Shown: piece by piece, positions 1 through 64,000 of the stretch
How the letters are laid out: each line of letters opens with the position of its first letter
How positions within the stretch are numbered: the first letter of the stretch is position 1
From: Pseudovirgaria hyperparasitica
Lineage: Eukaryota; Ascomycota; Dothideomycetes; Acrospermales; Acrospermaceae
Direction: 5' to 3'
Assembly (NCBI RefSeq): GCF_010093815.1
Contig: NW_022985555.1
Location: 618,186-682,185, forward strand
Length of the DNA: 64,000 nucleotides
Position numbers and translations under genes: made by a program
Notes under the pieces: generated by a model
What the model was told of the DNA's origin: nothing
Seen by the model: the letters and a program-made list of their open reading frames with translations, nothing else
Database searches by the model: none

Positions 1-3000
1 CCTCGTCGTCATCATCATCGAGGAGATCATTTGCAAGCACATCTGCACTCTCGTCCAACCCCTCCTCATCATCGTCGTCGTCGCTATCGACCTTCTTCGC
101 CTTCTTCGGCGCAGCCTTTGAGGCAGCAGGCTTCGCAGCTGGTTTCGCGGCAGCCTTTGCCTGCTTCGACGCATACGCCTTCGCAGCAGGACTCAATGTG
201 AGGGGTTTGTTCGCCACGGCCGCCGCAGCTTTCTTCGACACAAGCTTAGCCTTCGGGGCTGGCTTCGCGCTGGCGGCAGGCTTCTTGATGTTGATCTTCG
301 TCTTCGAAAGGACGGGCAGGTCATCGTCGTCGCTGCCCGAGATCATGGTATCTGCTGCGCGAGCAACAGGGCGCTCAGGGCTGGCTTCCGGAACGAGCTT
401 GGCGAAATCGGTGGTATCCATGTCGTCTTCTGACAGATCGGCCAGTTTGGGTGCTGCGCGGCCTAGGGGCTTGGGTGGTAGACCCTGCCTGCTGGACGGA
501 CGTGAGGTTTCCGGGAAAAATTGGCGCGTCGTGGTCTCTGTGGAGCGGGCGCCAATCCCCTTGACCAGGTTGCTGACGTCAAAGTCATCGGCGCCGTCTT
601 CGGAAGAGTCGTCAGATAGGACGTAGCTGGTTGTCTTTTTGGCCGCGGCGCGGCCGGCTGCTCGTGCAGCCGGTCTCTTTGTGACCACCTCTTCTTCTTC
701 TTCCTCCTCTTCTTCACCCAGATCTGCAAACACGTCCTCATCTTCATCTTCAGATTCGACTTTCTTGGCAGCCTTTGCAGGTTTCTTTGCGGGTGCCGCA
801 GCAGCTTTCTTGGCCTTGGTTGCAGCTTTGGCAGGTGCAGGTGCAGGTGCAGGCGCAGGCGCGTCAGATTCGACATCAACCATGTCTACATCTTCCTTTG
901 ATGAACTTGCAGAGCTCTTTGTAGCCTCACCCCCCAAAGCGCTAATCAATGCCTTCGAGCCACTCGGCTTCGCGGGCTCCGGCTTCTTGTTGAGATAGCT
1001 GAGCATAGTTGACGGTTTCGCCGCGGCCTTTTTCGGTTTCTTGACTTCAAAGTCCGAGTCGCTAAACTCGTCGCTGTCGCCGGCCTTTCTCTTCTTACCC
1101 TTACCGCCCTTGGACGCGCCGATGCCAAGTTTGGTAGAGGTGCGACGACCAAGTCTGGCGATCCTCTTCGACTCTTTCGCGTCTTCATCAAGCACAGTAT
1201 GCCACTCATCGAGGAAGTCGTCGAGATCTGCGATCCAGAGATCTTTCGGCGTCAACTTTATCAATGTGTCGATTTCAACCTCCTTGTCTCCGATCTGCTT
1301 CAGCAATCTGTCAACGCGCTCTTGAGTCAGCGACCAGATAGCCATCTAGAAAAAGTGGTCAGCGTTGGTTTGATACAAGGGCGGATGGTGCTTACGCCTA
1401 GCAAGTAATCGAAATCGCTCAAGCCAGCCTCCTCGTCAACATCGTTCTCGTCCTCCTGCGCGTCCTCCATCTCACCCATTTTCTTTGCCTGGGAAACCTT
1501 GGGAAATCGCTTGAACTTCGACCGGGTCAACTCTTCGACGAGAATAGACTTCTTCTTCTTGGAGACAACAAGAGTACCGTCGATAATCATCTTGATGAAT
1601 CGAGACTGATTGCTCAGCTTGTCAAGGTCCTTTTGCATCTCACTAAGCAAATGTTCCTAGAGTCCCCATTAGCATGTTCACCATCAAGCATGTAAAGAAA
1701 AACGACATACCTTGCGCATCTGATAGAACTTGAATCGGACCTGATAGAATTCTTCCATCATATCAAGCGTAGTGGCATACTTCTGTATCCTTCCCTGATG
1801 GTCAAAGGCAACCAGATTGGTAGTAGTCATGGTCTTGACGAGCTTGAACGTGTCCTCCAGACCCTTTGCCAAGGCCGCTGCCATGTGTTTATCGTCCATC
1901 TTGATGATGAAATGGACCTTCTCGTGGGTATTGTACTCGGTGTAATCCTTGATGAAGGAAGGGACCTTCTCGGCGCGAAGTATATCTTCGAGATTCTCCT
2001 TGAAAACCTGAGTCCACATCCGGATTGGCAATTCTGTAATCTCAATCTCGGTGTCGCTGATCTGTCGCACGGTACCAGTAAACTTGAATTTGTGTTCTTC
2101 GAGAGCTTCGACCGCTCCTGTGAACCCTCGGAACCAAGGCGTCATAGGCACCATGTCCTCTTTACTTCCTTCCATGCGTCGCTTGAGGTTGTCGATAATG
2201 TCCTCGGGCTTGTAGTTGGGTATGTTCGTGCTCCAACCAGTGCCAATACCATCCGCTCCGTTGACCAGAACCATGGGCAGAATCGGTACATACCAGTCCG
2301 GCTCTATCGTATTGCCATCGCTCACCTGATACTTCAGCAGCGCCTCGTCGGCGGGGTTGAAGATCTTCCTGGCAAAAGGTGAAAGTCTAGTATAGATGTA
2401 ACGAGCGCTGGCAGCATCTGCACCGCCCTGAAGACGACTCCCGAAATTACCGCTTGGCTCCAGGATGTTGATGTTGTTTGACCCGACGAAGTTCTGCGCC
2501 AGTGCAGTGATGGTCTGCTGCATGGACGCATCGCCATATGCGTAGTCGGTCAGACCGGTCACGGAACCCGCCAGATCCACGACTTTGGTGTCCTTTTTCA
2601 GATTACGCTTGAAGCAGGTGTAAATGATCTTCCGCTGGCCTGGCTTGAAGCCATCCACCAGTGAAGGCAACGAGCGGAGATTGTCGGCCATGGAAAACAG
2701 GATCAGCTCCTTGTTGACAAAGTCATCGTACGAGATCTTTGGCGTGGTTAGATCGATGTACGTGCCTGGAACGAAGTCTCGCAGCCATTCCTTACGAGCG
2801 TCGGCTTTCTTTTTCGAGAATGCCAATTCAATCAGGGGTACCTCAGTGTCACGCATAGTATGAAACTCCTTCAGATGCTTATCGAGATCACGGAAGTAGA
2901 CTTGAGCGTCTTCAGGCCGACTGGTACCCAATCCCTTGAAGTACTTGTGATCCCAGCCCTTCTGATGCCCGGGCTGCTCTTTCCACTCTTCGTACTCTGG

Positions 3001-5286
3001 CATGGTAAAGAAAGAGACAGACTTTGTAGGTTTCTTGATGTCACCTTTCCAGGTCTTGACGATGGGCGTCAGGAACTGCATCAAGAAACCATCAATCTTG
3101 AGTAAGCTCGGGAATTGAACTTGCAAGAAGTTGATTAGCAAGCCTTTGATATGGCTCCCATCATGATCCTGATCGGTCATAATCATTATATGACCGTATC
3201 GAAGACCCTTCGTATCCGTGTAATCCTTTTTATGTTGAAGTCCAATGAACTTCTTAATGTTCTGGATTTCCGTATTTTTGGAGATCTGATCAATGGAAGC
3301 ATCCCGAACATTCAGCAGTTTACCACGAAGTGGAAACACACCGAAAAGATCAGGATTGACGACAGCACGTCCAGCAAGCGCAAGCGCCATGGCAGAGTCA
3401 CCTTCTGTCAAGATGAGTGTGCATCTATAACCATCCTTGGTACCGGCTTTGTTGGCATCAGTCAGCTTGGCATTGTTCATGCGCTGTCTTTTCCCGCCGT
3501 CGGACTTCTTCAAGACCTGATCTGCCTTCTGCTGTGCGAAATGCATAATGTTCTTGACAGCGTCGGTCTTCGCGATCTCCTTGAGGAACTTTTCGCTGAC
3601 TGTGACTTTGCTACCGAATTGGCTAACTTTCGTAGTCAACTGCTCCTTGGTCTGAGACGTGAAGGCGGGATTTACGATGAGACAGTTGACGAAGAGGAAG
3701 ATGTGGTTTTTGATATGGTTGTTTTTAAGTTGCACACCACCCTTGTTCTTCTTCTTGACAATGTCCATCAGCTTGTCGACAACCTGGTCTGCAATATAAT
3801 TGACGTGTGTTCCGCCGGTAGTTGTCGCGATGGAATTGACGAAGGAAACCTGTTGGAAAGACCCATCGGACACAGCGAAGCCTATCTGCCATCGATCGTG
3901 CTCGTCGGTCAGGATGACGTCCATCTTCTTGGCCTCTTCCTCGCCCTCTTCACGGGCCTGTTCCGAACGGATGGCCTTGGTGTACATTTGCATATACTTC
4001 TTAAAGCTATTCACAGCGATTCTCTCACCATTCAGCCAGACTCTGACACCGTTACATGTACCTGCGAGATCGTAAACTCTACGCTTTGCAAGAGCCTCGA
4101 AGTCATCGTCCATGGCTTCCATATTAAATCTCTTAAAGTCTGCCTTGAACGTAACTTTTGTGAAATCAGAGCCCTTGGCTGTAGTGATGCTGGCCTTGCC
4201 CATTTTGCTCATATTGTTGGTCCATGTCTGCTTGTATCGTTTCCCGTTCGTGGAATCATTCGTTTCTAGTGTGAATTGTGTACTGAAAACGTTGCAAAGT
4301 TTTGCACCGTATCCATTTCTACCACCAGTGACCTTTTGTTGGTCGTCATCATAGTTGGAGGATGTCAAAAGATGACCGAATATCATCTCAGGGATGTACA
4401 TGCCCTCTTTCTTCATTCAGAGTCAGTTTGTTGCCCATTCGCAAACAGGAGGTAATGGGCTACTTACACCGTGAATCTCAACAGGTATACCCTTTCCGTT
4501 GTTCTGTACACTTATTTCTCCTTGCTCGCGATCTATGGTGACCTTTATTGTGTCCATGCTTGGGTCACGCTGCTTGTTGTCTGCAGCATTGACCAGAATC
4601 TCGTCGAAGATTTTGTACAAGCCGGGGGTATATGTAATCTCGCGGGACTCCATAGCCTGTGTAGTAGAGCTGTACACCCACATTGTAGCTTTCGTAGGTT
4701 CGACAGAGCCGATGTAGGTATCAGGACGTTTGATGATGTGCTCCAGCTGCGTAAGCTGGAGGTATTTGTTAGTACACAGGCAAAACTGCTAACTGTGATC
4801 TAGCTTACCTTCTGATATTTCTCAGTCGATCCTCCAGTGGCTTTAGGTGCTTCTTCCTTGTCCATGTCATAACTATCATTGTCAATCTCGGCCAGCACTT
4901 TTCCATTTGATTTCTTTGGCCCAGAGGCCTTCTTTTGACGCTTCGCACTCGGCGGGGTAACGGACAGTAGAGAGTCATCATTCATAGCATCATCATCAAC
5001 CACATCTATATCATCATTCTCGTCATCGGAAACAGGCTTTGCGCGCTTCTTTGGCGCGGCTTTGGCGGCCTTTGGGGCTTTGGGTGCTTTCAGCGTGCTT
5101 TGCTTCTTGGGCGGAGCTTTCGTTTTTGTTGCTGCAGCTTTCTTTGGCGGAGCTTTGACTTTCTAGAATATGGTTTGTGAGCTGAGAGTACAAAGCTGGA
5201 CTGTCTGTGTCAATTCTCACAGGCTTGGGCGCGGCCTCAAAGTCGGACTCGTCCGCGCCAAAGTCGAAAGCCGAGTCGTCGCTCAT
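1..5286 (-). CDS. TOP2: DNA topoisomerase II (3' end beyond window)
   Basis: Type IIA topoisomerase that passes one duplex through another in the nucleus, using ATP. Exons are 5286-5221, 5162-4809, 4755-4468, 4410-1711, 1656-1396 and 1345 to beyond base 1. All junctions are in phase 0 and give at least 1671 residues. Visible motifs are the GHKL ATPase (EILVNAADN near residue 190 and GRNGYGAKL near 270), Toprim EGDSA near 571 and DQDHDG near 651, and the catalytic tyrosine in SARYIY at residue 907. The N-terminal ~130 residues and the C-terminal ~400 are charged and low in complexity: Lys/Ala/Pro repeats, acidic runs and an AP repeat at about 836-862. No stop is seen before the window edge, so only the last part of the C-terminal tail is missing. 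The start is the ATG opening MSDDSAFDFG. The upstream region carries a CACGTG box. Confidence 0.97.
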
Positions 5287-5728
5287 GCTGGAGGCAGAAA
5301 GGTTGACTGGGAGGCCGTATCGTCTCGATTGAGACGAATATGTAGAATGTGCCGCCCTTATTTGCTTACGTTCCTGACGGAAGACATCAAAGACAGGACA
5401 GAGGATTGTTGTAGTGAGTGGGCGACGCGACCACATGGCGCCAATGTAAACATGCTAAATCCAGGGTCCAGCCTTGGAACACTCATGGGATGGTCGGGGT
5501 CACGTGGTGATTTTAGTATTTGAGGGTTCACTTCCATTCGACGCCGTACAACCCCTTGAATTGATCCTGAGTATATTCATTGCGCAAAGAAGGATCAACT
5601 CCTCTGCTCTACAGTACGACTAACAAGCCTTTGCTCTCCACCACCAAGAGGCGTCGTAGTTATGGCAAGATAAGCTTTCATCGTCATCTCATGTTCAAAA
5701 CAGATTTCTATCCATATCTAGGAAATAT
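5287..5728. other. Intergenic: TOP2 promoter and dehydratase 3' flank
   Basis: This 440-bp stretch separates two minus-strand genes. Apart from the CACGTG box at 5501 I see no gene or repeat. Confidence 0.5.
5501..5506. promoter_or_regulatory. CACGTG box upstream of TOP2
   Basis: GTCACGTGGTG lies about 215 bp upstream of the TOP2 start codon. It matches the Cbf1-type RTCACRTG core. The same extended word recurs between COQ7 and RTF1. Function is inferred from the motif only. Confidence 0.35.
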
Positions 5729-7227
5729 CTATAGGGCAAAGCCCTGCGTATTATGCGCTGCCTCGGGTAATGGCATCGGTGTGATATCTTCGATCGCCTC
5801 ATGAACTGGCGTATCTGATGCATCCTCAGCACGAGGCTCTTCCGGGATGACACCATTCAACCTTCCAATATCAATACTTCCGAGCCTCTCCGGCCTCTCA
5901 TAAACATTCTCAACCGTAGAAACGTCACCCTCAGTGATTGTCGGAAATGCCGTGAACACTCCTTCAATGTCTCCCCACCAAGTCTCCCCGTACTTTATAT
6001 ACCAACCCACAGTTGTCTTGAAGCCTTCCTCCCAACTCGTCTTCTGCGACCATCCTAGCTGCTTCAGTTTACTCCCGTCTACTGCATACCGCCGATCGTT
6101 GAAGGGCCTGTCCTGCGTGTGCTGCACACACATGTAGAATTCGCTGCTTGTCGAGTTCGGATACCCGAAATAGTCCAACAACTGCGAACACAAATTCAGG
6201 TTCGAGATCTCGTCGTTTGACGGGATGTTGTAAACCTGCCCCATCGTGCCCTTGTGTAGAATCGTGTCAAACGCATCACACGCATCTCCTGCGTACAGAT
6301 ATTTGCGCGCATGCTTTCCGTCCCCATGCAGCAGCAGTTTCTGCTGTCTGTTCAGCAGACACGTGAATTTCGGAATCACTTTCTCCGGGTATTGGTGCGG
6401 GCCGTATACATTATTGCTCCGAATGATCATGACGGGCAATTTAAAGCTCTTCCAGTACCCATTGACCAGCATCTCGGCCGCCGCTTTGCTCGCCGCATAT
6501 GGATTTGTCGGCGCCAGGATCGTATTCTCGATTAACCCCTCCTCGTCATCACTGACCTCGCCATAAACTTCGTCGGTGGAGATATGCACGAAACGCTTCA
6601 GTCCGACTTCGCGCGCCGACTCGAGCAGCACGTGTGTGCCAAATACGTTTGTGTTTGTGAACTCGTAGCTGTTGCCGAAAGATAGATCGACGTGTGATTG
6701 CGCGGCAAAATGCAGAATGGTGTCAATCTTATGTTCGACCAGGCACGCACGTACAGTGGAGGGGTTGGTAATATCACCGTGTACAAATCTGAAGTTGTTG
6801 CTGGTGCCGAGGGAGCGGATATTAGACATGGAGGCACAGTAGTCGAGTTTGTCGTAGCATACAATGTTGTAGTCGTCAGGGTATGTTAGAGTCAGGTGGC
6901 GGACTACCCACGATGCGCTATGTATGATATTATTGACTGTCGTCCTTTAAGTTGGGCATTGCTTACATGAAACCTGCTCCACCGGTCACGAGGATGTTCT
7001 TCATGTCGGGGAGGGGGTCGAATTTGGTGGTGCCTTTGAAGACGGGGGCTTCTCTCCACAGGCCATTGTCGTCAAACAGATGTCCTTCAACGTCTACTTG
7101 GACTGTATCTAGTCAGTCTTCCTTTCGGTAGTACAACAGAGATCTGAGCCGTACCAAAACTGGCGAGGCCAGTGGGTAACAAAGCTGGTGAAGTGCCGCT
7201 GATTCTTCTTCGTCGAAGGTGGCTCAT
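5729..7227 (-). CDS. NDP-glucose 4,6-dehydratase (RmlB/UGD type)
   Basis: A 465-residue short-chain dehydratase that would convert UDP- or dTDP-glucose to the 4-keto-6-deoxy sugar, the first step toward rhamnose. Exons are 7227-7155, 7102-6967 and 6917-5729. The Rossmann motif GGAGFI lies near residues 65-70, split by intron 2. STDEVYG holds the Thr-Asp-Glu active site of 4,6-dehydratases and YAASK is the Tyr-x3-Lys pair. The first ~57 residues precede the conserved core, and an internal MKNILVTGG could be an alternative start. The C-terminal ~90 residues are an acidic/Pro extension not needed for the fold. Filamentous fungi have such enzymes acting on UDP-glucose, and I infer that substrate. 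The epimerase/reductase partner is not nearby. Confidence 0.9.
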
Positions 7228-7968
7228 GATATCAGAAAGGGCGATGCCCGACAGGAACGATTCCACGTGTTGAGTATTTACTCTTTATGTCATGGCTTTT
7301 CAATCCTTTGCAATTGCAGGCCTGATCAATGCAATGTTGAGAGGTCCCGTAGTTTGCCTATTGGCGCGTCCTCATCATGTACAAAAGATTAAATGTATTC
7401 AGTCGCGATAGCTGCGAGACGTGTCAAGAAATACGATATCAGCAGACACTGCCAACGTATACGAATAGAGACATGAGTATCTGACGCTGAGGTAGTTATT
7501 ATCGGCCCTACTGACTAAGTTGGGGCTTTGATCGACCTTTGAATGTAACCTGGCTGCGCCAAAATTTACGTGCCTGGCTTGCAAGGACGCTAGTATTTCC
7601 CGTGTGGCGCTCACTCTGAGTGCCGCTGACCCGTGGGAATGGTTTTGCAATGGGTCGAATGGTGATCCGATATTTGCCTTTAATTTATTCCTCCATGGTC
7701 ATCAGTGTCCAAAGGCTGTGGAGTGTATATGAGCTGTTTGACTGTTTCTACTGTGAACCTGCAGCCGTTGAGGTTTGGTTGAATCACTTGTGTAGAGTTC
7801 GTTAGGCTTCACCAAAAAAGAATATCAAATCAACGAGCCAGCGACGAATGCCGCCCTTCCTGGGTATCTCCGTTTTGTAGTAACCATAACGCCCATAATG
7901 TGCACGCCGCCGCAGACAGAAGGCTGTGTTCCAAGAGACCGCACAAGATATCCCTTTGGGTATTTCCA
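7228..7968. other. Intergenic: dehydratase promoter
   Basis: The 740 bp between two minus-strand genes contains a CACGTG at 7264-7269, close upstream of the dehydratase start. The short open frames here show no protein-like character. Nothing else was recognised. Confidence 0.4.
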
Positions 7969-8607
7969 TCAGCATATAATCCCATTATCTGCATCATCCT
8001 CAACTTTCTCCTTCCCACCCGGCAGTCCCTTTCTTCTCCTCTCATTCCGCTTCCTCCTCTTCTCCTCCCTCTCCTCTCTCTCTCTCTGCTCCGCAACCTC
8101 CAGCCTGATACCCAAATCCACAACTCCCTCCTCTGCTTCCTCCTCCTTCTTCCTCTTCAACCACCTCAGTCTTTCCCTCACCTCCTCTACAGTTGCCTCC
8201 CTCACATCCCCAGTCTCGCCCACGGCGACTAGATGCTGCCGGCTATTTTGATGCTCCACCCACTGAATGTTATCCTTGAATGTCAGATCACACGCCTCAC
8301 AATAGAAGCCAGCTCCTCTGCCCCTCTTCCCAACCGCTGCTCCAGCACTAATAATCTGAGTCTTGCCGACCATACTCCCGAAATCCAAACGTGTTGCGCG
8401 TGCAACTGTGTCTTTGGCATCTGGGGGTGTTGCCGCGCGCTTGTGATATTTCTTGCCTGCCAGTTTGGCTTCGTACCTTTCGCGCCCTTCTTCGCGGCGG
8501 GCGGCATCACGTTCTGCGGCCTTTTCGGCATATTCGGCGCGGTCCCAGGTCTTGCGGAAGGAGGTATCGCCGGCAGCTGTGCCGTAGGCGCTTTGTTGTT
8601 TTGACAT
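7969..8607 (-). CDS. SNU23: U4/U6.U5 tri-snRNP zinc-finger protein Snu23 (ZMAT2)
   Basis: Spliceosomal protein of the tri-snRNP / B complex that acts near the 5' splice site. It is a single-exon gene of 212 residues. The N-terminal charged segment contains FRKTWDRAEYAEKAAERD, typical of ZMAT2/Snu23. The matrin-type U1-like C2H2 zinc finger sits at about residues 102-127 (CEACDLTF, then WVEHQNSRQH). After it comes a long Arg/Glu-rich helix. The length is close to that of the human and yeast proteins. The start is the ATG of MSKQQSAYG. The 3' end is rich in CT on the plus strand because of the Arg/Glu codons. Confidence 0.93.
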   Translation of the reverse strand: MSKQQSAYGTAAGDTSFRKTWDRAEYAEKAAERDAARREEGRERYEAKLAGKKYHKRAATPPDAKDTVARATRLDFGSMVGKTQIISAGAAVGKRGRGAGFYCEACDLTFKDNIQWVEHQNSRQHLVAVGETGDVREATVEEVRERLRWLKRKKEEEAEEGVVDLGIRLEVAEQREREEREEKRRKRNERRRKGLPGGKEKVEDDADNGIIC

Positions 8608-9109
8608 GCTCTTTAGAGCACGATAATACGCCGAGATGGAGAGTAGTTATTAGTGTCTCTTGCTGAATAGCGCTGCAATGATAGCAGCGTCCGCTAGGGT
8701 GGGAGTGTGCGCTCCTAGAATGAGCTACGCGGGTGCAATTTGGTGCTGTTGTGGACCTATGGAGCGGTCTTCAATGTGTATGAAGATGAGCATACATTTA
8801 TTGTATTGTAGATGTAATAGAGAGCGAGGAGAAGGATGGCATACGTCTCAGAATTCGGTCTTTGAAAGTACGGACTCGAGGAACCTATGTAATAGGGCTG
8901 AGGGCCCAAGCTCCCAAATCTAGCTGCTCTCCGTTCTGATTGGATATGTAGACTAGTAATAATATCAATCCAGCCTGAGCTCGAAGTGTATGTCTTCTAC
9001 AGTTATCGTTCTTAGACGTCTTGTGCGAACAGACTCCCCGAAAACTGCGTTCCCATCCGATATGTACCTGGCACAAACATTTACACGCCTGCGCTCATTG
9101 CTGGTATAC
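8608..9109. other. Intergenic: SNU23 promoter and peroxidase 3' flank
   Basis: A 500-bp spacer between minus-strand genes. I see no conserved site, RNA gene or repeat in it. Confidence 0.4.
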
Positions 9110-11822
9110 CTATCTGTCTCGTGATGCCTTTGCATCCACCCACTGATACAAACTCAACCGATCCGGCGCGCCGCAAAGAGTTGCTCTATCTCCCGCACAC
9201 CTTGTGAAGCAATCAGATTCCGGTGCAACAGTCGCGGACGGGCCCAATTCATTACCGCACCAACATTCCCGCCCATACTCCGTACCAAAATACCTAGACC
9301 CATTACAGTAGTCCTTGCACTCGCCCACCGTCAAGCCCGTATCGTCGCTTATCACAACTGGGCCTAACACGCGCGCACTTCTCATGTCAACATAGCACGC
9401 CTTATACTCATACCCTTCAATCGGTGGATTGGCTGGTGCGATATATGCCTCGTTCTGGTATACTGAGAGGCGGTCAGGGCCACCGCAAATCTCTTTATCA
9501 TCGCCGGAGCAAGGCATGTTGCAATCGTACTCGGGAGCGAGTACTGAGTTAAGCGTGTTGCCACAAAAGCATTGATACGTATATTCGAGGCCATAGAAGC
9601 TATACTCGGAGCAGAAAGTAGCGCAATTAGCGAGGGTCAGGGTCAAGTGATCATTCGTAGCGGACCCGTTGAGGGCGCGACCACTGACCGAGTCAATGTA
9701 GCAGCCTTGGTAGTTGGATGCGAATGTGGGCGTAGGGGTCGGTGCGGCGTCTTCAGACGAGGAGAGGAGAGTCGATAACATCGAGTCATACGAGATCAAA
9801 GAAGAAGCCGAATCAGCAGAAGATGAAATTGTTAAGCGATCGACAGCCGAAGAAGCAGAATCCAAAATATCGCTGGTAGACGGTATCGATGGAGTGACGG
9901 TCTCTATGATAGACGTGGGCGTAGGGGTAAAAGAGCCAGCAGAAGATGACCCGTCCGAGGTTGAAGAAGCTGCACTTGATCTTATGATTGAGGTGAGTAT
10001 CGTGGTTGGAGTTGACGGCGGCGTTGACGATAAGCTAGGTGATGACGATGATAACACTGACAATGAGGCTGGTGGAGAATCGAGAGGATTTCCAACGCTC
10101 TGTAGCGGGACGCATTCGCTGGGCAGATCACTGGTCAGCTTGAATGCATCGGTCAACCGACTGGCACCAGCTCCCGCTGACACATTAAAGACTGTGTTGA
10201 GAGCCTGGCTGGTGTTCAAAGCATATGCTAAGGCATAGAGGCTGTATGGACCAACAGTGTACTGTTTGCTCATGGTGTAAGATTCAACCGAAAGAGCTGG
10301 GATATCGATGGGCACGTTCCGTCGCGCAACCTTGAAGACGAGGGATGTGTTCACAGGCAGAGTAGCTGTTTCGTCACGGACCTAATCGTTATCAGCCAAA
10401 GATCTAGGATGTGCATCTTATGCCAGTGGACTCTCACGGCTGCTACAATAGTCATGTTCTTCTTGTCAGGGCTTGCGCTGTCTTTGATGCAACTTTGAGG
10501 ACTTTGCAATATGATAGAGTCTTGCACGGGATATCCGGCGCCATTGTTGTCGAAAATCTCCTGCTGTCCATCCGTTCTTGTAACAGCGATATTGAAGCTT
10601 GAAATCGATGAATTTGCCTGGATTTGGCTTGCAAAACTGAAAAACTGACATCAGTCAGTTTTGAAGAGCCGCAAGAAATGACTTGACATACGGAAAAGGA
10701 GTCATCGAAGCCATTAGCTCTCCCAGCTTCGGTCGAAGCATCGATAGTACAAGCTCCGCATACGTTCCCGCCAGTACGATCCCTGTAAACCAATTGTACG
10801 CTCGCTATTTGAGCCGCAGACCGAGTTGTTGTCCGAATGCGAATCTCTCCTGTGAAAGCCATACTCGAGCCACCATCTAGCAAGCGTAGCTGTAATGCTA
10901 TAGGCTTGGCCTCATAGGGTATGAGTGGATCTGTGAGCCTAACACTTGTTGGAACAACATCAATCAACTTCTGCAAGACCCTGGCGCAGGTTGATCGAAA
11001 TGTGTCAGGATTGGTCAGCGAGGTGATGGTTACATTGTTGTCGGCTTTAAATATTCGCCCATCTGAATCCCTGGTGTTCTTGGTCGAAGGCCCCACGACG
11101 AGAGGATCAGTGCTGTTATTTGCGAGGAAATCAGTGGCAATTTTCGTGTCGAAGGTGGCAGTCTTGTCGAACTGAGCAAAATCGTCAGGAGCTGTTCCGG
11201 CTGGCACAATCTCCGGAAAGAAGGCTGCATGTACTCCACCAGTCGTATGACCACAGGCTGTGACAGCAATCATGTCGGAAAGGTTGAAGCCAACGCGATT
11301 GAACTGGTTCTGAAAAGTGCCAACAGAGTTCTGAGGTTGTGGTACAAAAGCTGTGGCACCAGATCTCGTAGCATCAATTCTGCCGGTTCGTATTGGTATG
11401 ACCGGGCCACCACAGGAACGAACAGCGGTGTACATGCCCATGGCAATCAGATCAGCCATGGAAGATCTGCTAGAGAAGAATGGCGCGAAGTTGAGGAGAG
11501 ACGAGTTGAAAGCGGTCCCAATGTTCTCCAAGGCCTTCGTTTCGTACATGATTGAAGCGTCCATACCCCCAGCAGTGGAAGAAACGACACCAGCAATCAT
11601 GTCGTGAAATGCAGTCCGGATCCATTCGGCGGCAGTAATACGGCCAGGACCTTTGGACGAGAACGAACAGGGTGTGACTTCAGTTGAGAACCCTTTAGCT
11701 CGATAGCCAGTGTTGAGAAACATGATATCCTCAAGCTCGTCCATAGTGGACGGCCATGTTGGGGCGGCATTCGCGTAAAGTGCCAGGGAAACGCATATCG
11801 AAACAAATTGCCACTGAACCAT
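9110..11822 (-). CDS. Secreted haem peroxidase with two WSC domains
   Basis: Predicted extracellular protein of 869 residues. Exons are 11822-10692, 10644-10438 and 10381-9110, all in phase 0. The chosen ATG opens a signal peptide (MVQWQFVSIC, hydrophobic to about residue 20); an upstream in-frame ATG at 11942 has no signal-like sequence. A class II-like peroxidase domain follows, with distal Arg69/His73 in EWIRTAFHD and the likely proximal His192 in TACGHTTGG. After a second beta-rich segment comes a Ser/Thr/Pro-rich linker, then two WSC domains. Each begins with a Cys-Tyr (GCYID, KACYVD) and has the eight-cysteine pattern with CFCGN or CWCGN. WSC modules bind carbohydrate and often anchor proteins at the cell wall. 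The substrate is unknown. No GPI signal is obvious. Confidence 0.85.
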
Positions 11823-12716
11823 GGCCCAGGGCCGGTGGGAATTATTGACAGCTAGGAATTTCGAAATGATGTTGGTCCCAGTTTGAAGAATCACCGGGTC
11901 AATTTGCTCGACCTTTGAAGAGATCAACGACTGCTTTAGCAATAAGGCATCGTGGGACCCACGTGGCTATATAAACTAGGATTCTAGGAGAAGACTTGAT
12001 ACAGAGTTCATCGGCAGGCTCATGAACGATATCTGACCAGGCGAATAAGACGGCATATTACAGGAAGATGAGTTGGCGTACATGGCCAACACCACATGGT
12101 TTCTGGTTGAGTAAGACGCAAATTACAAAAATGGAGTGGGTAAGAAAATGGCGTGTTCATGTTCAGAGCATCCATGCCGAGCTTAAGCAAGCCGGTCCAA
12201 GTTCCGACTTGGCGAATTCGATACTTCTTAGTGTTGCAGACAAGATGGTGAGTTGCAGTAGTCTTGACGCGGCCGACGTTGTGGATGGTTACTTTATGTG
12301 GTGGCGCTGATTGGCGTTCAATCGTCTGACTCCTCGGTGCTCGGCCTCAAGCCTTAGCGGTATCTTCCACGCGAGTAATGCTGTGCTCTCCAAGACTCTC
12401 ATTCATGACTCGCTCTGCATTGTTTGCTTATTCACATATCTCGGGATTTTCACTCCATGTGACCGGAGTGCTTGTTGTTTCTGCGATGAGAAAAAGAGAG
12501 CTCGTCACTGGGACTCCTCGACAGTGGAATACTAACACCCAAAAATCCACACACCGTCCACGAGGCATTAGGTAGTCGATTCGAGTTGAGAGCAGGAAAT
12601 ATTGATCCGAGGAGGTAGTGTGCATATAAATTTTCTCAGTCATGATGGTTTCAATATTTCCTTGATCGATCTGCTAAGTCTAAGACGAATTCGTGTCCTC
12701 GTGAAGAGCCACGGGC
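11823..12716. other. Intergenic region upstream of the peroxidase gene
   Basis: The 890 bp includes the peroxidase 5' region. Short open frames at 12068-12535 have no recognisable content. No repeat was seen. Confidence 0.4.
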
Positions 12717-14190
12717 TCAACAGCTTCGATTGCGATCTGAATTATACTGAGGCTTTATATCAATATGTGTTGGCGTGGCAGGAGGTGCAATCGGATTATA
12801 GGCAACGAATTTGTTCGTCGCGGCTGGTGGCGTCACGTGCGTTAGAGGGGGGACGAGATTCGGGAATCGAGGTGGATCAGCAGTTTTTCGGGGTTTTCGA
12901 CGGCCTGTCACGCGGCGAGAGGAGAGTGTGCATGAGCCAGTTGCTGGGCCTCCGTTCCTTGTTGGCTTAGAGTGTGTGGGCTTTAGGGGAAGACGGGAGA
13001 GAGGGGCGGGATGGGAGTGTAGGTTCTGGAGACGTGAAGAGCGGCGGGAAGGAACTATGGATATGTTAATCTTGTGAGCGTTGGATGGTCTGGGCGTACG
13101 TACGCTGCTGCATACCATGCTTCTCCGGGGCATTGGAGATGGGTGATGGGTCACGCAGCTCAGCAGGTAGAACTGCTTTGTCCACTGTTGGCGTTGTCTT
13201 GAGGCGTGGCTCTGACGTCGGACTGGATGTGATATGCGCTACTGGCTGTATACGCGGCGGAGTCCCTGTTTCAAGCAAATAGGAAGAGAGTACAGACTCT
13301 GCAGAAGAAGATGTTATCTGGGCTGCCTGTAAGCGTGTGGAGCGACGTACGCCAACGCTCGTATTGCGCGTTTGGAAGACAGCGTCGTCATTTAGGAGAG
13401 CTCTCTTTGTCGTGTACGTATATGCGCCAGTCTTCGGGTTTCCTCTTTTCCTCTTCTTTGCGCCATCTTCCACAGGCTCGAAGTGGGAGAACACATACTC
13501 TTCCCCTTTGCCTACTCTATCGCGTTGTCCTTTGTATCTTTCTTGCAGGATATTCGTGCGTAAGACCGGCTTGAATCTCGCAGTCAGCAGCTCGAAAGCG
13601 CTCGTGTCGAATTTGTGTGTGATAGGGTCTTGAGGAACACCAAAGAGTGCGAGATCGCGAGGAGTATGTGAGAGGAGATCAGATGTGTGGCTAGCTTGAG
13701 TCTGGCCACGTGCGTAGTCGGAGTCGGTCGAATTGACCGCAGTTCTGATTGGTATAGGGGGAAAGGGAGGGCCGTTGGGATAAAGCCTTTTGTGCCTCTC
13801 CTGGCGAACAGAGTAGGCATCGAGATACACCGTCCAGGGTGATCTATGTTCGCCTCGGTAGAGCGGCCTTGGGTGGTTGCGTAAAGGCGAGGCATATTTA
13901 TTATCGAGTTGCGCGAGGTCGTCTTGGTCATCTAAGGGTGGCTGGCACCAGGACGCCAGCACTTCTATCTTGCCGGCGATAGGATCGTCACAAACAATTC
14001 GATTAGACTGGAGGCCAAGACGGGTATTCGACAGTTTGGTTTTGATATTCATGATTATGTCGGGTACGGAGTGCTTGGGGTCTAGTTGCGTTGAGGGAGA
14101 CTCGTTGGACCCATTTGAGGGACCGGCCACTCTTTTCGCCTCATTGAAACAGATTCTGCTCGACTCGTGTACTGCTGTAGTGGAAGGCAT
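12717..14190 (-). CDS. Unrecognised basic protein with repeated RRSxRLQ motif
   Basis: Exons 14190-13104 and 13054-12717 join in phase 1 and give 474 residues. The intron has a GTACGT donor, a GATTAAC branch and a CATAG acceptor. The fold is not recognised. The middle part (about residues 60-220) looks ordered: ASWCQPPLDDQDDLAQLD, then YRGEHRSPWTVYLDAYSVRQERH. A region reading FELLTARFKPVLRTNILQ follows, then a Lys/Arg patch KKRKRGNPK that could be a nuclear signal. GVRRSTRLQAAQ in exon 1 and PSRRSSRLQNLH at the start of exon 2 share RRS[ST]RLQ. The C-terminus is Pro/Arg-rich. A nuclear role is inferred from composition only. Exon 2 is less certain than exon 1. Confidence 0.6.
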
Positions 14191-15368
14191 GGTATAATCG
14201 GGTGGTTAGTGTGGTCTGTGGAAACAGTGGATATTTTCTATAGTGCTGGACTGTTAGGAGGGGGCGTATGCCCGAGAGCTGAAGAAATGTTGATATTGTG
14301 GTTGATCTTGCAAGAGAATCTTTTACATGAATGACGGAGAACACTTCAAGCTGCCGTCATTCATGAGGGCAGTATACGGACGCAAAGTATTGTAAGAGGT
14401 AAATCACGAGTTCTGAATGAACCTGAGCAAGGCAAGAATTGGAATTTTAGGTCACTTCAAGTGATCTCTAAGTGATCTTATGTGTCCTTTTGCGTTCACC
14501 TCAGTATACATACATTAAACGATAACAAAGGGTTCCTGTTAAGACAGGCATTTCAGAACAAAGGTAACGGGGTGTTAAGAGGCATCGATCTATAACATTG
14601 TGCTTTCGTCTATCACATCAAACAATACATGCAAGTTCTTCAGAAGCTGACACTAACGGGAGTGATCAAATAGGGAGTTGTCGGAGCACAGATAGTGCAT
14701 ATAAATCTTCAGCAAATCTGATCCTCATTGACGTGGTTATAAAGAGGGTTTGATTTGGAGATTGAATAGTAGAGTAGTTCCGCGTATAGGAGAGGATTCT
14801 TATAATGGCAGAATACAGTACGTCATCATGTCGAATGGTCTCAAAAAATGATGATAGGAGTGACTTTGGGGATTGGGGTTCTATCAAACCCCATCCATGC
14901 AGAATGGCAAGAGTTCGTAAGAATATTTCATGGTCAAGGTTATTATCATATTTGCCCTCCGGAGCTGAGACCGCCGGGTATTGAGTGAATACTTCAGTGA
15001 TTAGGCTCCTCGCACAAATTTTCAAGTTAAGTTTACTACCTTGAGTGACTTAACGTGACTTGGCCGTGGTCACAAGAGTCTACCACTCCCTGCGGTATCG
15101 ATGAAATTGTGCGAACAACCATCCACCTCTGCTATTTACTCAATCCTCTGTCTTGGTATCAGTGCATATTTAAAGACAAACAACGATCAGGCAACACAAG
15201 GAGTTGAGTCTTTCTACTACGAAGGTATGTAATCATTTCTATCACCATCTTCTGGTCACTGTGGTTCTGCCAGTTGTTGGATGTGAGCAAACAAGCTCAC
15301 AGATTTCAGCCTAATCGCGAGGTTCCTACAGTCAAACTTCAAACAACTCACCCCAATTCCTAAGCAAA
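14191..15368. other. Intergenic region between divergent unknown genes
   Basis: This 1.2-kb stretch contains one small open frame (14666-15025, listed separately). Otherwise there are only AT-rich leader-like sequences. CT-rich and CAA-rich sequence just before 15369 looks like a 5' leader. Confidence 0.4.
14666..15025 (-). CDS. Small hypothetical ORF (119 codons)
   Basis: An open frame that begins MKICARSLITEV and ends at a stop after RQLPI. The residue mix is that of a folded protein: HEIFLRTLAILHGWGLIE and SLLSSFFETIRHDD look helical. I recognise no family, and there is no codon or context support. It could be a remnant of a longer gene or a chance frame. Confidence 0.2.
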   Translation of the reverse strand: MKICARSLITEVFTQYPAVSAPEGKYDNNLDHEIFLRTLAILHGWGLIEPQSPKSLLSSFFETIRHDDVLYSAIIRILSYTRNYSTIQSPNQTLFITTSMRIRFAEDLYALSVLRQLPI

Positions 15369-16019
15369 ATGTCAGACACTAAAGATGCTGCCTCTGGCTC
15401 ACGATCTTCCTGCTACCCAATCGCAATTCCAGCTCCAGTAACACCCCTCTCCCGTCTACCGTCCCCCTATGCAGCGCCCACGCCCGGGCCTCACGTGGGC
15501 AACACTCCTCCCTCAGCAACCCATTCCCACGGGTTCCTCCTTTACAACGCCCACGAGGCACTCTATAGCCCCGACAACCACATCAAGCCTAACGAGCACG
15601 ACCACTGGACCCACCACCTCGTTCCCCTCGTCCACCCAGACTACAAATACATGAGCCCAGACACACTGGTTGACCTGATCCGTACCGCCGGCCACGAGCT
15701 TGACAGGCGCGCCTTGGTTGCCAGTGGCGTCTCTGACCGAGAGCCCTGGGGGCACATCTCAAACGCTCGGCTCTTCAGCCTCCTAGAGCTCCTGGATGCT
15801 GACGAAGGTCGGAATGACCCGGCCCGCGCCTCTACTCGTGCCCCGGTGGCCTCCGCAATGAGAGAGGTGCAGGAACGTCTGGCGGCCAGACAGAGAGGTA
15901 GGGACCGGGATGCCGCTGAGACGATGGATGCAGCGGCGGTAGAGTTTCGCGGGCTGGAGTTGACGGAAGAGGACGTGGCGGCAGCGAGGATCTTGGAGAG
16001 CTTGCGTGGCAGCAAGTAG
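15369..16019 (+). CDS. Hypothetical protein, 216 residues
   Basis: Single-exon gene with strong third-position GC bias and an ATG preceded by a CAA-rich leader. The first ~55 residues are Ser/Pro-rich and likely disordered. Residues 55-130 contain HGFLLYNAHEALYSPDNH, HWTHHLVPLVHPDY and SPDTLVDLIRTAGHELDRR, which look like a small ordered domain. The C-terminal half is helical and charged (REVQERLAARQRGRDRD, ELTEEDVAAARILESLRG). No family is recognised. The single long frame and its composition make a real gene likely. There are no membrane segments and no signal peptide. Confidence 0.6.
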   Translation: MSDTKDAASGSRSSCYPIAIPAPVTPLSRLPSPYAAPTPGPHVGNTPPSATHSHGFLLYNAHEALYSPDNHIKPNEHDHWTHHLVPLVHPDYKYMSPDTLVDLIRTAGHELDRRALVASGVSDREPWGHISNARLFSLLELLDADEGRNDPARASTRAPVASAMREVQERLAARQRGRDRDAAETMDAAAVEFRGLELTEEDVAAARILESLRGSK

Positions 16020-17779
16020 CCAAAAAGGAGGTATAGTGTGTGTTGACAATGGCGTAGACTGTAATGACTAGAAATGCACTTCCTGCTCCAGAGAAGTTGG
16101 ACTATTTGTGGAGAATGAAGAATCCAAGATTTTGGAAGAGACCTTGGTAGAATCTGCTATGTATAGTGATTACCGTGAACCAATACATACTCCAAAAGTC
16201 CTCTTATTAAGCAATCCAATTTCTTTGATTTCGACACCCTGAAAGCCTATATACCAACTCAAGATGTTTCCTCATAAGGCACTGAATGAACTTTATTTGT
16301 TGGCTATTTTGGGTAACAGCCCATGGATTCACGATGGCACACTACGGTGTTTGAAGCCGATCAATCTCGCTCGAGGAAAACCTCCAATTCCAGTACTTCG
16401 CCATGAGGTGATCGCAGCTTACTTACCTGGTACGAGAATCTTCCACCAGCCAAGGTCTGCGCGACATACATCTTTCACGCGGGATTTATATTACCTGAAA
16501 TAACATTGCATACAGGTGTTCACAACCTATCGCGCCTGGCGAAGTGTTCGCACACGCTTGCCGTTGCCGCTTAAGCGTTATGTGTTGTAGAGCATCATGT
16601 ATCTCACAAAGATGAAGCTTCGCACACGATTTGAAGCATTTCTTTAATATCTAATGAGCTTGCGAGTGGTCGACCACATTGCAGGGATTCATTCGGCGTG
16701 GTGGTATTTATGAGGTGACCAAGTTAGGTCCAAGTCGTCGTGCGGTCGATTAACAATCGAATTTTAGTGCCTGAGAAAATTCATTAGTTGACCAGCTTTG
16801 ACCTACGAGTCAATTAATAATGATTTTAGATTTGTATTTGCATCTACACTTGCGAGTAACCGACGAAGCAAATGATGAATGAAGGTTAGAACCTAGGCTA
16901 GCAAATAAAAATCGAAGTGTATCTGAACAGAGACTCGTTACGCAAGGCTGGGATTGACATCTCTTCCAGAGAGAAGTGGATGGTGCCAACAAGACTGGGA
17001 AATGTCGATCATGTGGCGATTATAGCGGCTTCAAGATGTTTGACTTAGAAATATAGCTGTCACTTGCTTCTGGTGGCTGTGAACCTTTGGAGTTAGGCCG
17101 TAGCGGACGAGGCGGTAATCGAATCTCGCAGCTGTGAAGTGTACGATCCAAGCTATGAGAGAGGCGGAAACTTCAAAACGAAAAAAGAGAAGAGAGGATT
17201 CTGAACTGAGCGCACAGATTATGAAAATTAAAGACAACAGAGAAGTCACAAAGAAGATCACAGGATGAAAGATACAGTAAAAGCACTTTTATTTTCGCAG
17301 ATAGTAAGCTATGAGACCGTGTCCAGACTGCAGCCAGATACCAAGTATCCGGCATAGCAGATAGGATCTATCCAAGCTTACGTGAGTGTGATGGGTTGAC
17401 AATATTGTTTGCCAACGGGACTCGATACGAGTCGGCTGCTCCGGGAGTCAGACCATAATAAACAAGATGAACTTTGCCACAAGAAAAAGACACGCCGTGT
17501 ACAATAAGATATCTGCTTGACCATGAGGACGTGTTCAACATCGTGTGAAGAGTGTTGACGACCATGAGGTTGCAGATGAGTGACTCAAGATGCTTGAATC
17601 GGCTGTCCCGGAGAGACAGGCCATAAAGCTGTGAAAGAAAACAAATCGCTGTGTACAAGAAGTTAAGTGTGTAGACCATGAGGACTTTTCGCAGGTTGTG
17701 TGAAGACCGCGAGGAAGACCATGGGAAATAAACAGGTGATCAAAGAAAAGACATGTGACAAAATGCAAAGTGGTGTTTC
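16020..17779. other. Gene-poor AT-rich stretch
   Basis: 1.8 kb with no credible gene. It holds a diverged direct duplication at 17431-17724 (listed separately). The 16500-17000 part is AT-rich without clear structure. Confidence 0.4.
17431..17724. repeat. Diverged direct duplication, two ~130-bp copies
   Basis: Copy A (about 17431-17566) and copy B (about 17598-17724) share ordered blocks. These are TCGGCTG-CCGG, AGACCATAA against AGGCCATAA, CGCTGTGTACAA against CCGTGTACAA, GACCATGAGGAC, and TGTGTGAAGA followed by GACCATG. The copies are offset by about 165 bp and have diverged by substitutions and small indels. No coding potential is seen, so it looks like an old local duplication. Confidence 0.55.
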
Positions 17780-18086
17780 TAGCCAATGGCTTTTCCAATT
17801 TATGGTGTGACATTCATTGCCAATCACTCGTTCAGTGTAGTGTGACGTTCATTTTCGCAAGGGGATAGTGTAACGTGCATGATCAAACGCTTGTGCAAAG
17901 GGGAAGTGGTGAGTATGACACGCATTGCCAATCGCGTAGAAGGTGGTGGTTATGGCTCGCATTGCCAATCGCGTAGAATGTGTTTGGTATGGCTCGCATT
18001 GCCAATCGCGTAGAGGGTGGTGGGTATGGCGCGCATTGCCAATCGCGTAGGTAACAGGTAGTATGGCGTTCATTGCCAATCGCTTG
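17780..18086. repeat. 37-bp minisatellite
   Basis: ATTGCCAATC recurs at 17924, 17961, 17998, 18035 and 18072, exactly 37 bp apart. This gives four full units and a partial fifth, with core ATTGCCAATCGCGTAG and a more variable GT-rich tail ending TATGGCTCGC. Degenerate copies extend left to about 17780, with one near 17816. The array ends about 45 bp from the stop codon of the gene at 18130. The units are contiguous, so this is not a CRISPR array. Confidence 0.85.
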
Positions 18087-18129
18087 TCAGTAATAATGTT
18101 CACAGTTGGACTTCCCTGCCGTCAAGTAT

Positions 18130-20138
18130 TCAGAGCTCCTCATCGTCCTCGCTCTCAATCTTCTGGGGCCCAGCAGCGTTGGCGTTGATGGCTACAAAGC
18201 TGTTGATAGGACCGGTATCCTTTGTGTCGGTGAGGAGAAGACTACCGCTAACAAGAGAGTCATTGGCTTCATCATCTTCCTTGACGGCATTGTCGGCTTC
18301 GTCGTCCTTGTTGACATCATCTTCTTCAACTTCATCATTGTCCTTGACGGCGACCTTGCTATCTTCCATGTCGACATCCTCATCCTCAGACTGGTTGTCA
18401 ATGTTCCAACCTGTGAGTCTGCGCTCAGGGATACGACCACTGGCATAGTCATCAATGTGACGGCTGTACTCAGACGCGACAGAAGCTTTGGTGCGGAGTG
18501 CACGCTTCTTGCTGGGCTTGATACGAGCACGCTGCTCATCAGTGGTAGCCTGGCGGTATGCATCAAGCTCAGGGCCGGTCAAGCTGACGCCAAAGAACTT
18601 CGCATTGAGCTTATTAGTGAGGACATTGGGACGCTCCTTGGTGGAGGCGTCCTTGAAGTCTTTGTCATTGAGGACAACGTCCCGGATAAACTCACGCTCC
18701 GCATAATCGTAACGGACAATTTTCTGGCGCTGCTTCATGCCGGTGTGGCGCTTGATGGCCTGGGAACGCCAGCGGTTGAGGACAGTGATGGTGTGAGGAT
18801 CTTGCCAGTTTCGGGGAACGTGGTGCCAGATGATCTTTGATTCCTTGTTTGGATCAGGATGAGGAATCTTCATGACCAACTTCGCTTGCTGATCGACTCT
18901 GACGCCCTTGTCAGTGTCGTGATAGCGTCCAGTGTAGAACTGCGTGGTGTCGGTAGAGGGGTTTGGGTAGCGGTCGGTGATGCTACCGACAGGGGTGTAA
19001 GAGGGCAAGCCAGCATCCTGGGGCTTCATGAAGAGATGCTTAGTATCCTGAATGGCCTGAGAATGGGTACGGTCTGTTTGGGCTCGCTTGGACTTTGGAA
19101 GACGAGACTTTGTCTCCTCGAAATCCTCATCCTTGACATGGGACTGCTCCTCGGACGATGTTTCCTGCTATATCAATCAGTACGTCGTTAGGACCAACTC
19201 TACGAAGTGAAAACTTACGGAAGAATTGGCAATTCTCTGCTGTCTTTTTGAAGACCTGCTGACCTTAAGAGCGAGCTGCCTTTTGCTACCCGTAGCTGGA
19301 GTCTGATCGTACTCAGAAACATCGGACTCAGCATCACTTGCGTCAGCTTCCGAATAGCCAGTCTTGCGCATACTTCCATAAGATTTCACAGTCTGTTCAT
19401 GCTGCTGGACTGTCAGCGCAAAGGTTTGTGCTCAGGAACAGTTTGACTTACTGGCTTGCTGTCCTTCGGTGCTTGAGTATCCTCGACCTGACGCCTCATG
19501 TAATCACACGAGGCCACTTTCTGATCGTGAGTCATTTTGTTGTAGTACGCGAAGATACGCTCCATCATCGCTGCGGAAGAATCCCTGGCTTTTTGCGAGG
19601 CGACAGCAGTGGCGTTGCGGGTGCGTCTAGTGGTAGACGTCTGAGGCACATTGAGAGTCTTTGCTTTGGCCTTCTCCTGAGGAGACGATCCTAGGAACTG
19701 GACACCGCTGGAGAGTTTATCATCCATTGTGGATGACTCAGAGCGTTTCAAGCCAGTGTTGAACACAGCACTGTCATTGTCTGACGAGCAAGACGAAAGA
19801 GATGAAGACGACGTGAAGACCTGGCTTTGCTTGGTCTCATTGCTGGTTCGACGACTGTCAGTCTTCATGAAGGCGTTCCTAGCTGGATCGAAGAAATCCT
19901 TCTTGGGAAACATTGCGTTGAGAGTAGACACGTTGGACATATGACCAAAGTAGCCACTACCAGGAGTCCCGACAAAGCTGGTGTTCCGAGACAGTGACTG
20001 TCCCTGGCCATCAACTGCTTCGCTGAGGTCACCGGAGGGCGCACTACTACGAACTGCGTTCAACGTCAGTTTCACAACACGTCTCAAAGTTGCTGAAAAG
20101 TGAGACTCACCAAAGGATTCCATAGGAGTGACAGACAT
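18130..20138 (-). CDS. Unrecognised 617-residue fungal protein
   Basis: Exons are 20138-20111, 20053-19452, 19404-19219 and 19167-18130. The first ~350 residues are Ser/Thr-rich and low in order. One short ordered segment, MERIFAYYNKMTHDQKVASC, lies near residue 180. The C-terminal half has a conserved-looking core: FYTGRYHDTDKGVRVD, then IIWHHVPRNWQDPHTITVLN with RWRSQAIKRHTGMKQ. The protein ends in a long acidic tail (EDEDVDMED, EEDDVNKDDEAD). I do not recognise the family. The acidic tail and basic helical core would suit a nuclear or chromatin protein, but that is inference. Two of the three introns end in NAGNAG acceptors (19402-19405 and 19165-19168), so one-codon splice variants are possible. 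A minisatellite abuts the 3' end. Confidence 0.7.
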
Positions 20139-23100
20139 GGTTACAGTTGAATAGCAAGTCAGAGTGGGAGTAAGAAACGTTGATTGAAGTAATTGGGAAG
20201 TGTGTAGGGAAACTGCTCGATGAGAGGAGATCGAGCAGAGAGATGTAGTTGAGATGAAGGAGAAAGAGACCCGACAGAGATTTTAAGGGTGGAAGGGCGA
20301 GCGTGGTCACCGCGAGATTGCTCGTAAACAAGTGAACATTGCTAGCGTGCTTCAACGTCAGCACTTCACAACACGCGACGCAGAGCCATTCTATTGTACA
20401 CCACAGTAGCCCTACTGTTTGCGGAGAGCTCTACTATCCCCACCTCTGAATACCAATCAATCAATGCCCCTATAGTGACTGACAAGGGCTCTATTGAGCA
20501 AACCTGGGGCGATGGACTTTGATGCGCCGAAGACAGGCCACGAAGTGAGCGAGTATTGAGGAGCTAGGCTTGAACAGTGTGAGGCAATATTAACCGTTAG
20601 GCTGCCATTGAGACGACCAAAGCCCAGGAAGTCGAAAGCGGGTTGACTGACGTCAACACAGTTCGAGCTGTGCTGCCAATCCAATGACGAACAACGTGAA
20701 ACAACACACTCGGAGTGGGGCAAGCGGCACAGACCCCCTGTAGAGAGCAGCGATATGAGTGAAAGGGCTCACGAAACTGCGTGTGTTGCCATGTCCTTAT
20801 CTACACAGGTAGAATCTCGGTGCTGTCGAAATGAACTTGTCAGCAAATATTCTTGTTCAGGTAGCTTCGTCGGGACGTACTTCATACATAGATGAATAAC
20901 ATTATGCGAGCTCTGGCGAGCACGATGTTGTAACATTGCGGACCTGCGTCATCCGAGGAACATCTTAGAATCTCTTTGGATCCCAAAGAGTCCATACATC
21001 GAAGAGGTTTCAGAAACCTGTAAAGATCCCTTGCTCGAACCAGGTCCATGATATAATGTCTACACTCTGTGAAGACATTTGATTTAAACCATGAAACGGC
21101 TCGAATCAGCTCTCTAGTCTCCATGTGCTTCGTTTCTAGCTCACAGTCGTCATCGAGACTGCTAAGCGAGCTCGTTCTCTGCGCCTCTCCTGGAAATCAG
21201 CGTGAAGTGCGTGACCAGAAGTGATATTCTCGAACCCAAAGACGTCCAGGTCACGTTATGTCTCTTTTTTGGCACAACATATGCCAGTGAAATTTGCGAG
21301 AGTTCAGTCAGCGGCACTTATGGCGTAAAGTCAACAACGCGCACTTAATCAAGACCAAAAAAGTCCTACCATGGAGACTTTCTGCAGATCCCCCGGTTCA
21401 AATCCCGGGGGTTGTAGTTTTGCTCTGGCTTTTGACGTTATGAAACGAGGTTCTAAGATATTCATCTCTCTCTATGCTCTTCCATTCTCTTTTGGTTTCC
21501 TGCAAGAATGCATTGGTTCGTCCTCTATCTATATGTTCGTTTAATGCAAGAGCTTTTTGCTAGACAGACGATAAGGAGAAGCGGATTACTGCATTTCACA
21601 TAGACGTTGTAGAGACAAAGATTGACAAGTACAAAGAAAAGAAAGAAAGCGGTTTAGTCAGGAGAAGACCTATTTATTACCTCTCGATCCGCAGATCTGC
21701 CTTAAACATGGTACTTTATTCTTCTGATGGAAAGTCTGATTCTCGCGATTTAACACGCGCGGCTACCATCGCTTGAGTGCAGCTGTATTGTTTTCATCTG
21801 CGAATCTGGAAGACGTTGGCCTCACCAGAAACGCTAACCTTAGATAGGTTAGACCACCCGCACTCGGATTCTGACTGTGCTAGATTAACTCAAGTTGATT
21901 TCAGCTTCCTTACAGCGACAGTAAGTAAAATGCATCTAGAGAAGGGGCAATGAGTACTGTATGCAGCAGTCCCATGTAATGCCAAATGATCTAGCTGTGG
22001 TGGCACACGTTGGTCACCTATCTTGGTAACAGCGGGAGTAGATGATCATAATTTGGCGAATAGGGGCTCCAGAAGACTTTGCTTGGCTCGAGGCTCGCAT
22101 CGTAATTTCAAAAGAAGGGTGCGTGACAGGAGATAATGAATGCGGCACACCAGTCAGTCTACGGCACCTTTTGTGGAAATGGAAAATGATAGGAATGCGG
22201 TGGCGATAGGAAAGTAGAGGAGTGAGCAGAACAAAATAAGTGGTTGGCGTGGTGGAAAACAAAGGCAGAAAGATCGGGCATATCATCCAACCAGCAAGTA
22301 GTATATGAGGTCAACTGAGAGGTGGTTGTGATTGGTAGAAGAGACTGTTTGGTGGTGGGGACTGGTCATCATCATCTGCCTCCATGCACGATATGCGTAT
22401 GCGTTCTTCCCTCTGCAACAAGATGCTCCGATGGAGTTTATGCTGACCGCATGTAAGTAACAAGTGTGCCGCTTCTGGAGAATGTGAAGATCGATGGGTG
22501 TAGAACTCTACAATATACATGTGAATAGATTTTTCCAATGTCTGCGACAGAATCGAGGAAGGGCGGTTGATTAAATAATCCATAGTGTATTGATTAGTGG
22601 TTAATTAAAAATCAGCTGCCCACGCGAGATGGCGCGCCAGACGACCCGCCAGACCACAAGGACTTTAGGGACCCATAGGGAACTACCACCAGCCAGCCAG
22701 CAAGCGCGACTGCAGGCCCCTGTGTTCAGGGCTTCAGGGTCCGACCATACCTAACAAGGATATCTCCATCTTCATCTCCATCGCCATCCTCCTGAAGCTT
22801 CCCCTCGACGTTCTCCGTGCGCACAACTTCCACCCTACACCTCCACCTCGCCTCTAGCTCGTTCTATGACTGTAGCAGCCTCCTCACGCAGTCACTCTCA
22901 TTGTTCTCTATCATTATTTATCCTTGTCCCAGCCCGTGCTAATCCCACACAAAACCTTGTTTGACCGCACTGAGACCAATCTAAAACGCTGTTGACAATC
23001 GAGTCGCTTTGTCGTGTACATTCTTCTCGACTTGGTGGAGAAATACAGAATTCATTGTTGCAAGCACGAACAAGCATTAATTCATATCACAAAGCGCCCC

Positions 23101-23174
23101 CAACAACATTTCTGCTGCACTTGTAGCCGCGGATCGATGCCCATGACCTGATCCTCCCACAATTCGAATTCGAA
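20139..23174. other. 3-kb gene-poor region between divergent genes
   Basis: No convincing gene is seen. The left end is the promoter of the gene at 20138. Sequence from about 22740 is CT-rich and looks like the long 5' leader of the TBC gene. A T-arm-like hairpin with a perfect Pol III B-box (GGTTCAAATCC, 21395-21405) has no tRNA around it. Sites for Pol II genes could not be assigned. Confidence 0.45.
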
Positions 23175-26133
23175 ATGGAGCAGCCTCTCGATGTTAGCTC
23201 TGACTCAACAGAGTCACGCCCAGACCGTAGTCCTCGGACACATGTCGACAGCGGCAAATTACCAACTGATTCTATGGTCACCGTTAGCCTATCAGAGCCA
23301 AGATCGGAACGTAACACTGTAATATCAGATGCTTCAGATGGACTCGATAGTATGAGAGCTACCAACGATGGAGGAAGAAACAATGCCTCACGAGAGGACT
23401 CTATCAGCTCCATACCAGTCATCACAAACTCCGTCGAGGATCATCAAGAGCTATATAGCAACAGCTCCCGTCCCGCTAGCTCCATCCCTGAAGCGACAGT
23501 AGAGGTAGATTGGGCGCGCCTAGACCAGAAAGAGAGTGAGGAGATGAGAGATGAGCGTTCAGACGAGGCATGTATACTACCGCATGTGGACAAATAAACA
23601 TTCAGCTGACCGTAATAATATAGGCTACGGCTCTGCTCCTTGCGCGGCTGGACCAAGAGAACAATCGCCTCGCAAAAGACCCCAAATCTGGCTTGAAGAG
23701 GCGCGAACGCAGCGAGTCTCGACCACCATCAATGCAACAGTTGCGGAAGATGCTTGAACAAGACCCTTCTACTATCCGATATTCCTACCTTCCCTCTCCT
23801 CCACCAATGACTGAATTAGAATTCTGGGCGGCTCTAGCAAGCAATTACCCGGAAACCGCCCTTCGATTGCCCATTCTCACATCCAACAAGATTCGTGCAG
23901 GTGTTCCTGATCCCTTGCGCGGCCAAATATGGCTCAGCATGGCTGGTGCTAGAGACCCATCCCTAGAGGAGAGATACAACCATCTCTGCAGAGAGTCAAG
24001 TCCACACGAGCCACAGATCAGCAAAGATGTGGGTCGGAGCTTTCCAAACCATGAATACTTTAGAACCCCACAAAGTGACGGCCAACGAGCCCTGTCCAAC
24101 GTACTGAAGTGTTTCAGTATATATGATTCTGACATAGGGTACTGTCAAGGTCTTGGGTTTCCAGTCGGGACTTTACTGAAGAATATGAGTGAGAGAGAAG
24201 CATTCTGCGTCCTCGTACGGTATGTTGAATCATATGAGTGCTGTTAACACCACTAATTTCTTATAGGCTTATCAATGAATACAACCTCCGTAGCTGCTTC
24301 TTACCAGAGCTCCCTGGTCTTCACCTACGAGTTTATCAGTTCCAGCAACTATTACGACAGCACCTTCCCATTCTAGCGTCACACTTTGACGAGATATCCA
24401 TCAATGGGGCTGATTATCTCACGCAATGGTGCTTGTCACTATTCGCTGCACACTGTCCTGACTCGATGCTCTTCCGCATATACGATGTGATGTTTGCTGA
24501 GGGCGCTTCAGAGACCATTATGCGCGTGGCTCTATCGATCATGCGCAGGAACGAAGAAAGACTTCTCAAAGCAGACTACGAAGAAGCCATGGCAGTTCTT
24601 CTAGGCCCGCAAGTCTGGGAACCATATGGGCATGAACCTGAGGCCGCAAATGAACTCATTACCGACTTCACTAGCTTCACAGGCATAGTGACGAAAGACA
24701 TTCTCGAAAACCTTGAAGCAAGCTTCAAAGAGGCCCAGACAATCGGTGGTTCTAGATCAGAAGCGTCTCCAGGTATCCAGTCTGCAGCTGCAAAATTCTT
24801 TGGTCGTCTCTGGGTCACATCTTCTACGATCGCCAAGCCACAATCTCTAAGTCCTGGAATACCGAACCAAAATCAGAATCGGCGTTCGAGTGGATTTATG
24901 TTACTTCGTCGAACAACGTCTAAACAAAGTTTGACCTCAACAATCAACTCGGCGGGTGTCCCGTCTGATGGAACAACAAGCTTTATCAGTGAAGCTGCTA
25001 CACATGCTACATCATTATCGAGACATTCTTCCGGAGACGAGCTCTCAATCAAGTCACCAACAGAGTCCGGAACTCTGACAGGCCGCAACGTCATACCAAG
25101 CAAAGATCGGGAAATGCATCAGGAGATCGAGGAACTGCTCATGGCACTGAGCGAGCGTCAACGTGAAAACGCATTACTTGTTTCTCAACTTCAGAAAAGT
25201 CACGAAGATCGTGCAGAAGACCAGCGCACCGTGAAGACCTTACTGGATCGTCTAAAACAGCCGCGCTCACCACCAGGATCGCCCTCCGAGGGTAAGCCTA
25301 CGCGTCGCAGGACGACTGTGTCGGCAGGCTTACTTACTATAACTACGCCTTCGTCTCTCTCTGTCGAGCTACCCGATGACGTTCAAACCATGATACACGA
25401 TATGTCGGTCCGTTTCAGTGACGACGCCCAACTTGCTCGAAAATCTTCGACTTTCGAAACGAAATCGTCACTACGAGATGCTCTCAGCCGAATCAGAGAG
25501 CAACTCCACGCAAAAAGCACCCTCTGCGATGCCCTCTCACAGGAGCTCAGTGAAGAGAAGTCTCAGTCACACGCAGCTCAAGAGGCACTCAAAGAAACTC
25601 GCCAGCGATTACAAGACTCTTACAATAGGAGCAATAATCTCGAGAAATCAGTGCAAGATTTACGCCGCAACGACCGTCGACCTAGTAGCACCCATCAGGA
25701 AGGTAGCACACCACCACTTAGCCGTGCTGACACTGGTGATTCTACCACATCCTCACTTGGAGGGCTACGCGAGTTTAAGCTAGGTCGAGCAGGCTCTGTC
25801 AATCAGCCCGCCAAAGGTATTACTAACTTGCCCAAGCGAGGCTCGTCTCTGATTGCAGCGAGCGAAAATCATAACCCAATGAACCAAGACGCGCTCCTTG
25901 TCGAGTTGGTTAGCGCTAAGACTGCAGAAGCCAGTGCAAGGCAAGAGCTTGAAGAGTTGAAAAACAAATTTGAATCGCTACGTAGAGCGATTGCTGGAGG
26001 AGGAGCCAACATGCCACAGACGCCGAAAACGGAAATGCCTCCGAGCAGTACGATTGCTGGAGGAGGCGGGTTTTGGGGATGGGGTAGGCGGACGGCGAGC
26101 ACGGCGACGATAATACCAGCCGATACTCGATGA
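23175..26133 (+). CDS. TBC-domain Rab GTPase-activating protein
   Basis: Predicted GAP for a Rab/Ypt GTPase in membrane traffic, 951 residues. Exons are 23175-23567, 23624-24219 and 24267-26133. The N-terminal ~130 residues are Ser-rich. The TBC domain spans about 218-420. It opens with IRAGVPDPLRGQIW, has the arginine finger in ISKDVGR (Arg269) and the glutamine finger in IGYCQG (Gln306), and ends near SIMRRNEERLL. The C-terminal half has coiled coils (EIEELLMALSERQRENALL, and more around residues 720-800) and a WGWGRR tail, like Gyp5/EVI5-type GAPs. The first intron must use a GC donor (GAG|GCATGT) to keep frame into ATALLLARLDQEN; the nearby GT donor leads to a stop. Confidence 0.9.
23568..23623 (+). 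other. GC-AG intron in TBC gene
   Basis: The donor is GAG|GCATGT, the branch CAGCTGACC and the acceptor ATATAG. It is a T-to-C variant of the common fungal donor GTATGT. Splicing at the neighbouring GTATAC shifts the frame into stops. Confidence 0.75.
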
Positions 26134-26625
26134 GGCATACTATAATGTATAAAAGACATTGTGGTTTTCTCTGAGGCCTTTGTGCTTTGAGCATTATTCA
26201 CGGTGTAAGATCTATGATACGAAAATCAGCAGCAACAGGAGCATGAAGGGGTACGAGCAACTTAGACGATGTATATGTGGTTGAGACATGGAACATTATA
26301 CCTGGGATATGTACAAATTCGTCGCTGGGTGGGTATTTGTTTTGCTCCAATGAGCATCTTCATGACGATATGGCACGGCACCTAGGCGCATTTCACAGTT
26401 TCCCGACTCGGGATACTTTTGTATTGTATCATCTTCCTGTCTACCCATCGTGAACCGTGTGGCGGTCCCGACGGGAGCGTAATGTAATTTGGAAAGAATA
26501 AAGATATTCAAATCACACCGCGCGGACTCTGTAGCCGCAGTGTTATCATGATGCTTTTACACTACGCTTCTTTTGCCTGTCTCTATCACTGACACACTCT
26601 CCTCTCTTCTGCCAAACAAATTGAT
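26134..26625. other. Convergent 3' flanks
   Basis: 490 bp between the stops of the TBC gene and the MGR3-like gene. It probably holds both 3' UTRs. Nothing else was seen. Confidence 0.4.
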
Positions 26626-28143
26626 CTACATCTTCTCCTCACTCCCCGACTTCTCTTCGATCCTCTTCAGTCCCATCTCCGCATTCTTCACACCCTCTTC
26701 AAATCCCAATCCTACACTCCTCCCCTTCGCCTCCTCATACAGCTTCCTCGCCACATCAAATTCCCCACCCGCCTCCGCAAATTCACCTAGCGCATGTGTC
26801 GCTGCAGCGCAACCCAGATCGCATTCTTGTGTGCGTCCCTCCGTGATACTGGTGGACAGCGCGAGGGCTTTGCGCGCCCAGGCGCTGGCTTGTGTGCGGA
26901 GCACTTCTTTACTTGGATGTGGAGTAGTGGGGAAGGAGTCTTGTGATGGGGGTAGGGAGGAGGTAGAGGCGGGTTGTTTGAAAGAGGTGGCAGGTAGAGG
27001 TTTGGCTGTGGTTAGTGAAGGCGGTGGAGTTGTTTGGAAGATGCAATTTGCGAGGTTGGACACTGGAGGGATGGGATTAGTGGGTTGGGAAGAATGAAGG
27101 AGGAGGTCGTGGAGAAGAACATACTGATTACGACGGAATGGCAGGATTTCGGAGGGGAGACTGTGAGCGCTTGGAGGAGGAGAGGGGTTGCCAGGTAGTG
27201 CAGCATTTTGGACTCGTAGTGGAGCGCGAGGGCTAGTTGAAATATTAGTTTGGTTTGGGGTTTGAAGAGAATGGAGAGGAGGCAATGCTCACATTCGCAC
27301 GACGCGCCGTATTGCTCGTCTGTGAACCAATCTCCCTCGCCTTCTTTCACGCCGTCCTTCTGACGTCGTATGCGCTCCTTCATCGTAGTCTCGACACCCC
27401 AGAGCAGATGCCGCTCAGCAGCCTCGATGTCTAGTACCGAGTCCGATGCATACATCTCTCCAAGCTTCATGCTGATTGACACGCTTTTCATGAGCAACCG
27501 CGTCCTCTCGCCATCTTCATAATGCTCCTCGCCCTTGTCCTTCAAGTAATTCGTACAGTCCTTCAGAACCAACTCATACACCCCGATACACCGATCAACA
27601 AGCCCACACTGCTTCAACAGCTCCGCCACCGAAAGCTTGGTCCCTGTAATCTCGTCGCTCACCGGGTTCATGCCGAGCGCTTGTGCCTTCATTAGCGCGG
27701 CCTTGTAGTACTGCATTGCCTTCTCGGGATCCCAGCTCTGGGTATGGAAGTATATCGCCTTGCGTAGCTCCGCCGCGACCTCATCGGGGAACTTGTGATA
27801 TGGCCAGAAGTATGCTTTGAGTGCCATGTAAGGAAATATCGCTATGCCTATAGCAATGACACCGAGTCTGGGAAATGGTCAATGGCATGCATAGGCAATG
27901 AGTAGGGTGAGCATACAAGACGATGGCTACACTCATTTGACCAGGGGTCCTTTGGTATTGCGCTTTGAGGATTGCGAGCGTGCCTCGGTGCCGCTGTTGG
28001 TGCATTTGGATTCGAGTTATACGTGGGACGCATGATGGTGCTTTTGGTCGCTTTGCACAACTGGTAATTGGTCGTGTATTGGGGATTCCGAAACTGAATG
28101 TGGATGTTCGGGCAAGCGCCCTCGCCATATGCCTCGATAACAT
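26626..28143 (-). CDS. Mitochondrial TPR protein, MGR3-like
   Basis: Probable inner-membrane adaptor related to yeast Mgr3, which helps the i-AAA protease take up substrates. Exons 28143-27917, 27867-27293, 27232-27125 and 27062-26626 encode 448 residues. The N-terminus is Arg/Ser/Thr-rich without acidic residues (MLSRHMARALARTSTF), as in a mitochondrial presequence. A single membrane span follows (SVAIVLLGVIAIGIAIF, about residues 69-85). TPR-like helices come after it: AIYFHTQSWDPEKAMQYYKA, LLKQCGLVDRCIGVYELVL, KSVSISMKLGEMY and others. One further block reads HYESKMLHYLATPLLLQAL, and SVVIMSNLANCIF spans intron 3. It starts 224 bp from the divergent HMCES-like gene. Confidence 0.8.
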
Positions 28144-28367
28144 TGTTGACTACGAGGTACCGTAACGTCATCGAAGCTGCTCAAAGTTGATGATGAACTT
28201 CTTCTCTGCTGATTCAGCGTGCGGCGCTGCTCCGTATCCGCCGCCCAAGTTGTCCAGTACAAGTGTACAACGTATTGATAGATCTCCATTGTCACAACTT
28301 CTGCGGTCATAGATGTTGTTCGTCCGTAGAGGATCTCTGCTCGATTGAATCCCGTATACTAAACATC
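28144..28367. promoter_or_regulatory. Shared divergent promoter (MGR3-like / HMCES)
   Basis: Only 224 bp separate the two start codons, so the genes share one upstream region. No clear TATA box or other named site was found. Confidence 0.5.
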
Positions 28368-29904
28368 ATGTGTGGTCGTTATGCTTTCTTCCTTGTAAGT
28401 GTTTTTCTTTGCTTCTCCCTTCTCGAGCTTCGTCGCGCTGTCATGACGTAATGTACGCAGTGCTCTACATCGATCGACAATTAGCAAGAAGCAATTCATT
28501 TCAGCTCAGCTCATATTGGATGGTTTGAGTAGTAATATGCTGACGCTGAAATCTGCAAGCGGCCCTCTGAGGTTCGAGATCAATTGGAAAATGCGCAAAT
28601 GCCTTCCCAGGAGACTCCTGCAGACGACGAAGTAAGGCAAACGTACAACTTCGCTCCTGGGTACTTTGGACTGGTATATCGTGCAGATGTGCCATACACT
28701 GGCGCTGAGTCACAGAACCACAGCAGCAGCAAGCATGATGGAGGCGACAGCGACGGTGACAACATTAAAGTTGAGAATATAGAGGACAACGAGTCCCAGG
28801 ATGTTTCAGAAGCGACCTACAAGCTTCAAGCTATGAAATGGGGTGCGTATCTTGTATCTAGCATTGCTAAAATAGTGAACTGACATTCGATAGGACTTGT
28901 TCCGTTCTTTACCAAGCGAAATCCGGACTATGGGTCTGTGATGAAGACTATCAATTGTAGGGACGATTCGCTGCTAGACAATCGAGGTATCTGGACTGTA
29001 CCTAAGATGAGAAAACGATGTGTCGTGGTATTCTCGGGCTTCTATGAATGGCTCAAGAAGGATGGCGGTAAGCACAAAGTACCGCATTTCATCAAGCGTA
29101 AAGATGGTCAGCTCATGTGTGTTGCTGGGCTATGGGACTGTGTCCAGTATGAAGGTGAGCGTATATATGGTGGCCGCGTGGAAATTTACTGACTCTGACA
29201 CAGGGTCTGACGAAAAGCATTACACATACACCATCATCACAACTGACAGTAATAAGCAATTGAACTTTCTTCATGATCGGATGCCCGTGGTCTTCGATAA
29301 CGGATCAGATGATCTGTTCAAATGGCTGGATCCAAAGCAGACAACATGGACGAAAGACCTGCAATCTCTCTTGAAGCCATACAATGGAGAACTTGAATGT
29401 TACCCGGTCAGCCAAGAGGTCGGCAAAGTTGGCAATAACTCTTCAAAGTTCATTGTTCCTGTCGACAGTGCTGAAAACAAGAGCAATATTGCAAACTTCT
29501 TCGACAACCAGAAGAAGCTTGCACAACTTCCATCAAGCACCTCAAACTCCAAAGTGAAGAAAGATTCAGACGAGCCACGCGGGACCGTTGAGGACACAAC
29601 AAGTACAGAAGACAATGCGCCTCTACCTGTTCCTCAAGACAATGCTGGAACGGCAAATTCAAAGCGTACCCACGAAGAAGCCGAAATCGACGTAAATACA
29701 GGGGAGCCCAAACAAAAGTCCCTGAGGCTATCAGACCAACATTCTCTCAAGAGCAGATCACCAGCAAAATCTTCTCTGAAAGGAGATCACAAAACCAGAA
29801 GCTCGACGACAAATCAGAAAGAGTCACCAGCCACAGCAAAGAACCACAAAGCGAAGCCAGGTACTACTGGTAGTAAGAAGATCACAAGCTTCTTCGGAAA
29901 GTGA
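28368..29904 (+). CDS. HMCES: SRAP-domain abasic-site protein (HMCES/YedK family)
   Basis: The family forms a thiazolidine crosslink with abasic sites in single-stranded DNA and protects them at replication forks. Exons 28368-28394, 28560-28842, 28894-29154 and 29204-29904 encode 423 residues. Cys2 (MCGRYA) is the crosslinking residue. The first intron falls right after the first nine codons. Other family signatures are FAPGY, MKWGLVPFF (across intron 2), GFYEWLKK with the catalytic Glu, and LHDRMPV with the active-site His. The C-terminal ~170 residues are Ser/Lys-rich and end in KKITSFFGK, a PCNA-binding (PIP)-like motif at the very end as in animal HMCES. A second PIP-like motif, SNIANFF, lies just after the SRAP domain. 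The next gene downstream carries an AlkB domain. Confidence 0.92.
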
Positions 29905-30547
29905 TGTGCGGAGTGGAGGACTCTGCATGATACACACCTTCACAGGTCCCAGCCACAAAAGCCCCACGTTCTCGCTTTCGCATATCATACAAATCCACGT
30001 TGGCCAAATTGTCCTGAGTATGCGAGCCTTTTAGACTATTACGGTCCCAGGTGCACCTTTTGACATTGGCAGGATTGCATACCTGAAGCTTATTCCCCAG
30101 AATACCGGGGGTGCCTTTATAGGCGAGAAAACTATGTACAGACCGGAGATGGTTAGCCCAATATCCGGGCATACTTGACTCTCATGTTCAATGACATAGA
30201 GGGCAAGGATCCTGAGACTGCTAACATGCATGTATAGGGAGTGAGAATTATCGGCTAGTTATTAATATATGTGCCATGAGGCTTGTTGGGGGCCAATTCT
30301 AGTCTTAGCTAGCGTCGATTCATAGATCTTCTCGCCCACTCAACATTCCGTTACTTGCACCTGCACACAATCGCTTTATTGGAACCTGACTCTCTGCTAT
30401 ATATCTCCTCCGGAATATTGGCCCAAATGTCTTCGCATTGTGGGCTAAGAAAATGAGAATCATATCGCAGATCCGCAGAAGAGGATAGACCACACTTTAT
30501 TTGCTGCGAGCAAGCGCAGAAACAGGAGATTGACGTGATGTTCGAGA
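29905..30547. other. Intergenic: AlkB-fusion promoter
   Basis: 640 bp between two plus-strand genes. There is no gene and no clear element. Confidence 0.4.
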
Positions 30548-33500
30548 ATGGCGACCTCGTTCTTAGATCTGCTCACGCAGAACCAGCCGAGTCTTCAGAC
30601 ACGACAGGCCTTACTGGTCCTTGGCCTCCAAAATGACTTCATCTCACCGAGCGGGAGACTACCTGTTGACACCAGCTCCGGATTTGTTCAGCGAATCCAA
30701 GAAATGGTTCCAATATTCCGAGAGAATGCTGGCGACATTGTCTGGATATCGACATGCTACCACGAAGATCGTATTGTGAACGATCCTGTGGGTGAAGGCG
30801 ATGTCATCCTCTTAGACATGCTGGACTCTGCTGGAGAGGAGTCAGACGACAGTGCCGATGAGGTCAAGGACGCCTCTGCTGCTGCATCCAAAGCACGTGC
30901 TTCTCGACACAAGAGCCGTGCCTTAGATTTGCTCAAGAAGATGTCATCACGCAGGCACTCTATACGAGAACCGTCTTCGGTGCCAGTAGAGGAAGACGAG
31001 ACATTCTTGTCAAACACTTCTGCTCACCCGGCGTGTTGCATACCTAACACTGATGGGGCAAAATTTAATCCGGAAGTCGAGGCCTGTATTGATTCTTCTG
31101 CAGATCTCACCGTTGTGGCCACGAACTACTCCGCGTTCAATTCAACTGCTCTCTTGATCAATCTTCGTGCCAAGCTTATCACAGAGCTCTACATATGCGG
31201 CTGTATTACGAATATCTCTGTTTACGCCACCGCACTGGATGCTGCCCGGCACGGTATTGCTATAAATATAGTCCATGACTGTCTTGGTTATAGGAAGGTC
31301 TTGCGTCACGAGGAAGCATTAAAGCAAATGACAGAAGTCATGGGAGCCAATCTCATATCAAGTGAAGAGATCACCACAGTTTTGACAGCTCCAATCGAAA
31401 TCGAGAGTTCGAGAAGCAAGAAAAAGAAGACCCAAAAATCGAAAGAAGATACAGATCTAAACGAACTTGTAGGAAATATGAGCCTCAATCAACACCCTTT
31501 CTCGCCACCAGAAAACAGTTTTCGGAAGAAGGCATCACTGGCTGCTTTGAGACAAGCTGCTACTAGACTTGCAACAGCGTCAAGCAAGCAAGAGCCTATG
31601 CCAAACGCTAGTGCCAACGCTGCGAATACGACAGTAGCTGCTCATTCTCATGAGAGGGCTAAGAGCTCGAGCACTAATCTTTCGACACCCTCAGGTGGAG
31701 GGGATGAGCCGCCATCAGGCATGACGAAGTCAAAAATCCGTATGCGGTCGAGGAAGAAGCCACTCGATGAGAAGAAGGACACTATGACTGACCCAGCCGC
31801 TAGTAGTGATCTGAGAGTTGGTAAAGAATCTTCCAGGCCAAGACCAAGTTCAGCCGTTGAGTCATCCAGCAAAAAGGCAAGCACCAGCATAACTTCACCG
31901 GAAAAGGAGAAAGAAACGTTGAGTCAGAAAGCTTCCAGAGTGTTCCCGTCTCTGAAACTTGCCAAGTCCCAAGTACAACTAGCAACTGAATCCAAGACAG
32001 CAAGATCGCCAGTCACACCAACTCGCCCAAAATCATTTGCACTTGCACAGGGATCACAGTCTGTGAAAGAAGAACAAGACAAAGCGCGTCCGCATAGTCT
32101 ATCAGCTATGACTAGCACCAAGAAACCTCAGTCTTTAGCAACGTTCCCAACCCTCGGACCAAACGATCGCATTGGTGAGGGAGACTCGTGCATCATTTAT
32201 CACTTCTTTCCTGAAAATTTCAAACGTACTGCTCGATCTGAGGTTGCTATTTCTGATGAAATATTCTCGCTACTGCATAATGAAGTCAAATGGCAGAAGA
32301 TGTTTCATGCCCAAGGCGAAGTGCCGAGGCTTGTATGTGCACAAGGAGATTTTGGGAAAGACGGAAGTATGCCCATCTATCGACATCCATCCGATACGGC
32401 ATTGCCTCTACTGCACTTTTCGCCGTCCGTGCAGTTGATAAAAGAGCAGGTTCAAAAGATCGTAAAGCATCCAGTTAATCACGTGTTGATCCAGTTGTAC
32501 CGTTCAGGGACCGACTGCATCTCCGAACACTCGGACAAAACGTTGGACATTGTCCGAGGCTCGAGCATAGTCAACGTCAGTTTTGGAGCGCAACGAACGA
32601 TGCGTCTCAGGACGAAAAGATCAGCCAAATTGGACAAAAGTACTGTTGAAGCTGCGAGGACTACGCAACGAATTCCTATGCCTCACAACTCGATGTTTGT
32701 TCTTGGGGAAGAGTCAAACCAACGCTGGCTGCATGGCATACTACCAGACAAGCGCTTGGATGAGGAGCGTAGTGCCGCAGAAAAGGCATATTGTGGGATG
32801 CGTATATCATTGACATTCAGACACATTGGCACATTCATAGATGGAAGATCGAGCGTCATTTGGGGACAGGGAGCTACTACGAAGATTCGCGAAGAAGCTA
32901 TCGAAGTTATCAACAACGACGACAAGAAAACACAAGAGATCATCCGGGCATTTGGCACGGAGAATCAGAGTACGAATTTTGACTGGAAAGCAGTATATGG
33001 AGGAGGGTTCGACGTGCTACACTTCCGAAAACCACCACGCGACGAACCAATATTTTTCACGTCACACAATTCCATTGCGAACTCTCAGGTCGCAGTATGT
33101 CTATCTGAGCTCGATATAGCGCACACAACTTACAGCCCTCCACCACCATTCGACAAAGCCTCGACAACGACTGTACAAATTGGGTATCGTGACTCGGATA
33201 CGCGTCATGCAGAGATATTTGGTGCGGTTCCCATCTTACTATACCTGGACCGCTACCACCAGTTTGACCGCAGCGAGCAAGGCAAGCCAGCCACAGCACT
33301 AGCCTATCAAGTCTTGTTCAAGGTCGAAAGCTTACACCAAAGATGGACGAATTTGAAAGACAAAGAAGAAACACCTGACAGTATCCTTGAGATGCTGGAT
33401 GAGCTTGATGATATCAATGACATGCATGGTCAAGACTACATTGCCGGCAACCGTCTGAGTATTGCAGATTGCGCAATGTGGCCGATGCTAGATACAATAA

Positions 33501-33622
33501 TAGAAAACTGGGATAGTTGGAGCACGGAGAAGTTTCCTAGACTTTCGGCGTATTATACGAGGATTTGGACACGAAAGAAGAGCTTCGGGAAGCTGCGTAA
33601 AACCCTCCCAAGACATGCTTGA
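30548..33622 (+). CDS. Isochorismatase-like / AlkB dioxygenase / GST fusion
   Basis: A single uninterrupted 1024-codon frame with three enzyme folds. Residues ~15-285 are an isochorismatase-like cysteine-hydrolase fold: LVLGLQNDF with Asp30, YSAFNST, and the GCITNISV strand. The usual nucleophilic Cys is Ser224, and no Lys sits at its usual place before YSAF, so this domain is probably not a working hydrolase. A Ser/Lys-rich linker of ~250 residues follows. Residues ~545-765 are an AlkB-type Fe(II)/2-oxoglutarate dioxygenase: HSD (His661, Asp663), distal His729, and Arg752/Arg758 spaced six apart in MRISLTFR. This set is intact and predicts demethylation of alkylated nucleic acid. Residues ~795-1024 resemble a GST: a thioredoxin-like half (PIFFTSHNSIANSQ to FGAVPILLYL) and an all-helical half with NRLSIADCAMW. 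The gene lies 640 bp after HMCES on the same strand. Confidence 0.85.
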   Translation: MATSFLDLLTQNQPSLQTRQALLVLGLQNDFISPSGRLPVDTSSGFVQRIQEMVPIFRENAGDIVWISTCYHEDRIVNDPVGEGDVILLDMLDSAGEESDDSADEVKDASAAASKARASRHKSRALDLLKKMSSRRHSIREPSSVPVEEDETFLSNTSAHPACCIPNTDGAKFNPEVEACIDSSADLTVVATNYSAFNSTALLINLRAKLITELYICGCITNISVYATALDAARHGIAINIVHDCLGYRKVLRHEEALKQMTEVMGANLISSEEITTVLTAPIEIESSRSKKKKTQKSKEDTDLNELVGNMSLNQHPFSPPENSFRKKASLAALRQAATRLATASSKQEPMPNASANAANTTVAAHSHERAKSSSTNLSTPSGGGDEPPSGMTKSKIRMRSRKKPLDEKKDTMTDPAASSDLRVGKESSRPRPSSAVESSSKKASTSITSPEKEKETLSQKASRVFPSLKLAKSQVQLATESKTARSPVTPTRPKSFALAQGSQSVKEEQDKARPHSLSAMTSTKKPQSLATFPTLGPNDRIGEGDSCIIYHFFPENFKRTARSEVAISDEIFSLLHNEVKWQKMFHAQGEVPRLVCAQGDFGKDGSMPIYRHPSDTALPLLHFSPSVQLIKEQVQKIVKHPVNHVLIQLYRSGTDCISEHSDKTLDIVRGSSIVNVSFGAQRTMRLRTKRSAKLDKSTVEAARTTQRIPMPHNSMFVLGEESNQRWLHGILPDKRLDEERSAAEKAYCGMRISLTFRHIGTFIDGRSSVIWGQGATTKIREEAIEVINNDDKKTQEIIRAFGTENQSTNFDWKAVYGGGFDVLHFRKPPRDEPIFFTSHNSIANSQVAVCLSELDIAHTTYSPPPPFDKASTTTVQIGYRDSDTRHAEIFGAVPILLYLDRYHQFDRSEQGKPATALAYQVLFKVESLHQRWTNLKDKEETPDSILEMLDELDDINDMHGQDYIAGNRLSIADCAMWPMLDTIIENWDSWSTEKFPRLSAYYTRIWTRKKSFGKLRKTLPRHA

Positions 33623-34084
33623 TACTATATGATTCCAGGACTATTGAGGTTGGTGTAATGAGAAACATAAGGGTCTCTCATCTTATTCATATCTTGTCTA
33701 AACACATGTACGTGTTAGATAGCTAGAATGGCTATCTCCCATGATTTGTTATTCTTCAATGTTAAAAGAGTGCAAATTGATCAGCACAGCAACTGACAAT
33801 GACTACGGCATATGAGCCCTGGCAGACCTACCCGAACCCGAGTCTGTTCTGCACAACCAGTGAAAGCTTGGACTTTCCTACACCCTAGGTCGTGATAACC
33901 ACAAACTGCTCCAAAGTGAACCCGCAGCCTCGAACATCCTCAGCCGTCCCTCCCTGATCAGCTTGCACTCGCAAACACAAACACACCACACAACACCCTG
34001 ACACCATACATTCACTCCACTCACATCATCCCGTTCACAACTCAACACCTACCATTCGCAAAATCGTACAAGCTTAACTTCACG
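33623..34084. other. Intergenic: promoter of 34085 gene
   Basis: 460 bp whose right half is CA-rich and reads like a 5' leader. Nothing else was recognised. Confidence 0.4.
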
Positions 34085-35316
34085 ATGCCGTCGCCCACCA
34101 CAACAAACCCACCGATCGCTATTACTCCTAAACCCAGTCCATCAAATAACACCCACCACCTACGACGCAAACGCTCAAACTCAGACACCCATCTCACGTA
34201 CATCCGCTCGCAATCCGCCCACCGCAGCGCACTCTTTCACTCCGCCGCCACCGCAATGAGCACAGCATCATCATCCACCTCCGACCCACTGACCTCCCTC
34301 CTTGCCAAACACACCTCGCTCCGCACCTACGCCGACACGCTCATTTCGCGCACACATACAGATCCACGCCTGCATCCAATGCAGCGCCGCGACGACGGCT
34401 ACACACACTACGACCGGCTGGCACGCGGGCACAAGCACAAGCACGAGCACGACGAGATTGACGCAACGGCGCGGTGGCGGTTCCGGTGGTATCTTGCGAG
34501 CGGAGAGCGAGGGGAGAACGCGGAAGAGAGCGAGTTGATGGTGTTTGAGGAGCTGCGGGCGTGTGCTGCGGAGACGGCGTGTATTGTGGCGAAGACGAAG
34601 AGGATGGGATTGAAAGGATGGCTTGGGGGCCGGGAATGGGCGTGGGGCGTAGCGGCATTGGCAGTGGGGTATGAGGTGAGTAAGTGTGTGCGAGACAGGA
34701 GGGAAAGGAGAGAGAAGAGCGTGCTGATGATGGTGATGGAGGGCAGGTCCATGATGCTACGCTGTTGCGGTTGAAGGCGCTATTACAATATGGGTTGAGG
34801 AGGTTGGATGAGAGTCCAGGGGCGGAGGGGGCTGTGACAGGCGTGGTGAAGGCTGCGGTAAGGGTCTGGGCAATGCTGGAGCATGATCTGAAGAATGTGC
34901 GGCTGATGTATCTTGTTGATGTGGTGAATGCTTGGAAGGAGAAAATGGCAGTGAGTCGAGCTTATGTGCACTTGCTTCTTTCAGCTGACTCGAGGTCTCA
35001 GGAGGCTCCAGAAGGTCCAAAGCGGAAGAATGTGGACAAAGACGGCTTTCCCTTTCCGTTGGTGTTGGCAGTGCCGCGTACCAGACGCCGCCAGACAGTG
35101 ACGGCTGAGACACCGTTGCCAGACCCATTCCAAGACAACAGTGATAACGAGGAGAGCGGCGATATGCCCTCATCGCCTTTAATATCGGAAAGTGATCGGC
35201 CTGTGGAACATTCCGACGACGAACAGGATGAGGGCTTTGGAAAAGGCATGGAGATTGGGTATGCATTAAAACGAATGAGCTTGAAACCGACTGTGGAAAG
35301 GAGAACGACATCTTGA
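34085..35316 (+). CDS. Unrecognised protein, 369 residues
   Basis: Exons 34085-34675, 34747-34950 and probably 35002-35316. The first ~60 residues are Ser/Thr/Pro-rich. A helical His/Lys/Glu-rich segment follows (HKHKHEHDEIDATARWRFRW). Further helices are EELRACAAETACIVAKTKRMG and WAWGVAALAVGYE, and after intron 1 HDATLLRLKALLQYGLRRLD and VRVWAMLEHDLKNVRLMY. The C-terminus is Pro/Arg-rich then acidic (SDNEESGDM). I recognise no family. The last intron (34951-35001) has good GTGAGT and CAG ends but is 51 nt with no stop in frame, so retention would only add 17 residues (386 in all). Confidence 0.6.
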
Positions 35317-35454
35317 GCAGGCAAAAGCCAGTGTGAAAGGAATCACAAGCACATTGAGACAGGCCCAGAGGTTGTTTTCGGGCTTCCAGGATGAAATGCA
35401 TCATCCTTCCTTTTCAGAGATATATGCCATCAAGTAGCCTAGCTTTCTGAAAAT

Positions 35455-36237
35455 TCATCCGCTCCCTAGAATACTTCTTGACGACTCGCCACCATGCGTT
35501 GCCGCTGTGTTTGGCCTGCTCGGGTCGATGATACTCTCATTTGGCGTCCTCAATGCCTCTGCATAATCCGGAGGCCTCGCCACTGTCCGACCTTCCCCAG
35601 TGAGGGTCCGTAAAGGCATAGCAAAACTATTCCCCTCACTGCCTGGCGGAATTTCTACCTTGGGCACGTACGGAGGTGGTGCTTCTCCATGCTCATTCAG
35701 CCCGTCTTCTCTGCTCGTCCTGCCTGCATTTCCAGTTCGCATCGCCCTCGTGCCATTGATCCAGCGCCGCGAATTCGACCAGCCATTAAGATCCCTCGCG
35801 AGAACGCTCGTGCTCGTGTTGCGATTCTCCAGCTTCTGCCGTCTCCTCCTCTTTGTCAGAATATAAACACCAACGGCTACAATTATGGCCAGAAGGACGA
35901 GGAAGACGAAATAGTAGTTGAGTATACTCTGGTGCTGCTTGTCCACAGGATCCTCGTTGTACGAGCCCGTGCTACCAATTGCGTTTGGCTGTGCGGATGG
36001 AGAGGGTCGCGGTGTCTGCACGATTTCGCTCAGCGTGGAGCTAGCTGTCGTTGTGGATAGTGTAGAGCTAGTGAAGGAGATACTTGATCGGGGAGTCGTG
36101 GCAACGGTATTTGAGGAGATGAGTTGGGCGTAGGAGGAGCGTGGTAATATCATCGAGAGGAAGAGCATTGGGGTGCTCAGCGCGGCGAGCGATGAACTTT
36201 GATATATGCATCTACAAGAATGCGTTGAGAGAGCCAT
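35455..36237 (-). CDS. Single-pass membrane protein with two PPxY motifs
   Basis: A 260-residue predicted type I membrane protein, single exon. The start chosen is MALSTHSCRC, followed by a hydrophobic stretch (LAALSTPMLFLSMIL) that could be a signal peptide. An upstream in-frame ATG at 36381 would add 48 residues without a signal. The outer segment is Ser/Thr-rich. The membrane span is YYFVFLVLLAIIVAVGVYIL, followed by the stop-transfer TKRRRRQK. The cytosolic tail contains APPPYVP and ARPPDYAE. These are PPxY motifs that bind WW domains of Rsp5/NEDD4-type ubiquitin ligases. The design resembles fungal Mid2/Wsc-like sensors or Rsp5 adaptors, but no family is certain. It is convergent with the preceding gene. 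Confidence 0.7.
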   Translation of the reverse strand: MALSTHSCRCIYQSSSLAALSTPMLFLSMILPRSSYAQLISSNTVATTPRSSISFTSSTLSTTTASSTLSEIVQTPRPSPSAQPNAIGSTGSYNEDPVDKQHQSILNYYFVFLVLLAIIVAVGVYILTKRRRRQKLENRNTSTSVLARDLNGWSNSRRWINGTRAMRTGNAGRTSREDGLNEHGEAPPPYVPKVEIPPGSEGNSFAMPLRTLTGEGRTVARPPDYAEALRTPNESIIDPSRPNTAATHGGESSRSILGSG

Positions 36238-37077
36238 ATTGGATGCGATCCGGAGTCGTCCGAAGGTCGTCCGGTAGGACGTGTCGTACCTAGTATAGAT
36301 AGAGACCTGGTACAAGCAGAGATGCAGATGGAGCTCGGAAGTCGCGGACTGGATGATAAGGAAGGTGGAGAAGACGTGCAAAAGCTAAGAGGAGACTGAA
36401 GTTTGTTACATGTTTAGTGAGACTTCCACGTCTTCTGGTTTTAAGGAAGGATATGCAACGCCGGCGGGTGAAGCTTATTGCAGTGGCATGTTTATTTATA
36501 ATCGTAGACAAGATACTCGAACGACCACGAAACCAGACAAGCTCAAGCCTATCGGTCATAATTAGTGGGTGACAAAGCTCTGTGAACACGTCTGATTGGT
36601 GAGTTCCCCACCAGATGAACATCCAATCATGCCTCATCATCTTATATTACATACAAAATAAGGATATGTCTAGCCATTTTCAGGACTTGATAATTATATA
36701 CCAGTATGTCCATAGATTGTCGTTTTGTATATTGTTGGGATCTATTATGACGTGCAGTAATAGTATCCTGACACTCTGGGAGTGATTATCTTGTTTTCTG
36801 TGGGGTGATTGCTCTGCGCTGGGAGGTGGTCCATGCTCGAGGATGCCGGAACTGTCGGAGTATCGATCAAGTACCTTGATGTCTGAATATTCCAACGTCA
36901 ACCCATTTCAATCCATCTACAGATACACACTCTGTCTAATATCTTGACCTATCTGACCGATATTTTTACACAATATTTCGAATATTCGCACCTGTCCCAA
37001 CGACGTCATTACTGCGACTCGGCAAGGCAATTCAATCACCGCGGACTCTGAATAAGCATTGCTATCTTGTTCACAAC
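36238..37077. other. Divergent promoter region (membrane protein / TFB5)
   Basis: 840 bp, AT-rich. Two CCAAT-type sites are visible: TGATTGGT near 36593 on the plus strand and CCAAT near 36626. No gene was recognised. Confidence 0.4.
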
Positions 37078-37398
37078 ATGGTTCGCGCTACAAAAGGTTC
37101 GGGATATCGAGGCACAATATCGGCTCTTGACTGACCTTTCCAGGTGTTCTCGTACAATGCGATGCCTCGATCAAAGCAATCATTCTCAAAATTGACGCGG
37201 GGAACAGCGATTTCATCATCGAGGAGCTGGATGACGAGACCCTCTTGGTCAAGGAAAACAAACTCAAAGAACTCCAAATGTTGCTTAAGAAGGTAAGCTT
37301 TGGTTCCTTGAGTGCACAGCGTGATCACACTAGTAACGGCCTCAAAATAGCAACTAGACGACACGCTCAAATATCCCGAAGAATCTGATTCAGATTAA
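37078..37398 (+). CDS. TFB5: TFIIH subunit Tfb5 (TTDA/GTF2H5)
   Basis: A 71-residue subunit of TFIIH that stabilises Tfb2 and stimulates the Ssl2/XPB ATPase in transcription and nucleotide excision repair. Exons 37078-37096, 37144-37292 and 37351-37398 join in phases 1 and 0. The family core is plain: GVLVQCDASIKAIILKID, then FIIEELDDETLLVKE, then a helix reading LKELQMLLKKQLDD. The length equals that of yeast Tfb5 (72) and human TTDA (71). The first intron has a weak donor (GTTCGG). The gene is too split to appear as a long frame and overlaps no other gene. It is convergent with the GFA-domain gene. Confidence 0.93.
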
Positions 37399-37571
37399 TC
37401 ACAACATGCGCCAGGACCATATCAGGCCTGTTCTAGTCTTCAGGGGCAGATATTTCACACCTTTCCAGGACTATCGCTCACAGAATGAGATTCATGCATC
37501 ATTATTCGGTCGAATGCTCGAAGTTCTGCTACCTGACAACTATATACATATCGTCCTCAGCCGAACATCAC

Positions 37572-38028
37572 TCAAGGCATGCCCTCCTTCTGCTCAGCAC
37601 CCTCAATCGGAGGCAGCCATTCAACACGGTGCTTCGTGTAAAGCTCCACAGCCGGCTTATAGTTGTTCAATCCATTAGGGTCGTCGAGGGTGCCGATTTT
37701 GAGGACTTTAGCGTCGCCAAAGGTAGCGGTTTCTCTCCAGAGCGTGGTTCCACAGTCGCCGCAGAGGTAATTTTTCGGAGATGCACCGCTGTCAGCAGTT
37801 ACGGTTTTCGTCTTTGGCGTACCAGAGATAAGCTTGAAGCCTTCGCCAGGCACGATGATGTTGGTGCTGTAGGTGGACCCAGACATCTTCCGGCAATCAA
37901 GACAATGGCACAAAGCCTGTTTGATGTTAGCACAGTCATTCAGTCACATCAATACAACATGCCTTAGCGATTGGGTCGCCCTCATACGAGTACTTGATGT
38001 TCTGGCAAAAGCAAGATCCGGTCGGCAT
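37572..38028 (-). CDS. GFA/CENP-V-type zinc protein
   Basis: A 136-residue protein of the glutathione-dependent formaldehyde-activating (GFA) fold. Exons 38028-37963 and 37916-37572 join in phase 0. Zinc ligands are visible in order: GSCFC near residue 6, CHCLDC near 25 and CGDCG near 73. The family contains formaldehyde- or glutathione-linked enzymes and CENP-V, but many fungal members have no known substrate. The only intron must use a GC donor (AAG|GCATGT), because GT donors nearby do not keep the frame into ALCHCLDC. The start MPTGSCFC places the first CxC at the usual distance from the N-terminus. Confidence 0.88.
37917..37962 (-). other. GC-AG intron in GFA-domain gene
   Basis: The donor is AAG|GCATGT, the acceptor AAACAG, and the intron is 46 nt. 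It shows the same T-to-C donor variant as the TBC intron. Confidence 0.75.
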
Positions 38029-38847
38029 ATTGAAGTAGTTTCTTTGGAGTGTGAAATGTTAGGGAATGGAGAACAAAGTATGGAATACTTGCTTGAAACG
38101 AATTGACACCTATTTATATAGCGAAGTCTTCGGCGAGCTTACGGCTGTGTGGTGGAGAAGGCCTGGGCGGGGTAAGATCCGTAAGTTCTGGTGTCCATCC
38201 TGTCGATGCCAGGCCCGATCAATTAGCTTATGGTCCATAGCTACAGCTCAAGATAGGTCAGGGACGCCCCGGGTTGCCGGAAGGGCACGTCAGACACTGC
38301 CTCGGACCGGACGCGCAGTGTATTTGGAATCTTGGATATCAGGCATGCAAATCTACACCGCTAGACATGGGATTATCTTTCTATTAATGAACCTGGCAGC
38401 GGTATGGTGTACGTTTCCTGTGAGACAAGGGTACTTGCGAAAGCTGGAATCATAACGGGCTGAGAGAAGGGGACAGGATGTAGTAGCTTCGACCTTCGTT
38501 ATACGAGTTTCTGTAGCACAAGCACTTTAATGCTACATGAGGTTCACACACCACAGTGCGATGATGATAGTATAGCGTCAAGATGGGTTGACTGTGCTTG
38601 CAGCTTTGCATTAACTGGCCACTACTACCTAGGTAATTATCTAAGTAGAATCTAAGCTTCCTTTCTGCCTTGGTGCCTCACGAACGACCATCGCTTAACG
38701 TGCTCTTTTGGGACTAGAACGCACATTTTCGTCGGCGACACCGTTGCGGCAGCCGAAGTGAGGATTGGAACTTTGCTCTGTCTCAATACCACCCGACACA
38801 TTTGCTCTCTCACACCACCAACTCTCCTGCTGCAGTCTCGATCCAAC
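38029..38847. other. Divergent promoter region (GFA / RACK1)
   Basis: 820 bp. An open frame at 38066-38455 looks like a chance frame. The CT-rich sequence before 38848 is the likely RACK1 leader. No other element was seen. Confidence 0.4.
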
Positions 38848-40097
38848 ATGGCTGAGCAATTGGTACTCCGTGGCACCCTCGAGGGCCACAGCGGTTGGGT
38901 CACCTCCCTAGCCACCTCCCTCGAGAAGTGAGATATTCGCTGTCAAGCAAAAAGAGCATGTCGAATTGACACTATGATAGCCCCAACATGCTCCTCTCCG
39001 GAAGTCGCGACAAGACTCTGATCATCTGGAACCTGACCCGCGACGAACAGGCCTACGGCTACCCGAAGCGAAGCCTCCACGGCCACTCCCACATCGTTTC
39101 TGACTGTGTATGTTGATACTGTGGATCGGGAGGAAGATTAGGTACTGATATGCGTTAAAGGTCATCTCGTCGGACGGCGCTTACGCTCTCTCATCTTCCT
39201 GGGATAAGACGCTGCGTCTGTGGGAACTGTCCACTGGTGCAACTACCCGCCGGTTCGTCGGCCACACCAACGATGTCCTCTCCGTTTCTTTCTCCGCCGA
39301 CAACCGTCAAATTGTGTCTGGATCGCGCGACCGAACAATCAAGCTCTGGAACACCCTCGGAGACTGCAAATACACCATCACCGAAAAGGGCCACACCGAG
39401 TGGGTGTCATGCGTGCGATTCAGCCCGAACCCCCAGAACCCGGTAATCGTCAGCGCTGGCTGGGACAAGATGGTCAAGGTCAGTGGATTATCAGGACTCT
39501 ATATGTGGAGCGCCCACTCCCCCTATTCAAATGATGTTGCACTTTTAGTATTTGCTACTTCAGAGCCTTCGGGCCATGAGACCAATCTTCACCTATTGCC
39601 CTGATTACCTTTTACCCCGTAAACTTGAATCGCAGCTCGTACACGCGACATAGTGCTAATAGTCAGCTTAGGTATGGGAACTCGCTTCCTGTCGCATTCA
39701 GACGGACCACATTGGACACACCGGCTACATCAACACCGTCACCATCTCCCCTGACGGTTCTCTCTGTGCCTCTGGTGGCAAGGACGGCACCACCATGCTC
39801 TGGGATCTCAACGAGTCAAAGCACCTGTACTCTCTCACCGCTGGTGACGAGATCCACGCCCTCGTTTTCTCCCCTAACCGCTACTGGCTGTGCGCCGCCA
39901 CCGCCAGTGACATCATCATCTTTGACCTCGAGAAGAAGAGCAAGGTGGATGAGCTCAAGGTTGATTTCATGGAAGTCGGCAAGAAAAGCCGGGCACCCGA
40001 GTGTGTCAGCTTGGCATGGAGCCCTGATGGCCAGACTCTGTTCGCTGGATACACTGATAACAAGATTCGCGCATGGGGCGTCATGTCAAGAGGTTAA
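38848..40097 (+). CDS. CPC2: RACK1 homologue (Asc1/Cpc2), 40S ribosomal scaffold
   Basis: A seven-bladed WD40 protein bound to the 40S head near the mRNA exit, acting in translation quality control and signalling. Exons 38848-38927, 38981-39107, 39161-39478 and 39672-40097 encode 316 residues, the usual RACK1 length. WD repeats are recognisable by their blade ends ([46 protein letters not shown]). The start [19 protein letters not shown] is typical of fungal Cpc2. The third intron is 193 nt, four times longer than the others, and contains a box C/D snoRNA. It is convergent with the isomerase gene. Confidence 0.97.
39529..39607 (+). ncRNA. U24: Intronic box C/D snoRNA, probable U24 (snR24)
   Basis: The RNA lies inside RACK1 intron 3 on the sense strand. 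Box C is ATGATGT (39531-39537), D' is CAGA (39561-39564), C' is ATGAGAC (39576-39582) and D is CTGA (39601-39604). The segment just before D', TATTTGCTACTT, is like the guide region of yeast and human U24 as I recall it. In S. cerevisiae U24 is encoded in the intron of ASC1, the RACK1 gene, so host and position agree. U24 directs 2'-O-methylation in large-subunit rRNA. The terminal stem is weak, so the ends are approximate. Confidence 0.8.
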
Positions 40098-40291
40098 ATG
40101 TGTCGAGGAGAGTTGGGAATTAGGTATGGCATTTCTGAGGAATTCTATTGGCACCTAGGGGCTGCTGTAGCTGTAGCTTTCTCTGGCGTCGGAGTGAATA
40201 AAATGATCAACACTTCAAGAAGCGAGTGCTTGATACTTTCAGTCTAACGTGACCTTCAACTCATATTCTGTGCTGTCCATGAACCTATGCG

Positions 40292-41374
40292 CTACAACTT
40301 CTCAAAAGTCGGCGTCTTCCCCTTTTTCAGTCCGGAGAAGATCGCCTTCTTCACATCCTCTGTCTGCAACATAGCCGCATTCCACACCGCCGTATATTTT
40401 AATCCCTCCTCCACCGTCCGATCCCGCGAATAATTCAATAATTCTTTTGTCCCAACCACTGCCACGGGACTCTTACTCGCGATGACCCTCGCCAACCCCA
40501 ACGCCACCTCTACACCCTCCTCCTTACTCGCCAGCACACGGCTTACAAACCCCTGCTGCAGCGCCTCCTCAGCACCGAACACACGCGCCGTCAAACATAC
40601 ATCCTTGATCCAACTCGCACTTCCGACCACCTTCGGCAACCGGCTCAGCGTGCCCACATCCGCCGCAATCCCTATATCGACCTCCTTGACACACATTGCG
40701 GCATCCGCCACACACAACCGCACATCACACGCCGTGCTCAGGTCGATCGCCATCCCGTAGCTGTACCCATGCAGCAGCGCAATCACAGGCTTCGTGCACT
40801 TCTCTATCGCGCTGACACAGGCTTGGTAGTGCGCGATGTGCGCGTTGTGCGAGAAGGCGATGCGTGCAGCGTCGCGTGTCGATGAGGGCGAAAAGACCGG
40901 GCCTTGCGAGGCCGCGGTCACGTCGAGGCCTGCGGTGAAGGCTTTTGGGCCGGCACCTGAGAGAAGAATGACGCGGACGTCCGGGGACGTTGAGAGGCGG
41001 GTGAAGATGGCGCCGATGGTGTTGAACATGCTGGTTTCGCATTGGTTAGTGGGAGGTATTTTCTTGGTAATGTCGATCGAGAGGAGGGGGACTGTGTTTG
41101 TTCATGTCCTTCGCTCTTGCGATATACGTGTATGTGTTGGTGTATCATTTCCATAACGTTCCTGCGCTCCAAGTATTGCAAGTAGACGAATACAACGACA
41201 CGACACCACCAAGATGAATATCCTTCCCCCTCAAAATCCCAAAGTAAAAACTGAAATCTCTACATACGAGTCCGTGAATGAATTCAATTTCTCCGGCCTG
41301 TTGATCTCGACATGTGCAATATACTGCTCCAGGAACGTGACTTTGAAGTCTGCGTACTCATATGTCTCTGCCAT
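40292..41374 (-). CDS. Enoyl-CoA hydratase/isomerase, dienoyl-CoA isomerase type (ECH1)
   Basis: Crotonase-fold enzyme, probably a delta3,5-delta2,4-dienoyl-CoA isomerase used in beta-oxidation of unsaturated fatty acids. Exons 41374-41268 and 41030-40292 join in phase 2 and give 281 residues. Signatures are NRPEKLNSFTDSMF across the junction, KAFTAGLDV (oxyanion hole), YGMAIDLSTACDVRL, KEVDIGIAADVGTLSRLPK (the acidic residues of ECH1) and GTKELLNYSRDRTVEEGL. It ends in FEKL, only weakly like a peroxisomal PTS1, and the N-terminus shows no mitochondrial presequence. The intron is long (237 nt) compared with its neighbours and has no obvious snoRNA boxes. Confidence 0.9.
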
Positions 41375-42924
41375 GTTGGTGTATGTGTATGATGCGTTCG
41401 TACAGATTGTGGTATGTCTGTGAGGAGGAAATGAACATATAATCAGTGTGGTGTTCTTGTATGTATATGTATCATACGTGAGACTCGGGTACAGATGTGT
41501 GGCAGGGATGTTCGGCACTAGGGCGGAGGGGGCCGAGGTTTAGGTAGCCAGGACAGTCTTAGGACTCTATGGATGGGTACTGGGAAAGTGACAAGTGGTT
41601 GTTTCTGCAATATGTAAACTCGAAATTATGAGATTATCAGTCTTCTCATGCTAGTAAGGCCGTGTTAAAAACCGTTTTGTAAACTAGATTCCAGTGCTCA
41701 ATTAGTGAAGTATATCTTCTTCGACGAAAACACCATGTGCTCACTCGAGGGGAGAAACTATCATTTTTGCCATACTTTAGCAACCACTTATATTACAAGC
41801 TTGCTACCGAATGAGTATATTGTGAGACTTGTTAGTTAGTCTAGAGGGATATTGCGAATCGTTCTGAGCCTCAAAGCCATTGAGAATCGCGAGTATATAA
41901 ATTCATCGAAAGCATGATTGGAGTTCTTCGCTGCTCTGTGCTTTTGGTGATTGATGAAATATAGGGTAAGAAACGAGTTCTTTTTCCTACCACTTGTCTT
42001 TTCGCAGTCATTGTCTGGTCCTAGCAGACCTCGTCTAGCCACCTTGGTATCTGGACAATACATCAGGAGTAAGAATGAGAAGAAGACTCCTTCTCCTGTG
42101 TGAGCACGGGTCGATCTGCAGACATCCTCAATACCTCTCCTGAAGTCGCATGACTTATCACATCGGAGTGGTATGCTGATACCAGATGGTCCGAACCATG
42201 ACTTGGTTTGATCATATTTTCTAGTCGTGTATTGCTTCTAGGTCAGTACCTGTTTGCAAAGAGCCTCAACCTGCTGTACTATGTGACAAGTCATACCAAT
42301 AGGGTTTATGTTGTGAAATAGCACCTAATCAGTCACAGAGAGAGTTATGTCGAGCGGTATGTAGTTTCATAATGAACCCACTCGCATGTGAATCAACAGC
42401 AGCCGAAAGGAATGTCGATTACTTGACCAGACTAGGTGCCCTACGCTGTGAGTGCTTTTCATTGTCCAGGTAATACCTTTGGTCAGGAGTATCAGGATGG
42501 GGATACGTGTCTCTATAGGCGTACTGTGATAAGTCTGGAGGAATGTGAGAAGTCTTTGATATGCGAAGGATAGTTGCATGCGTAGAGCTCTTCTAGTGGT
42601 TCGACTTAGACTTATAGTTTCATGTGTCGAGTAAAGAACCATTGCAAAGACTTCTGCTCTGTCTAGCCACTTTTTGCGCTGTAGAGAAGCAGTCTTGCTT
42701 CTAGAAGTATTGAAGGGTATGTTTTTGACAGCCCAACGGCCTTCAGCGTCCGTTCGTGCATACTGCTTGCTGGAGTTCGAGGCTCTTTAATATTAAATCT
42801 TGGCCACCGCTAGATATAAGCAGGGCCCTCAATGTGACCTATACGGTGTCCAACTATAAGACGCCATTCCAGGTTGTGGTCAGAGCACCCAATATATGAG
42901 CCAAGAATAACCTCTACCAGGGCT
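41375..42924. other. 1.5-kb intergenic region
   Basis: Small minus-strand frames at 41836-42063 and 42367-42642 have no recognisable content. No repeat, tRNA or regulatory element could be assigned. Confidence 0.4.
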
Positions 42925-45372
42925 TCATGATCCCCTACCCCTGCCTTTGCCTCGTCCCTTCCCTCTTCCACCACGGCCCTTTGCCCCAGCATCTCCACCC
43001 CCTCGCTGGCGCGAAGGATCACCCCTCTGATTATACCGGGCGGATTTCGAGTCGTGACGTCCACCTACCTGCCCAGGTCCCTTGCCAACCTTGTGATCAG
43101 GGTTTCTACCCCGGCCGCCAGGGTTACCGCGACTCCCACGACCACCACGACTACCTCCACCAGGAGGTCCACGACGCAGAAATTCCTCGTAGCCTGGTGA
43201 CAATTCTCGTTGATATTGCCCAGAAATCGGTGCAAGAGGTTTGCCTTTCTGTGTACTACAACCTCGTCCGCCCAGGTTGATGTTCATCTGCATGCGTCCC
43301 TTGCCGTTCTGTCTCGGTGCGTCGGGCAGATTGGTACTGTCGCTATTCATTGCGGCACCTCTGATTGACATACCTTTATCTTCCTGCACCGGTTTTGGCG
43401 GAAGATTATGCTTCACTCTCGAAAACATCTTATGTTGTGGTTCGGGTGGGAGAGGCAGACCGTTAATGCCTTCTGGCAGTGGCAGCAGTGAGGTATCCGA
43501 GGGCTCAACGAGGTATTTATTTGCTTCTCTGGCTGACCATGGGTTGAAGGGGCTTCTACCCTTGTCTAGCTGTTGAGTAAAATGACAATCGCCTCCGAAA
43601 TGCTTGGCGCTGCCACATTCGTAGCAGCTTATATTCAATGCTCGAACTTTTTGTAAGACATCTAGACTATCAGGGAAGAACGTTCGACCAACATCTGGAA
43701 ACAAAGTCTGGATGTGTTCGGAACGATCAGGGCGTCGAAGACAAGCTCGTCCGAAATGGTCATCTCGGACGTCGCAGTATGGACATACTCGGGAGGGGCA
43801 GGCGTTTTCTAAGTGATTTTCATGGCTGCATATGAGACAACGAACTATAGCGTTATTATCTGCCTGACCAAAATATCTTTCTTGCAGCTGTTGCTCATCA
43901 TGAGAAACTTGATGAACTCTCAGCGGCTCAGACTCAGCTACATGGAACGTAAGGTCCATGTAATGCGATGAAGGATTTCGCAGATTTTGGAGATCAATAG
44001 GTAGTTCTGGTGGCCGATCATGCATGATTGCGTCCTCCGTCACGTTCGTAATTAGTGTAGACTCTGCCATTTCACCCTCTGATATCTCGCCCTCCGACGA
44101 ATCAGCTGCTACCATATCGGTGCTGGGAGTCGTATGATGGTTCGCGCTGCTATTACTGTGCTGATTTTCGACTTCGTTGTTCTCTCCACAAGTGATGCGA
44201 ATTTGATGCTGATCAGATCTGGGCCGAGGCAGAGGAGGTAAATTGAGATTTGGGGGGTCTTGGAAAGCTCCGTATTCCTCAATGGTCAGCTGGTCATCGG
44301 TTCGTAAAGCAGTATTGATTATTGACGACCTCTGCACCGCGAATTCGTGGACATTGTGTAGACATGGAACTATATTGTTCCAATCTGCGATAGAATTTTG
44401 AGATTTCAGAATCTCCATTGACTTGATGTTCCTGATCTTGCTACTTTTAGCCTGTAGCTTAGATAGAGCTTGTACTGCCAGTCCGGTGCTAGAGTATACA
44501 AGCAAGTTATGCAGCTCCTCCACTCCTTCGAGATGCATCTCATGAAAGAATGAATTGATCAGGCCTTCGTATAGATGATTAGCTGTCAAGTTGTCCAATG
44601 ATCGGCCGATTTGTCTGGCACTCGGCCCGGTGGCCTTGTCACCTTGACCAATGCGACATTGTATGTATACAGCATTTTGCTGATCCAGGATGTGCGGCAC
44701 GATCGCAGGATCGAAACTTGATAGAAGCATATCAATGGCCCGATTGGTCTCGAAAGCCATGACATACCGTCTAAAACTCTTCGATCCTGGTTTCCTAGCT
44801 CTATTCTTCAGACTTCTCAGGTGCCGTTTCGGCATTTTTGTAATCGTTACGTTTGGATCCGCACTATCTGCTGTATCGGTGACAATTTTCTTGGTATGGG
44901 TTCTTGGTAAAGCGGATTTCTCAGAACTCGATGCGTGGTCTCCTACGTGTTCCTGCCCAGAATCACGGCTGATAGATAGCAGAGGCTCTTCTTCCCGACG
45001 AGCATCTATAAGGCTGGATAGTAGATCACTGGTTTCAGGATCCGCCTGTTTTACCGCAGTAGGCATGTTCACATGCGCACTCGTGTATTCGACGTTGGCC
45101 CTGCTCTCGCTACTTACAGTCGTTCTGGACTTAGCGGATCGACGTATTGAGCCGTTCGAAGTCTCACGATGCTCTGCTCCCTCGATTCGTTGTCGTTTGG
45201 TAACGGGGCTACTATCACTGTCTTCCGCAGAGGAGTGTGAATGGGATAGCGAACCTTCGCATGAAGTCTGCGGTCGTTTTCTGCCGAGTACAGAAGTCCG
45301 AGACTCGGTGTCGTCATCACGAACGCTCAATTGTGCTCGAGCAGTTTTGTTTTTGGTCTTTGCGCGCGCCAT
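42925..45372 (-). CDS. CCHC zinc-knuckle / RGG protein, AIR1/AIR2-like
   Basis: An 815-residue single-exon gene, likely an RNA-binding protein of the AIR family (TRAMP complex, nuclear RNA surveillance). The N-terminal ~450 residues are Ser/Thr-rich, with a basic RKARKPGSK-like patch and a helical region around 190-330. Zinc knuckles sit at about residues 508-592: CLICSHENHLENAC, CPYCDVRDDHFGRAC and CYECGSAKHFGGDC. The C-terminus is an RGG/GRG tail (RGGRGSRGNPGGRGR, ending GKGRGKGRGRGS). Yeast Air proteins are ~350 residues with five knuckles, so this is a longer, diverged relative and the assignment is by pattern. A GTAGGT near the tail could be a donor but was not used. It shares a 268-bp promoter with NOP13. 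Confidence 0.8.
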   Translation of the reverse strand: MARAKTKNKTARAQLSVRDDDTESRTSVLGRKRPQTSCEGSLSHSHSSAEDSDSSPVTKRQRIEGAEHRETSNGSIRRSAKSRTTVSSESRANVEYTSAHVNMPTAVKQADPETSDLLSSLIDARREEEPLLSISRDSGQEHVGDHASSSEKSALPRTHTKKIVTDTADSADPNVTITKMPKRHLRSLKNRARKPGSKSFRRYVMAFETNRAIDMLLSSFDPAIVPHILDQQNAVYIQCRIGQGDKATGPSARQIGRSLDNLTANHLYEGLINSFFHEMHLEGVEELHNLLVYSSTGLAVQALSKLQAKSSKIRNIKSMEILKSQNSIADWNNIVPCLHNVHEFAVQRSSIINTALRTDDQLTIEEYGAFQDPPNLNLPPLPRPRSDQHQIRITCGENNEVENQHSNSSANHHTTPSTDMVAADSSEGEISEGEMAESTLITNVTEDAIMHDRPPELPIDLQNLRNPSSHYMDLTFHVAESEPLRVHQVSHDEQQLQERYFGQADNNAIVRCLICSHENHLENACPSRVCPYCDVRDDHFGRACLRRPDRSEHIQTLFPDVGRTFFPDSLDVLQKVRALNISCYECGSAKHFGGDCHFTQQLDKGRSPFNPWSAREANKYLVEPSDTSLLPLPEGINGLPLPPEPQHKMFSRVKHNLPPKPVQEDKGMSIRGAAMNSDSTNLPDAPRQNGKGRMQMNINLGGRGCSTQKGKPLAPISGQYQRELSPGYEEFLRRGPPGGGSRGGRGSRGNPGGRGRNPDHKVGKGPGQVGGRHDSKSARYNQRGDPSRQRGGGDAGAKGRGGRGKGRGKGRGRGS

Positions 45373-45640
45373 GAACAGGATCGTGACTGCAAGACAATCC
45401 CGTTCAGATGGCGACTTAGCGCGCTATGAATCGAGGCACGGCGGCTCAATTGCCCAGGGTTGGTTCTGAACGCGTAGCTTTTTTTCGCGAACTTTACATC
45501 AATTTCGCTCGCAAGCCGGACTTATCTCGGCCGCTCTATTTTCGATTGCCGACGCCGATGAAATTTATGTCTACTCGAATTCAAGCCTACGACCTCATGC
45601 AATCATTAATGCTGAGTATCTAAGTACGCTAATCTCCAGG
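45373..45640. promoter_or_regulatory. Shared divergent promoter (AIR-like / NOP13)
   Basis: 268 bp between two divergent start codons, both for nuclear RNA-processing proteins. The sequence CGATGAAATTT near 45559 is loosely like ribosome-biogenesis promoter elements, but this is weak. Confidence 0.4.
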
Positions 45641-46804
45641 ATGTCAAGCGATAACGAGATCCTAGAGCCACCTTCACCAGCAAAATCCGAACACAAATTC
45701 AAGGAAAGCAAGAAGAGAAAACACGAAGCATCAAATGATGATCAGAACATTGACGCCGATGGATCCACCACACATATCAGATCAAAGAACTCAAAAACTC
45801 ACAAGCAATCGCGAAAATTTATGAGAGAGACGTCTCCGGAAGGTCATAGGGCAGCCAACCATTCCAAGAGCGACTCTAGGAGCGCGAAGAAGCGGAGGCG
45901 CACAAGCGATGCCAATGATTCTGCCGAGGAGCTCAAGATTGACTTAGCTCTTCCAGAACCTCCGTCAAAGAAAGCTTTACGTAAAGCAAAGAAGGCAAAA
46001 CCTGCTGCAGAGGCAGCCAGCGCCACCAAAGAGGATATAGCGAAGGTATCCGTACAGGAATGCCAGAAACGTACCGACCATGGTATCTGGATTGGCAATC
46101 TACCATGGGGAGCAACGATAGAGGGCCTACGGGTATTCTTCACAGAGAACTCCGAGATCAAAGATGGCGACATTACGCGGATTCATATGCCTAAACCTAA
46201 GAAACCCTCCCCGACCCTGCGGATAAAACCAAACAATTCCGGCTTCGCCTATGTGGATTTCGTCTCTGAAGCAAAGAAGTTGATAGCTATAGAGCTGAGT
46301 GAGACTCCAATTGATGGTCGGAACTGTTTGATCAAAGATGCGAAGAGTTTTGTAGGCAGACCAGAGAAGTCCCAGACGACCCAAACTGAAGCCGTCAACA
46401 AAAAATCGCCAAACAAGAGGATATTCGTTGGTAATCTAGGATTTGACATAACGCGCGAAGCACTCTTCGAGCACTTCGCGCCCTGTGGAGAGGTTGAAGA
46501 TGTTTTTCTCGCAACGTTTGAGGATTCTGGAAAATGTAGAGGTTATGGCTGGATAACATTCGGTGATATACCTTCCGCAGAAGCAGCTGTGCGTGGATAT
46601 GGCTTCAAAGATGTAGAACAAGAAGCTGAGCCAGACGAGGAGCAGTCTGATGCCAAGAGAAAGAAGAAACCCAAACCACGTAAGTGGTGGGTCAACAAGA
46701 TCGAAGGGCGAAATCTCCGTTGTGAATTTGCAGAAGACAAGGCAACCCGCTACAAGAAGAGATATGGGAAAGACAAGTCGGTACAGGAAGACGCCAGCTA
46801 CTGA
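45641..46804 (+). CDS. NOP13: Nucleolar RRM protein Nop13
   Basis: A 387-residue single-exon protein with two RNA-recognition motifs, associated with pre-60S ribosome assembly in yeast. The N-terminal ~140 residues are Lys/Ser-rich with nucleolar-type basic clusters (KKRRRTSD, KKALRKAKKAK). RRM1 covers about 148-240: GIWIGNLPWGA is RNP2 and NSGFAYVDF is RNP1. RRM2 covers about 262-365: RIFVGNLGFD, then CRGYGWITF, with an acidic insertion before KWWVNKIEGRNLRCEF. The order, spacing and the WWVNKIEGRNLR ending are typical of fungal Nop13. It is convergent with MIM2. Confidence 0.92.
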   Translation: MSSDNEILEPPSPAKSEHKFKESKKRKHEASNDDQNIDADGSTTHIRSKNSKTHKQSRKFMRETSPEGHRAANHSKSDSRSAKKRRRTSDANDSAEELKIDLALPEPPSKKALRKAKKAKPAAEAASATKEDIAKVSVQECQKRTDHGIWIGNLPWGATIEGLRVFFTENSEIKDGDITRIHMPKPKKPSPTLRIKPNNSGFAYVDFVSEAKKLIAIELSETPIDGRNCLIKDAKSFVGRPEKSQTTQTEAVNKKSPNKRIFVGNLGFDITREALFEHFAPCGEVEDVFLATFEDSGKCRGYGWITFGDIPSAEAAVRGYGFKDVEQEAEPDEEQSDAKRKKKPKPRKWWVNKIEGRNLRCEFAEDKATRYKKRYGKDKSVQEDASY

Positions 46805-47066
46805 TCCTGCTCTGCCGCAGGTAGTTGTCTTCGTTAGAACTTGGTCATGATTATCGCCATGACTTGATATATGTATATACATCGACATTTTGGGTGCCGA
46901 GCCTCTTCTACCCCAAAGTAAACCCGCTTTTCTCAAAGTGGTCTATGTTATTGTCAGACAGAGTCAGACATACCATCTGTCGCTGCAAAGGACCTGTGTA
47001 TATGTCTCCAACGCCACCGCCAAATGCAATATATGGGATATCTGGTGAAGTGATACTTCGTGAATC

Positions 47067-47465
47067 TCACAGTGTGGCAGCTGCTTCTACCATGCCAGCT
47101 GCTCTGAACATCCCAGGGCTCGTAACTTTGATCTCGACGGGATATTGCCATTCCATGTATTTGGCCCAGCCTACCCTTCATCAGCTGTTGCCCGTAGCAT
47201 ATCGTGCAATACGCACTTGACCGGAAAGCTTACCCCAATATGCACACTTCCTTCCAAAGTACTTCCCGACGTAGGGTATCAAAATCATTGTCAGAAGCAG
47301 CTCTATCTGCTGTAATGACTCTCTCCATTCTCTTTCTGCATCTGAATAATGCGATGAGTCTTCAGTGGTTTCCGAAGGTAATGAGTCAAGGTCGTCATCG
47401 TCCACATCCGAGTCTATGAGTTGCTGCGAGGGCATAATAAAGGAGGACTCGGATGAGGCAGACAT
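47067..47465 (-). CDS. MIM2: Mitochondrial import protein 2 (Mim2-like)
   Basis: A small 111-residue protein encoded by exons 47465-47234 and 47170-47067 (phase 1). The N-terminal ~45 residues are acidic and Ser-rich (DVDDDDLDSLPSETTEDSS). A helical entry AEREWRESLQQIELLL leads into a membrane-spanning segment LTMILIPYVGKYFGRK. Then come CAYWGWAKYMEWQYPVEI and the C-terminus GMVEAAATL. This layout (acidic cytosolic head, one span, conserved Trp-rich tail) fits the Mim2 component of the outer-membrane MIM insertase. The family call is from memory of fungal Mim2 sequences and could be wrong, but the gene itself is clear. It is divergent from SUI3. Confidence 0.75.
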
Positions 47466-47643
47466 TTGTAAGTGCTTTCGTGCTTCCCAGTTGAGTGAAG
47501 GGGTTTTCAGCGCAATTATGCCACGAGCATCGGACGGGTGGTCAGTGCGAACGATGAAGATGGTATGTACATGGTGGTTATCAAGCTCCGCGGGTTCAGC
47601 AAGTCTTCATTACAGGCGAGTGTTTGGCTGCGGGCGCGCTAAT

Positions 47644-47649
47644 CACGTG
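47644..47649. promoter_or_regulatory. CACGTG box between MIM2 and SUI3
   Basis: ATCACGTGA is a full Cbf1-type palindrome. It lies in the 339-bp divergent promoter, about 156 bp from the SUI3 start and 179 bp from the MIM2 start. Confidence 0.45.
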
Positions 47650-47804
47650 AAAGGGTTGACTCATGAATAAGGATATTACTTTATGGTCGTGCAGTATGCC
47701 TTGTCTTGTAACATCCACTTCTTCACAATCAACACGCACAACCACCCATAAATCGTCTTATTTCAGTCAATACTGATACAAACACAGCGACAAGGGGTTT
47801 GAAG

Positions 47805-49018
47805 ATGGCCGAAGTTGTACGTCACACCCCTGCTCTGCACATCCCACACCACTTCTTCATTAGTGGCGCACTTTTCGATAAACCCGGCGAAATCTCATAT
47901 GCCTACAACAACACACTAACATACAACTTACACTATAGGCCGACATTTCGATTGAAAGGAAACCTAGAAAATCAGTCGCTTTCAGTGACGGAGCAACGGT
48001 GGTCGACGGCACCGGCCAAGTAACAGAAATGAACGGGTCCGCAGGAGAGAAGAACAGTGCTGAAAGCCACTCGGCTGGTATGTATCTGCATCCAGAGCAG
48101 GGGCCTAGTGCCTCACTTGGTTGGGCTCCTCTTGCTATGTTGCGACTCCAATTCTGACTATCTGTAGACGATGGCGAACCTGATAAGGCCGTCGATGAAG
48201 TTACGGATATGTTCAAAGATCTCGCGAAAAAGAAGAAGAAGTCCAAGAAGCCAAAAGAGGGCGAGGAAGCAGAAACACCCGCTGCCGATGGAGAGTTCGA
48301 CCCTTCGGCGCTGAAGAAGAAGAAGAAGAAGAAGCCCAAGACCACGGACGCAGACGATTTCGAGGCCAAGCTTGCTGAAGTCGGCGCAGTGGAGAAGGAA
48401 GATGCAGAAGAAGAGAAGACTGAAGAGCCGATACAAGAAGGCGACATGGAGAAGGGCACCGGTATCTGGGCACATGATGCCACAACGCCAATCAAATATA
48501 ACAATCTTTTGAAGCGTTTCTTCACCCAACTTCACTCGCATCATCCGGACCTCGCCTCCACAGGTTCCAAGAGCTACAAGATACCACCTCCACAATGTCT
48601 CCGCGAAGGCAACCGGAAGACTATTTTCGCCAACATCTCCGAGATCTGCAAGAGAATGAAGCGTTCAGATGAACACGTGACCCAGTTTCTGTTTGCCGAA
48701 CTCGGAACCAGTGGCAGCGTTGACGGCAGTAAACGACTCGTCATCAAGGGTCGTTTCCAGCAGAAACAGATCGAGAATGTGTTGAGGCGCTATATCAGTA
48801 AGACTTATTGTGCCTACGGTTTTTTATAATCATGCTAAATAGCCACAGTGGAATATGTTACTTGCAAGACCTGCAGATCTCCCGATACCGAACTCAATAA
48901 GGGCGAAAATCGTCTTTACTTCGTCACTTGTAACTCTTGCGGTTCGCGACGTAGTGTTACTGCCATCAAGACTGGGTTCTCTGCACAGATCGGGAAGAGA
49001 AAGAGACAGCAAGGTTAA
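47805..49018 (+). CDS. SUI3: Translation initiation factor eIF2 beta subunit
   Basis: A 316-residue beta subunit of the ternary-complex GTPase eIF2, which contacts eIF5 and eIF2B. Exons are 47805-47816, 47939-48077, 48168-48797 and 48849-49018. The N-terminal half carries two of the usual polylysine blocks ([11 protein letters not shown] and [11 protein letters not shown]) that bind eIF5/eIF2B. The core runs from [14 protein letters not shown] to [19 protein letters not shown]4 zinc ribbon made by the last exon follows ([13 protein letters not shown], then [13 protein letters not shown]). It ends at [13 protein letters not shown]. The first exon is only four codons, and the first intron is long for this genome (122 nt). 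Confidence 0.96.
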
Positions 49019-49688
49019 ATTCGCGACTTCCAGAGGGCTTTCAGCAGTCGCTGTCCTAAATGGATTGAATTTGGCGCCTTCTACCTGGACATTCCGTATG
49101 GTGTCGTTTGCGACAAGAGTTGAAAAACCCAGCTTGCATTGCACTGCTGGTTCTGATACGGGATAATAGCCTGTTCAGTGGAGCAACTTGACGACTGTAC
49201 ATATATATATATATACATATATATATATCCACACGCTTCCAAAGCTCTCGTGAGGGACCTTGTTTGCTTATAGACAGAGGACAACGAGAGGCAGAAGACA
49301 AAGGCTGATCTGCACCGGTCGCGAAAGTTAATAATTAGTGATACTACGTAGATGTTCTAGGTAATTAGCGCCATGCACTCACCTCCAGAATCACACTGCA
49401 GCTCCAGTTCTCTTTTCTAAATTTAGCTCCCAATCATGCTGCTGGACCCCCGCACCGCTTGTTGGCTGCTTGCAACCAAGCGCATGCGGCGTGAGGGCGG
49501 CACCACAGCGTACCGCATCTCAGCACGCAGCACCAATGACAGGAGGCTGAGCATTTGCGACATCAGCGATGTCCTTCATCTAGTCATCCAGATTTCACCT
49601 TCTGCGGCACACTATCAGTCTTGCATTGTGTGAATTTCCTCTGCCTTGCGCTGCCCATTTCTTACGACCTCCCCGGCTTACAACAACC
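49019..49688. other. Intergenic between SUI3 and AIM24
   Basis: 670 bp. It contains an AT dinucleotide microsatellite at about 49199-49228 (interrupted by one ACAT) and no credible gene. A small frame at 49436-49633 looks like chance. Confidence 0.45.
49199..49228. repeat. (AT)n microsatellite
   Basis: An uninterrupted AT run with one C interruption, about 30 bp, in the SUI3 3' flank. Confidence 0.9.
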
Positions 49689-51147
49689 ATGTCTTACCCT
49701 CCGCCAAACAGTCCTCCTCCACATGGGCAATACTACCCACGTATGTCTTTGATGCACTCATAGATGTTCAGACTATCTCACAGACTGTGTAGCGCCTCCC
49801 GAAAAGAGCGGGTTTCAGGGTATATCGTCCAAAACCTTCCCACAATGATACTCGAGGCTGAAACTCCATTAGACCAGCAACACGGCCAAGCACAGCAGCA
49901 ACAGTTTGCACCTCCACCAGGCAGCCAGCAGTACTATCCTCCACCTCCCAGTGGAGCACAGTATAAGCCAGAACAGAGCTACGGTGCTGATCCCCACCGA
50001 GCCTCCTACCAAACTCCCGTCTCGCCCCCTCCTGCGCAGCCTCCACATCCTGGGCAACAACAGCAATTTGCTGCTCCACCTCCACCAGGAAGCAATGTAG
50101 GACAACACCAAGGGCATAGTGCACCTCCTCAATCGGGCGTTGGCGCTGGCCAAGGTGTCGCGCCCTCCCCATCTCCACAACCAACGTTGAATGCGAACTC
50201 GGCCACACAGATTCCAGGTGGTGGACCTTCACAATCGCACTTCATAGGCGCCGGGACTACTCAGGACGATGTTGGCACGTTCAATGGTGGAAGCTATAGA
50301 GTCAGTCACCGTGACACCAACACAATCTTGACTGTCCAATTGGCAATGGGTTGTCCATTGGTTGCTAAGCCAGGTGAGAAGGGCTCTACTACGCTTGTTA
50401 TGCACGCTGGAAGGGCGCTTTCGAGAGACTGAATGGGATTGCTGATTGCTGACCAGTGGTACAGGTGCTATGATTGCGATGTCGCCTTCAGTCACACTGA
50501 AGGGGGGCGTCAAATTCAGTATGAAGAAATTAATCGCTGGAGGTGAAATGGCGACTTCGACTTACACAGGACCGGGCGAACTATTACTTGCTCCCGCAGC
50601 TCTTGGTGATATCTCCAATATCAGATTGTCCGGGCAAGAGCAATGGAGCGTTGGCAAAGATGCGTTCCTTGCATGCACTCAAGGTATCGTAAAAGAATAC
50701 AAGAGTCAAGGCTTTGGAAAGGCCATGTTCTCCGGCGAAGGCTTATTCGTATACCGAATCTCTGGCTCTGGCATCCTCTGGGTCACGAGTTTGGGCGCGA
50801 TTATCCGTAAAGATGTAAGTCATTTTCAGTCAATGTGGCTGCGGAAGCATCTACTAAGCAAACGTAGCTCGCACCAGAAGAGAAATATATCGTTGATAAT
50901 GGGCATCTGGTAGCGTGGAACTGCAAATACGTTCTGGAACGCGTTGCTAGTGGTGGTATTATTTCAGGACTATCCTCAGGAGAAGGGCTTGTGTGCAAGT
51001 TCACCGGCAAGTCTATCAGCGTCTGTTTCCAAAGCTATATATAATAACGAAAATACTATAGGACCCGGAACTGTTTTCATCCAGACAAGGAATCCCACTG
51101 CATTTGCCCAGTGGCTTACAGCGCATGCAGCAGGGGGCGCGGCTTAA
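49689..51147 (+). CDS. AIM24: AIM24 family mitochondrial protein
   Basis: A 384-residue protein of the AIM24/TIGR00266 family. Yeast Aim24 is an inner-membrane protein needed for MICOS integrity. Exons are 49689-49740, 49793-49819, 49873-50373, 50465-50814, 50868-51006 and 51062-51147. The N-terminal ~150 residues are Pro/Gln-rich ([13 protein letters not shown] and similar), longer than in yeast, and no clear presequence is visible. The beta-rich core includes [58 protein letters not shown] and the [14 protein letters not shown] strand. The last intron needs a GC donor (ACCG|GCAAGT). Similar proteins without targeting signals exist in the cytosol, so mitochondrial location is inferred. Confidence 0.85.
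51007..51061 (+). other. GC-AG intron in AIM24
   Basis: The donor is ACCG|GCAAGT, the textbook GC-intron donor, and the acceptor is CTATAG. The only GT nearby would break the TGPGTVFIQ strand frame. Confidence 0.85.
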
Positions 51148-51600
51148 GGAGGTGAGCTCTACATAACATTATATGTAGCAGACTGGCAAAAGTAAAGCTT
51201 TTCAGGTTTCCTATTTTCTTTTGTACGCCCATATGGTAGGTATCGTATGACGAGCCAGACTGCAGTAATGATATCCTCCGTATCATACAAAGGCGCAGCT
51301 CTTTCAGTCGACAAGCATATAACAGATAATGGAGAATATTGAGTACTCAGCAAGTCAGCACATGAGCTACGATTGTACGGGTAACCACTGTCCACCTTCT
51401 ACCACCGTCACATTCGTCGATATTCATCAGCCTAGACCTGGTGTAGTTTATGGGGTATGGATTACGCCACTAGTATTTTGCCCCGCATCACATTCCTATG
51501 ATAACGTAAGATGCGGTTGCCTTGACGTCGGGTTCCTCCTTACTCTACAATAGCTTCCATTCGTGACAATCATCATCTCTACACCTTCCATCCAACAACA
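51148..51600. other. Intergenic: aldo-keto reductase promoter
   Basis: 450 bp between two plus-strand genes. Nothing specific was recognised. Confidence 0.4.
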
Positions 51601-52793
51601 ATGGCGTCCGAGAGGTCAGAAGCCTTGCCCAAAATGCAGTACCGATTTCTGGGCAGCTCTGGGCTCAAGGTTTCCGCTATCTCACTAGGTGGTTGGTTGA
51701 CGTATGGAGGGCATGTCGATAATGGTACAGTCTATCCCTTATTGGCTGCGTCTATACAGGCTTGGACAAGTATGTAATTAATCCACACAGAGCTTGCCCA
51801 ATCTTGTTTGAAAGCTGCATACGACGCTGGTATCAACTTTTTCGATTGTGCCGAAGGCTATGGAGGTGGCGAGAGCGAGAGAGTTATGGGTGAGGCGATC
51901 AAGAAATTTGAGTGGAAAAGGAACGACATTGTTGTCAGCACTAAAGTAAACCCCAAAGGCCCCAGATCGTGTACCCACTCTGAGCACAAGACTGAATAGC
52001 AATCTAGATCTACTGGGGCGCCGCCAATGGCGAGTTAAATGTCAACAATGGCGGCCTGTCCCGTAAGCACATCATCGAGGGAACAAAGGCCTCGCTTCAA
52101 CGGCTCCAACTCGATTATGTCGACATACTATACTGTCATCGTCCTGACCGCCACACACCCATCCTGGAGACAGTCCGTGCCATGAACTACATCATCAACT
52201 CTGGTCAGGCTTTCTACTGGGGTACATCCATGTGGAGCGCCGACGAGATCACACGTGCCACTGAGCTTGCCGAAAAGCACAATTTGATCGGCCCAATTGT
52301 CGAGCAGCCATTATACAATGCTTTCGACCGTGAAAGGGTCGAGTCGGAGTACTTCCACCTTTACAAGGAATATGGATATGGCCTTACCGTCTTCTCGCCA
52401 CTTAAGGGTGGTGTTTTAACTGGGAAGTACGATGATGGTATCCCTGAGGATTCACGTATCGCAAAGTCGGAAGACAAGTACATTAAAGGTCTACGAAAGG
52501 AAGTTAAAACCGAGCAGTGGAAGGTCACTATTGAGAAGGTCAAGAAGCTCAAGGTTGTTGCTGATAAGTTGGATACTGACCGTGCTGCACTGTCTATGGC
52601 GTGGGTCCTGAAAAACCCTAATGTTAGTAGTGCCATTACTGGTGCTAGCAGGCCAGAGCAGATTGGAAAGACTGTTCGCGCTCTGGGAGTTCTGCCCAAG
52701 TTGACGGACGAGATCATGAAAGAGATCGATGAAATCTTGGGGAGCAAGCCCGAACCGATCGTCATGAGGTTTTTTGACGACCACGGTCGATGA
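51601..52793 (+). CDS. Aldo-keto reductase, potassium-channel beta-subunit type (AKR6)
   Basis: A 354-residue NADPH-dependent TIM-barrel oxidoreductase. Exons 51601-51724, 51791-51945 and 52008-52793 join in phases 1 and 0. The catalytic tetrad is intact: Asp60 and Tyr65 in NFFDCAEGY, Lys93 in VVSTK and His137 in LYCHRPD. Cofactor and fold motifs include YWGTSMWSADEI, VEQPLYNAFDR, TVFSPLKGGVLTGKYDDG and SSAITGASRPEQI. This set is typical of fungal homologues of Kv-beta and yeast Ypr1-unrelated AKR6 members. The physiological substrate is unknown, and reduction of aldehydes is the family activity. No targeting signal is seen. Confidence 0.93.
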
Positions 52794-54111
52794 AAGCTCT
52801 ATGTGAAGGATTTATGAGCACGGGAGACCAGTGTCTCCAAGTGAGAATGACAATAGAAGTGGTATGGGTGAGGACAAGACTTCAACATCAAAAAGCACAG
52901 AGTTGACTAGAATATACAATGGGTGTATGAATTGAATACTGGTTAATTATATCATGCCGTACAGTGATTACTTTGGGATCGTGCCACGTGTCCAACTGGT
53001 AAGAAAATAGAATCTGTTCAAACAAAAGACCAACGCATGATAATTAGGATTATCCGACGACCTCAACAACTAGATCGAAAAAGTGTCACGTAATGATCTG
53101 CACTCTAAAGCTTTCTATCGGAGATGTGCAAGGAAAGTGAGATATATTGGAGGGTTGTGGACTTTGGATACATTTCGAGTATTCCTGCGCTGCGCCTGCT
53201 TGCTATCCCTTTAATATAGTTACCATGCGATATGCATATAAATTCGACGTGCATAGTCCTCCTTTGATACTTATTACCATCTTCAGGCGAATCTAACGCA
53301 ACAATCATGATACTGCTCCTAATGCTCCAACCCCACGATAAGCATACAATTTCTCACGATTCTATGTACTGATCATATCTTCAGCCGGCCTAAGCCCCTA
53401 CAAGTCACCAATATACTCGAGGAGCTCTCCCTGCTATCCTCATATAAAACATGGTCAGTACAACCCTTCTCTGTCACGATGCGCGGTCCAAGCACTTTCG
53501 TCACCGTGCTTGAAGATCTATATACGGGCGTGGAGATCTGGGAGATAATTATGATCCCCAGAGCCGTGGTCACGCAGATTCCACACTCGTAGTCCGATGC
53601 TGCTACGGATTTTTTTGAAAAAAAATAAAAAGACTTACGACAGGACCCACATATCCCTGTAGAGAGGTGCATGACCGCGTCGACATATCACAGTTCCACT
53701 TCCTCTAGAACACATCCCAGGGCCCGGATTTCAGTACGAATTTTCACTTTGCCGTCAATACGAACCTGGATACTAATATACCTGTTATTGGTATGGGGAC
53801 TCCTAGGGTTCATTTCTGATTTGTAAGGATGGGAGATATGGAGAAGGTGAGTAGAGTGCGAGATGTGGCGCGTAACAGGGATAACTATTGCTACGAAGTA
53901 AAGTCCGGAAGCAGAAGTGGTACTGCTCAGTTGACTTGCTCAATCGGATTGGCGTCAGTAGAGATAGCTAGAACATACGTTTGGAGGGATCTGCACTACT
54001 ATTGAAGTGAACCTGCAGGACAATGTAATACCAAGCTCTGTCTTCTTACGTTAGACATGCTTTCCGATACATTATACATAATATACATGATTCCTGGTTG
54101 CCACCGGTAAT
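52794..54111. other. 1.3-kb convergent intergenic region
   Basis: It lies between the stops of the reductase and COQ7. Minus-strand frames at 53373-53672 and a 41-codon frame near 53700-53812 (MNPRSPHTNNRYISIQV) look weakly protein-like but do not join cleanly. They may be chance frames or the relic of a small gene. No repeat was seen. Confidence 0.35.
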
Positions 54112-54910
54112 CTACACACGTTCGCTTACCCATATCGCTGCGCGACATCCTCCCCTGATGACATTGGTGAGGACCTCATATGGCTGTGCTTCTTTAGCAT
54201 CATGCTCAACAGCATGGTCCAGATGCTCTAATTCCTCGTCACGAATCCTACGAATATCAGTCAACAGCTCCTCGAGCTCCGGCCCGAGACTCTGTCCATT
54301 CTGCTTCAGGTTCTCCTGCCAGTCGAGCAACGTGCGAACCTGGTCGTTATAATGCGTGCCGATCTCGGTCTCAACAGCTTCGGTACAAGCCATAGCGGCC
54401 TCGCGGCCCATAATAGCGGTGCCCCAGCCTAGAACTGTAGCAGCTGCAGTCCATACAGGATACATAGCGGTCGGTCGGATCCGGTGCTTGGATATAAGTT
54501 CGTTGAACTTCGTGAAGTGGCCCGCTTCTTGGTCGTACATATGCTTCATCAGAGGGCGCAGATGCGGGTGTGCGCGGACTATCGGTGGTGTCTGGGCGCC
54601 ATAGATTAAGACTGCGGCGAGCTCGCCTGCCTGGTTGACGCGGAGCTATATATCGTGAGTCAGGGTCCGCTTGTGTGCGGCATGTACGTACAGCGCTTTC
54701 TAAATATCGTCTTTGCTCAGTGGTCAGAGAGGGGTTCTCCGATGGTAATGGTTTGCTAGGGGCTTGAGATATGGATTCCGATGCTGATGACATGCATGCC
54801 CTTTGATTCACGCAAGTGAAGAATACAGACCTAGGATATAGGAAATCGCATAGTGGCCGACTTGATAACCGTAAAGTCTGGCAATTCCGGACGATTAAAC
54901 CTGAAGCCAT
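54112..54910 (-). CDS. COQ7: Ubiquinone biosynthesis hydroxylase Coq7
   Basis: Di-iron 5-demethoxyubiquinone hydroxylase on the matrix face of the mitochondrial inner membrane, the penultimate step of coenzyme Q synthesis. Exons 54910-54692 and 54645-54112 (phase 0) encode 250 residues. The N-terminal ~50 residues are rich in Arg/Ser and lack acidic residues early on (MASGLIVRNCQTLRLSSRPL), as a presequence. Iron ligands appear in family order: Glu81 in NQAGELAAV, Glu113/His116 in YDQEAGHF, Glu in AVETEIGTHY, and Glu/His in DEELEHLDHA. It shares a divergent promoter with RTF1. Confidence 0.95.
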
Positions 54911-55385
54911 GTCGTCGCCGTTCAGCTTTCCGGGCGACAGCAGGTCTCAGTGTATTGTTATTGTACTAACAGAGCCCATACCAAACGCATCATTGACGTC
55001 TTGGATGTAGTCACGTGGTGGCCTTAACCAACCCTTGGCGCGTAAACGGCAAAATGCCGGGGTAATTGCTGCCGCGTTCGCGTCCCCCTGCTCCAGGCTT
55101 GCCTATTCACGAAGTGGTTCGTTGTTCACTCCCATTGTTATACCAGCCTTCGTCAATCCAATTCAGGCCATTCACCAGCTACTTTTGGGATCTTGCACGA
55201 TATTCTTGCAAATTTTTCACCAACCCCTCAGTCTTGGACCATATACCCCATCCCTCGTCCGATTCTCATCATCCCATCTGCATTTCATACCAGCTGAACA
55301 CTCCCCTCTCATACACGATTTCACGAAAGGTCTACAGACGACTGACAAAAAGCATTCACCGCACCATCTTACAAACACCGTCACG
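54911..55385. promoter_or_regulatory. Divergent promoter (COQ7 / RTF1) with CACGTG box
   Basis: A 475-bp region. GTCACGTGGTG at about 55010-55020 is identical to the word upstream of TOP2. The right half is CT- and CAT-rich, like an RTF1 leader. An in-frame ATG at 55035 would extend RTF1, but its residues do not look like the family. Confidence 0.5.
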
Positions 55386-57003
55386 ATGTCGGACAATGGA
55401 GACCTCGATGCAGAGCTTCTCGCGCTCGCTGACGAAGAGGAGGAGGAGGAGGAGGAGGAAGCAGAATCGGGGGAAGCGTCCGCGCCAGGCTCACCTGACT
55501 CTCTAGGTTCTGGAGCAATGTCCGAGTCAGACGACGAAGGTGCCATAGTCGAAGATGGAGGCTCTCTTTACCCGCTGGAAGGGAAATATCGAGACGCGAG
55601 TGACAAGGCTAAGATCCTAGGTTTGTCTGAAATTCAGCGCGAACAGATCTTAGCAGATCGTGCGGCAGAAATTGAGAAGCAGACACAAGACAAATATCTG
55701 GAACAGCTTTTCCAGCAACGAGACAAGAAGAGAAACGCCGAAGCTGCCGAGCTTGACGAGATTCAACGAAAGACCAGTCGCCCGAAGGTGAAGGCCCATG
55801 ATCCACTCGAGAGCTACAAGCGCAGCCGAGAACAGCGAGGTCAAGAACTCCAGCGACAACGTGAGCGTAAAGAAAGAAGGGGCCGGGCTTCTCGCTCCCC
55901 ATCATCGGCCAGACCAGAGTCAGAAAAAGATGCCGATGGCGATTCTGACGAAGTCGAATATGCTGAGAATCGCCGAGTTCCGCCTAAAGAGGATCCTCCC
56001 GCGGATATCAAGGACGTCATGCATGCGCTAATCAAGAGAGAAAACTTCGCCAAAGTCTGCTTCTGGCCAGACTTTGAGAAAGCGCTGTTAGACTGCTTCT
56101 GTCGCGTGAGTGTTGGGCCTGGAGAGCATGGAGCCAACACCTATCGTATTGGTCAGATCACAGGTAGTTGTCACCTCACGAGACTTCCTTTGCATCAACT
56201 TACAACTTATCAGGTTTTGAGACGAAGCAGCCTTACGTGGTCGAGAATGATAAAGGAAAGAAAATAATGACAGACTTATATGTTACGTGCAAGCATGGGC
56301 GCGATGTCAAAACCGTTCCATTCTCGCACGTATCGAACTCGAGAGCTACCGAGGTTTGTCTTGCTATCCTATGGTCTGCATTACTCTAATAACCTACTCT
56401 TAGAACGAATTCGACAGGTACAAGGCTGTGGTAGCAGCAGAAGGGAAGAAATTTCCAACTAGGTCTGTCGTGCATGGAAAGCTCGAGGACATAACGAATC
56501 TGCTCAATCGGCGATTTACAGACCAAGAGTTGAGTGAAAAACTTAAGCGTCAAGACAAATATGCAGCTAGGCTCATGGAGCTTACTGCCTCAGCTCTGCC
56601 AGCGAGACAAAGCCAATCACAAATGCAAGCTGATAGACTGGCGAATTTAAATGCTGAGAATCGTCGGAAGAATAACGAGGAGATCCGTAATGCTCTTCTA
56701 GAAGAGCGAAGAGTCGAACGAAAGAGACGGCAGGCAGCACAGAGGAAGTATGAAGAGAGACAAAAATTGGAAAGGGCCCAGGCTGAGAAAGAAACCACCA
56801 AAGCAAGGCTTGCTGTACCAACCGATGACCTCTTCGATGGTAGCGACATCAGTAGAACAGCTACACCCGGCGGCAACGAACTCTCACGAGCCGGCACGCC
56901 ATTGCAGAAGAAAGAGCGCAACGCTATACCGACATTCAAGAAGAAGGCAATGGACGACGATGTCATTGCGGCTATGGACTTTGGCCTTGAAGTCGACATC
57001 TGA
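55386..57003 (+). CDS. RTF1: Paf1 complex subunit Rtf1 (Plus3 domain)
   Basis: Elongation factor that links the Paf1 complex to Spt5 and promotes H2B ubiquitination. Exons 55386-56163, 56214-56353 and 56404-57003 encode 505 residues. The N-terminus is acidic, with a nine-Glu run. A helical charged region (EIQREQILADRAAEIEKQTQ) and a basic segment follow; they match the histone-modification domain area. The Plus3 domain spans about 218-345: DVMHALIKRENFAKVCFWPDF, ANTYRIGQITGFETKQPY, then KHGRDVKTVPFSHVSNS. The C-terminal half is coiled (NAENRRKNNEEIRNALLEER) and ends MDFGLEVDI. The start MSDNGDLDAELLAL is typical of fungal Rtf1. Confidence 0.95.
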
Positions 57004-57667
57004 ACTGACTTGGTGGTCGCTACAATCGCACATGTACTATGGTTATAGATACTAGGGAGACAGTATATGATGCCCAAAATCAGTCTTCCTAGTAGATGGA
57101 TAGGAAAGGGCTCGACGCTAGGGAAAGCAGTTGCGCATATTGACTGGTGTAGGAGCATTGCATTCTTGAATCTCAAGTAACTATCTCACGGCATTTCAGC
57201 ATAGGGTTGACCTCTCATTTCTCCCAAAAGTGAAGAATAATTCTGTTGTTATCATCCATCGATGAACTCGCCCCAAATACCGCCTGATCATATCTTGGAT
57301 GTAAGCAGATACTAACTTTCAGCGGGTTGTTCGAAGCACGACTTGACCTGCCGGCTTGCTAACAATTTCACAGAATACATGATAAGGATGTCTTGACTCT
57401 TCAGTTGTCACTGTTCCAAGGTTAGAGCCGCCTCGAAATGGCGCACTGGCCCACTTCCTTTAGCGTTTGGGGGTGGTCGCACTACTGCAGAGTCAAAGAA
57501 CGTGACGCGTTTCCTCGTCGTTGTCGCTGTCGTACAAATACGAAATAATCCCTCTCATCGCTCTCCGACACCTCAACCTCGCCCTGCCCCTCGAGCCGAG
57601 AGCTGCCTTTACTATCGACGGTCTCGACTAAGTCAGCGCCAGTCGAGCAGCTTTCCACATTACCATC
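57004..57667. other. Intergenic: transporter promoter
   Basis: 660 bp. The part just before 57668 is CT/CG-rich and leader-like. Nothing else was found. Confidence 0.4.
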
Positions 57668-59050
57668 ATGGCCGAGAAAGTCACCGCCATGCGGGAGCAC
57701 CTGCGCAGAACACAAGCCTACAACCTCAAAACACTCCGGACTTCGCCTCTCGCAGAGATATCTGGTTCACTGGGTGACCTAGGCACACTTCTCCCAATCA
57801 TGATAGCTCTCACCCTGCGCGGCTCCATATCACTCCCTGTGACCCTTCTCTTCACAGGCGCCGCCAACATCGTGACTGGAGTCACATTCGGCCTGCCACT
57901 CCCAGTACAGCCAATGAAAGCCATCGCTGCAGTGGCGCTTGCGAAACACTTCTCACTGAAGACCATGGCTGCTAGTGGCATCGTGATGGGCGCAGTTGTA
58001 GGTGCGCTGAGCGTGCTAGGCCTGCTGAAGTGGGTAGAAAGAGTTGTTCCAGCAGCGGTGATACGTGGAATCCAGGTCGGTGCTGGACTGAGCCTTTGTA
58101 TCAGCGCTGGGGCATCGACATTGATCGGAGGTCTAAGGACAGCAGGACCGTGGTTGGGAGATAACTACATTTGGGCCTTTGCAGCAGCACTCGTGCTCCT
58201 TCTCAGCATTCCGTTCCCACGCTTCCCTTATGCACTCGTCGTCTTTGTAACTGGTCTAGTCCTCGCCGTAATCCGAATCCACACATCGCATGATAAGCTC
58301 GAACTCCCGCACAGGACACTTGGATTTCACACCGTCGTTCCGCACGGTGCCGACTTCATCGAGGGCACATTCTCCGCCGCGCTTGGCCAACTGCCCCTCA
58401 CAATTCTCAACTCCATTATCGCCGTCACATCGCTATCCAACATCCTCCTAGCGTCGCGCCCCACGCCCTCTACAACCACAGTCGGCATCTCGATTGCTGT
58501 TATGAACCTCGTCGCGCCCTGGTTCGGCGGCATGCCCGCGTGCCACGGCTCTGGTGGTCTAGCTGGTCAATATCGTTTCGGTGCACGTAGCGGGAGCAGC
58601 GTCATCATTCTAGGTGCTGTCAAGATGATGCTTGGAGGCATCAGTCTACGATGGGGCCATGGCGTGGCGCGCTTGCTGGGCGAGTTTCCACGCTCCATTT
58701 TGGGAATCATGGTTCTTGCTGCGGGAATCGAGTTGGCGCGGGCAGGAATCAGTCTGAATGACACTCAAGCTGATGCAGACGTGACGGAGGACGACGGCGA
58801 TCTTAGTCATAGAGCACCGAAGCTGTCTGACGCCGAAAAGACGGATCGATGGATGGTGCTGCTAGTCACCGTTGCAGGACTACTTGCCTTCAAGAATGAC
58901 TTCGTAGGTTTTGTGGCCGGCATGTTGTGGCACTGGGGCCTGAAAGTATCGCGAGAGCTTCACAACAGTAGAAATCAAGATGAAAGCTTCTGGAGCAGAC
59001 TACGTGGTCATTCAACGCAGAATGAGGAGTCAAGAGGGTTACTTCATTAG
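57668..59050 (+). CDS. MOT1-type molybdate/sulfate family transporter
   Basis: A 460-residue integral membrane protein of the MFS_MOT1 family, whose plant and algal members carry molybdate with high affinity. It is a single exon. The double family signature is present: EISGSLGDLGTLLPIMIAL near residue 30 and PVQPMKAIAAVALAKHFS near 80. The second half has the matching NLVAPWFGGMPACHGSGGLAG segment. About ten hydrophobic spans can be seen, for example LLFTGAANIVTGVTFGL, GIVMGAVVGALSVLGLL and FAAALVLLLSIPF. The C-terminal ~40 residues are hydrophilic. Molybdate as substrate is inferred from the family. The vacuole or plasma membrane is possible. Confidence 0.92.
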   Translation: MAEKVTAMREHLRRTQAYNLKTLRTSPLAEISGSLGDLGTLLPIMIALTLRGSISLPVTLLFTGAANIVTGVTFGLPLPVQPMKAIAAVALAKHFSLKTMAASGIVMGAVVGALSVLGLLKWVERVVPAAVIRGIQVGAGLSLCISAGASTLIGGLRTAGPWLGDNYIWAFAAALVLLLSIPFPRFPYALVVFVTGLVLAVIRIHTSHDKLELPHRTLGFHTVVPHGADFIEGTFSAALGQLPLTILNSIIAVTSLSNILLASRPTPSTTTVGISIAVMNLVAPWFGGMPACHGSGGLAGQYRFGARSGSSVIILGAVKMMLGGISLRWGHGVARLLGEFPRSILGIMVLAAGIELARAGISLNDTQADADVTEDDGDLSHRAPKLSDAEKTDRWMVLLVTVAGLLAFKNDFVGFVAGMLWHWGLKVSRELHNSRNQDESFWSRLRGHSTQNEESRGLLH

Positions 59051-60149
59051 ATCAACATAAATTCGCCCCCCTCGTACCAAGTTGGGTACTCTGAGCAGTC
59101 AATTATTTGCGCTTTAGCACGCATAGCATAAAGCCATATCACCAGCATAGCATCAGCATCTATAGAGCGAATTATATTACAAGCCTGTCCACCACCGAGC
59201 ACTTTTCACACTGGATTCCGATCAGAATAGGTAACAGCTGACACCTAAGAATCAAGCGCGACCCTATCTATACATAGTCAGTGACTGTCGAGGCTACACG
59301 GGCATCTTCTGGTGGAAGGCTACAACACCCTCTCGTTGTACAGAACGTGTCTAGTCTACAATCAAAAGGTTTGTCTTCCACCGACAACGGTTAATGGTAT
59401 CACATGTCTGTATGACTATTCGTTTCTTGCAATAGGATTGAGGTATAGTACACGTCTTCTACTTCTACGATACTATAGATAATCCAGCTACCCACAACAT
59501 GTGCATCACTTCAAAGACATGATATTTACGGCTCAATTACAAGCCTTAAATGACTATACACGACTCCAGTGCCGCCTCATACTGCGATCTCTGCTGTCCA
59601 CTGTCTTTCTTACACGATATTGTCCCGATATATACGACCAATGAAGCCGAATCTGGGTGTATCGAAGATATGCGCAATCTCCCTAGACGCCTCATCTTCC
59701 GCACCCTCATCTGGTCCCATCAATATCGACATGGCCACGCCGACCGTCTCGTTCGACTTACGGCGTTCTCCTTGGGACAACCTTGAACCCTGACCCATGC
59801 CGGATGCTGCATATTCTCAGACGGTCATCTCTGCGATTGAAGTGCATGATGATGATGATGAGGATGACGCAAGAAGGATTTATGCTTGAGTATGATATCA
59901 TACCGCAAATGTCAAGTGAGATGTCTATGTGGAGAAAATTCAAAAGGGCGTCGCTTTCTATTGTTTGATTCGGCCGGTGGTGGCGATAGGCATCGAGTTT
60001 GAACCCGTCGGTATAGCCTAGTTTCAAATCAGGGAGGTACTTATACGTAAGATCATACAGATCAAGCTAATCACGATCAGAAGGCGACATAAAAATTGAT
60101 GCAAGACCTTCCGTAAGGCCACACACACCGCGACTTATGGTATTCGGAT
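59051..60149. other. 1.1-kb convergent intergenic region
   Basis: It lies between the stops of the transporter and the 2EXR-like gene. It holds short overlapping frames only, with a GATGAT microrepeat near 59846-59865. No RNA gene was seen. Confidence 0.4.
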
Positions 60150-61163
60150 TTATACTTTGTCATTTAGTGAGCAACTGCTTTGAACCCTAAGCCACCACGT
60201 CCTAAAATTGAGTGGGTGCCGTCTTTTCTCTTGTTTGACAAAGAAGATCTGTTCGAGTATTCCCAATGCTGTATACTTACCAACATTTTTCAGAACCAAG
60301 CCGCCTGTCCTAATCCGAATACCGCGGAGAAGCTTGCGCTCAATAGAAGGATCATACACGCTAATAAGACTGCATGTATTACGTTCGAGGTCGACCACCT
60401 CATTTCTTTGCTTGTCAATAATCGTCAACGATTCCAGGATGTCAAAACCGCATTTTTTCAAGGCTGGAAAAACGATCCATTTATCCGATAACTCGTCTAT
60501 TGGGAGGTGGATTCGTAGGTGCTTGATATTTTTTCCAAGATCTCCGGTCGGTATCTTGAAGGTCCATCTGTGCATATCAGTTCTATTATAAGTCATCCTA
60601 CACCAGTGTAATGAGGCTTACAAGTTAGCTTGGAACCCGTGCAAAGATCGCAGTCTTTGGTCGTATGGTTGATACCCGTTGTCAGAATTGACGGTTAATG
60701 TTGACGTCAATGCAAAGACATTCAATCGGCAGAAGATGTCCATAGCCTCCTTACGCACCTGTTTGCTGACTCGAAGAAGAGGTGTATGAGATAAGATTAC
60801 ACTGCACGAGATTTCGTTGACAGTGTAAGGCGACCACACACAATGAAGCTTGTATATCATGTTGCGGCATTCCATACTGAGACGCAAAAAGGGTAATATT
60901 TGAGTCGCAGTTTCGACCGTTCGGGCTCGCTCTGCTTCGGCCCGCCATGAATCGGACTGCCATGTTTGATAAAGCGTCAACCCAAGCCGTTCTGCTTTTA
61001 GTGAGTTTGGTGAGCCTGGTGGCTTTAATGAGTCTAGTAACTCTGATGATGCTAGTGACTTTGATGATTCTGAAGACGATGATGACCCGTAGAAGAGGTC
61101 CGAGTCACTGCTGTGAGGCGATGGTAATGATGGTGGCAGCAATAAGGGTGTGAGATCATCCAT
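60150..61163 (-). CDS. 2EXR/F-box-like fungal protein
   Basis: A 319-residue protein encoded by exons 61163-60622 and 60567-60150 (phase 2). The N-terminal ~60 residues are Ser/Leu-rich and repetitive (SSSSSESSKSLASSELL). The segment ILPFLRLSMECRNMIYKLHC resembles the LPxEIRxxIY motif that opens many fungal 2EXR/F-box-like proteins. It is followed by ILSHTPLLRVSKQVRKEAMDIF, another hallmark (LLxVSKQVRxEA). The C-terminal half (FKIPTGDLGKNIKHLRIHLP) has the beta-strand plus helix pattern of that family. These proteins are numerous in Pezizomycotina and mostly without known function. Confidence 0.8.
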
Positions 61164-61869
61164 TCTGTTTACATCCGACAGTTGTGTTTTTGGGGGATTA
61201 AATCACAATAGTTATATATTACAGCGAGGGTTGGAAAGATTGACTTGCTTAAGTCTTTGTGGTGCCTACAAAACATTGAAACAGGAGTTATGTAACGAGA
61301 TAGATGGGCTCTCATTCTGGGGCGGAGATTGCGTGCGGTACTCTTGAACGCTCTTACTTCGCTTCTGCTTCAAGTGGAGCAGGAGAACACAAAGCCGTAG
61401 GGCCTTCAGCTTGTAAGCTATTTGTGTCATACGTCGCTCAACATAGGAAGAGCTATAGAATGCTTGCTTGTAGCTGCTTCCTATGTCAGAGTGGCACGTA
61501 CTTATTGGTTGCTTTTCTCATGCTTTGCATCTTTAACTTAACAACAGTCATTCCTTACTAATGACCCTAAGGACTACCTCTACAGCATATTATTGTCGAA
61601 CCCTCATGAACCTGCTAACCCTGAGGCGGGTGGTAAACTGCTCGAGCCGCCGGAACGGGGAGGTCTCGGGAACCATGAGGCAATGAGTATAAGCATCTGC
61701 GCATGTTGTAACATCTGAATGCATGATTCTTCTTTGGGACACATCTGGCTATTATATAATACATATAGCAAATATCTATCCTAAGTCGGAATTTTGATCA
61801 AGTGGCGGTAAGGGAAGTTTATAACTATTTAAATAAAACACAACAGATCATATACAGCTGACCACCTAG

Positions 61870-62340
61870 CTAGACTGTCTCGACGGAACCATCTTTCTTA
61901 GTATCGACGTCCACAAGCTCAAGATGCTAGTTGCATCTCACGATATAGCTATGCTCTCTCGGTTCAAAGTACGAATCCCATGTGTGCATAGTAGATCCTT
62001 ATAGACTGTAACAGTGGCATCGCATCCATTTCCAGGGGTAACGAGAAGTCTACACTGGGTGTCACCAGGCGTGCCATGGTGAACCTTGGAGTACGAGTTG
62101 GAGTGCTTGTTGGAGCATGAGTTGCTTTCGGTTTGGTCGCTAACTTTGTAGAGTCGGAGCAGAGTTGAGGTTGGGAGTCTGCGATCAGATCAAACTTGCA
62201 GCGGTATACTTATACTGAGGTCGAGACGATGAGGACCACAAGGGCGACGGCGGTGAATGATAATTGAAATAAGGGGACGTCTTGACTTCTGAGATAGACG
62301 GAGAACTTGTGAAGATAATCAACTGCTTTGATGTCAGATG
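61870..62340 (-). pseudogene. Probable decayed small secreted Cys-containing protein gene
   Basis: On the minus strand a hydrophobic, signal-like stretch (LSFTAVALVVLIVSTS) is followed by segments with cysteines (TQCRLLVTPGNGCDATV). A coherent C-terminal stretch ending in VDTKKDGSVETV and a stop comes next. A TATAAATA box lies upstream (62380-62373). The parts sit in different frames and no clear start codon opens them, so the locus looks broken in a few places. Family and function are unknown. Confidence 0.35.
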
Positions 62341-62372
62341 CCGGGGAACTTTATACTTTTCCCTGCCGCTGT

Positions 62373-62380
62373 TATTTATA
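62373..62380 (-). promoter_or_regulatory. TATAAATA box upstream of the secreted-protein relic
   Basis: A perfect TATAAATA on the minus strand, about 30-40 bp before the leader-like sequence of the relic. The position fits a core promoter, but the match may be chance in AT-rich DNA. Confidence 0.3.
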
Positions 62381-63640
62381 TATCTGGATCTGTGCTTGGT
62401 TTAATGTTGAGTTGTATAATAACCAGCACGACATCGCTCTTTGCTCTCGTCTACGATCTGAGGTGGGTACGAACAACGTGAATATTGCGGGATCCATTTT
62501 CAGAATCTTTCTCGTTTACCCTGGTCAGGTACGGAGACTTGCAAGAGTCTAAACATGTTGTTACACCATTAGCTTTACCTTAAACTGTAGGTCTTATTAG
62601 CATAAACGAACAAGCTCCTAAAACTCTCTTGGAACGCACCGCCAACATAAACGTGGAGATACGACTTGACTGAATTTGAAAGGCATGATCATTTAGATAC
62701 CGGGAAGCTTTGGAGGCAAGGGTTACTATGGGTGCTAGCGACAATCCGGATTTTGATAGACCAGGCTACAGATACATGTCGCTTTGGATTTTGCGAAACG
62801 AGTCCGCTCTTCATTTAGATTTCCAAACGAAAGAACGGTTTCTAAAGGTGTCTTGTCATTCTAGACTCCATAACAAAGTTTGTCGTATACCCGAACGGTT
62901 TGTAGATAGACTGCTTTATGGAGTCGAGTGATGATTGCACCCTGAGATGACAAGGTAATATATGTATATGGCTAAAGAGAAATGGGCAAGCTCAATGGGA
63001 TGTCCAGGTTCGATTCTACTGGCAAATGTACAGACAAGCTTATAATGCTACTTTGAAGAAAGTGAGCAGGTAGATGCGAACCTTCATTGCACGTGGCTGC
63101 GTGATGTCGGGTACTATGTCCCGCAATCATGTCTACCAAAATCAAGCGCAAGCATTGACACGTTAATTTGATTCTAGATCATGTTATATAAGGTTCTGCG
63201 GTAGTTCGTTAAAGATTCCGGGTCGGTGGAGGTGTTGCTTCGATGGATGTGCGTAATATCAACAGAGAACGATGACGAACAGTGATAATTAGTACCTCAG
63301 GTGATACCTCAGGCACGTCACGAGATAGTGGAGATTGTTCGGAGATAGAAGTTTTCAAGGATCCCCAGAATCAACTTTCCGATGCGGATCGTCATTCTGC
63401 ATGCGTCCCCGCAAACACCTATCAGAACGCAGAAGTAATCTACAACCTGGGCAGAACAGAACCACACAATCTCAACCCCTAGGGACCTATGTCAGTCTCT
63501 CGAGTGCCACCTCAACGCTCGTCTGTACCTGTTATCGCCGAGATATGTCATATCTTTAATTGGGGGGCTGATGCGCCTCCGTACCTATCGTTCACACCGG
63601 CTATCCTTCGCCCGCACTGGATAGCTCCATCGGCATTGCA

Positions 63641-64000
63641 ATGAAATTCGCAAAGTTGGTTTTCTCTAACGTGTAGCCACTTATCACTGACCACCTTACA
63701 GAGAGCTCGATCGAGATGCCGTGCCCGAATGGCGCTCGACGTACCTCAATTACAAAGTCAGCAGCCCCAGTGAAGCTCTGCAGGCCTTATGCTGATAGCT
63801 CACAGAAAGGAAAGAAGCTCTTGAAGGCCATAACAAGAGCCCAGCATGCTGCTGGAACAACCAGAAGTGGATCTATCCGTCAGCGTGGAACCTATCGCTC
63901 ATCTTCCACTGGTGCTGCCACTGCGGAGGGCTTTGTAACAGATAATGCTCATGTAAGATATCTGGCGAACATCATTCAGTGTACCTAATCGTGCTAACTG
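63641..64000 (+). CDS. SPX-domain protein, N-terminal part (SYG1/XPR1-like)
   Basis: The first exons of a gene cut by the window edge: 63641-63654, 63702-63756 and 63806-63952, with an intron starting at 63953 (GTAAGA). The protein begins MKFAKELDRDAVPEWRSTYL and continues NYKKGKKLLKAITRAQ, the start of an SPX domain, which senses inositol pyrophosphates. The VPEWRxxYLxYKxGKK pattern is typical of the SYG1/XPR1 phosphate-exporter group, where an EXS domain would follow outside the window. The later residues in exon 3 (RSGSIRQRGTYRSSS) form a Ser/Arg-rich SPX insertion. Identity beyond the SPX start is inference. Confidence 0.8.

What the first reader, a model, noticed from the sequence alone, without database searches (positions are those of the whole stretch)
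30548..33622. Three-enzyme fusion: isochorismatase-like fold + AlkB dioxygenase + GST in one uninterrupted frame
One 1024-codon exon joins a cysteine-hydrolase fold, an AlkB domain with intact iron and 2-oxoglutarate residues (His661, Asp663, His729, Arg752, Arg758) and a complete GST-like domain. AlkB repairs alkylated nucleic acid and GST handles electrophiles with glutathione, so one chain could couple damage reversal with detoxification of the alkylating agent or of the formaldehyde it releases. I know of no characterised protein with this order. The coupling idea is inference.
Basis: partly seen in the sequence, partly recalled or inferred. Interest (0 to 1): 0.8.

Follow-up and report, generated by a model that had tools for sequence, protein, structure and literature searches.

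The report
Fungal DNA-repair dioxygenase with two relic-enzyme domains
This apparently fungal gene encodes one long protein with a probably working AlkB-type DNA/RNA repair enzyme set between two domains that look like a hydrolase and a glutathione transferase but appear to have lost key catalytic residues, so it is most likely a repair enzyme with accessory modules and not three enzymes in one.

Summary
Window 30548-33622 (+) is one 1024-codon frame with an isochorismatase-like fold, an AlkB (2OG-Fe) domain and a GST-like C-terminus, all above Pfam cut-offs. The "three-enzyme" reading does not hold. Only AlkB keeps its catalytic residues; its best solved relatives are human ALKBH2, then ALKBH3, and it keeps ALKBH2's finger phenylalanine. 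In the N-terminal domain the nicotinamidase cysteine is Ser224 and the lysine is missing. The thioredoxin-like half of the C-terminus matches only PF24470, "Isochorismatase, thioredoxin-like"; by eye it lacks the cis-proline and Glu-Ser glutathione motifs. PF24470's name suggests Pfam already knows the pairing. Fungal ALKBH clusters near ALKBH2/3 and a 933-aa Fusarium ALKBH2 are published. Most likely: an ALKBH2/3-type demethylase with a pseudo-hydrolase and a GST-like module as scaffolds or sensors. Coupled detoxification is unsupported. No fungal genomes were available, so conservation of the order, and of the residue losses, was not tested; both structure models had low confidence.

The parts
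30548..33622 (+). Single-exon ORF, 1024 aa: pseudo-isochorismatase, linker, AlkB, GST-like
30608..31369 (+). Isochorismatase-fold domain (residues 21-274), with about 74 extra residues within 74-152; Asp30 kept, Cys nucleophile is Ser224, catalytic Lys absent
   Evidence: Pfam PF00857 1.9e-24; phmmer 1ilw 1.6e-15 and alignments; residue mapping
31388..32182 (+). Low-complexity basic Ser/Lys-rich linker (residues about 281-545), one NLS-like KKKK at 291-294
   Evidence: composition and motif scan; no Pfam family above cut-off in 31415-32164
32252..32821 (+). AlkB / 2OG-Fe(II) dioxygenase domain (residues 569-758): His661, Asp663, His729, Arg752, Arg758; Phe586 at ALKBH2 Phe102, Arg594 at Arg110, Tyr611 at Tyr122
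   Evidence: Pfam PF13532 8.5e-29; ALKBH2 8.6e-15; residue mapping
32822..33043 (+). Spacer between AlkB and thioredoxin-like domain (residues about 759-832), no Pfam match
   Evidence: residues 761-832 tested, 0 families at E<=10
33044..33262 (+). Thioredoxin-like domain PF24470 (residues 833-905); no standard GST_N match
33371..33580 (+). GST_C-like domain (residues 942-1011)
   Evidence: Pfam GST_C_3, GST_C, GST_C_2; phmmer best to insect GST E6 and relatives, then alpha-class GSTs

Best explanation
The gene encodes a fungal ALKBH2/ALKBH3-type 2-oxoglutarate/Fe(II) dioxygenase. The AlkB domain oxidatively removes small alkyl lesions (1-methyladenine, 3-methylcytosine type) from nucleic acid, probably double-stranded DNA in the nucleus, releasing formaldehyde. 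This step is inferred from intact iron and 2-oxoglutarate residues and from ALKBH2's finger phenylalanine, arginine and tyrosine equivalents. The N-terminal isochorismatase-fold domain has lost the cysteine and lysine of the cysteine-hydrolase triad and is most likely a pseudo-enzyme serving as an oligomerisation or ligand-sensing module. The C-terminal thioredoxin-like plus GST_C pair is most likely a GST-derived dimerisation or protein-binding module and not a glutathione transferase. The Ser/Lys-rich linker tethers the parts and may carry the nuclear signal. Residues and domains are shown by sequence; substrate, localisation and the roles of the flanking domains are inferred.
For: One frame with coding-like codon usage throughout and no intron candidate of the pattern searched. 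PF13532 8.5e-29; of 17 solved sequences matched at E<=1, 12 are ALKBH2 (best 58 bits), 4 ALKBH3 (best 47 bits) and one an unrelated ester cyclase at 0.39; 53 of 159 aligned residues identical to ALKBH2, with Phe102, Arg110, Tyr122, His171, Asp173 and His236 equivalents kept. N-domain: Ser224 aligns with a Cys in 3 of 3 nicotinamidase-type structures mapped, and no Lys/Arg lies between 173 and 206. Trx-like half: no GST_N family reported, no proline between 868 and 894. Published fungal ALKBHs are placed near ALKBH2/3 (PMC3265494, section 16 read; PMC10826363, section 6 read).
Against: No biochemical or RNA data. No fungal orthologue was available, so I cannot say whether the Cys-to-Ser and Lys losses are shared by the family or peculiar to this species. 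ALKBH2's Val101, Gly103 and Lys104 are Met585, His587 and Ala588 here, so the DNA-binding finger is only partly kept. The GST motif statements are by-eye alignments; the two structure models failed (mean pLDDT 44.4 and 37.6) and the fold search with the GST part gave no match at E<=0.001, its top matches not being GSTs. For Fusarium, where the 933-aa ALKBH2 may be the orthologue, the paper says that the m6A factors were deleted one by one and that the knock-outs grew and made perithecia normally; the ALKBH2 mutant is not named on its own and MMS is not mentioned, so no repair phenotype is known.
Confidence: 0.62

Rival explanations
1. One reading: three working enzymes in one chain that couple alkylation repair with detoxification of the alkylating agent or of formaldehyde through glutathione.
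For: All three folds are present in one frame; AlkB chemistry makes formaldehyde (general knowledge).
Against: Cys-to-Ser224 and lysine loss in the N-domain; no GST_N match and, by eye, no cis-Pro or Glu-Ser motif in the Trx-like half.
Confidence: 0.08
2. The AlkB domain acts mainly as an eraser of regular marks (RNA m1A/m3C/m6A, or DNA 6mA) and not as a damage-repair enzyme, and the flanking modules bind partners of that pathway.
For: ALKBH3-like similarity (47 bits); the Fusarium paper lists its ALKBHs as putative m6A erasers and reports ALKBH2 induction during ascospore formation; an AlkB-family 6mA demethylase, Dmt1 of Mucor lusitanicus, is reported in a review (PMC13297926, passages).
Against: ALKBH2, a DNA-repair enzyme, scores higher than ALKBH3 and its finger Phe is kept; the Fusarium paper puts its ALKBH2-4 with DNA-repair ALKBHs and calls ALKBH1 and ALKBH5 its most probable m6A erasers.
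Confidence: 0.2
3. The long frame is an artefact: two or three genes or transcripts that happen to share a frame.
For: No RNA data; 22 in-frame ATGs counting the start, including Met585 inside the AlkB domain.
Against: Stop-free by chance about 8e-23; the frame scores positive in 24 of 24 windows across both linkers; start context A at -3 and G at +4.
Confidence: 0.04

Closest known systems
Human ALKBH2 / ALKBH3 (AlkB family, group II of PMC3265494)
   Same: Catalytic HxD...H and two C-terminal Arg; Phe102, Arg110 and Tyr122 equivalents of ALKBH2; best solved-structure matches
   Different: The solved human chains matched are 202-250 aa constructs of the dioxygenase alone; here 1024 aa with two extra folds; no APIM or PIP motif found by regular expression
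Fusarium graminearum ALKBH2 FGRRES_09872 (933 aa; PMC10826363 Table 1)
   Same: Long fungal ALKBH, PF13532, placed with human ALKBH3 and Arabidopsis ALKBH2; length fits a three-domain protein (inference)
   Different: Sequence and other domains could not be read here, so orthology is inferred only
Fungal ALKBH11, ALKBH12, ALKBH13 (and ALKBH16, in fungi only Pezizomycotina) clusters of PMC3265494
   Same: Fungal or partly fungal clusters grouped with ALKBH2/ALKBH3
   Different: Membership not testable: member sequences are in supplements that I could not open; the section read does not describe extra domains
Nicotinamidase/isochorismatase-type cysteine hydrolases (1ilw/1im5, 5zn8, 3o90)
   Same: Fold by sequence; Asp equivalent; conserved stretch around the nucleophile
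   Different: Nucleophile Ser224 instead of Cys, no catalytic Lys, about 74 extra residues; like the 3o94 chain, which shows Ser at that place
Cytosolic GSTs (insect GST E6, mammalian alpha class)
   Same: GST_C domain with the G-(Q/N)-D-Y-x-x-G-N-x-L-x-x-A-D stretch
   Different: N-terminal half is PF24470 and not GST_N; glutathione-site motifs not seen

Membership tests
AlkB (ALKBH2/3-type) dioxygenase | 2OG-FeII_Oxy_2 domain above curated cut-off | tested here: met
   101.6 bits against cut-off 31.2
AlkB (ALKBH2/3-type) dioxygenase | Iron triad HxD...H and two C-terminal Arg | tested here: met
   His661, Asp663, His729, Arg752, Arg758; the two Arg lie beyond the printed alignment and rest on the motif (recalled)
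AlkB (ALKBH2/3-type) dioxygenase | Closest to ALKBH2/3 among AlkB subfamilies | tested here: met
   solved sequences only: ALKBH2 then ALKBH3, no other AlkB-family chain at E<=1; no tree was made
AlkB (ALKBH2/3-type) dioxygenase | ALKBH2 finger hairpin Val101-Phe102-Gly103-Lys104 | tested here: inconclusive
   Phe kept (Phe586); Val, Gly, Lys replaced by Met, His, Ala
AlkB (ALKBH2/3-type) dioxygenase | Demethylase activity on nucleic acid | not testable with these tools
   needs assay
Isochorismatase-like cysteine hydrolase | PF00857 fold | tested here: met
   87.2 bits against cut-off 27
Isochorismatase-like cysteine hydrolase | Catalytic Asp-Lys-Cys triad (recalled) | tested here: not met
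   Asp30 kept; Cys is Ser224; no Lys/Arg 173-206
Isochorismatase-like cysteine hydrolase | Nicotinamidase metal ligands Asp, His, His (recalled; 1im5 Asp52, His54, His71) | tested here: not met
   read by hand from the alignment: Cys70, His72, Cys163
Glutathione transferase | GST_C domain | tested here: met
   GST_C_3 3.3e-8, GST_C 1.8e-7, GST_C_2 1.6e-6
Glutathione transferase | Standard GST_N domain | tested here: not met
   only PF24470 matched; no GST_N family reported with the limit at E 10
Glutathione transferase | cis-Pro and Glu-Ser glutathione-site motif (recalled) | tested here: inconclusive
   no Pro 868-894; Gly892-Ala893 where Glu-Ser is expected, by eye; no structural model good enough
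Fungal ALKBH11-13/16 | Clusters with these groups | not testable with these tools
   supplementary FASTA files not readable here

The most novel reading that the evidence does not exclude
The N-terminal domain is a natural counterpart of the Cys-to-Ser form seen in nicotinamidase 3o94: it binds nicotinamide or a related NAD-turnover metabolite (or, through Cys70/His72/Cys163, a metal) without turning it over, and together with the GST-like domain gates AlkB repair according to NAD or thiol status. A fungus would thus have a repair dioxygenase with built-in metabolic sensors.
Probability: 0.08. Interest if true: 0.75.

Novelty: new member of a known kind. Interest (0 to 1): 0.38.

Why it matters
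Fungal AlkB homologues are little characterised: the 2023 Fusarium paper says there had been no information on them, and the 2026 review passages that I saw name one worked-out AlkB-family case, Mucor Dmt1, a 6mA demethylase. A fungal ALKBH2/3-type protein framed by two degenerate metabolic-enzyme folds makes a clear, cheap question: do the pseudo-enzyme domains regulate, localise or dimerise the repair enzyme? It also warns against reading fused domains as fused activities.

Tried and rejected
Own genome: none is held, and a family search without a centre genome was not possible. Relatives by short conserved peptides: 1 viral and 17 genome-contig stretches matched a pattern, none a relative; a GST-motif scan of genome contigs matched 127 stretches, none confirmed at E<=1e-3. 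tblastn: 49 plasmid records; all 20 rows shown match the AlkB region only (three of them reach up to about 60 residues into the linker), 29 rows not shown. 3 phage records: two over the AlkB region, one over residues 193-270 of the isochorismatase domain in an unannotated record. No place in either collection covers 80% of the query. So no fusion was seen in the rows shown, and no fungal comparison was possible. PHROGs gave three weak matches, one of them an alkylated-DNA-repair family at 4.2e-4.

Structures: single-sequence AlphaFold2 of the GST part (mean pLDDT 44.4) and of the N-domain (37.6) are too poor; the PDB search with the first gave no match at E<=0.001 and no GST among the 50 rows shown.

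Considered and rejected: secreted isochorismatase effector, as the N-terminus shows no hydrophobic leader by eye, the domain is fused to AlkB and the lysine is absent; split genes; PCNA tether through APIM or PIP box in this protein (no regex match). Bacterial promoter and tRNA scans say nothing here.

Papers: ten searches. AlkB + isochorismatase + GST + fusion returned no paper; AlkB + isochorismatase + fungi returned one bacterial genome paper, listing seen only; the search with Pfam accessions listed 17, of which I saw passages of two (PMC5094085, PMC2409186), with no such fusion. Others seen: PMC13297926 and PMC3475032 passages, PMC8966179 abstract and outline, PMC6094484 one passage, PMC3265494 passages and section 16, PMC10826363 passages and sections 6, 7, 13. 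The searches cover only the held open library.
Full report
Observation. The frame 30548-33622 on the + strand is real: ATG to TGA, 1024 residues, no internal stop. The first in-frame ATG after the upstream stop is at 30548, with A at -3 and G at +4. A stop-free run of 1024 codons at this base composition has a probability of about 8e-23. Using codon counts from nine other long ORFs of the window, which I chose by eye, the frame scores positive in 24 of 24 windows of 80 codons (codons 1-1000) and is the best of six frames in 19 of 24; the five exceptions are codons 1-80, 121-200, 361-440, 401-480 and 641-720. No intron candidate of the one pattern searched was found inside. RNA evidence for one transcript is missing. 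That the window is fungal is inference from its genes; no eukaryote collection was at hand.

Domains. Pfam finds Isochorismatase at 21-274 (1.9e-24), 2OG-FeII_Oxy_2 at 569-758 (8.5e-29), Thiored_Isochorism PF24470 at 833-905 (6.3e-10) and three overlapping GST_C models within 938-1011 (3.3e-8 to 1.6e-6), all above curated cut-offs. NCBIfam gave six matches at E<=1, all below their cut-offs: five hydrolases of the isochorismatase type and one glutathione-dependent disulfide-bond oxidoreductase. Between the domains lie a basic Ser/Lys-rich linker (281-545, S+T 25%, K+R 17%, hydrophobics and Cys 15%) with one KKKK signal at 291, and a spacer (759-832) without a family (761-832 tested).

AlkB domain. 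Among solved structures human ALKBH2 is first (8.6e-15, 58 bits) and ALKBH3 second (3.3e-11, 47 bits); the only other match at E<=1 is an unrelated ester cyclase at 0.39. On the printed alignment 53 of 159 aligned residues are identical. The iron ligands match His171, Asp173 and His236 of ALKBH2; Phe586 matches the finger Phe102, Arg594 Arg110 and Tyr611 Tyr122; Val101, Gly103 and Lys104 are replaced (the meaning of these ALKBH2 residues is recalled, and the numbering offset of 55 rests on the recalled construct start and fits His171/Asp173/His236). Arg752 and Arg758 form an R-x5-R stretch as in the AlkB family (motif recalled). An active ALKBH2/3-type demethylase is therefore the best reading of this part.

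N-terminal domain. Its nearest solved relative is the nicotinamidase-type protein 1ilw/1im5 (1.6e-15). In 3 of 3 nicotinamidase-type chains mapped, a cysteine aligns with Ser224; Lys103 of 5zn8 aligns with Ala191 and Lys94 of 1ilw with Ser184 (that these are the catalytic residues is recalled; in 3o90 the lysine lies outside the printed stretch), and there is no Lys or Arg at all between 173 and 206. Asp30 is kept. The chain 3o94, which in the printed stretches differs from 3o90 only by Ser for Cys at that place, scores slightly above it (36.5 and 34.2 bits); that 3o94 is an inactive substrate-trapping mutant is recalled. About 74 extra residues separate the two halves of the fold (1ilw 55 and 61 align with 73 and 153); residues 97-152 are highly charged (K+R 20%, D+E 23%). 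The nicotinamidase metal ligands read Cys70, His72 and Cys163 in the same alignment. This is a pseudo-hydrolase by the usual criteria. True isochorismatases also lack the cysteine but keep the lysine (recalled), so that escape is not open either.

C-terminal domain. The GST_C half is clear. The thioredoxin-like half matches only PF24470, whose name ties it to isochorismatase proteins; no GST_N family was reported with the limit at E 10. By eye, Gly892-Ala893 stand where GSTs have Glu-Ser, and there is no proline between 868 and 894 for the cis-Pro. A glutathione site in its standard form is unlikely. The single-sequence model of this part (mean pLDDT 44.4) shows a strand-helix-strand order but is too weak to use, and its fold search found nothing at E<=0.001 and no GST among the 50 rows shown. 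The N-domain model was worse (37.6).

Known or new. PF24470 is itself a sign that Pfam's curators have met this thioredoxin-like domain in isochorismatase proteins; I saw the model name only, not its member list. PMC3265494 (passages and section 16 read) reports ALKBH11, ALKBH12 and ALKBH13 as almost entirely fungal types in the group of ALKBH2 and ALKBH3, and ALKBH16 in Pezizomycotina and a plant. PMC10826363 (passages and sections 6, 7, 13 read) lists five Fusarium graminearum ALKBHs; ALKBH2 (FGRRES_09872) has 933 residues, is placed with human ALKBH3 and Arabidopsis ALKBH2 and rises during ascospore formation. The paper says the listed factors were deleted individually and that the knock-outs grew and formed perithecia normally, without naming the ALKBH2 mutant on its own. 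PMC6094484 (one passage) calls the same gene similar to DNA repair dioxygenase AlkB. That FGRRES_09872 is the orthologue of the window gene is my inference from length and position in the tree. I found no paper in the held library that describes the three-domain order (most listed papers seen as listings only), and most subscription papers are not in it.

Mechanism. Shown by sequence: one frame, three folds, one intact catalytic centre. Inferred: oxidative demethylation of nucleic acid by the AlkB centre; nuclear location by the basic linker; non-catalytic roles for the flanking folds. Of these the pseudo-enzyme reading for the N-domain is the firmest, the GST one less so.

Surroundings. The upstream gene on the same strand, 28368 to 29904, is an SRAP/HMCES-like protein (SRAP 2.3e-22 on its 3' part, 0.01 and below cut-off on a 5' piece) that opens with MCGRYAF; no single frame covers it, so it must have introns, which I did not resolve. 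By family, both this gene and the AlkB gene concern damaged nucleic acid; 643 bases lie between them. Whether this pairing is conserved could not be tested.

Noticed in passing
window 28368-29904 (+): SRAP/HMCES-like gene (Pfam SRAP 2.3e-22 on its 3' part; opens MCGRYAF; ends KKITSFFGK, which resembles a PIP box) directly upstream of the AlkB gene on the same strand; two DNA-damage-type genes side by side.
   Followed up: partly
window 30767-31003 (+): About 74 extra, largely charged residues inside the isochorismatase fold, next to the place of the nicotinamidase metal site, where the ligands read Cys70, His72, Cys163: possibly a different metal site.
   Followed up: no
window 32822-33043 (+): Spacer of about 74 residues between AlkB and the thioredoxin-like domain has ordinary composition (766-832 measured) but no Pfam match at E<=10 (761-832 tested); possibly a fungal-specific AlkB extension.
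   Followed up: partly
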